64,000 nt of DNA, from the NCBI RefSeq assembly GCF_022565915.1, contig NZ_JAJOYX010000002.1, forward strand, positions 124,001 to 188,000, in the 5' to 3' direction. The notes under the pieces are model-generated. The model made no database searches. It saw only the letters and a program-made list of their open reading frames with translations, and was not told where the DNA came from. Positions 1 to 64,000 of the stretch are shown in pieces. Position 1 is the stretch's first letter. Each line of letters begins with the position of its first letter. Made by a program: the position numbers and the translations under genes. The DNA is from Nesterenkonia sp. LB17. Its GTDB lineage: Bacteria > Actinomycetota > Actinomycetes > Actinomycetales > Micrococcaceae.

Positions 1-4
1 CACG

Positions 5-991
5 ATGAGCCCAATACAGATGCCGCCGCAGCAGGAGGGCTTCGCCGCGTTCGACGAGAACTTCCGCGCCGGATTCGCCAGCCTGGTCGGGCGCCCCAAC
101 GCCGGGAAGTCCACGCTGACCAACGCGCTGGTCGGGGACAAGGTGGCGATCACCTCCTCGAAGCCGCAGACCACCCGGCACACCATCCGCGGGATCGTGC
201 ACCGCAGCGACTTCCAGCTGGTCCTGGTCGACACTCCGGGGCTGCACCGCCCGCGGACCCTGCTCGGCAAGCGGCTCAACGGCCTGGTCATCGACACCCT
301 CTCCGAGGTCGACGTCGTCGGGTTCTGCATCCCGGCCGACGAGAAGGTCGGACCCGGTGACCGCTTCATCGCCGCCCAGCTGACCAAGCTCCCGCACAAG
401 CGGGTCATCGCACTGGTCACCAAGGTGGACAAGGTCTCCCGCGAGGACCTCGCCGAGCAGCTCATGGCTGTGGACCAGCTCGGCCGCGAACACCTCGCCC
501 AGGAGGGCAACCAGGCCGGCGGCTTCGCCGAGATCATCCCGGTCTCCGCCCTCGAAGGCGACCAGACCGAGGTGGTGATCGAACAGCTCGCCGCGATGAT
601 GCCACAGTCCCCGCCGCTCTACCCCGAGGGGGAGCTCACCGACGAGCCCGAGGCCATCATGGTCGCCGAGCTGGTCCGTGAAGCGGCCCTCGAAGACGTC
701 CGCGATGAGCTGCCGCACTCGATCGCCGTGGTCGTCGAGGAGATGGTTCCCCGCGAAGATCGGCCCGCCGACAAGCCGCTGCTCGACGTCCGGGTCTCGA
801 TCCACGTGGAGCGCGACTCGCAGAAGGCGATCATCATCGGCAAGCGGGGCGCCCGGCTCAAGGCCATCGGCACCGACGCGCGGGCCGGGATCGTCAAGCT
901 GCTGGGCACCCCGGTCTACCTCGATCTCCACGTCAAGGTGACCAGGGAATGGCAGCGCGACCCGAAGAAGCTCGGCCGGCTCGGCTTCTAG
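5..991 (+). CDS. era: GTPase Era, 30S assembly factor
   Basis: Era is a GTPase that binds the 3' end of 16S rRNA and helps mature the 30S subunit. The protein has 328 residues. The P-loop GRPNAGKS is at about 29-36, the switch region follows (KPQTTRH), DTPG is near 76, and a TKVD variant of the NKxD base-specificity motif is near 138. The C-terminal KH domain contains IIIGKRGARLKAIG. The ATG lies only 4 bases from the window edge and the conserved part begins near residue 20, so the true start could be this one, a later one, or upstream of the window. The protein is intact through its usual C-terminus (KKLGRLGF). No promoter is visible because the upstream sequence is missing. Confidence 0.95.
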   Translation: MSPIQMPPQQEGFAAFDENFRAGFASLVGRPNAGKSTLTNALVGDKVAITSSKPQTTRHTIRGIVHRSDFQLVLVDTPGLHRPRTLLGKRLNGLVIDTLSEVDVVGFCIPADEKVGPGDRFIAAQLTKLPHKRVIALVTKVDKVSREDLAEQLMAVDQLGREHLAQEGNQAGGFAEIIPVSALEGDQTEVVIEQLAAMMPQSPPLYPEGELTDEPEAIMVAELVREAALEDVRDELPHSIAVVVEEMVPREDRPADKPLLDVRVSIHVERDSQKAIIIGKRGARLKAIGTDARAGIVKLLGTPVYLDLHVKVTREWQRDPKKLGRLGF

Positions 992-1061
992 CCCCGGACA
1001 GCGGGGGTCGTCCACATGATGAGAATCAGGGTGACCCACTGCACACGCCCGCGCTGCGTGC

Positions 1062-3038
<1,977 letters not shown>

Positions 3039-3081
3039 CCGGCACCCCGGCAGCCCAGGGCCTGCGCCCATGCCGCTGTAG

Positions 3082-3087
3082 TACTCT
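3082..3087 (+). promoter_or_regulatory. -10 box of leaderless recO
   Basis: TACTCT lies 6 nt before the recO ATG at 3094, so the expected +1 falls on the start codon. No Shine-Dalgarno is present. Confidence 0.5.
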
Positions 3088-3093
3088 GCCACC

Positions 3094-3840
3094 ATGGCCG
3101 GCTCCACCTTCGCGTCCCGCTCCTACCGGGACGCCGCGATCATCCTGCGCACCCAGAACCTGGGTGAGGCGGACCGCATCATCACCGCGCTGACCTCAGC
3201 GAACGGGCTGGTGCGCGCGGTTGCGAAGGGGGTGCGCCGCACCTCCTCGAAGTTCGGCGCCACCGTGGAGCCGTTCATGGTGGCAGATGTGCAGTTCGTG
3301 CACGGGCGCTCCCTGGACATCGTCACCCAGGCCACGTCGAAGAACACCTACGGTCCGCCGATCGTCGCGGACTATGACAAGTACATGGCGGCGAGCACCA
3401 TGGCCGAGACCGCCGAGCGGCTGATGGACGTCGAGTCGGATCCGGCCTTCGGCGGCGCCCAGTTCCGGCTGCTCCACGGCGGATACTCGGCTCTGGCCCG
3501 CGGAGTCCACCCGGCCGACGTCGTGCTGAACTCCTACCTGCTGCGCGCTTTGTCCTCCGCCGGCTGGGCGGTCACCTGGACCGCCTGCGTGTCCTGCGGC
3601 AAGCCCGGCGCCCACACCGGCTTCCACCCCGCCGCCAGCGGGCCGGTCTGCACCGACTGCCGGCCACCGGGCACCCGGACCCTGGATCCGGCCACGGTGG
3701 AGCTGCTGCACGCGCTGCAGCACGGCCACTGGGAGCACACCCGATCCTTCCGCAGCGACATCCGGCATGAGGCCACGAACGTGGTGATCAGCTACGCCCA
3801 ACACCACCTGGATCGCCGACTGAGCTCGCTGGGACTCTGA
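3094..3840 (+). CDS. recO: DNA repair protein RecO
   Basis: RecO is the recombination mediator that loads RecA with RecR on gapped DNA and anneals SSB-coated strands. The 248-residue protein has an N-terminal OB fold beginning SYRDAAIILRTQNLGEADRI. A four-cysteine zinc site lies near 168-188 (CVSCGKPG and CTDC), inside a helical domain. Start choice: the ATG at 3094 sits 6 nt after TACTCT and lacks a Shine-Dalgarno, as expected for a leaderless message. The era...recO-uppS neighbourhood is conserved in Actinobacteria. The gene looks intact. Confidence 0.94.
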   Translation: MAGSTFASRSYRDAAIILRTQNLGEADRIITALTSANGLVRAVAKGVRRTSSKFGATVEPFMVADVQFVHGRSLDIVTQATSKNTYGPPIVADYDKYMAASTMAETAERLMDVESDPAFGGAQFRLLHGGYSALARGVHPADVVLNSYLLRALSSAGWAVTWTACVSCGKPGAHTGFHPAASGPVCTDCRPPGTRTLDPATVELLHALQHGHWEHTRSFRSDIRHEATNVVISYAQHHLDRRLSSLGL

Positions 3841-3876
3841 ACCGAGCGGGCAGAGGCTGGAGCCGCCGCGGCCGCG

Positions 3877-3935
3877 CCGGTGAGAGCAGACCGGTGAGAG
3901 CTGATCCGGTGAGAGCTGATCCGGTGAGATCCGAT
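3877..3935. repeat. 15-bp tandem repeat, four copies
   Basis: The unit CCGGTGAGAGCTGAT occurs in tandem between recO and uppS. The first copy (3877-3890) is one base short, copies two and three (3891-3920) are identical, and the fourth (3921-3935) differs at three positions. A partial CCGGGGAG follows. The array is intergenic, 60 bp upstream of uppS, and ends outside the probable uppS translation signals. Copy number may vary between strains. Confidence 0.85.
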
Positions 3936-3997
3936 CCGGGGAGTGTCGCACGGTCGGGGTGCCGGCTGCGCCGGCGCGACATGGAAGAATGGACGCC

Positions 3998-4804
3998 ATG
4001 TCCCTGCCCATCCATCAGGATCCCGCCCCCCGCCCCGACCGCGTCTCGGCACCGCAGCTGCCCCCGGAACTGGTGCCGGCCCATGTCGGGATCGTGATGG
4101 ACGGCAACGGGCGCTGGGCGAACCAGCGCGGACTCCCGCGCACCGAAGGGCACCGGGCCGGTGAGGCCGCGCTGATGGACGTCATCGCCGGCGCGATCGA
4201 GATCGGCGTCAAACACATCAGCGTCTACGCGTTCTCCACCGAGAACTGGAAACGCTCACCCGATGAGGTGCGCTTCCTGATGGGCTACTCGCGCGAAGTG
4301 CTGCGCCGGCAGCGCGACGTGCTGAACTCCTGGGGCGTGCGGATCCGTTGGAACGGGCAGCCCGGACGCCTGTGGCGCTCGGTGATCAAGGAGCTCGAGA
4401 CCTCCGAGGAGCTGACCGCACAGAACACCCGCTTCACGCTGACCATGTGCGTGAACTACGGCGGCCGAGCCGAGATCACCGACGCGGTCAAGCTGATCGC
4501 CGCCGAGGTCGCCGCCGGTCGGATGGACCCGCGCAAGATCACCGAGAAGACCGTGGCCGCCCATCTGGACGAGCCCGACCTCCCCGACGTCGACCTCTTC
4601 CTGCGCAGCTCCGGGGAGCAGCGCATCTCGAACTTCCTGCTCTGGCAGTCCGCCTACGCCGAGCTGGTCTTCATGGACGTGCTCTGGCCCGACGTGGACC
4701 GCACCACTCTGTGGGAGGCCGTGGAGATCTACGCCCGTCGTGATCGCCGCTACGGCGCGGCGGTGGACAGGTTCTCCGCAGGACGCTCAGCCTCGGGAGC
4801 GTAG
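3998..4804 (+). CDS. uppS: Isoprenyl transferase (cis-prenyl diphosphate synthase)
   Basis: This Z-type prenyltransferase makes the polyprenyl diphosphate lipid carrier for cell-wall synthesis at the membrane. From the ATG at 3998 it has 268 residues. It carries the catalytic [10 protein letters not shown] motif near 31-40, [11 protein letters not shown], and the C-terminal substrate-binding motif [15 protein letters not shown]. Most homologues have RTSGE, so the first Ser is a mild variant. Start choice: GGAAG lies about 9 nt upstream. An in-frame GTG at 3959 and an ATG at 3989 are possible but have worse signals. The 3' end overlaps the convergent hydrolase gene by 55 bp. Confidence 0.93.
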
Positions 4805-5853
4805 GCCCGCAGCCAGCGCTGCACCTCGTCCAGCGCCCGGGTGCGCACCGCATCTTCTGAGGCGAAGACGTCATGGATCGCCCCGTGCACCCGCACCACG
4901 GTGACCTGATCGCCGAGCTTGACCGCCCGGCGGGCCAGCAGCTCCACGTCGAGCACCGAGTCGGACTCCTGCAGCTCCTCGGTCCAGTGCCGCCGGTAGG
5001 CGGTCACACCCGAGAGCAGCACCAGGATCGGCAGCTGCAGCCCCAGCCCCTCGTAGACCTTGCGCTGACCGGTCAGCACTGCACGCATCCAGCCCACCCG
5101 GATCGGGAAGGACGTGCGCGGGCGCCACCGAGGATGCAGCGTCCATTCGCCCTGCGCCTGATCCGAGAGCGTCTGCCAGTAGTTGTCGACGGCCGGCAGC
5201 TTCAGCGCGCGCGTGGGGGAGAACTGCCCCAGTGGTGCCAGGAAGCCCTCGGTGGCGGTGCGCGCGGCGACGTCGCCGGAGAGCTCCAGCCATGGACTGT
5301 TCAGCACCAGCGCGCTGATCGCTCCAGGGTTGCGCTGCGCCCACAGCACGGCGATGAGACCACCGGTGGAGTGGGCTTCGATGATCGGGGCCGGAGCGTC
5401 GGGGTGCAGCGAGTGGATCTCGCTGAGCGCGGCCTCGATGTCGGCGTCGTAGGTGCTCAAGTCATCGACATAGCCCGGCGTCTGCCAGCTGCGCAGGCTC
5501 CGGCCGTATTTGCGCAGATCCAGCGCGTAGAAGGGACGCCCCCAGCTCTGCCAGCGACGAGCCATCGGAATGTTGTAGAAGTAGTCGGCCCAGCCGTGCA
5601 GGTGCAGCACCGGGGCCAGCTGCGCTGGGTGGTCCGGCTCGGCCGGGGTCTGCCCGGCCGCCGACTCGGTCCCACCCGCTGCCGGGCGCTCATCCTGGAC
5701 CGCCTGCTGTTCGGGATCGGGGGAGTAGCTGACCAGAGTCGCGCTGACCGGCCCCTCCTCGTCCTCACCGAGGGGCAGCGTGAGCCGCTTGCAGCCCTGG
5801 AGATGATCAGGAGACCAGAGGCCCACAGGGGAGTCTTCGAGCAGTTGATCCAT
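4750..5853 (-). CDS. Alpha/beta hydrolase, lysophospholipase-like
   Basis: A predicted cytoplasmic serine hydrolase of 367 residues. Visible motifs are the oxyanion-side HLHGWADYF, the nucleophile elbow EAHSTGGL (Ser catalytic), and a C-terminal [10 protein letters not shown] with the probable catalytic His. These resemble the S33/Hydrolase_4 type; the substrate is unknown. Start choice: a frame is open to 5967, but that would overlap pyrD. The ATG at 5853 is 7 nt after a minus-strand TAGGAT box (5866-5861), giving a leaderless message and a 54-bp gap to pyrD. Residues about 30-70 are an acidic, low-complexity stretch. The 3' end overlaps uppS by 55 bp. Confidence 0.8.
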
Positions 5854-5860
5854 GCTCACC

Positions 5861-5900
5861 ATCCTAGGAGGCAACACCGGGCCGACCGGCATCCTAGGAT
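5861..5900. promoter_or_regulatory. Divergent leaderless promoters, hydrolase and pyrD
   Basis: The minus strand carries TAGGAT at 5866-5861, 7 nt before the hydrolase ATG. The plus strand carries TAGGAT at 5895-5900, 7 nt before the pyrD ATG. The two boxes face outward from a 54-bp shared region. Confidence 0.55.
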
Positions 5901-5907
5901 GGGAGCC

Positions 5908-6981
5908 ATGTACCGCTTCGTCTTCAAGACCGTCTTCACCCGGCTCGATCCCGAGAAGGCCCACCACCTGGTCGTCTCCGGGCTGCGGCTGAGCAGGCGA
6001 CTCGGGGGCGGCAGGGTGCTGGAGCGGCTGTGCCGCCCGGATGAGTCGCTGCAGATCCGTGCGCTGGGCCTGGTCTGGCCCTCACCCTTCGGCCTCGCCG
6101 CCGGCTTCGACAAGGGCGCCACCTCGGTGCTGCCGCTGGCGCACCTGGGATTCGGACATATCGAGATCGGCACCGTGACCGCCGCCGCGCAGCCGGGAAA
6201 CCCGACGCCGCGGCTCTTCCGACTCGTCGAGGACCGCGCGCTGATCAACCGCATGGGCTTCAACAACGACGGCGCGGAGGAGGTCCGTCCGCGACTGGTT
6301 CAGATCCGCGAGCAGATCTCCCGGCTCAAGCGGGCAGGTCGGCACGCGCCGGTGATCGGCGTGAACATCGGCAAGACCAAGGTGACCCCGCTTGAACACG
6401 CCACCGAGGACTACCTCGTCTCCGCCCGGATGCTGGCTCCGGTGGCGGACTATCTGGTGGTCAACGTGTCCTCACCGAACACTCCGGGGCTGCGTCAGCT
6501 CCAGGACATCACCGCGCTGCGGCCGCTGCTCGCCGCGGTGGGTGCGGAGGCCGACGACGCCGCGCAGCGCCACGTGCCGCTGCTGGTGAAGATCGCGCCC
6601 GATCTGGCCGACTCCGACGTCGACGCCGTGGCCGAGCTGGTCAGCGACCTGGGGCTGGACGGGGTGATCGCCACGAACACGACGATCTCCCGCGAGGATC
6701 TGCACAGCGACCCGGAACAGGTGCAGGCCGCGGGGGCCGGCGGACTCAGCGGCCCGGTGCTCGCCGAACGCTCCAAGCAGGTGCTGACCCGGCTGCGCGC
6801 CGCGCTGCCGCGCACCACCGCGATCATCTCCGTCGGTGGAGTGACCTCAGGGGCCGACGTGGCCGAGCGGCTCGCGCTCGGCGCCGACCTGGTGCAAGGC
6901 TACACGGCCTTCGTCTATGAGGGTCCGTTCTGGGTGCGCCGGATCAACCGCGACCTGAGGTCGCTGCTGCGAAGCGGCTGA
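5908..6981 (+). CDS. pyrD: Quinone-dependent dihydroorotate dehydrogenase
   Basis: PyrD oxidises dihydroorotate to orotate in UMP synthesis and passes electrons to membrane quinone through FMN. The 357-residue protein is the class 2 type, with an N-terminal membrane-associating helix ([20 protein letters not shown]). It shows [29 protein letters not shown] with the catalytic Ser of class 2 enzymes, KIAPDL and ATNTT. Start choice: the ATG at 5908 sits 7 nt after TAGGAT, so the message is probably leaderless. The frame stays open far upstream but only as a shadow of the hydrolase. It is unlinked to the main pyr operon at 31-40 kb. Confidence 0.95.
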
Positions 6982-6982
6982 G

Positions 6983-7003
6983 GCCCCGCCGCTCGGGCGG
7001 GGC
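6983..7003. terminator. GC-rich hairpin after pyrD
   Basis: GCCCCGCC (6983-6990) pairs with GGCGGGGC (6996-7003) around a 5-nt loop, directly after the pyrD stop and before the convergent DUF3043 stop. There is no clear U-tract, so it may serve both directions weakly. Confidence 0.5.
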
Positions 7004-7009
7004 TCATGC

Positions 7010-7618
7010 TCAGGCGGGGAAGTGTCCTCGGGCCACCAGCGGCTTGGGAAGCCGCAGTCGGCGGATCTGCAGCGATCGCATCGCGGCGTAGAAGGGGAGT
7101 CCGCGTTCACGGTTCTCGATGCCGAACTTGGCATCGATCTTCTTGCGCACGGTGCGCCCGACCCACACGGCCTCGACGAGGACGGCGAGCACGAAGAGCC
7201 AGAGGATCTGGCTGACGATGATGCGCATCCCCTCGTTCATGACGAAGGATGCGAAGAGGAAGACCAGCACCAGGACCAGCATCCACTCACCGATGCCGAA
7301 GCGCGCGTCGACGTAGTCCCGGACGTAGCGTCGCTGGGGACCGCGATCGCGAGCAGGAAGATACTTCTCCTCGCCGGTCTCCATCGCCCGGCGCATCTTC
7401 ACCCGCTGATCGGCCATCTGCTGGCGCTGGGCGGCGCGGGCGACCTTGCGATCGTTCTGCACCAGCGGGCGCTTTCGTGCCGCCTGCTGCTGGCTGCGCT
7501 TCGGTGTGGGCACGCCCTTCTTCTCAGGCTGACGCCTGGTGTTCTGGGCCTGCTCGCGAGCTTGCGCGGCTTCAGCCTCGGCGATCTGGTCGGCAGTGTT
7601 TTTCTTACGTCCTAGCAC
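7010..7618 (-). CDS. DUF3043 family membrane protein
   Basis: A 202-residue protein of the actinobacterial DUF3043 family. Its role is not established. The N-terminal third is charged (VLGRKKNTADQIAEAEAAQA, then lysine/arginine-rich). Two hydrophobic segments (GEWMLVLVLVFLFASFVM and IIVSQILWLFVLAVLVEAVW) lie near 123-160, and the tail is basic, so it is probably an inner-membrane protein. Start choice: the GTG at 7618 is 6 nt after a minus-strand TACACT box (7630-7625) and starts at the family's typical GRKK motif. The longer open frame upstream would overlap the divergent Fe-S gene. Confidence 0.8.
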   Translation of the reverse strand: MLGRKKNTADQIAEAEAAQAREQAQNTRRQPEKKGVPTPKRSQQQAARKRPLVQNDRKVARAAQRQQMADQRVKMRRAMETGEEKYLPARDRGPQRRYVRDYVDARFGIGEWMLVLVLVFLFASFVMNEGMRIIVSQILWLFVLAVLVEAVWVGRTVRKKIDAKFGIENRERGLPFYAAMRSLQIRRLRLPKPLVARGHFPA

Positions 7619-7624
7619 CCCGCC

Positions 7625-7630
7625 AGTGTA
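7625..7630 (-). promoter_or_regulatory. -10 box of leaderless DUF3043 gene
   Basis: TACACT on the minus strand, 6 nt before the GTG start at 7618. Confidence 0.5.
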
Positions 7631-7748
7631 GCGGGAATAATGGACTTGATCCCTGCGCCGTGCTCGACCGGCGGGAATGAACCTCGTGGCCCTCGGCGTT
7701 GTTACCGTAGAGCACAGGCCTGCCGCTACAACCAGAGAGGTGTATGCC

Positions 7749-8165
7749 ATGAGCACCACCACCCAGGACACCGCCGCCGGATCCGCCGCTGAGACCGAAT
7801 CAGCCGAGATCACCGGATCCGCCGTCGATGGCTTCAAGACCCACCAGGTCGAACTCAGTGAGACCGCCGCCGAGAAGGTCTCCTCGCTGCTTCAGCAGGA
7901 GGGCCGCGAAGATCTGCGGCTGCGCGTGGCCGTGCAGCCCGGCGGCTGCTCCGGCCTGATCTACCAGCTCTACTTCGACGAGCGCGTCCTCGACGGGGAT
8001 GCACTGCGCGACTTCAGCGGTGTCGAGGTCGTCGTGGACAAGATGAGCGTGCCCTACCTCGAGGGCGCGAAGATCGACTTCGAGGACTCCATCTCGAAGC
8101 AGGGGTTCACCATCGACAACCCCAATGCTGGCGGCTCCTGCGCCTGCGGCGACTCCTTCCACTGA
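7749..8165 (+). CDS. erpA: A-type iron-sulfur carrier (HesB/IscA family)
   Basis: A small carrier that holds or delivers Fe-S clusters to apo-enzymes. It has 138 residues: about 28 non-conserved at the N-terminus, then the HesB/IscA fold (VELSETAAEKVSSLLQQEG). The three conserved cysteines are in QPGGCSGLIYQ and the C-terminal GGSCACGDSFH. Start choice: the ATG at 7749 is preceded by AGAGAGGT with 7-nt spacing. It lies just upstream of the cytochrome oxidase genes but is separated from them by a strong terminator. The ErpA name is by family resemblance; IscA-like is equally possible. Confidence 0.85.
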   Translation: MSTTTQDTAAGSAAETESAEITGSAVDGFKTHQVELSETAAEKVSSLLQQEGREDLRLRVAVQPGGCSGLIYQLYFDERVLDGDALRDFSGVEVVVDKMSVPYLEGAKIDFEDSISKQGFTIDNPNAGGSCACGDSFH

Positions 8166-8538
8166 CCGAATCCTCCAGGGCTCATCGGTCCGCGCCGTCG
8201 GGTTCCGACGCCGGGCCCTGACCCGGTCCGCCGAGTCACAGCGTCATAAAGCAGACACATCGGCAGCGGATTCAGCCGCTGCCCAGCACGAGCGAAACTC
8301 CGCTTCTCCCGTTTTCTACACGGGGTAGAAGCGGAGTTTTCTCGTATCCGGGGTTCGGAGGCAGGGTCGAAGGAGCAGATCAGATGCGTCGGGCGCGGGT
8401 GTCCGTCCTCCCGGTCCTCTACAGGACGTAGTAGTCTGGAGCGCGAAGCGTTCATGGTGGTTCGAACTCTGCGCACAGCGCGGTCAACGGGTCACGGAGA
8501 ACGCACATTCGCACACCGAGATAGAGGAAGGGCCGTCT
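8166..8538 (+). other. Intergenic region before ctaC
   Basis: This 373-bp gap holds the terminator at 8295-8341 and then about 200 bp with no gene. TAGTCT at 8432-8437 could be a -10 element for the ctaC operon, which would give a 5' UTR of about 95 nt, but no matching -35 is seen. AGGAAGGG near 8526 is the ctaC ribosome-binding site. Confidence 0.4.
8295..8341 (+). terminator. Rho-independent terminator after the Fe-S carrier gene
   Basis: AAACTCCGCTTCT (8295-8307) pairs with AGAAGCGGAGTTT (8327-8339). An inner CCCG/CGGG extends the stem and a TTTT run ends it. It is one of the clearest intrinsic terminators in the window and separates the Fe-S carrier from ctaC. Confidence 0.85.
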
Positions 8539-9414
8539 GTGAGTTCGCATAATCGAACCGGCAGCCGAGGCCGTGCATTGAAGTCAGTTGCACTGGCCAG
8601 CGCGGCGGCACTGGTGCTCAGCGCCTGCTCGGAAGAGCAGCCTGCACAACGAGGATGGCTTCCGGGCAGCCGGGACACCACCAGCAACACTGCGGAGTTG
8701 ACCGACCTGTGGGTCAACTCCTGGATCGCCGCGCTGATCGTGGGCCTCATCACCTGGGCACTGATGCTCTGGTGCATGGTCGCCTACCGTCGCCGCAAGG
8801 GGGAGACCGGCTACCCGCGCCAGATCGCGTACAACGTGCCGCTGGAGATCATGTACACCATCGTCCCGCTGGTCATGGTGGGCGTGCTGTTCTTCTACAC
8901 CAACCAGGTGCAGCGCTCAGTCGATGAGCCCTACACCGACCCTGATCTGGTCGTCGACGTCCGAGGCAAGCAGTGGGCCTGGGACTTCAACTACAACTAC
9001 GACGGCGACGAGCGCTACTTCGCCGGTGTCCAGGCCGAGCTCACCGGTGAAGAGGGCGTGCGCGAGACGCTGCCCACCCTCTACCTGCCGGTGGATCAGC
9101 CCGTCACCTTCGAGCTCAACGCCCGCGACGTCATCCACTCCTTCTGGATCCCCGCCTTCCTGCAGAAGCGCGACATGATCCCGGGTCGCACCAACGAGAT
9201 CCACCTGACCCCGCAGGAGCTTGGCAGCTTCGACGGCAAGTGTGCAGAACTCTGCGGCGAGTACCACTCGGAGATGCTCTTCAATGTGGAGGTCGTCACC
9301 GAGGACGAGTTCCGTGACTACCTCGAGACCCTGCCCGAGGGTCAGCTCGGCGACGAGTATGACCGCAATCCAAACCTCCACGAAAACGTGGCCGGAACTG
9401 AAGGGGACGACTGA
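8539..9414 (+). CDS. ctaC: Cytochrome c oxidase subunit II
   Basis: Subunit II of the aa3 oxidase accepts electrons at its CuA centre. The 291-residue precursor begins with GTG and has a lipoprotein-type signal (ALVLSAC, probable lipidated Cys30). Two transmembrane helices (about 55-80 and 100-125) precede an extracytoplasmic cupredoxin domain. CuA ligands are visible in [13 protein letters not shown] (Cys235, Cys239, His243, Met246), with the upstream His in DVIHSFW. The tail is acidic. It heads ctaC-ctaD-ctaF, with 2 bp between its stop and ctaD. Electrons are expected to come directly from the bcc complex encoded by the qcr genes nearby. Confidence 0.96.
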
Positions 9415-9416
9415 CT

Positions 9417-11141
9417 GTGGCGACCCTCGAATACACCGCCGACGAAGCGCGTGAGGTCTCGCGCGTCGTCCCCCGCTCCAAGGGGAAGATCGTCGTCAAC
9501 TGGCTGACGACCACCGATCACAAGGTGATCGGCTACATGTACCTGATCACCTCCTTCTTGTTCTTCTGCGTCGGCGGCGTCATGGCGCTGCTGATCCGTG
9601 CGGAGCTCTTCGAGCCCGGCATGCAGCTGCTGCAGACCAAGGAGCAGTACAACCAGCTCTTCACCATGCACGGCACGGTGATGCTGCTGATGTTCGCGAC
9701 CCCGCTGTTCGCCGGCTTCGCCAATGTCATCATGCCGCTGCAGATCGGCGCCCCGGACGTGGCCTTCCCCCGCCTGAACGCGCTGGCGTTCTGGTTCTTC
9801 CTCTTCGGCGCCCTGGTCGCCATGGCAGGCTTCCTCACCCCCCAGGGTGCGGCCTCCTTCGGCTGGTTCGCCTACGCTCCGCTGTCTGACACCACGTATT
9901 CACCGGGAGTCGGTGGTGACCTATGGGTGTTCGGCCTGGCCTTGACCGGCTTCGGCACGATCATGGGCGGGGTCAACTTCATCACCACGATCCTGTGCAT
10001 GCGCGCTCCAGGCATGACCATGTGGCGGATGCCGATCTTCGTGTGGAACACGCTGATCACCTCGATCCTGGTCCTGATGGCCTTCCCGCCGCTCGCGGCC
10101 GCGCTGTTCGGACTCGGTCTCGACCGGAGGTTCGGCGGGCACATCTTCGATCCGGAGGCAGGCGGTGCGGTCCTCTGGCAGCACCTGTTCTGGTTCTTCG
10201 GACACCCGGAGGTCTACATCATCGCGCTGCCGTTCTTCGGCATCATCTCGGAGATCCTGCCGGTCTTCAGCCGCAAACCGATCTTCGGCTATAAGGGCCT
10301 GGTCTACGCGACCATCGCGATCGCCGCGCTGTCGGTGACCGTGTGGGCCCACCACATGTATGTCACCGGAGCCGTGCTGCTGCCGTTCTTCGCGCTGATG
10401 ACCATGCTGATCGCGGTGCCCACAGGGGTGAAGTTCTTCAACTGGATAGGCACGATGTGGCGAGGGTCGCTGACCTTCGAGACGCCGATGCTCTGGAGCC
10501 TCGGCTTCCTGGTGACGTTCCTCTTCGGCGGACTCACCGGCGTCATCCTGGCCGCGCCGCCGCTGAACTTCCACCTCTCGGACACCTATTTCGTGGTCGC
10601 TCACTTCCACTACGTGGTCTTCGGCACCGTGGTCTTCGCGATGTTCGCCGGATTCTACTTCTGGTGGCCGAAGTGGACCGGCAAGATGCTCAACGAGCGT
10701 CTGGGCAAGATCAACTTCTGGATGCTCTTCGTCGGCTTCCACGGCACCTTCATGATCCAGCACTGGCTCGGCGTCATGGGCATGCCGCGTCGTTACGCGG
10801 ACTACATGGTCGAGGACGGGTTCACCACCATGAACCAGTTCTCCACGGTGTTCTCGATGCTGCTGGGCGCCTCGCTGATCCCGTTCTTCTGGAACGTCTG
10901 GATCACCGCTCGCAAGGGCAAGAAGGTGCTGGTGGATGACCCGTGGGGCTTCGGCGGCTCGCTGGAATGGGCGACCTCCTGCCCACCGCCGCGGCACAAC
11001 TTCTACTCGCTGCCGCGCATCCGCTCTGAGCGTCCCGCGCTGGATCTGCACCACCCTGAGCTCGCTGACCGGCACACCCTGCAGACACCTGCGGGCAAGA
11101 TCTTCGGTCCAGCAGATCAGCAGGACAAGGAAGGCGTCTGA
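9417..11141 (+). CDS. ctaD: Cytochrome c oxidase subunit I
   Basis: The catalytic subunit of the aa3-type proton-pumping oxidase, binding heme a, heme a3 and CuB in the membrane. It has 574 residues and starts with GTG, 2 bp after the ctaC stop. Twelve hydrophobic segments are apparent. A heme a ligand His is in [11 protein letters not shown] near 85. CuB ligands are in [10 protein letters not shown] (with the cross-linked Tyr) and WAHHMYVTG near 311, and heme ligands are in [11 protein letters not shown] near 395. The C-terminal 60 residues are cytoplasmic. The stop overlaps the ctaF ATG by 1 bp. A normal, intact A-type oxidase subunit. Confidence 0.97.
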
Positions 11142-11542
11142 TGAAGGCAAATATCGGGTTGTTCCTAGGCCTGGGCGTATTCGTCCTCATCGTGGCCTTC
11201 ATCTACGGCTTCTGGAGCGGATGGTCAGACATGGCCGGGTTCCCGCTGCTCCTGCTCACCGCAGGCATGGCGTTCATGCTCTGGTTCTACCTGCGGATGG
11301 TCGCGAAGAACCACGACGTGCTCGACGGGGACAACCCGGCGGGCGAGATCGAGCACATGGCCGGCAACTACGGCGAGTTCGCTCCCTGGAGCTGGTGGCC
11401 GCTGGGCCTCGGCTTCTCCGCAGCGTTCGCGTTCTTCGGCCTGGCCATCGACTGGTGGGTGTTCTTCATCGCGCTGATCCCCGGTCTGTTCTTCATCACC
11501 GGCTGGGTGCTGGAGTTCAACCGCAAGCGCTACGCGCACTGA
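11141..11542 (+). CDS. ctaF: Cytochrome c oxidase subunit 4 (actinobacterial)
   Basis: A small actinobacteria-specific subunit of the aa3 oxidase, 133 residues with four hydrophobic segments (about 5-25, 32-52, 84-103 and 106-125). The start overlaps the ctaD stop (TGATG), so translation is coupled. The C-terminus (GWVLEFNRKRYAH) is typical. It is last in ctaC-ctaD-ctaF and is followed by a strong terminator. No cofactor motifs are expected; it probably stabilises the complex. Confidence 0.92.
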   Translation: MKANIGLFLGLGVFVLIVAFIYGFWSGWSDMAGFPLLLLTAGMAFMLWFYLRMVAKNHDVLDGDNPAGEIEHMAGNYGEFAPWSWWPLGLGFSAAFAFFGLAIDWWVFFIALIPGLFFITGWVLEFNRKRYAH

Positions 11543-11562
11543 TCAGCCCAGACGCACCGCTG

Positions 11563-11604
11563 GAGAAGGCCCGCCGTGAGCATCGACTCACGGCGGGCCT
11601 TCTC
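11563..11604 (+). terminator. Strong intrinsic terminator after ctaF
   Basis: An 18-bp perfect stem, GAGAAGGCCCGCCGTGAG with CTCACGGCGGGCCTTCTC, around the loop CATCGA. It ends the cta operon 20 bp after the ctaF stop. Confidence 0.85.
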
Positions 11605-11629
11605 GTCCCCGGACGCCCCGCGCGGTGCG

Positions 11630-11635
11630 TAGAAT
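11630..11635 (+). promoter_or_regulatory. -10 box of leaderless def
   Basis: TAGAAT, 7 nt before the ATG at 11643. It selects that start over the in-frame codon at 11625. Confidence 0.55.
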
Positions 11636-11642
11636 CCTTGCT

Positions 11643-12341
11643 ATGACGATCCGCCCCATCACGATCCACGGTGAACCGGTGCTGCACCGACGCGCACAGG
11701 AGGTCGAGACCATCGACGACTCCATCCGCGAGCTGGTGGCCGACATGTTCGCGACCCAGGACGCCGCCCACGGGGTGGGACTGGCGGCCCCGCAGATCGG
11801 CGTCGGGCTGCGCATCTTCACCTACAGCTTCGCCGATTCAGGCGATCAGCCCTCCCGTGGAGTGATCATCAACCCGCGGCTCCGCCTGATCGGCAAGGTC
11901 TCCAAGGAGTCCGCCGACCCCGAGGAGGAATCCGAGGGCTGCCTGTCCGCGCCGGGGTACAACTACCCGCTCAAGCGCAGCGAGCACGTGGAGATCACCG
12001 GGCTCGACGTCGCGGGGGAGCCGCTGCAGTTCGAGGCCACCGGATGGTTCGCCCGAATACTGCAGCACGAGTACGACCACCTTGACGGCTACCTCTATGT
12101 CAATCGGCTGGACCCCAGATGGGCGCGGCGCTGGAAGAAGGTCGTGAAGAAGGAGGGCTGGAACCAGCCCGGCCTCACCTGGCTCCCCGGAGTCGACCCT
12201 GATCCATTCGGCCACGACGAGCCCGAAGACCCGGCTGGTGCCGAAGACCCAGCGTCAAGGGACGCCGGTCACTCCGACGACGCCGGTCACTCCGACGACG
12301 CCGGTCAGGCCGAGCGGGGCGTCAGCTCACACTCTGGCTGA
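11643..12341 (+). CDS. def: Peptide deformylase
   Basis: A metalloenzyme that removes the formyl group from nascent proteins. It has 232 residues and all three motifs: GVGLAAPQIG, EGCLSAP and QHEYDHLDG (His, Glu and His for metal and catalysis). The enzyme proper ends near residue 185. The last 45 residues are an acidic tail with the repeated element DAGHSD, encoded by an 18-bp tandem repeat. Start choice: the ATG at 11643 is 7 nt after TAGAAT with no Shine-Dalgarno. The tail overlaps the 3' end of convergent trpD by 20 bp. The tail is unusual for the family and probably dispensable. Confidence 0.94.
   Translation: MTIRPITIHGEPVLHRRAQEVETIDDSIRELVADMFATQDAAHGVGLAAPQIGVGLRIFTYSFADSGDQPSRGVIINPRLRLIGKVSKESADPEEESEGCLSAPGYNYPLKRSEHVEITGLDVAGEPLQFEATGWFARILQHEYDHLDGYLYVNRLDPRWARRWKKVVKKEGWNQPGLTWLPGVDPDPFGHDEPEDPAGAEDPASRDAGHSDDAGHSDDAGQAERGVSSHSG
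12261..12308. repeat. 18-bp tandem repeat in the def 3' end
   Basis: GACGCCGGTCACTCCGAC occurs twice exactly (12261-12278, 12279-12296), followed by 11 of the first 12 bases. The unit is in frame and encodes DAGHSD repeats in the deformylase tail. Confidence 0.85.
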
Positions 12342-13404
12342 ACGCCACCCAGCGGCGCAGCACATCAGCCGCGGCGCCAGAGTCGATGGACTCTTCGGCC
12401 CGGCGCATGTTGGCCGTCAGCCGGTCCACCAGCGGCCCCTGGGCCAGTTCATCGAGGCTGGTCAGTCCGGCCGCGGCATTGACCACGACGGCGTCTCGCA
12501 CGGGCCCAGGCTCCCCGGAGAGCATCTGCCGCACGATCTGTGCGTTCTCGGTGCCGGAACCACCGCGCAGGTCCTCCACGGACACGCGGGGGAGTCCGAC
12601 ATCCTCAGGCTCCAGGGCGGTGTGTGAGACCTCGCCGGAGCGGATCTCCCAGATGTCGGTGGCGGCGGAGGTGGTGATCTTGTCCCGCCCGTCCCTCCCG
12701 CGGAACACCAGGCCGCGGGTGCCGCGCATGGCGAGCACCTCAGCCATCTTCGGTGCCAGCGTGGGGCTGGCGCAGCCCAGCGCCTGGGCGGTCACACGTG
12801 CCGGGTTCGACAGGGGCCCCAGGAAGTTGAAGACCGTGCGGATGCCGAGCTGACGCCGCACCGGCCCGACGTGGCGCATCGAGGGATGGAAGCTCTGCGC
12901 GAAGAGGAAGGTGATCCCGACCTCCTCCGCGGCGCGGGCCACCTGCTCGGCGCCCATGCTGAGGTCCACTCCCAGTGCCTCGATGACATCGGCCGCGCCG
13001 GCAGTGGTGGAGGCGCCGCGGTTGCCGTGCTTGACCACGCGTGCCCCGGCCCCCACGGCGGTCAGTGAGGCCATCGTGGAGATGTTCACGGTGCCCAGCA
13101 TGTCTCCACCGGTGCCCACGATGTCCAGGGTGGGTCCGGGGATGCTCAGCGGGACGGCCTTGTCCATCATCGTGGCGCTGAGCCCGACGAGCTCCTCGGC
13201 GACCTCGCCCTTGGCGCGCAGCGCGACCAGGAAGGCGGCGATCTGCCCGTCACCGAGGGCCCCGCTCATGAGCCTCTCCATCGCCCAGGCTGAGGTGGCT
13301 GCGCTGAGGTGCTCTCCGGCCAGGAGCGTCTCCAGCAGCTCGGACCAGCTCGCGGGCACCGGGGTCGCGCGGAGCAGCGGATCGGGTGAGTGTGGAAGTT
13401 TCAC
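12322..13404 (-). CDS. trpD: Anthranilate phosphoribosyltransferase
   Basis: TrpD transfers phosphoribose from PRPP to anthranilate in tryptophan synthesis. It has 360 residues. Family motifs are DIVGTGGD near 94-101, NISTMAS, VKHGNRGAST near 124-133, and FHPSMRHVGPVRRQLGIRT. Start choice: the GTG at 13404 lies 6 nt after a minus-strand TAGTCT (13416-13411), so it is probably leaderless. It stands alone, divergent from ctaE and far from other trp genes. The trpD next to ctaE-qcrCAB arrangement also occurs in mycobacteria, so it is an old actinobacterial linkage. The 3' end overlaps def. Confidence 0.95.
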   Translation of the reverse strand: MKLPHSPDPLLRATPVPASWSELLETLLAGEHLSAATSAWAMERLMSGALGDGQIAAFLVALRAKGEVAEELVGLSATMMDKAVPLSIPGPTLDIVGTGGDMLGTVNISTMASLTAVGAGARVVKHGNRGASTTAGAADVIEALGVDLSMGAEQVARAAEEVGITFLFAQSFHPSMRHVGPVRRQLGIRTVFNFLGPLSNPARVTAQALGCASPTLAPKMAEVLAMRGTRGLVFRGRDGRDKITTSAATDIWEIRSGEVSHTALEPEDVGLPRVSVEDLRGGSGTENAQIVRQMLSGEPGPVRDAVVVNAAAGLTSLDELAQGPLVDRLTANMRRAEESIDSGAAADVLRRWVAFSQSVS

Positions 13405-13410
13405 AGCCCC

Positions 13411-13598
13411 AGACTATCGGCCGATCACGGTCCGGCTCCGACCAATTTCGACACGCTGTAGAAATATTGTCGACTTTTTTGACCGGCTCCACCTTGGCGG
13501 ATCCTGGGAATGGCGCGGAATCCGCCCCCTGACAAGGATCTGGAACCACGCCATAGTGACCGTCGGTGTCGCAAACTGCTGGGCTTTCAGGACATAAT
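13411..13598. promoter_or_regulatory. Divergent leaderless promoters trpD / ctaE
   Basis: TAGTCT on the minus strand (13416-13411) is 6 nt before the trpD GTG. CATAAT on the plus strand (13593-13598) is 6 nt before the ctaE GTG and is close to the sigma-70 -10 consensus. Between them lie an AT-rich tract (13452-13482) and an inverted repeat GGCGGAT/ATCCGCC (near 13496-13525) that could bind a regulator. Confidence 0.5.
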
Positions 13599-13604
13599 GA
13601 ATGC

Positions 13605-14252
13605 GTGACGACTGCAACCCAAGCCCCAATCGCTCCGGCGCGAACACTGCCGAACCGCCCGAACATGGTGTCCGTGGGCACCATGGTCTGGCTCACCAGT
13701 GAGCTCATGTTCTTCGCCGGCCTGTTCGCCATGTTCTTCACACTGCGTTCCACGCAGTCTGAGATGTTCGCCGAGGGTGCCAGTGAACTGGACATCCCGT
13801 TGGCCACCACGATCACAGTGATCCTGGTTGCAAGCTCGGTGACGGCTCAGTTCGGTGTCTTCGCTGCTGAGCGGCACCAGCCGCGCCGCACCGGCGGCAC
13901 ATTCCAGATCAAGCACTGGGGCATGGTCGAGTGGTACATCCTCTCGTTCATCATGGGCGCCATCTTCATCGGCGGTCAGACCTACGAGTTCGCGGTGATG
14001 GTCTCCCATGGGATCACCGTCTCATCGAACGCGTTCGGCTCCGCCTTCTACATCACCACCGGCTTCCACGGGCTGCACGTCATCGGTGGTCTCGTGGCCT
14101 TCCTCTATGTGATTGCGCGGGCGTACTTCAGTGTGAAGTTCACCCACAAGGAGGCTCACGCCGCCGTCGTCGTGTCGTATTACTGGCACTTCGTCGACGT
14201 CGTGTGGATCGCACTGTTCGGCATCGTCTACCTGCTGCCGCTGTTCGCCTGA
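13605..14252 (+). CDS. ctaE: Cytochrome c oxidase subunit III
   Basis: Subunit III of the aa3 oxidase, 215 residues with five transmembrane helices. Typical stretches are [20 protein letters not shown] at the N-terminus, [11 protein letters not shown], and the C-terminal [20 protein letters not shown]. Start choice: the GTG at 13605 is 6 nt after CATAAT, consistent with a leaderless transcript; an earlier in-frame GTG at 13566 precedes that promoter. It leads ctaE-qcrC-qcrA-qcrB, separated from ctaCDF as in other Actinobacteria, linking the oxidase to the bcc complex at transcription level. Confidence 0.95.
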
Positions 14253-14312
14253 TCAACGGGCCCAGCCGAAGCACCCCAGCTTGTATCGCATCGAAAAGTT
14301 AGGAACCGGCAC

Positions 14313-15110
14313 GTGAAGGCACTCTCACAGAAGCGTCGCCACCCGCTCGCGGCAGTGGCGCTGCTCCTCCTGGGCCTCTTGCTCACCGGAGGGCTCTACG
14401 CCGCGGCGACCTCCATCAACGAGGCTCAGGCATCGAACGCCGCTGACGTCTACTCCGCCTCCGACGTGGAGGAGGGCGAGCGGCTCTTCGTGGCCAACTG
14501 CGCCACCTGCCACGGCATCAACGCAGAAGGCTCCGACGCCGGCCCCTCGCTGATCGGCTCCGGCGCCGCCGCGGTCGACTTCCAGGTCGGCACCGGACGC
14601 ATGCCGATGCAGATGTCAGGTCCGCAGGCGCAGAAGAAGCCGGCTCAGTTCAACGATGAACAGACCATGCAGCTCTCGGCCTACGTCGCCTCGCTGGGCT
14701 CCGGCCCCGCGGTGCCCGCGGCCGAGTACCTCGATGTCGAAGAGGGCAACATCGCCCGCGGCGGCGAGCTCTTCCGGATCAACTGCGCCATGTGCCACAA
14801 TGCCGCCGCCGCCGGCGGCGCGCTGACCGAAGGCAAGTACGCCCCCGGGCTGGACGGCGTGGAGTCAGTGCACATCTACGAGGCCATGGTCACCGGCCCG
14901 CAGAACATGCCGGAGTTCACCGACGCCAACATCCCTCCCGAGGACAAGCGCGACATCATCGCCTTCCTGAAGAACAACGAATCTCAAAGCGCTCCGGGCG
15001 GCTTCGCCCTGGGCTCGCTGGGACCGGTCTCGGAAGGTCTGCTGATCTGGACCCTCGGACTGGCCCTGCTGATCGGCTCGATGGTCTGGCTGACCTCACG
15101 GTCCTCCTGA
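14313..15110 (+). CDS. qcrC: Diheme cytochrome c subunit of the bcc complex
   Basis: QcrC is the diheme cytochrome c1-equivalent that replaces soluble cytochrome c in Actinobacteria by handing electrons directly to CuA. It has 265 residues with a GTG start. It has an N-terminal membrane anchor (about 12-33), heme motif CATCH at 63-67, heme motif CAMCH at 158-162, and a C-terminal transmembrane helix (about 240-260). Met ligands are likely in RMPMQMSG and QNMPEF. It sits 60 bp after ctaE and 62 bp before qcrA in the same operon. Confidence 0.96.
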   Translation: MKALSQKRRHPLAAVALLLLGLLLTGGLYAAATSINEAQASNAADVYSASDVEEGERLFVANCATCHGINAEGSDAGPSLIGSGAAAVDFQVGTGRMPMQMSGPQAQKKPAQFNDEQTMQLSAYVASLGSGPAVPAAEYLDVEEGNIARGGELFRINCAMCHNAAAAGGALTEGKYAPGLDGVESVHIYEAMVTGPQNMPEFTDANIPPEDKRDIIAFLKNNESQSAPGGFALGSLGPVSEGLLIWTLGLALLIGSMVWLTSRSS

Positions 15111-15172
15111 GCATCCGCCGCAGCACCTAAGCACCCGCACACGTAAACACTGAAGCAAAGGACGAGAACCAT

Positions 15173-16225
15173 ATGGGCGAGCACGGTAACGGTGATCCGA
15201 GCACGGGCGCCGTCATCAAAGCAGGTGAGGGAAGGTCGAGCGGCTATGCCATCGACAACCCGGGCCTGCCCCCGCACCGCCCGCGGTTGGCAGACGCGGA
15301 CGAGAAGGCCGCCAAGCGCGCCGAGCGGCAGGTCTCTGCGCTCTTCCTGATCTCGATCATCGGTACCGTGATGTTCTTCGTCGGCTACTTCGCCGTCGGC
15401 GTCACCGCCGGGGATCTGAACATGCTCCGGCTGCAGAACACGCTGCTTGGAGTCGGCGTGGCCTTTGCCATGCTGGGCATCGGACTCGGAGTCGTCCAGT
15501 GGGCCCGCGCACTGATGCCGGACCACGAGGTCGTCGAAGACCGCAAGCCGCTGCGCAAGGAAGAGGACCGCGCCGAGGCTGCCCAGACGGTCGACGAGAT
15601 CCTCGACGAGACCCAGATCAAGCGGCGTCCGCTGCTGCGCAACACGCTCATCGGCGCCGCCCTGCTGGCCCCGCTGCCCGCCGTCGTCGTCTTCCGCGAT
15701 CTTGATCGCTCCGAGGACTTCGGGCCCGAGCGGATGCGGCACACGCTGTGGACCGAGGGGGTGCGCCTGGTGCGCGACCCCACCGGCACCCCGATCCGCG
15801 CCTCCGACCTCACGGTCGGCTCGGCGGTGCACGCCATCCCGGAGACCCTCCGCGAGGTCTCCGGGCACGGCGATCGCCTGGCCGAGAAGGCCAAAGCCGT
15901 CGTCCTGCTGATCCGGATGAATCCCGATGACTTCGAGGCCGTGACCCCGGGTCGCGAGGACTGGAAGCACGAGGGAATCATCGCCTGTTCCAAGGTCTGC
16001 ACGCATGTCGGCTGCCCGGTGGCGCTCTACGAGCGTCACACGCATCACCTGCTGTGCCCCTGTCACCAGTCGACCTTTGACGCCGCTGCGGAGTTCAAGG
16101 TCACCTTCGGTCCGGCAGGCCGGCCGCTGCCCCAGCTGCCCATCACCGTCGACGATGAGGGCTTCCTCATCGCTCGCAGCGACTTCACCGAACCCGTCGG
16201 CCCCACCTACTGGGAGCGTGGCTAA
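15173..16225 (+). CDS. qcrA: Rieske iron-sulfur subunit of the bcc complex
   Basis: The Rieske 2Fe-2S protein of the menaquinol:cytochrome c reductase, 350 residues. The actinobacterial form has a long N-terminal cytoplasmic part and three transmembrane helices (about 55-80, 92-112 and 156-175). The cluster-binding motifs are CTHVGC near 278 and CPCHQS near 295 (Cys and His ligands). The second box ends in QS rather than the usual GS. It ends 5 bp before qcrB. The ATG at 15173 has AAGGACGAG upstream. Confidence 0.95.
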   Translation: MGEHGNGDPSTGAVIKAGEGRSSGYAIDNPGLPPHRPRLADADEKAAKRAERQVSALFLISIIGTVMFFVGYFAVGVTAGDLNMLRLQNTLLGVGVAFAMLGIGLGVVQWARALMPDHEVVEDRKPLRKEEDRAEAAQTVDEILDETQIKRRPLLRNTLIGAALLAPLPAVVVFRDLDRSEDFGPERMRHTLWTEGVRLVRDPTGTPIRASDLTVGSAVHAIPETLREVSGHGDRLAEKAKAVVLLIRMNPDDFEAVTPGREDWKHEGIIACSKVCTHVGCPVALYERHTHHLLCPCHQSTFDAAAEFKVTFGPAGRPLPQLPITVDDEGFLIARSDFTEPVGPTYWERG

Positions 16226-16230
16226 AACTC

Positions 16231-17958
16231 ATGAGCAGTCAGTCTCTAGAATCCAAGTACACCGAGGAGCAGTACTCCGAGGTGGACCAGTACCAGCCGG
16301 CGACCCGCACCGGCAAGATCGCGAACTACGTCGATCAGCGCGTGGGCGGTACCGGCATGGTCCGCGAGTTCGGCCGCAAGGTCTTCCCGGACCACTGGAC
16401 CTTCATGTTCGGCGAGGTCGCGCTCTACAGCTTCGTCATCACCGTGATCTCAGGTGCGTTCCTGACCTTCTGGTTCGATCCCTCCATGGCCAGCACGCGC
16501 TACGACGGGGCCTACGTCCCGCTGCAGGGCGTGGAGATGTCCACCGCCTACGCCACTTCGCTGGAGCTCTCCTTCGATGTGCGCGGCGGCCTGTTCATGC
16601 GCCAGCTCCACCATTGGGCCGCCTTGATGTTCATCATGGCGATGGCGATCCACATGCTGCGCGTCTTCTTCACCGGCGCGTTCCGCAAGCCGCGCGAGCT
16701 GAACTGGGTCGTCGGCTGCACCCTGCTGCTGGCAGGCCTGGGCGCCGGCTTCACCGGCTACTCGCTGCCCGATGAGGTGCTCTCCGGCAACGGTCTGCGC
16801 ATCATCGACGGCATGCTCAAGGCGATTCCCGTGGTCGGCACCTACATCTCCTTCTTCCTCTTCGGCGGGGAGTTCCCCGGCGACGAGGTCATCCCGCGGC
16901 TCTACTCGCTGCACATCTTCATCATCCCTGCGGTGATCCTGATCCTTATCGCGGTCCATCTGTTCATGGTGGTCACCCACAAGCACACCCAGTACCCCGG
17001 CCCAGGCCGCACCGAGCGCAACGTGGTCGGCTACCCGATCGGACCCGTCTACGCGGCCAAGGCCGGCGGCTTCTTCTTCGTGGTCTTCGGTGTCCTGGCC
17101 CTGCTGGCAGGCACCTTCCAGATCAACGCACTGTGGAACTACGGGCCCTATGACCCGTCTCCGGTGCAGGCAGGCACCCAGCCTGACTGGTACATCGGCT
17201 GGTTCGACGGCTTGCTGCGCCTGATGCCGGGCTACATCGGCGACATACCGCTGGAGTTCGTGCTGCCGACGCCTTGGGGCGGCAACAGCGTGGCCACGCC
17301 TGTGCTGGTCACGTTCATCCCGATCACCGCTCTGCTGCTCGGTCTGTTCGTCTGGCCCTGGATCGAGGCCTGGATCACCGGTGACAAGAAGGAACACCAC
17401 ATCCTGGACCGCCCGCGCAACGTCCCCGGACGCACCGCCTTCGGCATGGCCATGATGATCTGGTACTTCGTGATGTGGGCTGCCGCGTCCTCCGACCTGA
17501 TCGCGACCCACTTCTCGCTCTCGTTCAACGACGTGCTCATCTGGCTCCGGGTGCTGTTCTTCGCCGGACCGATCCTCACGTTCATCATCACCAAGCGGAT
17601 CTGTCTGGCCCTGCAGCGCAAGGATCGCGAGATCGTGCTGCACGGCAACGAGGCGGGCGTCATCGAGATGCTTCCGCACGGTGAGTTCCGTGAGAAGCAC
17701 ACCCGGGTCAGCGACTACGAGCTCTACACGCTGGTCTCCTACGAGTCTCCCGAGGTCACCGCGGCCCGCCCCAACTCCCGGGGCAAGGTCGGACTGCTCG
17801 AGAAGTCACGGGTGACGCTCAACCGGACCTTCTTCGAGGACCGGGTCGCACCGGTCAGCCGCGAGGAGTACATCGAGGCGCTCTCCCACGATGACCACGG
17901 GACTGCCGCCGAGCTGCCCGCCGGTTCGGTCGGAGCCATCGAGTCCAAGAAGAACTGA
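16231..17958 (+). CDS. qcrB: Cytochrome b subunit of the bcc complex
   Basis: QcrB binds two b hemes and the quinol oxidation and reduction sites. It has 575 residues with eight or nine helices. The b-heme histidines lie in QLHHWAALMFIMAMAIH near 125-141 and SLHIFIIPAVILILIAVHLF near 228-247. PDW in the Qo region (GTQPDWYIGW) is the actinobacterial equivalent of PEW. The last 130 residues form a cytoplasmic tail typical of the phylum. It is last in ctaE-qcrCAB and is followed by a strong terminator. QcrB is the target of the imidazopyridine class in mycobacteria (family knowledge). Confidence 0.96.
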   Translation: MSSQSLESKYTEEQYSEVDQYQPATRTGKIANYVDQRVGGTGMVREFGRKVFPDHWTFMFGEVALYSFVITVISGAFLTFWFDPSMASTRYDGAYVPLQGVEMSTAYATSLELSFDVRGGLFMRQLHHWAALMFIMAMAIHMLRVFFTGAFRKPRELNWVVGCTLLLAGLGAGFTGYSLPDEVLSGNGLRIIDGMLKAIPVVGTYISFFLFGGEFPGDEVIPRLYSLHIFIIPAVILILIAVHLFMVVTHKHTQYPGPGRTERNVVGYPIGPVYAAKAGGFFFVVFGVLALLAGTFQINALWNYGPYDPSPVQAGTQPDWYIGWFDGLLRLMPGYIGDIPLEFVLPTPWGGNSVATPVLVTFIPITALLLGLFVWPWIEAWITGDKKEHHILDRPRNVPGRTAFGMAMMIWYFVMWAAASSDLIATHFSLSFNDVLIWLRVLFFAGPILTFIITKRICLALQRKDREIVLHGNEAGVIEMLPHGEFREKHTRVSDYELYTLVSYESPEVTAARPNSRGKVGLLEKSRVTLNRTFFEDRVAPVSREEYIEALSHDDHGTAAELPAGSVGAIESKKN

Positions 17959-17996
17959 GCATCGTGAGGCGCTGATCATCCGGCGCTGGACGCAGA

Positions 17997-18032
17997 GAAG
18001 CGGCCGTCTCCCTCTCGGGAGGCGGCCGCTTC
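17997..18032 (+). terminator. Intrinsic terminator after qcrB
   Basis: GAAGCGGCCGTCTCCC pairs with GGGAGGCGGCCGCTTC (one G-U pair) around the loop TCTC: a 16-bp stem 40 bp after qcrB, between it and convergent rarA. Confidence 0.8.
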
Positions 18033-18103
18033 GTCGTCTGCGGCGTCAGCGGGTTCTGTCGGTGCCGCGGGCGAGCTGTCGCTTGCCCGTCATCTCGTGC
18101 CCG

Positions 18104-19564
18104 TCACCTGTTGTCCGTGCCCCGGATGATCGAGCGCAGCTTCCCCAGCCGCTCCGAGACGGCGCGTTCGGCGCCGTTGCCGGTGGGCTTGTAGTAGTCC
18201 ACCCCGATCAGCTCATCGGGCACGTACTGCTGGGTCGCGACGTGATGCGGCTGGTCATGGGCGTAGATGTAGCCCTTGCCATGGCCCATCCGGTGTGCCC
18301 CGGAATAGTGTGCGTCACGCAGATGCGGCGGGACCGCGCCGGACTTCCCGGCGCGCACGTCGGCTATGGCGGCGTCGAGGGCCTTATAGGAGGCGTTGGA
18401 CTTCGGCGCGGTGGCGATGTGCACCGTGGCCTGGGCGAGCAGGATCCGTCCCTCCGGCATGCCGATGAGCTGCACGGCATCTGCCGCCGCCATGGCGGTC
18501 TGCAGCGCCGTGGGGTCGGCCATGCCGACTTCTTCTCCGGCGGCGATGACCAGCCGGCGGGCGATGAAGCGCGGGTCCTCTCCGGCGACCACCATCCGCG
18601 CCAGGTAGTGCAGCGCGGCGTCGGGGTCCGAGCCGCGCAGCGACTTGATGAAGGCGGAGACGATGTCGTAGTGCTGGTCCCCGTCTCGGTCGTACCGCTG
18701 CACGGCGAAGTCCATCGCCTGTTCGGCGTCCCGGGCGGTGATCAGCACCGGGGCGTCCGACGCCGGCTCATCGGCCGAGGCTCCTTCAGACACATCCGAA
18801 GCGTCCTCGGGGGAGCGGCCCATGGCCACGGCCGCGGCGGCCTCCAGGGTGGTCAGCACCCGGCGCGCATCACCTCCTGCCATGCGCAGAATATGATCCC
18901 TGGCCGTGTCTTCGAGCTCGAAGGCCGAGTCGAGGCCGCGGGTGTCCTGCAGCGCCCGGGTGATCAGTCCGGAGAGGTCATCCTGGGTCAGTGAGCGCAG
19001 GGTGAGCATCAGTGACCGGGAGAGCAGCGGGGCGATGATCGAGAAGGACGGGTTCTCTGTGGTCGCGGCGACCAGGATGACCCAGCCGTTCTCCACTCCC
19101 GGCAGCAGGGCATCCTGCTGGGCCTTGTTGAACCGATGGATCTCATCGAGGAACAGCACGGTGGTCTGCCCGCGGAGATCTCGATCCTCCAGCGCACGGT
19201 CCATGACCTGTCGGACGTCCTTCACACCGGCCCGGATGGCGGAGAGCTCCACGAACTTCCGCGAGGCGCCACGGGCGAGCACATGGGCCAGCGTGGTCTT
19301 GCCGGTGCCGGGAGGGCCATAGAGGATCACCGAGGAGGCGCCGGCGGGTCCGCGGGACCCTTCAGCCAGGACGCGCAGCGGGGACCCCTGTTCGAGCAGA
19401 TGCTGCTGGCCGAGCACTTCCGCGAGGGTGCGCGGTCGCATCCGCACCGCCAGTGGAGTATGCCGACGACGCGCGCCCGCCTCCGCCGTGGAGGCCGGGG
19501 CGGGCGCGTCGTCGTCGCCGAAGTCATCGGAGGCGAAGAGGTCCCCCGTGATGGGATCGGCCAC
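18104..19564 (-). CDS. rarA: Replication-associated recombination protein A
   Basis: A clamp-loader-like AAA+ ATPase (RarA/MgsA) that acts at stalled replication forks. It has 486 residues. Walker [10 protein letters not shown] is near 84-92, Walker [14 protein letters not shown] follows, sensor-1 ATTENPSF comes next, and a sensor-2 arginine lies in GGDARR. The C-terminal tetramerisation domain includes [14 protein letters not shown] and [10 protein letters not shown]. Start choice: GTG at 19564 with TAGGAGG 5 nt upstream. Residues 262-290 are an acidic insert ([18 protein letters not shown]). Convergent to qcrB; 86 bp downstream of aspS on the same strand. Confidence 0.94.
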
Positions 19565-19650
19565 TGCGCCTCCTAGAGCTGGGTTCGTAGATAGATTCGA
19601 TAAGAATCCGTTCCAGGCTACCCGGTGCGGCTCAGGCCTGGGACTCAGGC

Positions 19651-21489
19651 TCAGCCCTTGGTGCCGGTCCTGCCCTCTGCCTTGGCCTCGGTGCCGGCCT
19701 CAGCCTTGGCCTCCGTGCCGGCCTCAGCCTTCGGCTCGGGCTTGGCGTCGACGCCGGCCTCCTTGCGCTGCTGCGCGGTGATCGGGGCGGGCGCCGCGGT
19801 GAGCGGGTCGTAGCCGCCGCCGGACTTGGGGAAGGCGATGACCTCGCGGATGGAGTCCTCACCGGCGAGCAGCGAGACCACGCGGTCCCAGCCGAAGGCG
19901 ATGCCGCCGTGCGGGGGAGCGCCGAACTTGAAGGCGTCGAGCAGGAACCCGAACTTCTCCTGCGCCTCGTCCTCGGGAATGCCCATGACCTTGAAGATCC
20001 GCTCCTGGACGTCGCGGCGGTACACGCGCAGCGAGCCGCCGGCGATCTCGTTGCCGTTGCAGACCAGGTCGTAGGCGTTGGCCAGCGCCGAGGCCGGATC
20101 GGTGTCGAAGCTCTCGGCGAACTCCGGCTTGGGGGCGGTGAATGCGTGGTGCACGGCGGTCCAGGCACCGGATCCCACGGCCACATCGCCGGCGGCCTGG
20201 GCCAGGGCTGCGGGCTCGAACATCGGGGCGTCGACCACCCAGACGAAGGACCACGCGTCCTGATCGATGAGTCCCACACGGGCGGCGATCTCGTTGCGCG
20301 CGGCGCCGAGGAGTCCGCGGGAGGGAGAGACCTCACCGGCGGCGAAGAAGACGCAGTCCCCGGGGGAGGCCCCGGTGGCGGCTGCCAGTCCGGCCTTCTC
20401 CGGCTCGGAGAGGTTCTTGGCCACGGGGCCGCCGAGCTCGCCGTCCTCACCGATGAGCACATACGCCAGGCCCTTGGCGCCGCGCTGCTTGGCCCATTCC
20501 TGCCAGGCGTCGAGGGTGCGGCGGGGCTGCGAGGCGCCGCCGGGCATCACCACGGCACCGACATAGGGAGCCTTGAAGACCCTGAAGGGGGTGTCCTTGA
20601 AGTAGTCGGTGAGCTCGGTGAGCTCCAGCTCGAAGCGCAGATCAGGCTTGTCCGAGCCGTAGCGGGCCATCGCCTCGTGGTAGGTGATGTGCGGGATCTC
20701 GGCGGGCAGGTCCACGTCGATGAGCTTCCAGAGCCTGCGCACGAGCTCCTCGCCGAGGGAGAGGATGTCTTCCTGCTCCACGAAGCTGGCTTCGATGTCG
20801 AGCTGGGTGAACTCGGGCTGGCGGTCCGCGCGGAAGTCCTCGTCGCGGTAGCAGCGGGCGAGCTGGTAGTACTTCTCGAAGCCACCGACCTGGAGCAGCT
20901 GCTTGAACAGCTGGGGGGACTGCGGCAGCGCGTACCAGGCGCCCGGTGCCAGGCGCGCCGGGACCAGGAAGTCGCGTGCACCCTCTGGGGTGGAGCGGGT
21001 CAGCGTCGGCGTCTCGATCTCGGTGAAGGACTCGTGGTGCAGCAGGTCGCGGGCGACCCGGTTGGCCTCGGAGCGCAGCCGCAGCGCGCGCTGCGGCCCT
21101 TCCCGGCGCATATCGAGGTAGCGGTGGCGCAGCCGCGCCTCCTCGCCGACCTCGACGTGCTCATCGATCTGGAAGGGCAGCGGTGCCGCGGTGTTGAGCA
21201 CCGTGACGGTCTCGGCCAGCACCTCGACCTCGCCCGAGGGCAGGTTGGGGTTCTCGTTGCCCGCGGGACGGCGCTCCACCGAACCGGTCACCTGCAGCAC
21301 GAACTCGTTGCGCAGCGGATCGAAGTCGGCCTCCTCGCGCACCACGACCTGGGCCACGCCCGAGGAGTCACGCAGATCGAGGAAGGCCACTCCGCCGTGA
21401 TCTCGGCGCCGCGCCACCCATCCGGTGAGGGTGACGGTCTGGCCTATGTTCTCGGCGGTGAGTGAGCCGGAGGTGTGTGTGCGGAGCAC
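19651..21489 (-). CDS. aspS: Aspartyl-tRNA synthetase
   Basis: A class II aminoacyl-tRNA synthetase charging tRNA with aspartate. It has 612 residues: an N-terminal OB anticodon-binding domain ([20 protein letters not shown]), motif 2 near [19 protein letters not shown], a bacterial GAD insertion, and motif 3 [11 protein letters not shown]. Start choice: GTG at 21489 with AGGAAGG 6-7 nt upstream. The last 30 residues are an Ala/Lys/Glu-rich tail containing AEAGTEAK twice. The next gene upstream is hisS (51-bp gap), a common pairing. Actinobacterial AspRS is often non-discriminating, working with GatCAB; that is not testable here. Confidence 0.95.
19679..19726. repeat. 24-bp tandem repeat in the aspS 3' end
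   Basis: Two adjacent 24-bp units differing at one base. They encode AEAGTEAK twice near the end of the synthetase; a third, degraded partial unit follows. Confidence 0.8.
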
Positions 21490-21540
21490 GGTGTCCTTCC
21501 TGAGGGATCAGTTGCTGGTGCGGGCCTGCGGCCCGGGGAG

Positions 21541-22881
21541 TCAGTCGGTGGCCGATTCTACTATCCGCGGGAGCGCGTCCTCGGCCGGGGGCGTCCAGCT
21601 GGCCGGATCCGCGGGGCTCTGGGCACCGGTGCGGATGTCCTTGACCTCATGGGCGCCGTCGTCGTCGGTGAACCAGACATAAGGGATGCCGCGGCGGTCA
21701 GCGTGGCGGATCTGCTTGCCGAACTTCTCAGCCTTCAGCGCGACCTCCACATTGATCCCCCGGAGGCGCAGCGCGTCGGCCACGTCCTGGGCGGCCCCCC
21801 AGTCCTCGTCGGAGCGCAGCGCCACGAAGACTGCGGTGGGGACCTTACGGCTGGCGGAGAGCCCGCCCTCGGCCAGGATCCGGGAGATCAGTCGGGTGAC
21901 CCCGATGGAGAGCCCGACGCCGGGGAAGCTGCGCCTGCCCTTGGAGGCCAGAGATTCATAGCGGCCGCCGGAGCAGACCGAGCCCAGCGATTCGTGACCG
22001 ATCAGCACGGTCTCGTAGACGGTGCCGGTGTAGTAGTCAAGGCCGCGGGCGATGGAGAGATCAGCGGTGACCCGACCGGGGACCCGCTTGTTCAGCTCCG
22101 CGACGACCTCTTCAAGCTCGGCCAGCCCGGCGTCGAGCAGCTCATCGGCCTCCACGGTGCCCAGCAGGGCGCGCACCGCGGTGACGAAGGAGGTGTCGGT
22201 GGCGCGGATCTGGGCGAGCTCGAGCGCCTGCTGCGCCTGCTGCGGGGTGGCGGCACCGGTGGAGACCAGCTCCTCGCTGACCTTCTCGGCGCCGATCTTC
22301 TCCAGCTTGTCGATCGCGCGCAGCACCGCGGTGGTGTCGCTGAGACCGATGGAGCGGTAGAACCCCTCGGAGAGCTTGCGGTTGTTGACCCGGAGCATGA
22401 AGTCGCCGATCGGCAGCGCCTCGAGCGCCTTGGCCATGACCACGCCGATCTCCACGTCGCTGCGGAAGGGGAGCGCGCCGTCGCCCACCAGGTCGATGTC
22501 GGCCTGGGTGAACTCGCGGTAGCGCCCGTCCTGGGGGCGTTCACCGCGCCAGACCTTCTGGATCTGGTACCGCCGGAAAGGGAAGTCCAGGTGCCCGGCG
22601 TTCTCCACCACGTAGCGGGCGAAGGGCACGGTGAGGTCGAAGTGCAGGGCCAGTCGGGCCTCGCGGCCCTCTTCCTCCTGCAGCCGGGAGACGGCGTAGA
22701 TCTCCTTGTCGATCTCGCCCTTCTGCAGCAGCGTGTCGATGGTCTCCACCGCCCGGGACTCGATGGAGGCGAAGCCGTGGCGTTCGAACACCTCGCGAAG
22801 CGTGTCCAGCACGTGCAGCTCCACCAGACGCTCCTCGGGGAGCCATTCGATGAAGCCGGAGAGAGAGGTGGTTCGTGCCAT
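21541..22881 (-). CDS. hisS: Histidyl-tRNA synthetase
   Basis: A class II synthetase for histidine, 446 residues. Motif 1 is around ESRAVETIDTL, motif 2 is FRRYQIQKVWRGERPQDGRYREF, the histidine-A box is GLDYYTGTVYE, the CSGGRYESL signature is present, motif 3 is GVGLSIGVTRL, and an anticodon-binding domain ends the protein. The ATG at 22881 lacks a close Shine-Dalgarno; AAGGA is 16 nt away. A minus-strand TATGCT (22940-22935) gives a possible -10 with a UTR of about 50 nt. No T-box-like structure is visible. Lies upstream of aspS. Confidence 0.95.
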   Translation of the reverse strand: MARTTSLSGFIEWLPEERLVELHVLDTLREVFERHGFASIESRAVETIDTLLQKGEIDKEIYAVSRLQEEEGREARLALHFDLTVPFARYVVENAGHLDFPFRRYQIQKVWRGERPQDGRYREFTQADIDLVGDGALPFRSDVEIGVVMAKALEALPIGDFMLRVNNRKLSEGFYRSIGLSDTTAVLRAIDKLEKIGAEKVSEELVSTGAATPQQAQQALELAQIRATDTSFVTAVRALLGTVEADELLDAGLAELEEVVAELNKRVPGRVTADLSIARGLDYYTGTVYETVLIGHESLGSVCSGGRYESLASKGRRSFPGVGLSIGVTRLISRILAEGGLSASRKVPTAVFVALRSDEDWGAAQDVADALRLRGINVEVALKAEKFGKQIRHADRRGIPYVWFTDDDGAHEVKDIRTGAQSPADPASWTPPAEDALPRIVESATD

Positions 22882-22934
22882 GAGTGTGCGCGCAGTCCTT
22901 GGGTCGTCGGGGGAGCCTGGAATCGGGCCCGTTC

Positions 22935-22956
22935 AGCATAACGGCTCCGGTACGCT
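22935..22956. promoter_or_regulatory. Divergent -10 boxes, hisS and DUF349 gene
   Basis: Minus-strand TATGCT (22940-22935) serves hisS. Plus-strand TACGCT (22951-22956) is 7 nt before the DUF349 ATG. The two boxes are only 10 bp apart, so simultaneous use should be mutually restrictive. Confidence 0.45.
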
Positions 22957-22963
22957 GGTGGGC

Positions 22964-24364
22964 ATGAGTCCTGCAGTCAAGCCCGACCACCATGAGACCT
23001 CCCTCGCCGACGCCCACCGATTCGCCCGGGTGGATGAGGAAGGCCATGTCTATGCACTGGCCTCCGCTCCCGCGCAGACCGAGACAGCCGACGGCGCCGC
23101 TCCGGAGGCCGTCCATGTCACAGCGCCGGAGGCCGACGGCGTCGCGGCGGCGCACCCTGAGACCGCCGAGGCCGCCGAGACCCCCGGGCCGAAGGCCGCC
23201 GAGAGCTATGTGGGGCAGTTCTCCGGAGCCAGCGCCGATGAGGCCCTGCACTACTTCACCCGGAAGTTCGATGAGCTCTACAACCGTGCGCTGCTGCTGA
23301 GGGCTCGCGCCGCGGCCGGCGCCGACTCCGCCAAGGCGCTGCACGAGTCTTTGAGACACATTCGCCAGGAGCTCACCGACGGCACCTGGGTCGGCGACGT
23401 CGCGGCCCTGAGCTCGCTGCTTGGGGAGATCTCCACGGAGATCGATCAGCGCGCAGCGGTCGAGGCGCAGGAGGCTGAAGCGGTGCTCGCCGAGCACCTG
23501 GCGGTCCGTGAGCAGATCGTGGCCGAGGTGGAGCTGCTGGCCGAGGCCGATCCGACCACACAGCACTGGAAGAGCGCCCAGGCGCGGATGAACGAGCTCT
23601 TCGAGGCCTGGAAGGCCGAGCAGAAGAAGCCGCCGCGGCTGACCAAGTCCCAGGAAGACCCCTATTGGAAGCGTTTCCGCGCCGCGCGGAATCTCTTCGA
23701 GAAGAACCGGCGCGCGTTCTTCGCCTCCCGGGACAAGGAGCACGGTGATATCAAGGCCGCCAAGGAGGCGCTGATCGTCGAGGCGGAGCAGCTCAAGGAC
23801 TCCGACGACTATGGCGCGACCACCAAGGCCTATCACCGGCTGATGGATGACTGGAAGGCCCTGGGCCGCGGCGCCCGCAAGACCGACGACGCGCAGTGGG
23901 CCCGCTTCCGCGCCGCCCAGGACGTGTTCTTCGGCGCCCGGGACAAGATCAACGCAGAGACCGACGCGGAGTACGCCGAGAACCTCACGGTGAAGCTGGC
24001 GCTCCTCGAGGACTTCGAGGCCCTGATGCCGATCGAGAACCCAGAGGCGGTCCGGGAGCAGTACCAGGCGCTGCTGAACCGCTGGGACGCCGCCGGTCGG
24101 GTGCCTCGTGGGGACATGAAGTCCATCGAGAGTCGGCTCAAGCGCGTCCAGGATGCGTTCCACGACGCCGAGAAGTCCCATTGGCGAAAGACCGACCCCG
24201 AGACGATCGCGCGACAGAATTCGATGCTCACCCAGCTCGACGACGCCATCGCTGAACTTGAAGCGGCACTCGAGGCCGCCCAGGTCAGCGGAGACACCCA
24301 GGCGATTGCAGAAGCTAAAGAGGCATTGGACGCGCGAAGAAGCTGGCGGGATATGTTGAAGTAA
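22964..24364 (+). CDS. DUF349 domain protein
   Basis: A 466-residue soluble protein of the actinobacterial DUF349 family, probably RNA- or ribosome-related; the exact role is unproven. Residues 25-85 are an Ala/Glu/Pro-rich linker. From about 85 on it is almost all helical, with repeated DUF349 units marked by a Trp and an Arg-rich helix (YWKRFRAARNLFEKNRRAFF near 236, then QWARFRAAQDVFFGARDKIN near 312). It ends in a coiled coil (ELEAALEAAQ). Start choice: the ATG at 22964 is 7 nt after TACGCT (leaderless). The longer open frame upstream is the hisS shadow. Divergent from hisS. Confidence 0.82.
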   Translation: MSPAVKPDHHETSLADAHRFARVDEEGHVYALASAPAQTETADGAAPEAVHVTAPEADGVAAAHPETAEAAETPGPKAAESYVGQFSGASADEALHYFTRKFDELYNRALLLRARAAAGADSAKALHESLRHIRQELTDGTWVGDVAALSSLLGEISTEIDQRAAVEAQEAEAVLAEHLAVREQIVAEVELLAEADPTTQHWKSAQARMNELFEAWKAEQKKPPRLTKSQEDPYWKRFRAARNLFEKNRRAFFASRDKEHGDIKAAKEALIVEAEQLKDSDDYGATTKAYHRLMDDWKALGRGARKTDDAQWARFRAAQDVFFGARDKINAETDAEYAENLTVKLALLEDFEALMPIENPEAVREQYQALLNRWDAAGRVPRGDMKSIESRLKRVQDAFHDAEKSHWRKTDPETIARQNSMLTQLDDAIAELEAALEAAQVSGDTQAIAEAKEALDARRSWRDMLK

Positions 24365-24392
24365 CGAATACATTACACTCGTCAAAGATCTG

Positions 24393-24448
24393 GTGACCCA
24401 TTTGCTATTCCCTGTGGGTCACTGGACTTGTGCCGTCGACATCCAGTG
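24393..24448 (+). promoter_or_regulatory. Overlapping hairpins upstream of mltG
   Basis: GTGACCCA (24393-24400) pairs with TGGGTCAC (24415-24422). CACTGGA (24420-24426) pairs with TCCAGTG (24442-24448). The stems share bases 24420-24422, so they partly exclude each other, and the second ends against the GAGGA ribosome-binding site of mltG. The first hairpin could instead end the DUF349 transcript, but it has no U-run. Confidence 0.4.
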
Positions 24449-24458
24449 AGGACCCCGC

Positions 24459-26291
24459 GTGAGCGATCAACAGCCGCATGAGTCGGGCTCCCAGCGCAGC
24501 CGCCGCGAGATTCGCGAGGCTCGGGAGCTCGAACTTGCTGAGCAGCGTGCTCTGGAGGAGACGCTGCGCACTCCGCGCGCCCGCTCGGCGGCCTCGGCGG
24601 GGCCCGCGGTAGAGCGCGATGAGCCCACCGCGGCGGATCCCGGCGCGGCACCGTCCCCGGCGTCCCTGCCCTCGCCTGTATCGGCAGCCTCCCCGGAACC
24701 CGCCACGGACTCCGTCCCACTGACTATCCCCAGTCCGTCCAGGACGCCGCTGCCCACCATTGCGCCGGTGCAGGGCTCGGTGATCTTCAACCAGGAATAC
24801 GTCAGCGAAGGCAAACTGGAGCGCGAAGACACCCAGCACGCCGACCCGCACCACCCTGACCTGCACCCCGTCGTCCCCGCCACGGGTGACGACCCTGACT
24901 CTGAGCCCACTGCTCCCTCCGCCGTGACCCCCTTCGACCAGGTCCTCTCCCCGGACGAGGCTGACTATGACGTCGACTACGAGTCCGACGTCGACTACGA
25001 CGCGGATTACGAGTACGCGCTGGCGGAGGAGTCGGACTTCCCCCTCGAGGACGACCTCGAGGACGACTATTACGAAGGTACCCGCATCGCTCACGACGAC
25101 GACGGCACTCCGCTGCTGATCTCATCCTCAAGCCACGGCCGCAGCTACCAGACGGTCTCCGGCGTCGAGGGGGGCGCGACCCAGGCGGTGTTGGAGAAGC
25201 GGCGCACCCGACGGCGGCGCCGCAACCTCACCCTGAGCGTGGCCTTCGGACTGTTCGCGGCGCTGCTCGTGGGATTCGTGGTCGTGCTGCAGTCGCTGTT
25301 CGGCGGCGGCGGCCCGGAAGACTTCGAGACCCAGGCCGGGGAGGTCGTGGAGTTCACCGTCGAAGAAGGAGACGGTCCCGCGCTGGTGCGCAACCGCCTC
25401 CTGGAAGCCGGGATCATCGCCAGCGACGACGCGTTCGACGACGCCTTCGCGGCGCTCGACGGAGCACCTGAGCTGCAGCCGGGGGAGTTCCAGCTGCGCG
25501 AACAGATGCCGGCCGCGGATGCGCTGGCGGTGATCTTCGAGGAGGGCGAGGCGCTGCACTACATCTCGCTCCAGGACAACACCCGCATCGACGCGGCGCT
25601 GAGCTCCATCGCGGCGCAGACCGGAATCCCCGAGAGCGACATCGGCCGAGCGGCGGCTGACCCCGGCGCCTATGGACTGCCCGACGAGGCCGAGACGCTC
25701 GAAGGCTATCTCGCCGCCGGGGAGTACCAGCCGAGCCTGGAGGCGACCCCCGAGGAGATCCTCCAGCAGATGGTGGACACCACCTTCGAACGGCTCGAGG
25801 AGCTCGGCATCACCGAGGAGGATGAGCAGTGGCGCACGGTGATCGTCGCCTCCCTGCTCACCGCGGAGGGCCTGCCCGGCGACTACGAAGAGATCGCCGG
25901 GATCATCGAGAACCGGCTGGCCCCGAACAACTCCGAGACCGACGGGCTGCTGCAGATCGATGCCACCGTGATCTACGGACTCGGGACGCAGAGCGTGCAC
26001 TTCACCGAGGAGGAGCGAGCCGACGCCTCCAACGAGTACAACACCTACCAGAACCCGGGCCTGCCCCCCGGACCTGTCGCCGCACCCAACATGGCGACCC
26101 TCGAGGCCGCCGCGAACCCGGAGGAGAACGACTACTTCTACTGGGTCACCGTGGACCTCGAGACCGGTGAGACGAAGTTCGCCGAAGACTATGAGGAGCA
26201 CCTCGGCTACGTGGAGGAGTTCAACGCGTACTGCGAGGACAACGCCGAGATCTGCGACGGAGAACCGACCCAGGAGAACGCCGGACCGTGA
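24459..26291 (+). CDS. mltG: Endolytic transglycosylase MltG
   Basis: MltG cuts nascent glycan strands and terminates their elongation at the membrane. It has 610 residues with a GTG start after GAGGA. It has a long acidic cytoplasmic N-terminus (about 245 residues, with Asp/Tyr-rich stretches near 170-200), basic RRTRRRRRN, one transmembrane helix (about 250-275), a LysM-like part, and the YceG domain. In the active-site region VASLLTAEG, Glu470 aligns with the second Glu of the usual ExE, while the first position is Thr468. Later motifs QIDATVIYGL and EYNTYQNPGLPPGP are intact. The stop overlaps aroE by 4 bp. Confidence 0.9.
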   Translation: MSDQQPHESGSQRSRREIREARELELAEQRALEETLRTPRARSAASAGPAVERDEPTAADPGAAPSPASLPSPVSAASPEPATDSVPLTIPSPSRTPLPTIAPVQGSVIFNQEYVSEGKLEREDTQHADPHHPDLHPVVPATGDDPDSEPTAPSAVTPFDQVLSPDEADYDVDYESDVDYDADYEYALAEESDFPLEDDLEDDYYEGTRIAHDDDGTPLLISSSSHGRSYQTVSGVEGGATQAVLEKRRTRRRRRNLTLSVAFGLFAALLVGFVVVLQSLFGGGGPEDFETQAGEVVEFTVEEGDGPALVRNRLLEAGIIASDDAFDDAFAALDGAPELQPGEFQLREQMPAADALAVIFEEGEALHYISLQDNTRIDAALSSIAAQTGIPESDIGRAAADPGAYGLPDEAETLEGYLAAGEYQPSLEATPEEILQQMVDTTFERLEELGITEEDEQWRTVIVASLLTAEGLPGDYEEIAGIIENRLAPNNSETDGLLQIDATVIYGLGTQSVHFTEEERADASNEYNTYQNPGLPPGPVAAPNMATLEAAANPEENDYFYWVTVDLETGETKFAEDYEEHLGYVEEFNAYCEDNAEICDGEPTQENAGP

Positions 26292-27250
26292 CTCGTCAGG
26301 CCGCTGTGCTGGGCCACCCGATCGCCCACTCGCTCTCCCCGCTGCTGCACGCCGCGGCCTATGAGCACCTGGGGCTCGACGCCGACTACCGGCGGATCGA
26401 CGTCGAAGAGTCTTCGCTGCAGGAGTTCCTGCGCGGAGAGGGCGCGGCGCCGGGCTGGCTGGGCTGGTCGGTCACGATGCCGCTGAAGGCCGCCATGGTG
26501 AGCGCCGTGGACCACCCGTCGGCGCGGGTCACCGCGCTGGGCGTGCTCAACACCGTCGTCCACGGTCCCGCCGGCACACCGGAGGGCGCGCGCACGCTCT
26601 CCGGTGAGAACACCGACGTGGACGGCATCGTCGCGGCCCTGGGCGAGGCCGGGCTGCACCAGGCGTCGTCGTCGGGCCGGGGCAGCTTCGGCATCATCGG
26701 TGCCGGCGCCACCGCCACCGCCGCGCTGGCCGCCGCCTCCGAGCTCGGCTACACCCAGGTGCGCAGCTACGCCCGCTCCGTCCAGCGCGGGCTGGAGCTG
26801 GAACCGGTGGCCGCCGCGCTGGGTCTTCGGCTCAGCGTGGCCCAGCTGTCCGCGCTGCCGCATGACCTCTCTGTCACGGACGAGCTTCCGGCAGCCCACG
26901 ACCTCTCGGCAATCCACGACCTGGACGCGGGCCGGGGGAACTCCGTGCTGCTCGACGCCGTGGTGTCGACCCTTCCACCGCGCGCCGCCGATGAGATCGC
27001 CGCCACGCTGCCCAGACTGGACCGCCCGATTCCGCTGCTCGACGTCGCCTACGACCCCTGGCCCTCGCTCCTGGCCGGCTCCTGGGAGGCGGGCGGCGGC
27101 CGGGTGGTCAGCGGTCTGGTGATGCTGCTGCACCAGGCGGTGAAACAGGTGGAGCTGTTCAGCGCGGCCACCTCGACCCCGGCCGGTGAGCTCTCCGCGG
27201 AGTCCCACGCCCAGATGGTGGCCAAGATGAGGCGCGCGATCGGTTTATGA
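26288..27250 (+). CDS. aroE: Shikimate dehydrogenase
   Basis: Reduces 3-dehydroshikimate to shikimate with NADPH. It has 320 residues with a GTG start overlapping mltG. Substrate motif [13 protein letters not shown] is near 9-21, the catalytic Lys is in VTMPLK, NTDVDG follows, and the Rossmann loop is [10 protein letters not shown]. Between about residues 185 and 215 is a non-conserved insert with HDLS repeats. The position between mltG and aroC is typical of Actinobacteria (mltG-aroE-aroC-aroK-aroB). Stop and aroC start overlap (ATGA). Confidence 0.93.
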
Positions 27251-28506
27251 TGGACCCCATGTTGCGCTGGCTCACTTCCGGAGAATCACACGGCAAATCC
27301 CTCGTCGGAATCCTGGAAGGGCTTCCCGCCGGCGTCACGCTGAGCACCGAGGCGGTGCAGGAGAAGCTCGCCCGCCGCCGTCTCGGCTACGGCCGCGGAG
27401 CCCGGATGAAGTTCGAACAGGACCAGGTCGCGCTGCTGGCCGGCGTGCGCCACGGCGTCACCATCGGCGGACCGCTGACCATCGAGGTCGGCAACACCGA
27501 GTGGCCCAAGTGGGAGAAGGTCATGTCAGCCGACCCGGTGGACCCCGCCGAGCTGGAGCACCTCGCCCGCAACGCCCCGCTGACCCGCCCCCGCCCAGGT
27601 CACGCCGACTACACCGGCATGCAGAAGTACGGCTTCAGCGAGGCCCGCCCGGTCCTGGAACGCGCCTCGGCGCGGGAGACCGCCACCCGCGTCGCCCTCG
27701 GTGCGGCCGCCCAGTCCTTCCTGAGCGAGCTCGGGATCACCACGGTCTCGCACACCACCGCCATCGGCCCGGTGCAGATCCCCGCCGACGCCCCGCTGCC
27801 CCGCGCCGCCGATGCACAAGCCCTGGACGCCGACCCGCTGCGCTGCTTCGACGCGGAGACCTCCGAACGGATGGTCGCCGAGGTCGACGACGCCCACCGC
27901 GCGGGGGAGACCCTCGGCGGCGTCGTCGAAGTGGTCGTGGAGGGACTTCCCCCGGGCCTGGGCAGCTATGTGCACTGGGACCGACGGCTGGATTCACGCC
28001 TGGCCGGAGCGCTCATGGGCATCCAGGCCATCAAGGGCGTGGAGGTCGGCGACGGCTTCGAGACCACCCGACGCCGCGGCTCGGCCGCCCACGACGAGAT
28101 CACCCTGGACGAGCACGGGCAGATCGCGCGCACCTCCAACCGCGCCGGCGGCATCGAAGGCGGCATGAGCATCGGCGGCCCGCTGCGGGTCCGCGCCGGG
28201 ATGAAACCCATCGCCACCGTGCCGCGCGCGCTGCGCACCGTGGACACCGCCACCGGCGAGCAGACCACCGCCCACCACCAGCGCTCCGACGTCTGCGCCG
28301 TGCCGGCGGCCGGCGTCGTGGCGGAGGCCATGGTGGCCCTGGTCATCGCCGAAGCCGTGCTGGAGAAGTTCGGCGGGGACTCGGTGAGCGAGGTGCAGCG
28401 CAACCTGCGCAGCTATCTCGACCACCTCCCCGAGCTCGGCGGCGACCCCTCGGGAGCCGGTGCGGACGGAGACCCGCTCCAGGCCCCCGCCGCGATGCAA
28501 GACTGA
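27247..28506 (+). CDS. aroC: Chorismate synthase
   Basis: Converts EPSP to chorismate using reduced FMN, the last shikimate step. It has 419 residues. Signatures are [59 protein letters not shown] and [12 protein letters not shown]. Three ATG codons lie close together (27247, 27250, 27259). The first overlaps the aroE stop as ATGA and is chosen for coupling; the third gives the family's usual MLRWLT start. The C-terminal 20 residues are a non-conserved tail. Confidence 0.95.
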
Positions 28507-29066
28507 TGCGTCAACCCGCAGCCGCCGAGCAGCGAGGCGACGGCCGCAACATCGTGCTGATCGGGCCGATGGGCTCCGGGAAGTCCACCGTCGGTGCCGC
28601 CCTGGCCCGCCGGCTGCACCGGCCGCACGTGGACAGCGACCACTTCTTCGTCGCCCGCCACGGATCCATCCCGGAGTACTTCTCGCTGCACGGGGAGGAC
28701 GCCTTTCGGGCCGAGGAGCGCAGCATCGTGGCCGAGCTGCTCGACTCCCCACGCCCCTCGGTGATCAGCCTCGGCGGGGGAGCGGTGCTCAGCGCCGGCA
28801 CCCGCGGACTCCTCCGCGACCAGCTGGTGATCATGCTGGATCTCACCGAGGACCAGGCCGCGCTGCGCCTGGGGGACGGCTCCAGCCGGCCGATCCTCGG
28901 CGCGCACCCGGTGCAGGCCTGGAAGCGCATCTATGCCGAACGCGAGCAGATCTACCGAGACTGCGCTGATATCGTCATGAGCCCGGACGATGCGCACATC
29001 GACGTGCGAGTCGACCACATCGTGCGAGCCCTCAACACCACCTCCAGGAGAGATCCAAGCGTATGA
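28506..29066 (+). CDS. aroK: Shikimate kinase
   Basis: Phosphorylates shikimate at the 3-OH with ATP. It has 186 residues, a P-loop GPMGSGKSTVG near 20-30, the substrate Asp in HVDSD, FRAEER with the conserved Arg, and SLGGGAVLS. The lid Arg is in GDGSSRPIL. The start overlaps the aroC stop by 1 bp (TGATG) and its end overlaps aroB by 4 bp, so the four aro genes are translated as a coupled chain. Normal length. Confidence 0.94.
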   Translation: MRQPAAAEQRGDGRNIVLIGPMGSGKSTVGAALARRLHRPHVDSDHFFVARHGSIPEYFSLHGEDAFRAEERSIVAELLDSPRPSVISLGGGAVLSAGTRGLLRDQLVIMLDLTEDQAALRLGDGSSRPILGAHPVQAWKRIYAEREQIYRDCADIVMSPDDAHIDVRVDHIVRALNTTSRRDPSV

Positions 29067-30220
29067 GCCACCAGGCCGAGACCGAGGCTTCCGCCCCTGA
29101 ACCCACCATCATCACCGTCGGGGAGGGCGCGGGCACCGGCGGTCAAGAGCTGGGCTACGACGTCATCATCGGCAACGGGCTGCTCTCCCGGCTGCCCGGG
29201 CTCGTCGGCCCACAGGCCGAACGGGTGCTGGTGATCCACCCCCGGGCGCTGCGCGCCACCGGCGACGTGGTCCGCGAGGACCTCGAGAAGGCCGGGTATC
29301 AGGCGCTGGTCGCCGAGATCCCGGACGCCGAGGAGGGCAAGCACATCCAGGTCGCCGCGTTCTGCTGGCAGGTCCTGGGGCAGAACGACTTCACCCGCTC
29401 CGACGCGATCGTCGCCGTCGGCGGGGGTGCGGTGACCGATGCCGCCGGCTTCGTGGCCGCGACCTGGCTGCGCGGCATCCGCGTGGTCCACATGCCCACC
29501 ACGCTGCTGGGCATGGTCGACGCCGCTGTGGGCGGGAAGACCGGGATCAACACCTCCGAGGGCAAGAACCTGGTCGGCTCCTTCCACCAGCCCGCCGGAG
29601 TGCTCGCCGATCTGGACACGCTGCTCACCCTGCCCCGCAACGAGCTGGTCGCCGGACTCGCCGAGGTCGTGAAATGTGGATTCATCGCCGACGAGCGGAT
29701 CCTCGACATCATCGAAGCCAGCCCGGAACAGGCGCAGAACCCGCACTCCTGGCAGATCCGCGAGCTCATCGAGCGCGCCGTAGCGGTCAAGGCCAAGGTG
29801 GTGGGTGCGGACATGCTCGAATCCGGCGTCCGCGAGTCGCTGAACTATGGCCACACCCTGGGCCACGCCATCGAACTCGCCGAGCGCTACCAGTGGCGCC
29901 ACGGCGCGGCCATCTCGGTGGGCATGATCTTCGCCGCCGAGCTCGGGCGCAGCCTGGGCCGACTCGATGACGCCACTGCGGACCGTCACCACGCCGTGCT
30001 GAACCTGCTCGGGCTGCCCACCACCTACCGCGATGACCGCTGGAGCCAGCTGCTCGAAGGCATCCGCCGGGACAAGAAGAACCGCGGCGATCAGCTGCGG
30101 TTCGTGCTGCTCAATGGTCAGGGGCAGCCGGTCACCGTGGAGATCCCGGACGCCTCGATCCTCTTCGCCACCTACCAGGAGATCGCCCAGCCGGAGACGG
30201 GCAGCATGATCTCGCTCTGA
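29063..30220 (+). CDS. aroB: 3-Dehydroquinate synthase
   Basis: Turns DAHP into 3-dehydroquinate using NAD and a divalent metal. It has 385 residues. NAD-binding [16 protein letters not shown] is near 115-130, followed by [28 protein letters not shown] with a metal Glu, and metal-binding histidines in [11 protein letters not shown] and [11 protein letters not shown]. The first 20 residues are variable. Coupled to aroK by a 4-bp overlap. Last in the aro block; 110 bp separate it from efp. Confidence 0.95.
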
Positions 30221-30236
30221 AGCCAGCGCTCGAGCC

Positions 30237-30244
30237 TGTAGAAT
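30237..30244 (+). promoter_or_regulatory. Extended -10 promoter of efp
   Basis: TGTAGAAT is an extended -10 (TG-N0-TAGAAT form), giving a 5' UTR of about 80 nt to the GTG at 30331. No good -35 is seen. AGGAAAGG (30318-30325) is the ribosome-binding site. Confidence 0.45.
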
Positions 30245-30330
30245 CGTTTGGCGCCGCGTGGAGCGACCATGGCGTCCAGCATTCGCTGTGCACAACACTC
30301 CATGCCCCCACGACCCAGGAAAGGCAGATT

Positions 30331-30894
30331 GTGGCCAGCTCGAACGACATCAAGAACGGCTCCGTCCTCAAGATGGAGGGACAGCTGTGGAACACGCTCG
30401 AGTTCCAGCACGTCAAGCCGGGCAAGGGCGGTGCGTTCGTGCGCACCAAGCTGAAGAACATCCGCACCGGCAAGGCCGTGGACAAGACGTTCAACGCCGG
30501 CGCCAAGGTGGAGTTCGCCACAGTCGACCGCTCCAACTACCAGTACCTCTACCAGGACGGTGAGGACTTCGTCTTCATGGACCTGCGCGACTACGACCAG
30601 ATCACCGTGCCCGCCACGGTGGTCGGCGACGCCGCGAACTTTCTGCTGGAGTCCCACGAGGTGACCATCGCCCTGCATGACGGCACCCCGCTCTACCTCG
30701 ACCTGCCCCCCTCGGTCGTCCTGGAGATCACCTACACCGAGCCGGGCCTGCAGGGTGACCGCTCCAACGCCGGCACCAAGTCCGCCACGCTGGAGACCGG
30801 ACACGAGATCCAGGTCCCGCTGTTCGTGGACCAGGGCACCCGCGTGAAGGTCGACACCCGCACCTCCGCATACCTCGGCCGAGTCACGGACTGA
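30331..30894 (+). CDS. efp: Translation elongation factor P
   Basis: EF-P relieves ribosome stalling at polyproline stretches. It has 187 residues and three beta-barrel domains. The domain I loop [10 protein letters not shown] places Lys32 at the tip that reaches the peptidyl-transferase centre. The C-terminal signature is [23 protein letters not shown] start with an AGGAAAGG ribosome-binding site. Followed 8 bp later by nusB. No EpmA or EpmB-like modifying gene is in the window. Confidence 0.96.
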
Positions 30895-30902
30895 TCCCTC
30901 CA

Positions 30903-31328
30903 GTGGCAAAGCGAAGCAAAGCCCGCCGCCGGGCCCTTGAGATCCTCTTCGAGGCCGAACAGCGAGACATGGACCCCTTCGAGGTCCTGCGGGTCCGCCG
31001 CGAGCGCGCGGACCTGATCGTCAACGAATACGTCCTCGAGCTCATTGACGGTGTGAAGTCCGAACAGGAGCACATCGACGAGATCCTGGCCACCTACGCG
31101 CGCGGCTGGACGCTTGAACGGATGCCGCGGGTGGACCTGATGGCGCTGCGCATCGGCGCCTGGGAGCTTCTGTGCAACAACGAGATCCCCGACAACGTGG
31201 CGGTCTCCGAGGCCGTGACGCTGGTCAAGGAGCTCTCCACCGATGATTCGCCCAGCTTCGTCAACGGACTGCTCGGCAGGATCCAGGTGCTCAAGCCCAC
31301 GCTGGTCGAGGTCGATGACGTAGAGTGA
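30903..31328 (+). CDS. nusB: Transcription antitermination factor NusB
   Basis: NusB joins NusE (S10) in the rRNA antitermination complex. It has 141 residues, an all-helical fold and an Arg-rich N-terminus (AKRSKARRRALEILFEAEQR) for boxA RNA binding. The conserved core includes RMPRVDLMALRIGAWEL and SFVNGLLGRI. GTG start, 8 bp after efp and cotranscribed with it. A GC hairpin GCGGCGC/GCGCCGC (31331-31353) follows the stop without a U-run. Confidence 0.93.
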   Translation: MAKRSKARRRALEILFEAEQRDMDPFEVLRVRRERADLIVNEYVLELIDGVKSEQEHIDEILATYARGWTLERMPRVDLMALRIGAWELLCNNEIPDNVAVSEAVTLVKELSTDDSPSFVNGLLGRIQVLKPTLVEVDDVE

Positions 31329-32047
<719 letters not shown>

Positions 32048-32048
<1 letters not shown>

Positions 32049-33043
32049 TGCGACATCTGCTCTCCACCGCCGATCTCAGCCACGCGCAGGCGCTGAGCAT
32101 CCTCGACACCGCCGAGGAGATGGCCGCCGTCTCCACCCGCGAGGTCAAGAAGCTGCCCACCCTGCGCGGTCGCACCGTGGTGAACCTCTTCTTCGAGGAC
32201 TCCACCCGCACCCGGATCTCCTTCGAGGCCGCCGCCAAACGGCTCTCCGCAGACGTCATGAACTTCTCCGCCAAGGGCTCCTCGGTCTCGAAGGGGGAGT
32301 CGCTGAAGGACACCGTGCAGACCCTGGAGGCCATCGGCGCAGACGCGATCGTGATGCGGCACTGGGCCTCCGGCGCTGCCGCGCAGCTCGCCGCCTCGGA
32401 CTGGACCGACTGCGCGGTCATCAACGCCGGTGACGGCACCCACGAACACCCCACCCAGGCGCTGCTCGACGCGCTGACCCTGCGCCGCGGCTGGTCCGCC
32501 GCCCAGGGCCAGGACCCGCGCGGCACCGACCTGACCGGGATGCGGGTATTGATCGTCGGAGACATCCTGCACTCGCGGGTGGCCCGCTCCAACATCTGGC
32601 TGCTGCGCACCTTGGGCGCCGACGTCGGCCTGGTCGCCCCGGCCACGCTGCTGCCGGTGGGCGTGGAGAAATGGCCGGTGAACGTGTACTACAGCCTCGA
32701 CGAGGCGCTGGGCTCCGGCCCGGAGGCCGGCCCCGACGCGATCATGATGCTGCGGGTCCAGGCCGAGCGGATGGGCGGCGCCTACTTCCCGACCGCCGCC
32801 GAGTACACCCGCCGCTGGGGCCTCACCGATGAGCGGCTGGCCCGGCTCGAAGCCCACCGCGGAGCCGCCGGGCAGCGACCTATGATCCTGCACCCGGGAC
32901 CGATGAACCGCGGAGTCGAGATCTCCGCCGCCGCCGCCGACTCCCCGATGAACCAGGTCCTGGACCAGGTCTCCCACGGAGTCTCCGTCCGCATGGCCGT
33001 GCTGCACCTGCTGCTGAGCAGCTCAGAGAGGAACACCGCATGA
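32048..33043 (+). CDS. pyrB: Aspartate carbamoyltransferase catalytic chain
   Basis: Joins carbamoyl phosphate and aspartate, the first committed UMP step. It has 331 residues. The carbamoyl-phosphate site is [12 protein letters not shown] near 55-66, then [15 protein letters not shown] with the lid Ser and Lys. The aspartate domain contains [12 protein letters not shown], and MLRVQAERM follows. No pyrI-like regulatory subunit is nearby, as usual in Actinobacteria. Coupled on both sides (1 bp with pyrR, 4 bp with pyrC). Confidence 0.96.
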
Positions 33044-34410
33044 GAAGCACCCCCACCGCCGCCACCCTGATCCTGGGGGCCCTGCCCTACGGCGAGGCGC
33101 CCGAGGACGTGCTCATCGCGGAAGGCCGGATCGCCGCCGTCGGACCCGACGCCCGGATTCAGGCCGAGCAGCTGCAGGAGGTCACCACCATCGAGGCGGC
33201 GGGACTGATCATGCTTCCGGGCATGGTGGACCTGCACACCCATCTGCGCGAGCCCGGCCGGGAGGACGCCGAGACCGTGGAGACCGGCAGCCGCGCCGCC
33301 GCCAAGGGCGGCTTCACCGCGGTCCACGCGATGGCGAACTCCTCCCCGGTGGCGGACTCCGCCGGCGTCGTCGAGCAGGTGCACCGGCTCGGCCGAGCCT
33401 CCGGCTGGACCGAGGTCTACCCGGTCGGCGCCGTCACGGTCGGACTCGCCGGCGAACGACTCGCCGAGCTCGGCGCCATGGCGGAGTCCTCCGCGCAGGT
33501 GAGGATGTTCTCCGACGACGGGATGTGCGTGCACAACCCGGTGCTGATGCGCCGGGCGCTGGAGTACGTGAAGACCGTGGACGGGTTCATCGCCCAGCAC
33601 GCCCAGGAGCCGCTGCTCACCGAGGGCGCACAGATGAACGAGGGCGACGTCTCCGCGGTCCTGGGACTGCCCGGCTGGCCCGCCGTGGCCGAGGAGTCCA
33701 TCATCGCCCGCGACGTGCTGCTGGCCCAGCATGTGGGCTCGAGGCTGCACATCTGCCACGTCTCCACCGCCGGCTCGGTGGAGATCATCCGCTGGGCCAA
33801 GGAGCGCGGCATCGACGTCACCGCGGAGGTCACCCCGCACCACTTGCTGCTCACCGACGAGCTGGTCCGCGGCTATGACCCGGTGTACAAGGTCAACCCG
33901 CCGCTGCGCACCGGCGCCGACGTCGAGGCGCTGCGCGCGGGCCTCGCCGACGGCACCATCGACATCATCGGCACCGACCACGCCCCGCATCCCACCCAGG
34001 CCAAGGAATGTGAATGGTCCGCCGCGGCCATGGGCATGACCGGGCTGGAGACCGCGCTGCCGGTGGTCATCAAGACGATGATCTCCACCGGGCTCATGGG
34101 CTGGCGACGCTTCGCCGAGGTCACCTCGATCAAGCCGGCGCAGATCTACCGCCACGCCCACCAGGGGCGACCGCTGAAGCCCGGCGAGCCCGCCAACCTG
34201 ATCCTGGTGGACGCGGGCGCGACCCAGACCGTGGACCCCGCCGGCCACGCCAGCAAGGGTCGGAACTCGCCCTTCCGCGGGATGGAGCTGCCCGGCGCGG
34301 TGCGCGCGACCTTCCTGCAGGGGCACCCGGTGGTGCTCGACGGCGAGCTCAACAGCCCGCTGAGCGAGGCCGCGGCGCGCGCGGCGGAACAGTCGCAGGT
34401 GCAGTCATGA
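33040..34410 (+). CDS. pyrC: Dihydroorotase
   Basis: A zinc amidohydrolase closing carbamoyl-aspartate to dihydroorotate. It has 456 residues of the class I (long) type. Metal-binding [10 protein letters not shown] is near 64-73, [12 protein letters not shown] near 240, and IGTDHAPHP near 310 holds the catalytic Asp. The C-terminal [17 protein letters not shown] is typical. Translationally coupled to pyrB and to the membrane protein downstream. PyrB and PyrC may form a complex, as in other class I systems (inference). Confidence 0.95.
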
Positions 34411-34988
34411 CGGTGCAGCTGCCCATGATCCCGCCCACGACCCTCGCCACGACCGCCGCGGACATGACCGGCACCTATCTGTCCTATCTGTGGATCGCGC
34501 TGGGAATCATCGCGGTGCTGCTGGGCCTGCTCTGGCTCGGCTGGCGCGGACGCAAACGCCGCCAGCGCGGACTTCCGGTGCCGGACCAGGTCCCCGCCGA
34601 GCTGTTAGAGGCCCAGCCGCGCGCCGCCGCGGAGGGCATGGTCATCGGCACCGTGAAGGCCGGTGACTACCTCGACCGGGTCGCCGTCCACGGACTCGGC
34701 GTGCGCACCAACGGACGCGTCGAGGTCCACGAGCAGGGCATCGCCGTCTTCCGCTCCGGGGCGCCGAACTTTCTGATCTCCGCCCCGGCGCTGGACCACG
34801 TGCGCACCGACCGGGGAGTGGTGGGCAAGTTCGTCGAACGCGACGGCGCCATCATCATCGGCTGGCGGCTCGGCGAGGAGCCCGTGGAGACCGCCTTCAG
34901 AGCCCGGCACGCAGAAGCCCACCAGGAGCTCCTCGACGAGCTCACATCCGTCATCCGTCCCTCCGACGAGGAGTCAACACCTTCATGA
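34407..34988 (+). CDS. PH-like membrane protein of the pyr operon
   Basis: A 193-residue protein found between pyrC and carA in many Actinobacteria, including the Rv1382 position in mycobacteria; its function is unknown. One transmembrane helix near 24-47 ([20 protein letters not shown]) is followed by a basic stop-transfer (RGRKRRQRG). A cytoplasmic PH-like beta domain follows (about 70-190). The ATG at 34407 overlaps the pyrC stop (ATGA), and its end overlaps carA by 4 bp. Strict coupling suggests a role linked to pyrimidine synthesis, perhaps membrane tethering, but no motif proves it. Confidence 0.82.
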
Positions 34989-36313
34989 CACACCACAACT
35001 CCGCCGCACAGGCCCCGACCCGGGCGCCGGCGTCCACACCGACACAGTCACCGGCCTCGACGTCGACCTCGGCGCCCGCGCTGCTGGTCCTCGAGGACGG
35101 CACCGTGCACCACGGCTCCGCCTACGGCGCCCAGGGCGCACGCCTGGGTGAGGCGGTCTTCGCCACCGGGATGACCGGCTACCAGGAGACGCTCACCGAC
35201 CCCTCCTACGCCCGCCAGATCGTGGTGCAGACCGCCCCGCACATCGGCAACACCGGGATCAACGACGAGGACGCCGAGTCCCGCAAGATCTGGGTCGCCG
35301 GCTATGTGGTGCGCGACGCCGCCCGCCGCCCCTCGAACTGGCGCTCCCGGCGCACTCTGGACGAGGAGCTCAGCTCCCAGGAGATCATCGGCATCAAGGA
35401 CGTCGACACCCGGGCGATCACCCGGCACCTGCGCAGCGCAGGATCGATGAAGGCCGGGATCTTCTCCGGCGACCAGGCCGCCCGGCCGGTCGCCGAGCTG
35501 GTCGCCGAGGTGAAGTCCCAGCCCTCGATGGCCGGCGCACGCCTGGCCGAAGAGGTCTCCACCGACACGGCCTATGTGATCGAGCCCCGCGACCACGGCT
35601 GGACCCAGGACATCGTCGCCACCGTGGCCGCCATCGACCTCGGCATCAAGACCATGACCCCGGTGCGGATGGCCGAACGCGGACTGCGGGTGCATGTGCT
35701 CCCCGCCGCCAGCAGCTTCGCCGAGATCGAGGCGCTGGACCCCGACGGGGTCTTCCTCTCCAACGGGCCCGGAGATCCCGCCACCGCGGCGAACCAGATC
35801 GGGCTGCTGCGCGAGGTGCTCGACGCCAGGACCCCGTTCTTCGGGATCTGCTTCGGCAACCAGATCCTGGGCCGGGCGCTGGGCTTCGGCACGTACAAGC
35901 TGCCCTTCGGCCACCGCGGGATCAACCAGCCGGTGATGGACCACGCCACCGGCAAGGTGGAGATCACCTCGCAGAACCACGGCTTCGCCGTGGACGCGCC
36001 CGTGGGCGAGGTGGTCACCGCCCCGCAGGACCGCTTCGGCCGGGTCGAGGTGAGCCACTCCAGCCTCAACGACGGTGTCGTGGAGGGCCTGCGCTGCCTC
36101 GACATCCCAGCATTCAGCGTCCAGTACCATCCCGAGGCCGCCGCCGGCCCGCATGACTCGGCCTACCTCTTCGACCGCTTCGTCGAGCTGATGACCGACG
36201 CGCGCACCAAGACTGGTGCCGACACCGTCACTGCCGCCGACACTGAGACCACCACCCACACCGTGACCACCACCGACACTGAGACCCGTGGAGGGAACCC
36301 ACTCAATGCCTAA
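34985..36313 (+). CDS. carA: Carbamoyl-phosphate synthase small chain
   Basis: The glutaminase subunit that feeds ammonia to CarB. It has 442 residues, longer than usual because of Thr/Pro/Ala-rich extensions at the N-terminus (about 35 residues) and C-terminus (about 35 residues rich in Thr and Asp). The core has an N-terminal CPSase domain ([19 protein letters not shown]) and a class I GATase domain. The nucleophile Cys is in [16 protein letters not shown] and the His/Glu pair in [11 protein letters not shown]. Overlaps carB by 8 bp. Intact. Confidence 0.95.
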
Positions 36314-39300
36314 GCGTCAAGACCTCAAGTCCGTCATGGTCATCGGCTCCGGCCCGATCGTGATCGGCCAGGCCGCCGAGTTCGACTACTCCGGCACCCA
36401 GGCCCTGCGAGTGCTCAAGGAGGAGGGCCTGCGGGTCATCCTGGTCAACTCCAACCCGGCCACCATCATGACCGACCCGGAGTTCGCCGACGCCACCTAC
36501 GTGGAGCCGATCAGCCCCGAGGTGGTCGCAAAGATCATCGAGAAGGAGCGCCCCGACGCGCTGCTGCCCACCCTCGGCGGGCAGACCGCGCTGAACACCG
36601 CGATCGCGCTGGACAAGGACGGTGTGCTGGAGAAGTTCGGCGTCGAGCTGATCGGGGCGAACATCGCCGCCATCGAGCTCGGCGAGGACCGGCAGAAGTT
36701 CAAGGGCGTGGTGGAGCGCTCCGGCGCCGAGTCCGCCAAGTCGCTGATCGTGCACTCCATGACGGAGGCGCTGGCCGCCGCCGAGGAGCTGGGCTACCCG
36801 ATGGTGGTGCGACCCTCCTTCACCATGGGCGGTCTGGGCTCCGGGATGGCGTACAACGAGACGGACCTGCACCGGATCGCCGGCGCCGGGCTGCAGTACT
36901 CACCGACCACCGAGGTGCTCCTGGAGGAGTCCATCCTGGGCTGGAAGGAGTACGAGCTGGAGATGATGCGCGACTCCAAGGACAACGTGGTCGTGGTCTG
37001 CTCCATCGAGAACTTCGACCCGGTGGGGGTCCACACCGGTGACTCCATCACGGTGGCTCCGGCCATGACGCTGACCGACCGCGAATACCAGCGGCTGCGC
37101 GACATCTCCATCAACGTGATCCGCGAGGTCGGGGTGGCCACCGGTGGCTGCAACATCCAGTTCGCCATCGAGCCCGGGACCGGCCGCGTCGTCGTCATCG
37201 AGATGAATCCGCGGGTCTCGCGCTCTTCGGCGCTGGCCTCGAAGGCCACCGGCTTCGCGATCGCCAAGATCGCCACCAAGCTGGCCCTGGGCTACACCTT
37301 GGACGAGATCCCCAATGACATCACCAAGAAGACCCCGGCCAGCTTCGAGCCGGTGCTGGACTATGTCGTGGTGAAGGTCCCGCGCTTCGCCTTCGAGAAG
37401 TTCCCTGCGGCGGACCCCACGCTGACCACCACGATGAAGTCTGTGGGCGAGGCGATGGCCTTCGGGCGCAACTTCACCGAGGCCATGCAGAAGGCGCTGC
37501 GCTCCCTGGAACAGCGCGGCAGCGAGTTCGACTTCACCGTCGCCGACCCGGAAGAGCTCGAAGAGCTGCTCGAGAAGATGGCCACGGCGACCACCGAGCG
37601 GCTCCACCAGGTCCAGCGGGCGCTGCTCTCCGGGGCTTCGATCGAGGCGGTCCATGAGATCACCTGGATCGACCCCTGGTACCTGGATCAGCTCCAGCTG
37701 ATCAACGAGACAGCGATGGCGGTGGCAGCTGCGCCTGAGCTCGACGTCGCCGCGCTGCGCCTGGCCAAGCGGCACGGCTTCTCCGACGAACAGATCGGCG
37801 CGCTGCGGCACATGGACGCCGCGGTGGTCCGCGGAGTCCGTCACGCGCTGGGGATCCGCCCCGTCTACAAGACCGTGGACACCTGCGCCGCCGAGTTCGA
37901 AGCCTTCACCCCGTACCACTACTCCTCCTATGACCTCGAGGACGAGATCGTGCACCACGATCAGCCCTCGGTGATCATCCTGGGCTCCGGGCCCAACCGG
38001 ATCGGACAGGGCATCGAGTTCGACTACTCCTGCGTGCACGCCACCATGGCGCTGCGCGAGGCCGGCTATGAGACCGTGATGGTCAACTGCAATCCCGAGA
38101 CCGTCTCCACCGACTACGACGTGTCCACCCGGCTCTACTTCGAGCCGCTCACGCTGGAAGACGTGCTCGAGGTCATCGCGGCCGAGGAGCGCAGCGGGGG
38201 AGTGGCCGGGGTCTTCGTCCAGCTCGGCGGGCAGACCCCGCTGAAGCTCGCCCAGCAGCTCGCCGACGCCGGGGTGACCATCCTGGGCACCTCCCCGGAG
38301 GCGATCGACCTCGCCGAGGACCGTGGAGAGTTCGACCAGGTGCTCCAGCGCGGCGGGCTGATCGCGCCGAAGAACGGCACCGCAGTGAGCTTCGAGGACG
38401 CCAAGAAGGTCGCCGACAGCATCGGCTACCCGGTGCTGGTCCGGCCCAGCTACGTGCTCGGCGGACGCGGCATGGAGATCGTCTACGACGAGCCCGGCCT
38501 GGAGCGCTACATCGCCAACGCCACCGAGGTCACCCCGGAGCACCCGGTGCTGGTGGACCGGTTCCTCGAGGACGCGATCGAGGTCGACGTGGACGCCCTC
38601 TACGACGGCGAACAGCTCTACGTGGGCGGGATCATGGAACACATCGAGGAGGCAGGGATCCACTCCGGCGACTCCGCCTGCGTGCTGCCCCCGATCACCC
38701 TGGGCCCTGACGTGCTCGAACGCGTCCGGGTCGCCACCCGGGTCATCGCCGAGGGGGTGGGGGTGAAGGGGCTGATCAACATCCAGTTCGCCCTGGCCTC
38801 CGACATCCTCTACGTGATCGAGGCCAACCCGCGCGCCTCCCGCACCGTGCCGTTCGTCTCCAAGGCCACCGGGGTGCAGATGGCCAAGGCCGCGGCGCAC
38901 ATCGGCACCGGTGTGGCCATCGCGCAGCTGCGCGCAGGCTCGGGCCACAGGCTCTCCGGCCTGCTGCCGGCCACCGGGGACGGCTCCGAGCTGCCCCCGG
39001 GCGCGCCGGTCTCGGTGAAGGAGGCGGTGCTGCCCTTCGCCCGCTTCCGCACCCCCGAGGGACGCGTGGTCGATTCCCTGCTCGGCCCGGAGATGCGCTC
39101 CACCGGCGAGGTGATGGGCATCGACAAGCATTTCGACACCGCCTTCGCCAAGGCCCAGCAGGCGGCGAACAACCCGCTGCCCACCTCCGGCAACGTCTTC
39201 GTCTCGGTGGCCAATCGGGACAAGCGAGCGATCATCATGCCGGTCAAGCGCCTGGCCGACCTGGGCTTCTCCATCGTCTCCACAGGAGGCACCGCCGATG

Positions 39301-39692
39301 TGCTGCGCCGCAACGGGGTCGAGACCACCACGGTGGCGAAGATCGCCGACGCCGAGACGCAGGGCGGCACCATCCTGGAACGGGTGGAGAGCGGGGAGAT
39401 CGCGCTGATCATCAACACCCCCTCCGGCGGGAACGCCCGCAGCGACGGTTACGAGATCCGCGCCGCCGCCACCTCGGTGGGCACCCCGGTCATCACCACC
39501 GTGGCCGAGTTCGGCGCGGCCGTGCAGGCCATCGAGGCGCTGGGCCAGTTCAGCTGGTCGGTGGCCTCGCTGCAGGAGCACGCCGAGCGACTGAAGCAGG
39601 CCGAGCGGCTGAACCAGGCCGAACTGGCCAGACAGGCCGACCAGCGCAAGCAGGATGTCCAGCGCAAGCCGGCGAGGCAGGCCGGGGCATGA
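36306..39692 (+). CDS. carB: Carbamoyl-phosphate synthase large chain
   Basis: Makes carbamoyl phosphate from ammonia, bicarbonate and two ATP for pyrimidines and arginine. It has 1128 residues. Two homologous ATP-grasp halves begin at [20 protein letters not shown] and [19 protein letters not shown], with an oligomerisation domain between them. The C-terminal MGS allosteric domain (about 960-1090) includes [20 protein letters not shown]. The last 38 residues are a helical Gln/Lys/Arg-rich tail absent from most homologues. Start choice: ATG at 36306 inside the end of carA, with GGAGGG upstream. Overlaps pyrF by 4 bp. Confidence 0.97.
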
Positions 39693-40624
39693 CCTCCAGC
39701 CTCGCGGGCCAGTCCGCCGGGATGCCCTTCGGCGGACGGCTCGCGGCGGCGATGAGCGCCCACGGCAGGCTCTGCGTGGGTCTGGACCCGCATCCGCAGC
39801 TCCTCACCGACTGGGGGCTCACCCAGGACGCCGCCGGGCTGCGCGAGTTCAGCGCCCGGGTGCTCGAAGCCTGTGCCGGTCGGGTCGGCGTGCTCAAGCC
39901 CCAGGTGGCGTTCTTCGAACGCTTCGGGGTCTCCGGCATGCAGGTGCTCAGCGAGGTCCAGCACCAGGCCCGCGCCGCGGGGCTGCTGGTGATCGCCGAC
40001 GCCAAGCGCGGAGACATCGGCTCCACCATGGCCGGCTACGCCGAGGCCTGGCTGGACCCGGATGCGGACTTCGGGGCCGATGCGCTCACCGTGAGCCCCT
40101 ACCTGGGCTTCGGCTCGCTGCAGCCAGCGATCGACGCCGCCGCCCGGCACCGGGCCGGACTCTTCGTGCTGGCGCTGACCTCGAACCCGGAGGGCCAGCA
40201 GGTTCAGCTCGCGCGCGACGCCCGGGGCGTCACCGTGGCCGGGCAGATCGCCGCCGAGGCGGCGGCCGCCTCCTCGGCGCTGGCCCAGACCGCACCCGCA
40301 GCCGGAGCAGCCGGAGAGACCCGCTCCGGGGTGGGCGCTGAGGTCGGCGCAGCCGTTGGGCTGGGCAGCATCGGGCTCGTCGTCGGAGCGACGACGGCGG
40401 GGCTCGCCGTCGAACACGGGATCGACCTCGGGGCTGGCCGGATGCCGCTGCTGGCACCGGGCTACGGGGCGCAGGGCGCCGACGCCGAGGCGCTGCGCGC
40501 AGGCTTCGGTGAGCGCTACGCCGAACAGGTCCTGGTGAACTCCTCCCGCGGGATCCTGGGTCAGGGGCCGGACCCGGATTCTCTGACCAGGGCCATTGAA
40601 CTGGCGAAGGCGGATCTGGGCTGA
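39689..40624 (+). CDS. pyrF: Orotidine 5'-phosphate decarboxylase, type 2
   Basis: Decarboxylates OMP to UMP, completing the pathway. It has 311 residues of the long actinobacterial subfamily. Active-site signature [21 protein letters not shown] is near 102-122, phosphate-site GYGAQGAD near 255, and VNSSRGIL at the end. Between about 190 and 225 is an Ala/Gly-rich insert. ATG overlaps the carB stop (ATGA). No pyrE lies in the operon, so orotate phosphoribosyltransferase must be elsewhere. Confidence 0.94.
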
Positions 40625-40646
40625 GAACTCGCCAGGCCGTTCTCTA

Positions 40647-40675
40647 TTGATGTTCGACCGCCCAGCCACTAGATT
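40647..40675 (+). promoter_or_regulatory. Promoter of mihF
   Basis: TTGATG (40647-40652), a 17-nt spacer, then TAGATT (40670-40675). This is the best sigma-70-type match in the window and predicts a 5' UTR of about 68 nt before mihF. Confidence 0.65.
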
Positions 40676-40749
40676 CTGCTCAATATCACCTGGTGCTGTC
40701 GGCTGACAACCGTCCCGAGCGACTGCACCACGGACGTTGGGGGAGAATC

Positions 40750-41070
40750 GTGGCACTGCGAGAACTGACCAAGGAAGAGCGGGACACCGCCCGTCGCAAG
40801 GCACTGGCCGCCCGCGTCGAACGGGCCCAGCTCAAGAAGGAGTTCGGCAACGGGGGCATCGGCTTCGATGAGGTCCTCGAACGCGCTTCCAGCTCCGAGG
40901 CGGTGGCTCGGCTGAAGACGCTCGAGCTGCTGGAGTCCCTCCCCGGGGTCGGTCGCGTCACCGCCACCAAGGCGCTGGAGGACCTGGGGATCTCGGTGAA
41001 CCGCCGACTCGGCGGACTCGGGGTCAAGCAGCGACGAGCCTTGAAGGAGTATCTGGCAGAATTGGGCTGA
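40750..41070 (+). CDS. mihF: Integration host factor, actinobacterial type (mIHF)
   Basis: A nucleoid-associated DNA-binding protein essential in mycobacteria and unrelated to proteobacterial IHF. It has 106 residues. A basic N-terminal helix (LTKEERDTARRKALAARVER) is followed by a helix-two-turn-helix core with LLESLPGVGRVTATKALEDLGI, contacting backbone phosphates. Start choice: GTG at 40750 with GGGGGAG upstream; a longer frame to 40693 begins inside the likely UTR. Placed before gmk and rpoZ as in other Actinobacteria. Confidence 0.93.
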   Translation: MALRELTKEERDTARRKALAARVERAQLKKEFGNGGIGFDEVLERASSSEAVARLKTLELLESLPGVGRVTATKALEDLGISVNRRLGGLGVKQRRALKEYLAELG

Positions 41071-41096
41071 CCATCCCAGCCCAAGGAGCCAGTGCA

Positions 41097-41702
41097 TTGT
41101 CAGCAGTCCCCGGCAGTCCCGCCGTCACCGTGCTCGCCGGACCGACCTCCGTCGGCAAGTCGACGCTGAGCCGATTCATCCGCACCCACTATCCCGAGGT
41201 GCACTTCTCGGTCTCCGCGACCACCCGCGAGCCGCGCCCGAGCGAGGTGGACGGTGTCGACTATCACTTCATCGACCCCGAACGCTTCGACGAGCTCATC
41301 GAGCACGGCGAGTTCCTGGAATGGGCCACCGTGCACGGGAAGCACCGCTACGGCACCCTGCGCTCCACCGTGGACGCCGCACTGACGGACGGGAGGCTGG
41401 TCCTGCTTGAGATCGATCTGCAGGGAGCCCGCCAGGTCAGGGCCACGATGCCCGAGGCGCAGTTCGTGTTCCTGGCACCCCCCTCGTGGGAGGACCTGGT
41501 CTCCCGGCTGGTCGGACGCGGCACCGAATCCGAGGAGGAACAGCGGCGCAGGCTGGAAACGGCTAAGATAGAGCTTGCCGCAGAGCAGGAATTCGATGTT
41601 TCGATCATCAATGACGAGCTCGACCGTGCCGCAGCCGAACTTGTAGCCCGCATGGGCTTCACCCATGCATCACCCCAATCTGAAGGACATCTCCCCAAGT
41701 GA
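41097..41702 (+). CDS. gmk: Guanylate kinase
   Basis: Phosphorylates GMP to GDP. It has 201 residues with a TTG start (41097) after AAGGAG at 9-nt spacing. The P-loop is GPTSVGKST at 15-23, where most homologues have GPSGVGK. The GMP-binding signature is [21 protein letters not shown], followed by [16 protein letters not shown] and [11 protein letters not shown]. The start codon and P-loop are slightly unusual but the rest is intact. The end overlaps rpoZ by 4 bp, coupling nucleotide supply to the RNA polymerase omega gene. Confidence 0.94.
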
Positions 41703-41962
41703 CTGAGCAGACCGAAGGCATCATCTACCCGTCGATCGACTCCCTCCTGGAGAAGAGCGCCTCGAAGTACTCGCTGGTCCTCTTCGCCTCGAAGCGGGCC
41801 CGCCAGATCAACGCGTACTACGCCCAGCTGCACGAGGGCCTCTTCGAGTACGTGGGACCGCTGGTGGACACCAAGCTCAACGAGAAGTCGATGTCCATCG
41901 CCCTGCGCGAGATCAACGAAGACCTGCTGGTCAACCACCCCGCGGTCAACCCCGCCTCCTGA
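41699..41962 (+). CDS. rpoZ: RNA polymerase omega subunit
   Basis: Omega assists assembly of beta' into RNA polymerase. It has 87 residues with a GTG start overlapping gmk (GTGA). The family core is [20 protein letters not shown] followed by [13 protein letters not shown] and the C-terminal SMSIALREI. Normal length for Actinobacteria. The 87-bp gap to coaBC contains a separate promoter-like box. Confidence 0.95.
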
Positions 41963-42037
41963 TCAGGATCTGCTGCGCAGCGGCACTGCCGGCTCAGCGG
42001 CCCGACCCCGCAGTCACCCTCGACAGGGCCTGCGGGG

Positions 42038-42043
42038 TAATCT
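42038..42043 (+). promoter_or_regulatory. -10 box of leaderless coaBC
   Basis: TAATCT, 6 nt before the ATG at 42050; no Shine-Dalgarno. Confidence 0.55.
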
Positions 42044-42049
42044 GGGCGG

Positions 42050-43369
42050 ATGCGCATCGTTCTTGGAGTCAGTGCCGGCATCGCCGCCTATAAGGCGGTC
42101 CACCTCCTGCGACTCATGCGAGAAGCCGGCCACCAGGTCGACGTGATCCCCACCCCCGCGTCGGAGAAGTTCGTCGGGCGCGCCACCTGGGAGGCGATCA
42201 GCGGCCGTCCGGTGACCACCTCCGTGTTCTCCGGAGTCGACGAGGTCCGCCACGTCAGGCTCGGCCAGGAGGCCGACCTGGTCGTCGTCGCCCCGGCCAC
42301 CGCTGACCTCCTGGCCCGGGCCCGCGCCGGAATGGCCGATGACCTGCTCACCACCACGCTGCTGGCCTCCGAGGCCCCCACGCTGCTGGTCCCCGCGATG
42401 CACACCGAGATGTGGAACAGCGCGGCCACCACCGAGAACGTCGAGGTGCTGCGGACCCGCGGCATCGAGGTCATGGAACCCGCCGTCGGCCGGCTCACCG
42501 GCAAGGACACCGGGCCCGGACGGCTCCCCGAACCCGAGGAGATCTACGCCCGGGTCACCGAACTTCTCCACGAGATCGACGGTGCGGCCGGACAGGGCAC
42601 GCCGGAAGCCTCAGCCTCAGCTCCGGACCAGGCTCTGGACCAGGCGTCAGCCGCAGCTCCGACCCCAGGGCGCCTGCGGGGCCGGACCGTCGTCATCACC
42701 GCCGGCGGCACCCGCGAACCCCTCGACCCGGTGCGCTACCTGGGGAACCGCTCCTCGGGCAAACAGGGCATGGCCCTGGCCGAGACCGCCGCGGCCGCAG
42801 GCGCGAAGGTGCACCTGATCGCCGGGACCATGGACGTCCGGCCCCCCGCACAGCTTCCCAACATCACCGTGGAGCACATCGAGACCGCCGCTCAGCTGCA
42901 GGCGGCGGTGCAGCGCGCCGCACCGGCTGCCGACATGCTGATCATGGCCGCCGCCGTCGCCGACTTCCGCCCGGCCGCCTACGCCGCGCAGAAGATCAAG
43001 AAGACCGAGGACGGCGAGAACCCGGTCATCACGCTGGAGCGGACCCCCGACATCCTCGCCGAGACGGTCCAGCACCGCCGGTCCGCAGGAACCGGGCCGG
43101 CCGTCATCGTCGGCTTCGCGGCGGAGACCGGCAGTGCAGAGGCTGACCCGCTGGAACTGGCCCGGGCGAAGCTGCTGCGCAAGGGCTGTGACCTGCTGGT
43201 GCTCAACCAGGTGGGGGAGACGCTGGTCTTCGGACGCGACGAGACCGAGATCCACATCCTCACCCCACCGAGGCTCACCGTCGAAGGCTCCGCGGTGGTG
43301 ACCCTGCGCGGTACCAAGCATGAGGCCGCCGAGGCGATCATCGCCGCGGCCGCGGCTTACGTCGTGTGA
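42050..43369 (+). CDS. coaBC: Bifunctional phosphopantothenoylcysteine synthetase/decarboxylase
   Basis: Adds cysteine to phosphopantothenate (CoaB) and decarboxylates the product (CoaC) in coenzyme A synthesis. It has 439 residues. The N-terminal flavin-binding CoaC half has LGVSAGIAAYKAVHLLR and PAMHTEMWNSAATTENV. The C-terminal CoaB half has ITAGGTREPLDPVRYLGNRS, SGKQG and AAVADFRP. The linker (about 178-205) is Ala/Ser/Pro-rich with DQALDQA-type repetition. Start choice: ATG at 42050, 6 nt after TAATCT (leaderless). Confidence 0.95.
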   Translation: MRIVLGVSAGIAAYKAVHLLRLMREAGHQVDVIPTPASEKFVGRATWEAISGRPVTTSVFSGVDEVRHVRLGQEADLVVVAPATADLLARARAGMADDLLTTTLLASEAPTLLVPAMHTEMWNSAATTENVEVLRTRGIEVMEPAVGRLTGKDTGPGRLPEPEEIYARVTELLHEIDGAAGQGTPEASASAPDQALDQASAAAPTPGRLRGRTVVITAGGTREPLDPVRYLGNRSSGKQGMALAETAAAAGAKVHLIAGTMDVRPPAQLPNITVEHIETAAQLQAAVQRAAPAADMLIMAAAVADFRPAAYAAQKIKKTEDGENPVITLERTPDILAETVQHRRSAGTGPAVIVGFAAETGSAEADPLELARAKLLRKGCDLLVLNQVGETLVFGRDETEIHILTPPRLTVEGSAVVTLRGTKHEAAEAIIAAAAAYVV

Positions 43370-43401
43370 AGCACGCAGATCAGCCGCGGATCGGCCTGCC
43401 G

Positions 43402-43407
43402 TAGGAT
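43402..43407 (+). promoter_or_regulatory. -10 box of leaderless metK
   Basis: TAGGAT, 6 nt before the GTG at 43414. No SAM riboswitch can fit in the 44-bp gap. Confidence 0.55.
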
Positions 43408-43413
43408 GACCGA

Positions 43414-44631
43414 GTGACGAATTCCAACACCCCCGCGGCTGCGTCCTCGCTGCGCCTCTTCAGCTCCGAATCCGTGACCATCGGTCACCCGGACAAGATC
43501 TGTGACCAGATCTCCGACGCCATCCTCGACGCGCTGCTCGCCGTGGACAAGAACTCCCGCGTGGCGGTGGAGACGCTGACCACCACCGGTCTGGTGCATG
43601 TCGCCGGCGAGGTGACCACCTCGGGCTACGTGGAGATCCCGCAGATCGTGCGCAACACGCTGCTCGACATCGGCTATGACTCCTCCGCCAACGGGTTCGA
43701 CGGTGCCCGCTGCGGCGTCTCGATCTCCATCGGCCAGCAGTCCCCGGAGATCTTCGCCGGGGTCTTCAACTCGATGGAGGCCCGTGGCGGTGCCGAGGAC
43801 CGCCGGGACGCCCAGGGCGCGGGTGACCAGGGAATCATGTTCGGCTACGCCACCAACGAGACCCCGTCCTACATGCCCAGCGCCATCTCGCTGGCCCACC
43901 AGCTCTCCGCGCAGCTGACCAGGGTCCGCCAGGACGGCCAGCTGGCCTACCTGCGTCCCGACGGCAAGACCCAGGTCACCATCGGCTATGACGGCGACCG
44001 TCCGGTCAGCCTCGACACCGTGGTGGTCTCCACCCAGCACACCGCTGAGATCTCCCAGGAGCAGCTCCAGGGCGACATCAGCGCCCAGGTCATCGCCCCG
44101 GTGCTGGAGCACACCGGGCTGGACCTCGGCACGCTCTCCGAGATCATCAACCCGTCGGGCCCCTTCGTGGTCGGCGGACCCGTCGGCGACGCCGGGCTGA
44201 CCGGACGCAAGATCATCGTCGACACCTACGGCGGGTTCTCGCGCCACGGCGGCGGCGCCTTCTCCGGCAAGGACCCTTCAAAGGTGGACCGCTCCGCCGC
44301 CTACGCGATGCGCTGGGTGGCCAAGAACGTGGTGGCCGCCGGACTCGCCGATCGCGCCGAGATCCAGATCGCCTACGCGATCGGTCGCGCCCACCCGGTG
44401 GGCATCTACGTGGAGACCTTCGGCACCGAGAAGGTGGATCCGATGCAGATCTCGGCCGCGATCGACGCGATCTTCGACCTGCGTCCGCTGGGCATCATCG
44501 AGGATCTGGACCTGCTGCGTCCGATCTACCGCGAGACCTCCAAGAACGGGCACTTCGGCCGGGAGGGGGAGAACTTCCCCTGGGAGCGCCTGGACCGGGT
44601 CGAGCAGCTGAAGTCCTTCTTCAACGCCTGA
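43414..44631 (+). CDS. metK: S-adenosylmethionine synthetase
   Basis: Makes S-adenosylmethionine from methionine and ATP. It has 405 residues. Signatures are [20 protein letters not shown] near 17-36, the hexapeptide GAGDQG near 140, and the P-loop-like [19 protein letters not shown] near 285. Start choice: GTG at 43414, 6 nt after TAGGAT, so the transcript is probably leaderless and no upstream riboswitch is possible. Convergent with the TVP38-like gene, with a hairpin between them. Confidence 0.97.
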
Positions 44632-44644
44632 CCCACGAGCAGGA

Positions 44645-44687
44645 GCAGCCGCAGGCCGGTCGCGGCTTCCGGCTCTCCTGCGGCTGC
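44645..44687. terminator. Hairpin between metK and the TVP38-like gene
   Basis: GCAGCCGCAGG (44645-44655) pairs with CCTGCGGCTGC (44677-44687) across 21 nt. Located 14 bp after metK, facing the convergent gene end at 44692. No U-run; likely bidirectional. Confidence 0.5.
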
Positions 44688-44691
44688 CGGC

Positions 44692-45372
44692 TCAGGCGCC
44701 GGGGAGGCGGTGGCTCGAGGTTCCGCGCCAGCTGCGGTAGGCCCAGATCGTCAGCGCCACCACGATGGCCCAGGACACGCCGATCACCACGCCGTTGACG
44801 ATGGTGCGATCGGCGATGAACGCCCCCAGCGCCACCAGCGAGACCTGTCCGGGCACGGTGGAGATCGCGCTGGCCACCACGAAGTCGCGCTGCGAGACAC
44901 CGAACGCACCACTGCCGTAGTTCACCGGCCAATAGGGAACCCCAGGCATGAGCCGCAGGGCGAAGACGGCCTCGAAGCCGGCACCCCGCAAGTGCGCCTC
45001 GACCTTCTCTGCGTAGGATCCCAGCAGCTTCCGCACGGCCTGTGTGCCCAGGAAGCGGGCCAGATGGTAGGCGGCGAAACAGCCGATCAGCACACCGACC
45101 ACCGAGAGCAGGCTGCCCAGCAGGGTGCCGAAGATCAGTCCGCCGCTGACGGCCATGATGGTGACCGGGATCGGGGTCATGGCTACCGCCGCGTAGAGCA
45201 GGATGAACACGAACCATGCGGCCCAGCCGAAGTCCTCGATGCGCTGCTGCAGCTCATCCAAGGGGGGAAGCCGCAGATTGAAGGCGGCGTAGATCATGCC
45301 CAGGAGCACGGCCACGAGCAGTGCGTTGCGGATGAAGGAGCCCCAGGCGGGACCGAGGGCTTTTTCGCTCAT
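44692..45372 (-). CDS. TVP38/TMEM64 family (VTT domain) membrane protein
   Basis: A polytopic membrane protein of the VTT/DedA-like superfamily. Relatives are linked to lipid scrambling or transport, but this one's role is unproven. It has 226 residues and about six hydrophobic segments. Family motifs are SGGLIFGTLLGSLLSVVG and RLMPGVPYWPVNYGSGAFGV. Start choice: ATG at 45372, 7 nt after minus-strand TAGAGT (45385-45380). The in-frame ATG at 45390 would begin upstream of the expected transcript start. Divergent from priA. Confidence 0.82.
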   Translation of the reverse strand: MSEKALGPAWGSFIRNALLVAVLLGMIYAAFNLRLPPLDELQQRIEDFGWAAWFVFILLYAAVAMTPIPVTIMAVSGGLIFGTLLGSLLSVVGVLIGCFAAYHLARFLGTQAVRKLLGSYAEKVEAHLRGAGFEAVFALRLMPGVPYWPVNYGSGAFGVSQRDFVVASAISTVPGQVSLVALGAFIADRTIVNGVVIGVSWAIVVALTIWAYRSWRGTSSHRLPGA

Positions 45373-45379
45373 TGGGTCA

Positions 45380-45419
45380 ACTCTACGCATCGGTCTGTGT
45401 CCATGGTGAGAGATACGAT
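45380..45419. promoter_or_regulatory. Divergent -10 boxes, TVP38-like gene and priA
   Basis: Minus-strand TAGAGT (45385-45380) is 7 nt before the TVP38-like ATG. Plus-strand TACGAT (45414-45419) could serve priA with a UTR of about 32 nt containing AGGGGG (45442-45447). The second box is the weaker call. Confidence 0.4.
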
Positions 45420-45457
45420 CGCAGGGCAGCGGAAATCTCGGTAGGGGGTGAACCAGC

Positions 45458-47476
45458 ATGGCGGAAGAGCCGGCATCACAGGCGCAGCAGCAGTCGAACC
45501 AGCCTGCCCTGCTGGACTCGCTGGCGCCGCAGCCCGCCCCGCAGCTGCCCGCCGGGGCCACCGATGACCTCCCCGTGGCGGAGGTGCTGCTGGAATCAGC
45601 CGTGCCGCATCTGGATCGCCCCTTCGACTATGTGGTGCCCATCGATCTGGCCGAGAAGATCGTTCCGGGGTGCCGGGTTAAGCTGCGCTTCTCGGGACGG
45701 GAGATGACCGGCTACGTTCTGCGTCGCAAGCAGGAGCCCTCCACCGCCTCTCGGCTCTCCCTGATCACCAAGCTCGTCACCGCCCTGCCGGTGCTCGGTG
45801 AAGACATCCTGCAGCTCTCCCAGCAGGTCGCCGAACGCGGCGCGGGGGTCACCGCCGACGTGCTGCGCGCCGCCATCCCCCCGCGCGCAGCCCGGGTGGA
45901 GAAGGACTACGCCGGTCTGCGCGTTCCGGCCACAGTGCTTGACCCAGAGAATCCCCGACCGCGCAGCGCCGCGCTGGCACTGAAGTCCTATGGCGAGCAG
46001 TCCTGGACGCGGCAGGTGCTGCACCGGGTGCAGGAGTGTCTGGCAGGGGAGGGTGACGCCGTCGTCGTGGTCCCGGACCAGCGCGACGTCGAGGCACTGA
46101 TGGAGGTGCTCACCGGCACGCTGGGCAGTGGGGTGGCGGTCCAGCTCACCGCGGAGATGGGCCCCTCCGCGAGGTACCGATCGTTTCTGCAGCTGCGCTA
46201 CGGGCAGGCCCGGGTGGCGGTCGGCACCCGGTCGGCGGTCTTCGCCCCGGTGCCCCGACTGCGGCTGCTGATGGTCTTCGAAGACGGCGAGCAGACCCAC
46301 GCCGCGCCTCGGGCTCCGTATCACCACGTGCGCGAGGTGGCGCTGCTGCGCACGGTGCAGACCGGAGCTGAGCTGGTGATGCTCTCCACCTCACGCAGCC
46401 TCGAGGTCCAGCGGCTCATCGAGCGCGGCTGGCTCACCGAGGCCGCCCCTGACCGGGAAGAGCGCCGCGCCGCCGCGCCCCGGATGATCGCCACCGCGGA
46501 CTCCTACGAGCAGGAGCGCGAACCGGCGTTCCGGCAGGCCCGGCTGCCCGCGGCCGCGTACAAGGCGGCCCGGGACGGGCTGCAGGAAGGACCGGTGCTG
46601 ATCCAGGTCGCGCGCAGCGGGTTCATCCCGGCGGTCCTCTGTGAACGCTGCCGCAGCCGCCAGCAGTGCCCGCAGTGCCACGGACCGTTGAGCCTGCCCG
46701 CCCACCACGGGCAGTCGCGGACGCTGAAGTGCCGCTGGTGCGGGCTGCACCACCGCAACCACCGCTGCACCGAGTGCGGTTCCACCACCTTCCGGGCCGG
46801 CACCCGCGGAGCCGATCGCACCGCCCAGGAGCTCGGCCGCGCCTTCCCCAACACCCCGGTCATCTCCTCCACCGCGGATCACCCGATCGCCGAGGTGGAC
46901 CAGGAGCCCGCCCTGGTGGTCAGCACCCCCGGGGTGGAGCCGGTGGCGGAAGCCGGGTACGCGACCGCGCTGCTGCTCGACGGGGACACCCAGCTCAGCC
47001 GCGAGGGCCTGGACGTGCCGCGCCAGGTGCTCTCACGCTGGTTCCGTGCGGCCTCTCTGGTCCGCCCGCACAAGACCCACGGCGGCACCGTGGTCATCAC
47101 CGCCGACGCCGAGGAGCTCACCGCCGCCCTGGTGCGCTGGGACCCGGTGACGTATGCCCGTCGGGAGCTCTACAACCGGCTGGAACTGGGGCTGCCGCCG
47201 GCGCAGCGGATGCTCAGCCTCACCGGTGACCCGGCCGAGGCGGAGGCCTTCCTCGGCCAGGTGCAGCTGCCCGCGGGCCGAAGCTGGATCGGGCCGGCCC
47301 CGCTGGAGGACGGGCGGCACCGCTATCTGCTGTTCTTCGGCTACGCGGAGGCCGCCGCGGTGGTCACCGAGATCCGCCGGATCCGCCGCACCCACAGCGC
47401 GGCGCCTCCGGGAGCCGCACGCGGCGGCCGTGGCCTGCGGATCGCGATGGACGACATCGCCAGCCTGCAGTTCTGA
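45458..47476 (+). CDS. priA: Primosomal protein N' (PriA), helicase-deficient form
   Basis: PriA normally recognises stalled forks and reloads the replisome. This 672-residue protein keeps the N-terminal DNA-binding domain (PHLDRPFDYVVP) and the zinc region with paired cysteines (LCERCRSRQQCPQC, KCRWCGLHH, CTECGST near 390-455). It lacks Walker A: the expected GKT loop reads KSYGEQSWTRQ. The DEEH box is replaced by FEDGEQTH. Loss of helicase motifs is known for actinobacterial PriA, so this is a lineage trait and not decay. AGGGGG ribosome-binding site before the ATG. Confidence 0.9.
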   Translation: MAEEPASQAQQQSNQPALLDSLAPQPAPQLPAGATDDLPVAEVLLESAVPHLDRPFDYVVPIDLAEKIVPGCRVKLRFSGREMTGYVLRRKQEPSTASRLSLITKLVTALPVLGEDILQLSQQVAERGAGVTADVLRAAIPPRAARVEKDYAGLRVPATVLDPENPRPRSAALALKSYGEQSWTRQVLHRVQECLAGEGDAVVVVPDQRDVEALMEVLTGTLGSGVAVQLTAEMGPSARYRSFLQLRYGQARVAVGTRSAVFAPVPRLRLLMVFEDGEQTHAAPRAPYHHVREVALLRTVQTGAELVMLSTSRSLEVQRLIERGWLTEAAPDREERRAAAPRMIATADSYEQEREPAFRQARLPAAAYKAARDGLQEGPVLIQVARSGFIPAVLCERCRSRQQCPQCHGPLSLPAHHGQSRTLKCRWCGLHHRNHRCTECGSTTFRAGTRGADRTAQELGRAFPNTPVISSTADHPIAEVDQEPALVVSTPGVEPVAEAGYATALLLDGDTQLSREGLDVPRQVLSRWFRAASLVRPHKTHGGTVVITADAEELTAALVRWDPVTYARRELYNRLELGLPPAQRMLSLTGDPAEAEAFLGQVQLPAGRSWIGPAPLEDGRHRYLLFFGYAEAAAVVTEIRRIRRTHSAAPPGAARGGRGLRIAMDDIASLQF

Positions 47477-47533
47477 GCCTGTGGCTCTTCGCCTGCAGAT
47501 CTGAGCTCAGGGTTCCGACTCGATCGGCGGCGC

Positions 47534-48625
47534 TCAGTCCAAGGTGGCGATGAAGCGGCGCAGCGCACGGGCCGCCTGGGCGGGCTTCTCATAGTGCAGC
47601 AGGTGTCCGGTGCCGCACAGCACCTCCGAGTGAGCCTGCGGGATCATCCGGCGCAGCGCCCGCTGTCCGGCGGGGGTGCTCAACTGGTCCTGCGCCCCCG
47701 GGACCAGGAGCACCGGCAGGTCGAGCAGCTCTGCGAATTCGGTGACGGTGTGCCGGCTGGAGGCCCAATAGGCCTGCAGCAGCGAGTGCGGATCTGCGAA
47801 GCCGCTGAAGTGCCGGCGGTGCTGATCCCGGATATACGCCACCTGCTCCGGCACCCTGGTGACGATCATAGAGACGTTCGTGACCGCCTGCGCCAGCGGC
47901 GACCGCAGCAGTGCCTGCGCCCATCGTTCGGGCAGCCACTGGCTGGACCGGTAGTAGAGGTCGACGGCGGCGGCGCCGGGCAGCAGGCTGCCGGTGAAGA
48001 TGTCATTGCTGATCGGGGCGAACAGCGCGAGCCCTGCCCAGCGCCGCGGCTTGGTCGAGTGGGCGGCTGGTCTGCTCTGCGCGGCGTGGGCGGCTGGGTT
48101 TCTCTGCGCGGCGTGGGCGGCTGGGTTTCTCTGCGCGGCGTGGGCCGCGACGACGATCGAGCCGAAGGAGTGGCCCACCAGCACATCGTCGGGCCCCAGC
48201 TGAAGTGTCTCGGCCAAGGCCTCCACGCAGGCCGCATAGGTCGCCAGGCTGTGTTCAGCGGGACCGTCGGGCCCGCGCTGCAGCGGCGGTGTGGCGCCGA
48301 AACCGGGGAGATCCGGGACGAAGACCTCGAACTCCGGCAGTGCGTCCACGATCAGCGCCATCCCGTGATGGTCCCCGCGGAAGCCGTGGATCAGCAGCAG
48401 CCGGCGCACATGACCCGGCGAAGCCGCCGGGACGGCGGTCGCGGCGGGCGAGGGCACCTGGGCGGGGTAGTGCCAGACCGCCGCAGAGGTGCTCAGCCGC
48501 TCCGCGCCGTCGTCGGTCTTGTCGCTTATCCCGGTGTCCATCTCGGCCTTGGGGGAGGCGAAGTCCAGCGAGACGTCTCGTCTGATTCCTGTCCGGGCTG
48601 GGTGCTCGGTCCACGTGCGGCTCAC
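47534..48625 (-). CDS. Alpha/beta hydrolase with internal tandem repeat
   Basis: A predicted serine hydrolase of 363 residues with unknown substrate. LLLIHGFRGDHHGM is near 77-90, the nucleophile elbow LVGHSFGS has Ser153, an acid candidate lies in VPGAQDQLS, and His is in CGTGHLLHYEKP. Residues 161-187 are three copies of a nine-residue repeat (AHAAQRNPA), placed directly in the helix after the nucleophile. The first 65 residues are variable. Start choice: GTG at 48625, 6 nt after minus-strand TAGGCT (48637-48632), leaderless. Convergent to priA, divergent from leuS. Confidence 0.8.
   Translation of the reverse strand: MSRTWTEHPARTGIRRDVSLDFASPKAEMDTGISDKTDDGAERLSTSAAVWHYPAQVPSPAATAVPAASPGHVRRLLLIHGFRGDHHGMALIVDALPEFEVFVPDLPGFGATPPLQRGPDGPAEHSLATYAACVEALAETLQLGPDDVLVGHSFGSIVVAAHAAQRNPAAHAAQRNPAAHAAQSRPAAHSTKPRRWAGLALFAPISNDIFTGSLLPGAAAVDLYYRSSQWLPERWAQALLRSPLAQAVTNVSMIVTRVPEQVAYIRDQHRRHFSGFADPHSLLQAYWASSRHTVTEFAELLDLPVLLVPGAQDQLSTPAGQRALRRMIPQAHSEVLCGTGHLLHYEKPAQAARALRRFIATLD
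48065..48145. repeat. 27-bp tandem repeat inside the hydrolase gene
   Basis: Three head-to-tail 27-bp units (48065-48091, 48092-48118, 48119-48145). The last two are identical and the first is diverged. In frame, encoding AHAAQRNPA, AHAAQRNPA, AHAAQSRPA. Confidence 0.9.
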
Positions 48626-48631
48626 TGGCCC

Positions 48632-48657
48632 AGCCTACCGGTGAACTCAATTAGACT
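48632..48657. promoter_or_regulatory. Divergent -10 boxes, hydrolase and leuS
   Basis: Minus-strand TAGGCT (48637-48632) is 6 nt before the hydrolase GTG. Plus-strand TAGACT (48652-48657) would give leuS a UTR of about 39 nt that includes GAGG (48689-48692). Confidence 0.45.
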
Positions 48658-48702
48658 GGCGGGGTCCAAGATACGACCCGACGACGACGAGGTGCCCCCC
48701 AG

Positions 48703-51257
<2,555 letters not shown>

Positions 51258-51258
<1 letters not shown>

Positions 51259-52259
51259 TGACCGACCGGCCCGCGGAACGCTGCCAGCAGAGTCTGGCCC
51301 GATGGCGCAGCGCCATCGAGGCCGACCTGCTCGCGCGGCGCGCCGCGGTGCCGGGGCGCAAGCCGAATCTGCGCCGCAAGAAGGGGCGCATCGCGGTGGT
51401 CACCGACTCCTCCTGTTCGCTTCCGGTGGACCGCCGGACCCAGGAGGTGCTGCTGGGCCAGATCGGGGCGAACATCATCTCGGTGCCGATCCCGGTGATG
51501 ATCGGTGAGCAGATCTACCCGGAGACCAGCGAGGAGCTGGACCGGGACCTCCCGCTTGCCCTGGCTCAGGGGACCACGGTGCGGACCTCACGGCCCTCGC
51601 CGGGACGACTGCTGGAGTCCTATCAGTCGCTGCAGGACCAGGGCTACGCCGGGGTGGTGTCCATCCACCTCTCCGCGAAGCTCTCCGGCACCGCGGAGGC
51701 CGCCCGGCTGGCCGCCGGTCAGTTGGACTTCCCGGTCACGGTCGTCGATTCCCGCCAGGCCGGGCTGGGCCTCGGGCACAGCGTGATCGACGCGGCGATG
51801 ACCGCGCAGCTCGGCGGCTCGCTGGCGAGGGTGGCCGCAGCCGCGACGACCAGCGCCGAGCGGGCAGAATCGTTGTTCGTGCTGCCCAACCTGGACCAGC
51901 TGCGCCGCGGCGGCCGGATCAACGCGATGTCCACGCTGATCGGGGGACTGCTCTGGGTGAAACCGCTGCTGCAGCTCATCGAGGGCGAGATCCAGCCGGT
52001 GGAGCGCCCACGCACCATGCCGCGCGCCCTGGAGCGACTCCATGCCCGGGTCGCGCAGCACGCCCACGGCATGGACGCCCCGCGGCTGGGGGTCCACGGA
52101 TTCGGCAATCCAGCACAGGCCCTGGAACTCGCCGAAGCTCTGGCCCCGCTCTCGGCGGCCCCGGTGCCGGTGGTGGATCTTCCTCCCGCCCTGGGCGCCC
52201 ACCTCGGGCTCGGAGCGCTTGCGGTGTCGTTGAATCCCGCCCTGCCCGCCGGCTCCTGA
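51258..52259 (+). CDS. DegV family fatty-acid-binding protein
   Basis: A 333-residue DegV/FakB-type protein. The family binds a fatty acid in a two-domain fold and can supply it to a FakA kinase. Signatures are IAVVTDSSCSLP near 44-55, SRPSPGRLLESYQSL, VSIHLSAKLSGTAEAARLAA, VVDSRQAGLGLG and RRGGRINAMSTLIGGLL. The first 40 residues are a basic extension. Coupled to leuS by a 1-bp overlap. No fakA homologue lies in the window. Confidence 0.87.
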
Positions 52260-52375
52260 CGCTGCGGAGGGGACCGTTCCGCAGAACGGTTTTCCCCAAC
52301 TCCTGCCTGACGACGACGCCGCGGCCCGCTGCGCACAGCAGGTTCTCCACCGCGCAGCAGAGCTGAGAACGGCTC

Positions 52376-52381
52376 TAGCGT
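52376..52381 (+). promoter_or_regulatory. -10 box of leaderless comEA
   Basis: TAGCGT, 7 nt before the ATG at 52389. It argues against the earlier in-frame GTG at 52380. Confidence 0.5.
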
Positions 52382-52388
52382 GGCCTCC

Positions 52389-53246
52389 ATGGAGGTCTGG
52401 GCCGAGGATCAGCTGACACGGCGCGAGCGGCTGCGCGCGGAGCGCGAACTTGAACACGCCGCCCCGGCACGGATCCGGCTGAAGCTCGCCGGATTGCTGG
52501 TGATCGTCATCGCGCTGCTGACCTGGCTGGCCGTGTCCTGGCTCAGCAGCACCAGCCCGGCGGGGGCGCCCGTGCCGGAACCTCCGCCGCTGCAGGGGGT
52601 GGCGCAGACCGGAGGCGGCCCCACGGAGATGTCAGGGCAGGCCGAGGGGCCAGCGCCCCCGAACCCCTCCGGTGCCCCCGCCGACCCAGGGTCGGCAGAT
52701 ACGCAGCAGGGTGCCGCGGAATCGATTCCAGTCGTGGTCCATGTGGGCGGAGCGGTCGCGTCCCCGGGCGTGGTGGAGCTCCCCTCTGGTGCGCGCGTGC
52801 ATGAGGCGATCGAGGCCGCAGGTGGGATGACCTCGAAGGCGGATCCGGGTGGTCTGAATCTGGCCGCTCCGGTCCAGGACGGCACGGTGATCTGGGTGCC
52901 GACGCCGGAGGAGCTCGAGGCCGGGACGGGTCCACCGACCGCCGGGCAGGACCCCGCCGGCCCGCCAGGGACGGCACCCGGCGCCGAAGCTGGCACAGGA
53001 GCGGGCGCGGCACCTGGATCGGCGGCCGGAGCAGCGCCTGGGTCGGGCACCGGAGACCTGATCAACCTCAACACCGCCGATGCCACGGCTCTCCAGGAGC
53101 TGCCCGGAATCGGTCCGGCGCTCTCGGAGCGGATCATCAGCCACCGCGAGACCAACGGCCCCTTCGGCTCGTTGGAGGAGCTCGCCGGAGTCAGCGGCAT
53201 CGGGCCGGTGATTCTGGCGGATGTAGAAGGTCTGGTGACCTGGTGA
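52389..53246 (+). CDS. comEA: ComEA family DNA-binding protein
   Basis: A membrane-anchored receptor for DNA in natural transformation. From ATG 52389 it has 285 residues: a basic N-terminus, one transmembrane helix (about 33-52), a Pro/Gly/Ala linker, an SLBB domain (VVVHVGGAVASPGVVELPSG), a second Gly/Ala linker with GAAPGSAAGAAPGSG, and two C-terminal helix-hairpin-helix motifs (INLNTADATALQELPGIGPA and LAGVSGIGPVILADV). Start choice: TAGCGT 7 nt upstream. Overlaps comEC by 4 bp. Whether the organism is competent is unknown. Confidence 0.9.
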   Translation: MEVWAEDQLTRRERLRAERELEHAAPARIRLKLAGLLVIVIALLTWLAVSWLSSTSPAGAPVPEPPPLQGVAQTGGGPTEMSGQAEGPAPPNPSGAPADPGSADTQQGAAESIPVVVHVGGAVASPGVVELPSGARVHEAIEAAGGMTSKADPGGLNLAAPVQDGTVIWVPTPEELEAGTGPPTAGQDPAGPPGTAPGAEAGTGAGAAPGSAAGAAPGSGTGDLINLNTADATALQELPGIGPALSERIISHRETNGPFGSLEELAGVSGIGPVILADVEGLVTW

Positions 53247-55732
53247 CCACCGCGAGACCGCTGGATCTGCGGCTGCTTCCCGCCGCGCTGACGGCCTGGG
53301 CCGCAGCCCTGCTGGCGGTGCATCTTCCCTGGCAACCAACGTTGCAGCTGGGATGGTGCTTGCTCGGCGCAGGAGTGCTGCTGACCATGATCGCCTCGCT
53401 GCTGAATCGACTCGTGACCGCTCCAGTAGCGCTGCATGTGCTGCTCTGCTGCGTCCTGGCGGGAGTCGTCGTTCTCCAGGCCGGGACAGATGCCCGAGCG
53501 CACCAGATGAGCGGATGGGCGCAGGCGGTGGCGGGTGACACACCGGTGATGGTGACGCTGCGGATCTCTGGGCAGCCCGAGATCCTGGCCACCCCGGGGT
53601 TCGACGGTGCCGACCGGGTCATGGCCCACGCGATGGTGGAGGCGGCGACCATGCCGGGGGAGCAGCGCCCGGTCCCCGTGGACGCCCCGGTGGTGATCAT
53701 CCAGGACGCCGCAGCGCAGTCGGATCCTGAGACCGGAGAAGAAGCTGCGGGGGAGTCCGGTGAACGCCCTGCCCGGGGGTCCGGCGCGAGGTCCGCAGCG
53801 GAGGTGCTGCCCCTGATCACGGGTCAGCGCTACCAGGGACTGGTGAAGCTCAACCCGACCGACCCAGGTCAGCGCGAGACCGCAGTGGCCTTCCCCTTCG
53901 GTGGGGCCCTGGAGCGGCTTCGCGCAGATGGTCGCGCCGAGTTCACACAGATCTTCAACGGGCTGCGCTCTGCCACGGCGGACGCATCGTCACACGCCGT
54001 CGGCGACGCCCCCGGGCTGCTGCCGGGGCTGATCCTCGGTGACCGGACACACCAGGAAGAGGAGCTCAGCGAGGCGATGCGCGCCGCCGGACTGAGCCAC
54101 CTGACCGCGGTGAGCGGCGCCAACTGCGCTTTGGTCATGGGTGCGCTGATGGGGCTCGTGCGTCTGGTGCGGGCTCCGCGATGGACGACTGTTCCGGTCG
54201 CGGTCATCGGACTGGTGCTCTTCGTGCTGCTGGTGCACCCCGAACCCAGTGTGATCCGTGCCGGGGTGATGGGCAGCATCGCGGCGGTGTCGCTCTTCGC
54301 CGGGCGCGGACGGGCGGCGTTTTCGCTGCTCTGCCTCTGCGTGCTCGGCCTGCTGGTCTTTGATCCGTTCTACGCGACAGAGCCGGCGTTCCAGCTTTCC
54401 GCGGCCGCCACGGCGGGGATCGTGGTGATCGGGACCCGGATCCGGGAGCGGCTGGAAACGTTCCTGCCGGCGATTCTCGCGGCACCGCTGGCCCTGGCGT
54501 TCTCCGCGCAGCTCTTCGTCACCCCCGTGCTGCTGCCGCTCTCGGCCGCAGTCAACACCTACGCGGTGCCCGCCAATGTGCTGGCCGCCCCGTTCGTGCC
54601 GTTCATCACCGTGCCGGGTACCTTAGCTGCGGTGATCTCCACGACCCTGCCCTGGGTCGCGGTGCCGATCCTGTGGTGCTGCGGGTTGGCGGCGGCCTGT
54701 CTCGGGATGATCGGCAGGGTCGCGGCGGGGCTTCCGCAGGCCGCTGCTCCGTGGCCGGAGGGTTGGGTGGGCTGGGGTCTGGTGGTGCTCTATATCTTCG
54801 CCGCACTTGTGCTGGCCTGGGGGCTGGTGGATCGGTTCCGCCGTTGGCATGTGGTCCTCTTGGCGGTAGCTGCGGCGGCGATGCTGGCCCTGGTGCTGCC
54901 GGTGACGGCGCTGGTGCCTTCACGTGGGGTTGATCAGTGGCGGGTGGCGTTGTGTGATGTGGGGCAGGGCGACATGCTGGTGGTCCGCACCCAAGAGTCC
55001 GCCGGCGTGGTGGTGGATACGGGGGAGGACCCGCTGCTGGCAGATGAGTGCCTCAGGAAGCTGGGGGTGGAGACGGTCGAGGCGCTGCTGCTCACTCATG
55101 AACACCGCGACCATTACGGCGGGACCCCAGGGGTCATTGAGGACCGTGCGCCGGGGCTGATCCTGCATGCCGGCAGCACCGGCTGGGACGTGGAAGCCGA
55201 AGTGGAATCGGTCGGAGAGCTGCCCCCGAGCATCCCGGTGCATCGGCCCCAGGTCGGGGAGAGCTTCGAGTTCACCCGGGGGCTCAGTGTGCGGCTGACC
55301 ATATGGGCCGCCGAGGCGCATCACGCCGAGGCCAATGACAACTCGCTCGTGGCGCTCATCGAAACCGTGGACCCTGATCTGCCGGAAGGGACGGTCGGGT
55401 CCGTCGATGAGCCGCTGCGGGTGTTGACACTGGGGGATCTCGAGGAGGAGGTGGCTGCCTCGTGGCTGCGCCGGACGGGAGCCCCTGAAGGTGTTCATCT
55501 GCTCAAGGTCGCTCATCATGGGGCGGCCAACGGCGGCACCGAGGTGCTGGAGGCCACCCGGCCGGCGCTGGCGTTGATCGGGGTGGGGGAGGACAACACC
55601 TATGGGCACCCGTCTGCGGAGATCATCCGCACGTTGGAGGCACTTGGCGCCGCGGTCTACCGCACTGATCTGCACGGGACGGTGGTGTTCACCTTGGATG
55701 CTGGTGGCTTGGACGCGACTGCTGTTCCTTGA
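53243..55732 (+). CDS. comEC: ComEC/Rec2 DNA-uptake channel protein
   Basis: The polytopic channel for single-stranded DNA import, 829 residues with a GTG start overlapping comEA. N-terminal helices lead into a DUF4131-like OB segment, then the Competence domain (HLTAVSGANCALVMGALMGL near 286-305) with about eight helices. The C-terminal metallo-beta-lactamase domain has HEHRDH near 619 and AHHGAANGG near 755, with probable nuclease metals. Full length. In related genomes holA usually follows; here it does not, and the character of the DNA changes immediately downstream. Confidence 0.93.
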   Translation: MTTARPLDLRLLPAALTAWAAALLAVHLPWQPTLQLGWCLLGAGVLLTMIASLLNRLVTAPVALHVLLCCVLAGVVVLQAGTDARAHQMSGWAQAVAGDTPVMVTLRISGQPEILATPGFDGADRVMAHAMVEAATMPGEQRPVPVDAPVVIIQDAAAQSDPETGEEAAGESGERPARGSGARSAAEVLPLITGQRYQGLVKLNPTDPGQRETAVAFPFGGALERLRADGRAEFTQIFNGLRSATADASSHAVGDAPGLLPGLILGDRTHQEEELSEAMRAAGLSHLTAVSGANCALVMGALMGLVRLVRAPRWTTVPVAVIGLVLFVLLVHPEPSVIRAGVMGSIAAVSLFAGRGRAAFSLLCLCVLGLLVFDPFYATEPAFQLSAAATAGIVVIGTRIRERLETFLPAILAAPLALAFSAQLFVTPVLLPLSAAVNTYAVPANVLAAPFVPFITVPGTLAAVISTTLPWVAVPILWCCGLAAACLGMIGRVAAGLPQAAAPWPEGWVGWGLVVLYIFAALVLAWGLVDRFRRWHVVLLAVAAAAMLALVLPVTALVPSRGVDQWRVALCDVGQGDMLVVRTQESAGVVVDTGEDPLLADECLRKLGVETVEALLLTHEHRDHYGGTPGVIEDRAPGLILHAGSTGWDVEAEVESVGELPPSIPVHRPQVGESFEFTRGLSVRLTIWAAEAHHAEANDNSLVALIETVDPDLPEGTVGSVDEPLRVLTLGDLEEEVAASWLRRTGAPEGVHLLKVAHHGAANGGTEVLEATRPALALIGVGEDNTYGHPSAEIIRTLEALGAAVYRTDLHGTVVFTLDAGGLDATAVP

Positions 55733-56175
55733 TTCGAGCCGAGATCGGATGGGCTTGGGAAGCCTTCGGATCTGCACCTTCCTGCGCCCTGTGATCCCGT
55801 TGAGCTGAATCCCCAGTGGTCCTGCGGACGAATCGATGTTTGATGCCCCCACCAATCTTGGGGTCTGCTCAGCCTTGTCTGCAGCGCTTCCCGAATGGGT
55901 GAGGGTCTGTGAGCCGGGGCCGATCACGGACGTTTCCGCAGTGGGCCGAGTTCAGCGCCGGACACCGGCCAGGTGGGTGCCGGCCGGCCTCTCTGATGAA
56001 TGGACAAGTCTTCTGAAAGACACACGAAGCCGAGGGTCATTGGGTGTACGAGTAGCACGCGGTGGACGCTTGCGACGTCATGAGTCTCGGCTTGGCCTCG
56101 CGGCGGGCAGGCCGCCCTGTGGGCTGAGTCGCTGACGCCGGCGATGACCGGCCCCGCCATTGGAAGGAAGGTTGC
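55733..56175. other. Gene-free gap after comEC
   Basis: In these 443 bp no frame has convincing codon use. An imperfect inverted repeat, AAGCCGAGGGTCAT (56027-56040) with ATGAGTCTCGGCTT (56080-56093), matches at 12 of 14 positions. CCCC-ACCAATCTT-GGGG lies at about 55847-55863. No tRNA, integrase or transposase is seen. This is the left border of the accessory region. Confidence 0.5.
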
Positions 56176-57126
56176 TCACCTCGCCTTCGGTCGCGTCTGC
56201 TCCGACGTCCTAGGGGACTCAGATCCGGCGGCCCCCGCGGCCATCAACCTGGGTACCAGCACGGGGAGTACAACGTCCAGGGACTCGGTAAAAATCAGGT
56301 GCTCGTCGCTGTCGATGACGAGCAACTCTTTGTTCGGGGCCTCGATCCGTTGGAACACCTGGCGGGTATAGGAGATGTCGAACAACGGGTCGCCGGTCGC
56401 GGCGATGACGACGACAGGGCAGCGCGCCGGGCCGGGCAGCTCGCTGGTCATCATCTCGGCCAGCAGGCTGAGGGGGTAGGAGCGCAGACCGAGGGGGTCG
56501 GTGTAGAACCGTTTGATGACCTCGGGGTTGCCACAGACCCGACGCGCGTCAAGGTAGGCGTCGAACGGCACGGGTGCCCCGGGAGCGACCCGGCCCAGGA
56601 CGCCGATGCCCCGCCTTAGGGCGCCGTACACCGGGGACAACCAGGTCGGTGCCCGGGTGACCCCGAGAGTGGCGGGCAGAGCCGGGTCCAGGACGTTGTG
56701 AGCGAACACAGCTGCCACGCCGGGTGCGCGAGCTGCCACTGCCAGAGCCAGCACTCCGCCTTGAGAGGATCCGAGCACCATGACGGGTGCACCCGCGTAC
56801 TGGCTGTGCATCCATGTGATGGCGTCCACAGCGTTCATAATGAGGTCACCGAAGGTCAGGTGTCGGCGGTGAAGCCGGGGGCTCTTCCCGTGCCCGGCCG
56901 GGTGAAGCCCAACGACGGTGACACCGGCGCGGTTCACTGCGTCCAGGAACTCCTCGTAGAACAGCGGGTGAGTCATCGTCCCAGGAAGGAAGAGAACCGC
57001 GGGCGCACCGGGCCCTGCGTCCCAGACCGACAGCGCGACCGGGAGCCCACCGGAGTCGATGAGGACTTCGCGGTACGCCTCAGTGCGCTGAACTGCATTC
57101 AGGCTGCGTTGTTCTGCTGTGCGCAT
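56176..57126 (-). CDS. Alpha/beta hydrolase
   Basis: A 316-residue predicted serine hydrolase with unknown substrate. Motifs are VLFLPGTMTHPLFYEEFLDA, GLHPAGHGKSPR, the nucleophile elbow VLGSSQGGVLAL, the acid in AATGDPLFD, and His in DSDEHLIF. Family-typical length, intact. Start choice: ATG at 57126 with GGAAAAGG upstream (about 6 nt); the codon at 57144 lies before that site. It follows a frameshifted ORF whose end overlaps its start, and a DUF6544 gene lies further upstream on the same strand, so the three may be one operon. No leaderless-type box, unlike the core genes. Confidence 0.82.
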   Translation of the reverse strand: MRTAEQRSLNAVQRTEAYREVLIDSGGLPVALSVWDAGPGAPAVLFLPGTMTHPLFYEEFLDAVNRAGVTVVGLHPAGHGKSPRLHRRHLTFGDLIMNAVDAITWMHSQYAGAPVMVLGSSQGGVLALAVAARAPGVAAVFAHNVLDPALPATLGVTRAPTWLSPVYGALRRGIGVLGRVAPGAPVPFDAYLDARRVCGNPEVIKRFYTDPLGLRSYPLSLLAEMMTSELPGPARCPVVVIAATGDPLFDISYTRQVFQRIEAPNKELLVIDSDEHLIFTESLDVVLPVLVPRLMAAGAAGSESPRTSEQTRPKAR

Positions 57127-57480
57127 CTGACACCTTTTCCACATTGGCGCTCCGCCCCTTCGGGTCGACGCGAGCCACCAGCGGCGCTACCCACTGCAGC
57201 GCCTCCTCGTACCGACCTTGGAGTGAGCAGCGTTGCCGAGGTGTCAGGCCGAGCAAGCCCGTGAGCAGGCGCCGTTCATCGGCCGTGCCGACCCGCCAAC
57301 CACTTCCGGAGCCGAGGCTACCAAGTCAGCAAGGCGCCCGGCTAGAACCCACGGGAAGGTGACCTCCACCGAAGTCAACCGGCCTCGGTTCCCTGCAACA
57401 GCCTCGGACCGGTGCCGGATACCGGCCGGGTCTCTGACCGACGGGCTCACCGGATGTCCGTCGGCGGGCACGAGGTCCAC
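57080..57480 (-). pseudogene. Frameshifted unidentified gene
   Basis: Two minus-strand frames together look like one gene. One runs from GTG 57480 through TFPWVLAGRLADLVASAPEV. The other is open from 57325 to the stop at 57080 and reads TADERRLLTGLLGLTPRQR, then RYEEALQWVAPLVARVDPKG. GC-rich third positions move from one frame to the other near 57290, which suggests a single indel. It starts 8 bp after the DUF6544 stop and overlaps the hydrolase start. I do not recognise the family. A sequencing error or chance open frames are the alternatives. Confidence 0.35.
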
Positions 57481-57488
57481 GTCCTGAG

Positions 57489-58355
57489 TCAGTACCGCTC
57501 CGGCACGTCGTAATTGACATCGGTGATCGTCAGCCGGATGTAGGAGAAGTCACCGTTCTCGCGGGAGTAGGCCGCCTCGCCTTCGGTTGGTACGCGGACG
57601 CCGTCGAACTCTCCATAAGCATTCATCGGCGTCGACCACGGCAACACCGCCCCGTAGTCACGGTCGTACCGATCAGCGATCATGTTCGTGGGCCGACCCT
57701 CCCGGTCGAAGAAGAAGGTGGCCGTGCCACTGACGCCGCAGTAGGACATGGTGGCCCGGGCGGCGCCGTCGTCGATGGGGTCCCAGGTGATCTCGGGGAT
57801 CAAGGAGCCGGCTGGGAACCACAGGATCTCGTTCAGGTACCGCAGCAGGTCGCCCTCGTCCATCTCGGGCCCGGCATCACGGGCCACCGGAACCAGACCC
57901 AGCACGCGCATCTCCAGCGCGCCGCGACCGTCGAGATAACTGTCCTTCCCGATCACCGGTAAGCCCGGTGCGATGCGGGTGTTGGCCTTCCAGACGAAGG
58001 CCGGCGGCTGCGTCGAGTAGTACTCCTCGGCGGTGAACGGGAGCCAGCCGAGGTCACCCACGAGCAGCTCGCCTTCCTGCTGCAGCCGGACCGTGGAGGG
58101 GATCGGCTTGCCGACCACCCCGGACCACCGCAGCCAGCGTTGAACAGGCCCGGGGAGGCCCACGAGGTCTTCCTGGCACACTAGATCGAAGGTGACCGCA
58201 GCACCGGGCTCCAGCACCTCGTCGATCTGGCCGTTGATCCGTCGCTCGAAGGTGTACCTGCCGAGGCCGATGACCGATGCCCCCACCAGGACGACAAGGG
58301 TCAGGCCGCCGTAGACCATCAGCGTGCGGTTGTGGATTCTGGCCACCCGTCTCAC
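57489..58355 (-). CDS. DUF6544-type protein
   Basis: A 288-residue protein with an N-terminal transmembrane helix (about 13-32), then a soluble extracytoplasmic domain of the DUF6544/DUF6920 type. Recognisable elements are LPGPVQRWLRWSGVVGKP near 66-83, WLPFTAEEYYSTQPPAFVWK near 103-122, DSYLDGRGALEMRVLGLVPV near 137-156, and ITWDPIDDGAARATM. The function is unknown. In other bacteria this domain often follows a small four-helix membrane domain in one chain; that domain is encoded here by the divergent gene at 58696. GTG start at 58355; 58346 is equally likely, since AGAGG fits it better. Confidence 0.72.
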   Translation of the reverse strand: MRRVARIHNRTLMVYGGLTLVVLVGASVIGLGRYTFERRINGQIDEVLEPGAAVTFDLVCQEDLVGLPGPVQRWLRWSGVVGKPIPSTVRLQQEGELLVGDLGWLPFTAEEYYSTQPPAFVWKANTRIAPGLPVIGKDSYLDGRGALEMRVLGLVPVARDAGPEMDEGDLLRYLNEILWFPAGSLIPEITWDPIDDGAARATMSYCGVSGTATFFFDREGRPTNMIADRYDRDYGAVLPWSTPMNAYGEFDGVRVPTEGEAAYSRENGDFSYIRLTITDVNYDVPERY

Positions 58356-58695
58356 CTCTCATCGAGCCAGTGCGGGACGGACCCAGGACCTCCGTCACTG
58401 ACGGTACTCAAGTTACCGCGCCAGACGCGCTTCGGGCGATCCGCTGCACGCTTGACCCTGCGATGAGATGCGGTGGGCGACCGGGCCAGCGGGGCCGGGG
58501 AGACGGTGGTGATCAGGGCGTCCAGGTGGGTCGATGTCACGAACTGGGAACCGTGCGGTCCGTCAGGGTGCGCCCACCCATGTCGTCTGTGCGCGGTCTG
58601 ACCAAAGGCCCTTCACGGCGCGAGGAGAGATCCTTATGATCCAGAGCCAAGGGCTCGCGCCTGGCGCTGAGGATTCGACCGCGGAAGGGGTTGTC
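58356..58695. promoter_or_regulatory. Divergent control region of the DUF6544 pair
   Basis: 340 bp between two outward-facing genes. An inverted repeat CGGTA-CTCAAGT-TACCG (58402-58418) is a possible operator. GAGGAGAG (58620-58627) and GGAAGGGG (58683-58690) are ribosome-binding sites for two in-frame starts of the plus-strand gene. No other gene is seen. Confidence 0.35.
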
Positions 58696-59109
58696 ATGAA
58701 GGGAGCGTGGTGGTGGGTGACCGCGGCGATCATTGGGTTCCATGGCCTGATCCACCTTCTCGGCGCGGTCAAGGGATTCGGTTGGGCCGACGTAGAGGCG
58801 CTGAGCTCCTCCATCTCAGTCCTGGCTGCAGCGTTCTGGTTGCTCGCGGCCACACTTGTCATTGCGTCGGCCGTGACGCTCGCCCTTGGTCCACCTCGCT
58901 GGTGGGCGGCGCTTGCGGCGCCCGCTGCGATCGTTTCGCAAGTCATGGTCATCTCTTCCTGGTCGGACGCCAAGGCAGGCACCGCCGCCAACGTCGTCCT
59001 CCTTGGTGCCGCCATCTGGACAACTGCCTCGCAGGGGTCACGCGGACTGGGGGCAGGAGGCCGGCCCCGCACTCGGCGCGTCACAAGAACAGGTGCTCCC
59101 AAAAGCTGA
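58696..59109 (+). CDS. Small membrane protein, N-terminal part of the DUF6544 family
   Basis: A 137-residue integral membrane protein with four hydrophobic segments. Typical family phrases are GFHGLIHLLGAVKGFGWADV near 15-34, then WLLAATLVIASAVTLALGPP, RWWAALAAPAAIVSQVMVIS and WSDAKAGTAANVVLLGAAIW. The basic C-terminal tail (RPRTRRVTRTG) stops where the DUF6544 domain would begin in fused relatives. ATG 58696 has GGAAGGGG 5 nt upstream; ATG 58636 (157 residues) also has a good site and cannot be excluded. Function unknown. Confidence 0.68.
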   Translation: MKGAWWWVTAAIIGFHGLIHLLGAVKGFGWADVEALSSSISVLAAAFWLLAATLVIASAVTLALGPPRWWAALAAPAAIVSQVMVISSWSDAKAGTAANVVLLGAAIWTTASQGSRGLGAGGRPRTRRVTRTGAPKS

Positions 59110-59407
59110 ATCCGTGCCGGTCGTCAAGTAACACACACGGCCGTTCAGTGTGTTTGCGAGCAGCGCCGCGGCGGGCCGATGCCAGGTTGTGGCGGGTCGC
59201 CGGTCGGAACGCTCTGGGCTAGGTCCCAGCCCGTACGTGGGTTACCCGTCGCCGGCCGTCGTTCACTCGCAGTACGCCACGGCCCCGGACGTGCTGAGGT
59301 AAGCACTCGTGCCCGCGATGGCGCTCGCCGTCGCACCGGCGGTCAGGGGCAGCTGTGGCGCGCCCCGATGGAGGGGGTGCGCGGGGCTGGTCAGCATGTG
59401 CCACCCC
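59110..59407. other. Gap without a recognisable gene
   Basis: 298 bp between convergent gene ends. The open frames are arginine- and proline-rich shadows. No repeat, tRNA or terminator is recognised. Confidence 0.45.
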
Positions 59408-60154
59408 TTAGACGGGTGATCTCGCCGTGGACCCATCTTGGGGACCAGGTCTCGTGCCGTCGGCTCGTAGGGTGCGGCCTTGGAGGAAGGCGAGCGTGGC
59501 GATCGGTAGCGACATCACGGCGCTGGTGAGGCTGACGATGCCCGCGAGGGGGCCCGTCCCTGCGGCGTACAGCACGAATGCCGCGATGGAGAGCGCACCC
59601 ATCCCCGTGAGCCAACCAGCCAACCAGCGTCGACCGTGTTCGGCCAGGAGGCTGGCCAGGAGCAGTGCGGCGGCACCAAGGAGTGCGTAGCCGGCGAGGT
59701 CGATGGCGTAGGGGATGGACTCGACGTCGTGGAAGTACCATTGCGCGGCGGTTGTGGGGTCGCGGTCGACGAGGTCGGGGAAGAACGTGTACTGGGAGGT
59801 GTAGGCGAGCGTCGCGAACGCGACGTAGGCGCCCAGGAGCACACCGGCTGTCGACCGGCGCACCGAGGACGGGGGTACGCCCGCCGCGGCTGCCAGAAGC
59901 AGCACGATGGAGACGAACGCGGGTGCGAGCAGCGAGGCACCGACGAACCCCCACTGGTATAGCGCGCGGCCCTGCTCGAAGTCGTACATTCCCTCGAGCA
60001 GCCGCGGCGGTGGGGAAGAGGCGAACACCAGGCCCATCATCGAGGCTGCAACCACATAGACGGCGCTCGCTACGACCAGGCCCGTGCCGACCCGGCGCCC
60101 CCAGGCAGCGCCTTCGTGCTGCTCGCGGGCCGAAGTTGTGTGCGGTGGGTTCAT
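59408..60154 (-). CDS. Unrecognised six-helix membrane protein
   Basis: 248 residues with about six hydrophobic segments (near 24-46, 70-92, 102-122, 145-170, 175-195 and 200-225), a short cytoplasmic N-terminus and a polar C-tail. Loops contain QYTFFPDLVDRDPTTAAQWY and FHDVESIPYAIDLAGY. I do not recognise the family. ATG 60154 has GGAGGA just upstream and overlaps the stop of the upstream gene as ATGA, so it was built as part of a two-gene operon. Codon use supports real coding. Confidence 0.65.
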   Translation of the reverse strand: MNPPHTTSAREQHEGAAWGRRVGTGLVVASAVYVVAASMMGLVFASSPPPRLLEGMYDFEQGRALYQWGFVGASLLAPAFVSIVLLLAAAAGVPPSSVRRSTAGVLLGAYVAFATLAYTSQYTFFPDLVDRDPTTAAQWYFHDVESIPYAIDLAGYALLGAAALLLASLLAEHGRRWLAGWLTGMGALSIAAFVLYAAGTGPLAGIVSLTSAVMSLPIATLAFLQGRTLRADGTRPGPQDGSTARSPV

Positions 60155-60684
60155 GGTTCCTCCCTGGTCCTGTGTCCGGACCGCACGTTCACGAGTTCCG
60201 GAACCATCGCGATGTCCACCCGGAGCTCGTGGGTGCGGCGCGATCCAGCGTCGCCAGCCAGCGGTGGCTCATCGGCCACCGGCGGAATATCGGTAACCGG
60301 AACAGCGCCGTGAGCAGCGGGCGGCGCTGCCGTGTGCGCCACGCTCCGACCCGATCGAGCGTGAGCGTCACCCGGTCCTCGGTACGTTCGAGTTCGCAGC
60401 GTCCGCGCAGTTCGGGGCTGCCGTCGGCGTGCAGCGCGATGGTCCCCTTGAAGCACGCAGGCGGGGACCGACGGCGAGGGGCCGCGCAGTGGCGGATCCA
60501 GCCGAACCCCGGCAGCCAACAGTCCGGCGGTGGCCGGTACGAGCACGGCCATGACGACCGACACAGCGGTCGACGGCTGGCCGTCCCGGACACCATGAGC
60601 TGGCGGCGTGGAAGCGCCTACGACTGAGGCGACGTGGGGCTTGCGCTGCCGTTTCGGCCCCTCAGTGACCCACATATCAGTCAT
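60151..60684 (-). pseudogene. Gene with two compensating frameshifts
   Basis: It starts at ATG 60684 with a perfect GGAGG 7 nt upstream and ends with a TGA overlapping the next gene's ATG, so both ends are in the same frame (177 codons). Coding signal leaves that frame near 60450 (after PSPSVPAC) and continues one frame over as CFKGTIALHADGSPELRGRC ... LFRLPIFRRW. It returns near 60236 for HELRVDIAMVPELVNVRSG. In the middle, GC-rich third positions follow the second frame. One +1 and one -1 change explain it. The N-terminus has a hydrophobic helix (VVMAVLVPATAGLLAAGV). Family unknown. Confidence 0.45.
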
Positions 60685-60767
60685 GGCAATCCTCCATCTT
60701 CGCGCCCCGCATCCTGGGCGACTTCGACTGACACGACCACCGTACGACGGCGCACAGACGACCACTA

Positions 60768-61313
60768 GTGGCGAAGGCCCGACCAGAAGTGACCAAAGGC
60801 CCTGTCGTGCGGACCGAGACGAGGCGCATGCTGAGATCGGCTGTCACCTTGACCGAAGGAACGCCGACCCCTTACCTGAAGGTCCGCGACACCGCCATGC
60901 ACAGCCTCGGGATCGGCACCACTCACGACATGAGGTCTGTCATCTCCGGCATCTTTCTGGCCTCTTGGCGCTTCCGCGGCTACACACCGAAGGAGAAACT
61001 GAACCTGTGGCGCGGCCGAGTGTTCTCGCGGGGCTTCGGACTGTGGGACCAGTTCATCAGGACCGACTTACGCAGCACCGTCCCAGCACTGCAGATCCCG
61101 GTGTACTTCCTCGAAGGCAAATACGACTACACCTGTGCCACCTCTCTGGCGAGGGACTACTTCGAGCAGCTGCGAGCCCCTGTCAAGGGCTTCTACGTCT
61201 TCGACGACTCGGCACACAGCCCTCTTCTGGAGGAGCCCCGCAAAGCCCATCGCGTCGTCGAGCACGACGTACTCACCGGCACAACGGCCCTCGCAGATGG
61301 CAACGGTGCCTGA
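60768..61313 (+). pseudogene. C-terminal fragment of an alpha/beta hydrolase
   Basis: 181 residues matching only the cap and C-terminal part of a large alpha/beta hydrolase. The cap is DMRSVISGIFLASWRFRGYT, the acid is in VYFLEGKYDYTCATSLARDY, and His is in FDDSAHSPLLEEP. The nucleophile elbow and N-terminal sheet are absent, and a TGA at about 60729 closes the frame upstream. It therefore lacks the catalytic Ser and is probably inactive. The GTG at 60768 has no good ribosome-binding site. Confidence 0.65.
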
Positions 61314-61522
61314 AGAGATGACTCTCGGCCGAGATGGGGCCATGCCCCTGTGGGGGAGTTGCCGACGGCCGGGTCCATGGTGACGAGCCAGAAGGTCGCG
61401 GGGGCCGATGCCGGTCCAGCTACCGGTCCTCACCGCTGCGATCGGTCGCGGGGAAAGAGTCTTGCGCGGCCGACCAACCGAGTGCTTGACTAGTTTCACA
61501 AGCCGCTAGAGAGTGAGGCGTC
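61314..61522. promoter_or_regulatory. Upstream region of the ABC permease
   Basis: TTGACT (61486-61491) and TAGAGA (61507-61512) form a weak promoter with a 15-nt spacer. The inverted repeat GCTTG-N10-CAAGC (61484-61503) overlaps it and could be an operator. GTGAGG precedes the GTG start. Confidence 0.3.
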
Positions 61523-63883
61523 GTGTACGCCCGCATGGTCCTCCGAGATTACCGTCGCAACCGCGGGGTCACCCTGATCCTCGTTCTGCTGATGATGCTC
61601 GCAGTGGTGCTGGCGACCGCGAGCGCCGGGACCCTGGTCCGGCTGGTCGGAGCGTCGGACAGTCTGATGACCCAGGCCGATGCTCCCCACGTGGCGCAGC
61701 TGCATGCGGGCCTCCACGACCAGGAGCAGCTTGACGCCTGGGTGGCCGGCCGGGAAGAGGTGGCCGACCACCAGACCATGCTGCTGCTGGGCATCGGTGG
61801 GTCGGACCTGTTCTTCGACGGGGTGGCCCAGACCGACAACATCCAGCAGAACTCGCTGGTGGTGCCGAACCAGGAGCGGGACCTGCTGCTCGACCTGGAC
61901 AACGAGCCGATCCTCGAGGTGGAGCCGGGCACTATCGTGCTGCCGGTCATCTACCAGGTGGAGGCGGGGCTGGATGTGGGAGACCCCGTGCGGATCACCG
62001 GTTCGGACGGCTTCGCCACCGAGCTGGTGATCGCCGGCTTCGCCCGCGACTCGATCATGAACCCTGCGGTGACCAGCTCCAAGCGGCTGGCGGTGTCACC
62101 GTCAGACCTGGAGGAGGTGCGTGCGCACACCGGGCAGGTGGAGCAGCTCATCGAATTCTGGCTGCACGACCCCGAAAGCCAGAGTGCGACCTTCCAGAAG
62201 GCCTACCAGGACTCGGGGATGCCGGCGGCGGGTCAGATGGTGGACGCCGCAGCGTTCCGCATGTTCACCATGGTCGGTGACGGGATGGTGGCTGCTGTCA
62301 TCATCCTCGTGGCTGCGCTGCTGCTGGTCGTGGGGATGCTGTGCCTGCGGTTCTCGTTCCTGACCGCGGCCGAACAGGACTACCGCGAGATCGGGGTCCT
62401 GAAGGCCATCGGTGCCCCCGGGCGCGGCATCAAACGGATCTACCTGACCAAGTACGCGCTCCTGGCGGGGGTCGCCACGGTGCTGGGCCTGCCCGTCGGG
62501 TTGGTGCTGACGCCTGTGCTCACCCGCAACATCACCCGCTACATGGGCTCGGTCCCCAGCGTCTGGAACTGGGTGGTCCCCGTATTGGCCGCACTGGCGG
62601 TGCTGACCCTGCTCGTGCTGTTCGTGGTCCTGCTGCTGCGCCGCTTCGACAAGATCAGCGCCGTGGCCGCGCTCAGCGCGGGGTCCGCCGGCGGGCGGTC
62701 CAGGTCGAGTATGCGGCTGCACCGCTCGAGGATGCCGGTGCAGCTCCGCCTCGGTGTGATGGACGTCGTGAGCCGCGCGCCGACCTACCTGCTGCTCTTC
62801 CTCGTCTTCGCCGTGAGCACCTTCATCATCATCGTGCCTATCAGTTCGGCCGCGACGGCCAGTGCCCCCGGTTTCGTCAACTACATGGGTACCGGCCAGG
62901 TCGACATGCGCATTGAGCTGCGGCAGGCGGACCCCGCCTCGGCGGAGCAGTTCGCACGGATCGTCGAGCGGCTGGAGTCCGACCCCGAGGTGAGCGCCGT
63001 CGCCCCGATGGTCACCACCCGCAACGACACCATCGACAAGGACGGGAACACAGCGAGCCTCTACGTGGAGAACGGGAACCACACCCTGCTCCCGCTGACG
63101 TATGCCGAGGGTCGGGCACCGGTCGACGGCACCGAGATCGCGCTGTCACTGCTCGCGATGAACCAGACCGGGCGCCAGGTCGGTGACACCCTCCCGGTCC
63201 AGGTAGGAACCCAGGAACGGGAGCTGGCGGTCGTCGGGAGTTACCAGGACATCACCAACGGGGGGACGACGTCGAAGTCCGTGCTGCCCACCGGTGAGGG
63301 CGAGGTCATGTGGTACATGGCCGGTGTCGAGCTGGTGCCAGGCACCGATGCCGGTGACAAGGCCGCCGCCTTCGCCGACGAGTTCGCCCCGGCCACGGTC
63401 GCGGACATCGAGCAATGGCGGATCCAGACCCTGGGCCCGATCGCCGAGCAGATCACCATCACCGCGCTCGTCTCCGCCGCCGTGGCGCTGGCCCTGGCCG
63501 CTCTGATGACCGCCCTGTTCGTGCGGATGCTCCTGGCCCGCGACGCCGGCCAGATCGCCGTGCAGCGCGCGGTCGGTGCCGACGACGCCGGTCTGCGGCG
63601 GCAGTACCTCACCCGGATGCTGCTGGTGCTCCTGATCGGCGTCGTCGTCGGGACCGTGGCGGCCACCACCCTGGGCCAGGGGATGTTCAACCTCATGTTC
63701 GAGTTCGTCTACGGCGGCATCGAGTCGCTCGGACAGGGCACCAGCCGCATCGACTTCATGGTCAACCCCCTCCTCACCTACCTGGCCCTGCCCGCCGCCC
63801 TGCTCGCGACCGTGGCCCTCACCACCAGCGCCAGCTCCCGCTCCATCTCCGAGGCCAGCATCTCCACCCTCACCACCGAATAG
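61523..63883 (+). CDS. FtsX-family ABC transporter permease
   Basis: A 786-residue permease of the MacB/LolC-type fold, two FtsX halves in one chain. The N-terminal helix (about 17-37) is followed by an extracytoplasmic domain (about 45-255), three helices (about 258-285, 310-340 and 350-375), a short basic linker (RSRSSMRLHRSRM), a second helix-domain-three-helix unit (about 425-445, a domain to 640, helices near 650, 695 and 750). EIGVLKAIGAPGRGIKRIYL is the coupling motif; IAVQRAVGADDAGLRRQYL is its partner in the second half. Substrate unknown: lipids, peptides or drugs are possible. GTG start; 9 bp before an ABC ATPase. Confidence 0.87.
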   Translation: MYARMVLRDYRRNRGVTLILVLLMMLAVVLATASAGTLVRLVGASDSLMTQADAPHVAQLHAGLHDQEQLDAWVAGREEVADHQTMLLLGIGGSDLFFDGVAQTDNIQQNSLVVPNQERDLLLDLDNEPILEVEPGTIVLPVIYQVEAGLDVGDPVRITGSDGFATELVIAGFARDSIMNPAVTSSKRLAVSPSDLEEVRAHTGQVEQLIEFWLHDPESQSATFQKAYQDSGMPAAGQMVDAAAFRMFTMVGDGMVAAVIILVAALLLVVGMLCLRFSFLTAAEQDYREIGVLKAIGAPGRGIKRIYLTKYALLAGVATVLGLPVGLVLTPVLTRNITRYMGSVPSVWNWVVPVLAALAVLTLLVLFVVLLLRRFDKISAVAALSAGSAGGRSRSSMRLHRSRMPVQLRLGVMDVVSRAPTYLLLFLVFAVSTFIIIVPISSAATASAPGFVNYMGTGQVDMRIELRQADPASAEQFARIVERLESDPEVSAVAPMVTTRNDTIDKDGNTASLYVENGNHTLLPLTYAEGRAPVDGTEIALSLLAMNQTGRQVGDTLPVQVGTQERELAVVGSYQDITNGGTTSKSVLPTGEGEVMWYMAGVELVPGTDAGDKAAAFADEFAPATVADIEQWRIQTLGPIAEQITITALVSAAVALALAALMTALFVRMLLARDAGQIAVQRAVGADDAGLRRQYLTRMLLVLLIGVVVGTVAATTLGQGMFNLMFEFVYGGIESLGQGTSRIDFMVNPLLTYLALPAALLATVALTTSASSRSISEASISTLTTE

Positions 63884-63892
63884 GCGACCGCG

Positions 63893-64000
63893 ATGAACAC
63901 CGACACCCCCCTCCTGCAGGCGACCGGACTGACCAGGTCCTTCTCCGGACGGACCGTGCTGCACAGCGTGGACCTGCAGGTCCGCGCCGGCGAGTACCTG
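63893..64000 (+). CDS. ABC transporter ATP-binding protein (partial)
   Basis: Only the first 36 codons are inside the window. They read MNTDTPLLQATGLTRSFSGR, then VLHSVDLQVRAGEYL, the usual beta-strand start of an ABC ATPase just before its Walker A. The ATG is 9 bp after the permease stop, so it is very likely the partner ATPase. The gene continues beyond the window. Confidence 0.85.
   Translation, partial: MNTDTPLLQATGLTRSFSGRTVLHSVDLQVRAGEYL

Follow-up and report, generated by a model that had tools for sequence, protein, structure and literature searches.

A membrane-anchored DUF6544 protein with a predicted LolA/LolB/LprG-like fold and a neighbouring four-helix membrane module in Nesterenkonia sp. 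LB17

The window analysed here, a stretch of 64,000 nucleotides from Nesterenkonia sp. LB17, holds a gene for a DUF6544 protein and a gene for a small membrane protein lying head to head, 340 bases apart. A sequence-only reading of the window had taken them for the halves of a single gene that was split in two and whose products still work together as a membrane complex. The locus raises the question of whether the two genes descend from one chain or came together with separate histories, and whether their products cooperate. The features discussed are listed below in window coordinates.

55590-55775 (+): 3' end of comEC, repeated downstream (89% over 186 columns)
57489-58355 (-): DUF6544 gene, 288 aa from the GTG at 58355, with matches to PF20181 and PF21900
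57492-58163 (-): DUF6544 domain, a predicted LolA/LolB/LprG-like half-barrel (structure model and structure comparison)
58266-58322 (-): single hydrophobic helix, membrane anchor of the DUF6544 protein (hydropathy, alignment, model)
58356-58695: intergenic region of the divergent pair, 340 bases (sequence)
58683-58690 (+): ribosome-site-like GGAAGGGG, 5 bases 5' of the ATG of the small gene
58696-59109 (+): small membrane protein gene, 137 aa (product 58696-59106), a homologue of the four-helix module with which fused DUF6544 proteins begin
58741-58764 (+): H16-x3-H20-x2-G23 motif in helix 1 of the small protein; the corresponding H12, H16 and G19 (L019 numbering) are identical in 36/36 fused sequences
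58960-58992 (+): W89-S-D-A-K-A-G-T-A-A-N99 motif between helices 3 and 4 of the small protein
59035-59106 (+): basic C-terminal tail of the small protein, aligning to the start of the fused linker

The gene pair sits between two copies of the 3' end of comEC, the second of which lies about 17.3 kb downstream, beyond the window (L067, about 12932-13116), and is 89% identical over 186 bases. Six relatives have a short stretch or other genes after comEC, and the region downstream of comEC is variable within the genus. A comEC fragment is also present in the relative G644. A DNA search, which could miss diverged copies, did not find the pair in 29 other genomes of the genus; of the 30 genomes in this set, four are less than 90% complete or more than 5% contaminated, and two gave only matches of 30-41 bases. 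A non-exhaustive scan of ORFs showed no integrase. A promoter scan of 56000-60300, which takes in the putative shared control region of the sequence-only reading, returned one weak promoter-like match at 58612-58640 (+), with 0.4 expected from shuffles, and none on the minus strand.

Near the pair, 60768-61313 encodes a truncated alpha/beta hydrolase represented by its C-terminal part only (weak Pfam matches to profile ends). Two ABC genes, one for a permease of the FtsX type and one for an ATPase, follow a few kb downstream (window 61523-63883 and L067 3893-4660), and on a Nostoc plasmid (L106) an ABC gene adjoins DUF6544. FtsX-type transporters pass lipoproteins to LolA in other bacteria; the cases that might link such transporters to DUF6544 were too few to count.

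The product of 57489-58355 (-) belongs to DUF6544, matching PF20181 with an E-value of 5.8e-71 and 238.7 bits against a curated cut-off of 25. It also matches PF21900 (DUF6920; E 1.2e-61), no further Pfam match was found up to E 1, and it is the only DUF6544 match in the 2.8 Mb genome. Judging from the sequence, a second GTG at 58346, with AGGTGA just 5' of it, may be the real start of the gene. Counted from this codon, residues 9-27 form a strongly hydrophobic helix (hydropathy 2.11) which precedes the DUF6544 domain and which, in the alignment, stands where the fused proteins have helix 4. Helix 18-45 in the structure model of the window protein likewise corresponds to 87-123 in the model of the fused protein L019. 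The protein had been read as the soluble DUF6544 module, and its domain is borne out by the PF20181 match, but its own membrane helix makes the description as soluble incomplete.

No Pfam or NCBIfam family matched the product of 58696-59106 (+) up to E 1. The small protein shares, however, 27-53% identity with the 16 modules of other genomes in the alignment and is thus a real homologue, not a chance frame; its reading as a small membrane module is upheld by this homology to the four-helix module of fused DUF6544 proteins. Searched against a profile of type-A fused proteins it gave E 1.9e-37 over model positions 6-130 of 373, and its alignment to the fused proteins ends at the linker. The module helices span 2-23, 38-59, 65-83 and 87-123 in the L019 model. 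His12, His16, Gly19, Trp44, Ser76, Trp84, Ala87 and Asn94 (L019 numbering) are invariant in all 36 fused sequences compared, Asp86, Gly90, Thr91 and Trp66 are near-invariant, and the small protein retains 12 of these 12 residues. Within the W89 to N99 motif, W, A and N occur in 36/36 fused sequences, G in 35/36, T in 34/36 and D in 33/36. No Pfam family fits the module above its cut-off, and that it is described by no Pfam model is an observation new here.

Two known groups of membrane proteins were considered as kin of the module. Kinship to DoxX (PF07681) is unsupported: hhalign gave 0.7% with one DoxX sequence, the small protein has no DoxX match up to E 1, and weak matches among module members numbered 3 of 17 (best E 0.0092) and 2 of 43. 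At L048 a DoxX gene (2413-2961, E 3.9e-18) lies 5' of DUF6544, where the sister locus L045 has a module gene; the L045 module is only distantly related and sits on a long branch. Members of the Lipocone superfamily are outlined in PMC12419801 as four-helix lipid enzymes with His in H2, Glu in H3 and Asp in H4. By eye, the conserved residues of the module are placed differently, helix 1 bearing two His, helix 2 Trp and helix 3 Ser, with Asp and Asn at helix 4, a misfit on which this kinship was dropped. According to the same source, operons of a cpCone-1 family also hold a LolA-like lipoprotein and a 'novel 4TM protein' (PMC12419801).

The codon adaptation of the small gene is low at 0.381, the 114 overlapping control pieces taken from nine window genes all reaching 0.446 or more, and the wrong frames of the gene come close to it (0.313 and 0.355). 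Codon-position G+C in its tail is 0.71/0.88/0.54, unlike the compared genes, and the C-terminal tail looks non-coding-like in sequence. Downstream of the gene, a type-A linker/domain profile scored the plus-strand frames at the background of other window frames, and a six-frame check with window proteins gave no significant DUF6544 remnant. The tail in another frame had appeared linker-like by eye, a candidate that was dropped when the profile search found nothing above background.

Chains that fuse the module to DUF6544, named in the sequence-only reading, do exist in other bacteria. Thirteen of the 16 module-bearing loci first collected carry both parts in one frame, across four phyla. Fourteen of the 16 are among the matches listed when the genome collection was scanned for the pattern of the small protein, and an order-level search added two with a clear module. 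The remaining three (L004, L011 and L018) have the module alone; L005, a weak match with stops, has no module and is outside the 16. The window pair consists of two separate divergent frames and not of one open frame. Three further samples of DUF6544 loci were classed by architecture, 'without module' meaning none in frame or within about 1.4 kb. In the phylum of the window, one of 29 other loci is fused (L031), one has adjacent genes (L045) and 27 are without module. The Myxococcota-centred sample (25 loci) has nine fused, two broken fusions (L117, L122) and 14 alone, and the Bacteroidota-centred sample (29 loci) has 11 fused, 17 alone and one, L156, in which a gene starting with the module follows. 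Modules of this type thus mostly come with DUF6544, but DUF6544 is often without a module. Of the two results named beforehand as counting against the split, a lack of fused homologues is not seen, while independent halves in most genomes are borne out in the phylum of the window, where 27 of 29 other loci have no module and 4 of 45 genomes with DUF6544 have any detected module.

These counts refer to 30 of 48 match rows fetched for the phylum of the window, 30 of 45 for the Bacteroidota-centred and 29 of 29 for the Myxococcota-centred sample, and some loci are shortened by contig ends. They omit fragments of fewer than 150 profile positions (such as L139, L140 and L142) and copies (such as L001, L020, L108-L110 and L112), the fusions L108 and L109 among them; L119, whose two parts are exactly those of L019, is counted in its sample and stands outside the 36 fused sequences.

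At the level of genomes, DUF6544 was matched in 45 of 396 from the phylum of the window, 27 of 188 in a Myxococcales-centred set and 42 of 198 in a Chitinophagaceae-centred set. The module occurs in 4 of the 45 phylum genomes with DUF6544 and in 5 of the 351 without it (Fisher p 0.012), a p-value that becomes 0.049 with the window left out, and two of the five DUF6544-free genomes have weak matches with stops. Two more genomes of this sample carry the two parts unfused, as the window does: G395 has them next to each other, G420 on different contigs. At L045 the module frame is upstream of the DUF6544 frame on the same strand and overlaps it, and at L156 the gene starting with the module begins about 55 bases after the DUF6544 gene. 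This L156 gene (2252-3670), directly after a standalone DUF6544 gene, fuses the module to a different, unannotated C-terminal part. The module was found without detected DUF6544 in G371, G597, G569 and G666, the last being the metagenome assembly that holds L018. In Cryobacterium cheniae (L011, 3983-4366) the module is cut at the linker beside other genes, and the three further DUF6544 matches in that genome are all fused. L021 is a type-A DUF6544 protein which, by eye, seems to retain no more of the module than its last helix and the linker, in parallel to the window protein. In a plasmid collection 24 records matched DUF6544 and none matched the small protein.

The two window products were placed in separate trees. 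In a tree of 45 domains the window DUF6544 is sister to the standalone one-anchor protein L028 (97/93), which it is also near in the larger tree (82/83), and it lies outside a type-A clade of 13 rows comprising 12 fused proteins and L021 (100/97). Forcing it together with these 13 rows, which by themselves form one clade, was rejected by the AU test (p 0.0015), as was joining it with L008 and L015 (about 1e-47; 7e-67 in the 80-row tree); a place with the type-B Myxococcales fusions L017 and L019 was not rejected (p 0.126). In the module trees, L008 and L015 are the only rows that group with the window module (89/81 in 21 rows; 85/78 in 47). Joining it with five Myxococcales type-B modules, which form one branch (76/81), was rejected (p 0.009), and p was 0.009 for L017 alone, 0.009 for L019/L119 and 0.033 for L116 with L122; these comparisons are to be read with module trees that are short (about 128 columns) and have several weak branches, and with AU groups chosen after seeing the trees. 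A position of the window module just outside a 15-row group around the type-A actinobacterial modules gave p 0.31, and narrower groups gave 0.053 and 0.068. The 80-row tree left out 25 remote loci and the larger module tree three remote modules.

Three other AU comparisons were set aside. Those of the window with all 12 type-B modules (p 0.0006) and with all fused domains (p 0.0001) give no support, as control tests reject both sets as clades when the window is left out, too (p 0.008 and 0.007). That of the window module with L017 and L019 in the 21-row tree (p 0.0004) is weak for a similar reason, that tree giving no proof that the two form a clade.

Fission of a sampled type-A fusion is therefore rejected by the domain (p 0.0015), and fission of a Myxococcales type-B fusion by the module (p 0.009). 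Helix 4 or its counterpart is moreover present in both window products (hydropathy, alignment, model), so that a clean cut of one chain would not yield the pair. In the 80-row domain tree, the window DUF6544 falls in a 16-row clade (100/96) with 11 fused proteins and one broken fusion, and since this clade is mostly fused its ancestors may well have been fused. L115 (907-2172) combines a type-B domain with a module near the actinobacterial type-A modules (98/88 group), so that domain and module may have been recombined. Joining the window domain with L115 was not rejected (p 0.078; 0.015 with L115 and L146), nor was joining the two modules (p 0.20), so an unsampled L115-like ancestor is possible. 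The claim that one gene was split in two thus fails for the type-A and Myxococcales type-B sources and survives for an L115-like source. Overall, we consider it probable that the two halves have separate histories.

What the DUF6544 domain might do was approached through its fold. The model of the window protein (pLDDT 87.9, pTM 0.84) and that of the fused protein L019 (pLDDT 93.4, pTM 0.85) show the same kind of fold. Foldseek matched the window protein to LolA3 of Porphyromonas gingivalis (9tp6_B) with E 9.9e-7, and VIA-align matched residues 64-280 to LolB (9rlg_L; Z 11.5, rmsd 3.7, 163 aligned) and the L019 model to LolB 8cm1 (Z 12.1, rmsd 4.0, 165 aligned). The Foldseek TM-scores are modest (0.42 by query and 0.48 by target for 9tp6_B; 0.29 and 0.53 for 8orn_B against the fused model) and identity in the structural alignments with LolA, LolB and LprG folds is 4-17%, so the likeness is a match of fold, not of family. 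The LolA, LolB and LppX-LprAFG Pfam models did not match the window protein up to E 1, and a sequence search of solved structures gave best E-values of 0.13 and 0.32, both to unrelated proteins. From the models, the DUF6544 domain very probably has the LolA/LolB/LprG half-barrel fold, an assignment new here, the fold neighbours being those present in the VIA-align lists, while a family absent from these lists could also be kin.

The binding of hydrophobic ligands is described as a common feature of this fold, with LolA and LolB carrying lipoproteins and LprG carrying triacylglycerides, and the regulator RseB and the cytosolic enzyme VioE share the fold (PMC6363788). By analogy with the fold, we lean towards a role of DUF6544 in handling hydrophobic ligands. 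Charges were counted in 36 fused sequences to place the domain; the cytosol is favoured in 29 of 36 if the linker is counted, and without the linker the count is even (more in 13, equal in 10, fewer in 13). By eye, the relative L153 begins with a lipobox-like stretch and reads as a lipoprotein, and some standalone members show no anchor. As the fused charges lean cytosolic with the linker counted whereas L153 is lipoprotein-like, the fused and standalone forms may face opposite sides of the membrane.

The explanation we tentatively favour, at somewhat less than even probability, is that two genes of separate history lie side by side in a strain-specific region, where a membrane-tethered binder of lipid or lipoprotein is found beside a detached partner module. 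The DUF6544 gene would be a standalone member with one membrane anchor, whose half-barrel, by analogy with the fold, would bind a lipid, a lipoprotein or another hydrophobic ligand at the membrane surface. The small gene would represent another fused DUF6544 protein reduced to its four-helix module, without the DUF6544 domain, its nearest relatives being the actinobacterial type-A ones. If the module of the fused form anchors the cup and presents ligand to it, the detached module may here serve the standalone protein in trans. A functional link is plausible given the repeated fusion, the adjacent unfused genes at L045 and L156, and the 12 conserved module residues kept in the small protein, and cooperation of the two window products has, in our estimate, just under an even chance. 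A bolder and rather doubtful version is that DUF6544 and the module together form a membrane device for lipid or lipoprotein handling that has not been described before, a LolA/LolB-like cup on a membrane domain whose invariant His-x3-His and conserved Trp-Asp-Asn would act on or load the ligand, with the module acting in trans at this locus.

The poor codon adaptation of the small gene keeps another explanation in play, namely that it is the decaying remnant of a fused gene that has lost its DUF6544 part, an accidental neighbour with no joint work. Its non-coding-like tail, the end of its alignment at the linker with no DUF6544 remnant detected beyond, and the Cryobacterium cheniae module at L011, cut at about the same place in a genome whose three other matches are all fused, all fit decay, as do the truncated hydrolase at 60768-61313 and the variability after comEC. 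We nevertheless hold it to be unlikely, as the small gene retains 12 of 12 conserved residues after long divergence and has good ribosome-site spacing, and the two parts adjoin in two other lineages (L045, L156).

Fission of one fused gene into two divergent genes, with the halves forming a membrane complex as the sequence-only reading had it, can draw on the commonness of fused homologues, on the 16-row clade (100/96) with its 11 fusions and one broken fusion, and on L115, a fusion of type-B domain and type-A-like module whose joins are not rejected (p 0.078 and 0.20). Against this stand the rejection of type-A fusions for the domain (p 0.0015) and of Myxococcales type-B fusions for the module (p 0.009), and the fourth helix that each product has of its own, which would need a duplication plus an inversion of one half; we regard fission as quite improbable. 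A small chance, finally, is given to both genes working independently, the module being a small membrane protein with its own role. Modules in genomes without detected DUF6544 (G371, G597, G569, G666) and the different C-terminal part fused to the L156 module agree with independent roles, but most of the modules nearest to that of the window are part of DUF6544 fusions, and L156 itself adjoins a DUF6544 gene.

DUF6544 is widespread, and neither DUF6544 nor DUF6920 is mentioned in the full text of the open-licence literature searched. A carrier-like fold together with a conserved, unannotated membrane module points to a first testable role for the family, in lipid or lipoprotein handling, and the window pair, together with L045 and L156, offers a natural test of the module as a separate subunit.

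Compared with known systems, both window products have homologues in the fused DUF6544 proteins (L008 from Terrabacter, L009 from Chloroflexota, L010 from Chitinophagaceae, L019 from Myxococcales, and L115), but those are single chains, whereas the window has two divergent genes whose halves resemble different fused lineages. The standalone one-anchor proteins L028, L025 and L143 have the same architecture as the window DUF6544 protein, although no module was found within about 1.4 kb on each side of their genes, unlike in the window. Like the module, DoxX is a small membrane protein of several helices and has an HG motif; sequence kinship of the two is unsupported. With the lipoprotein carriers LolA and LolB and the lipid carriers LprG and LppX, the window DUF6544 domain shares its predicted fold (Z 11-12 against LolB in VIA-align; LolA3 and LprG as Foldseek matches), but the window protein has a membrane helix in place of a clear cleavable signal.
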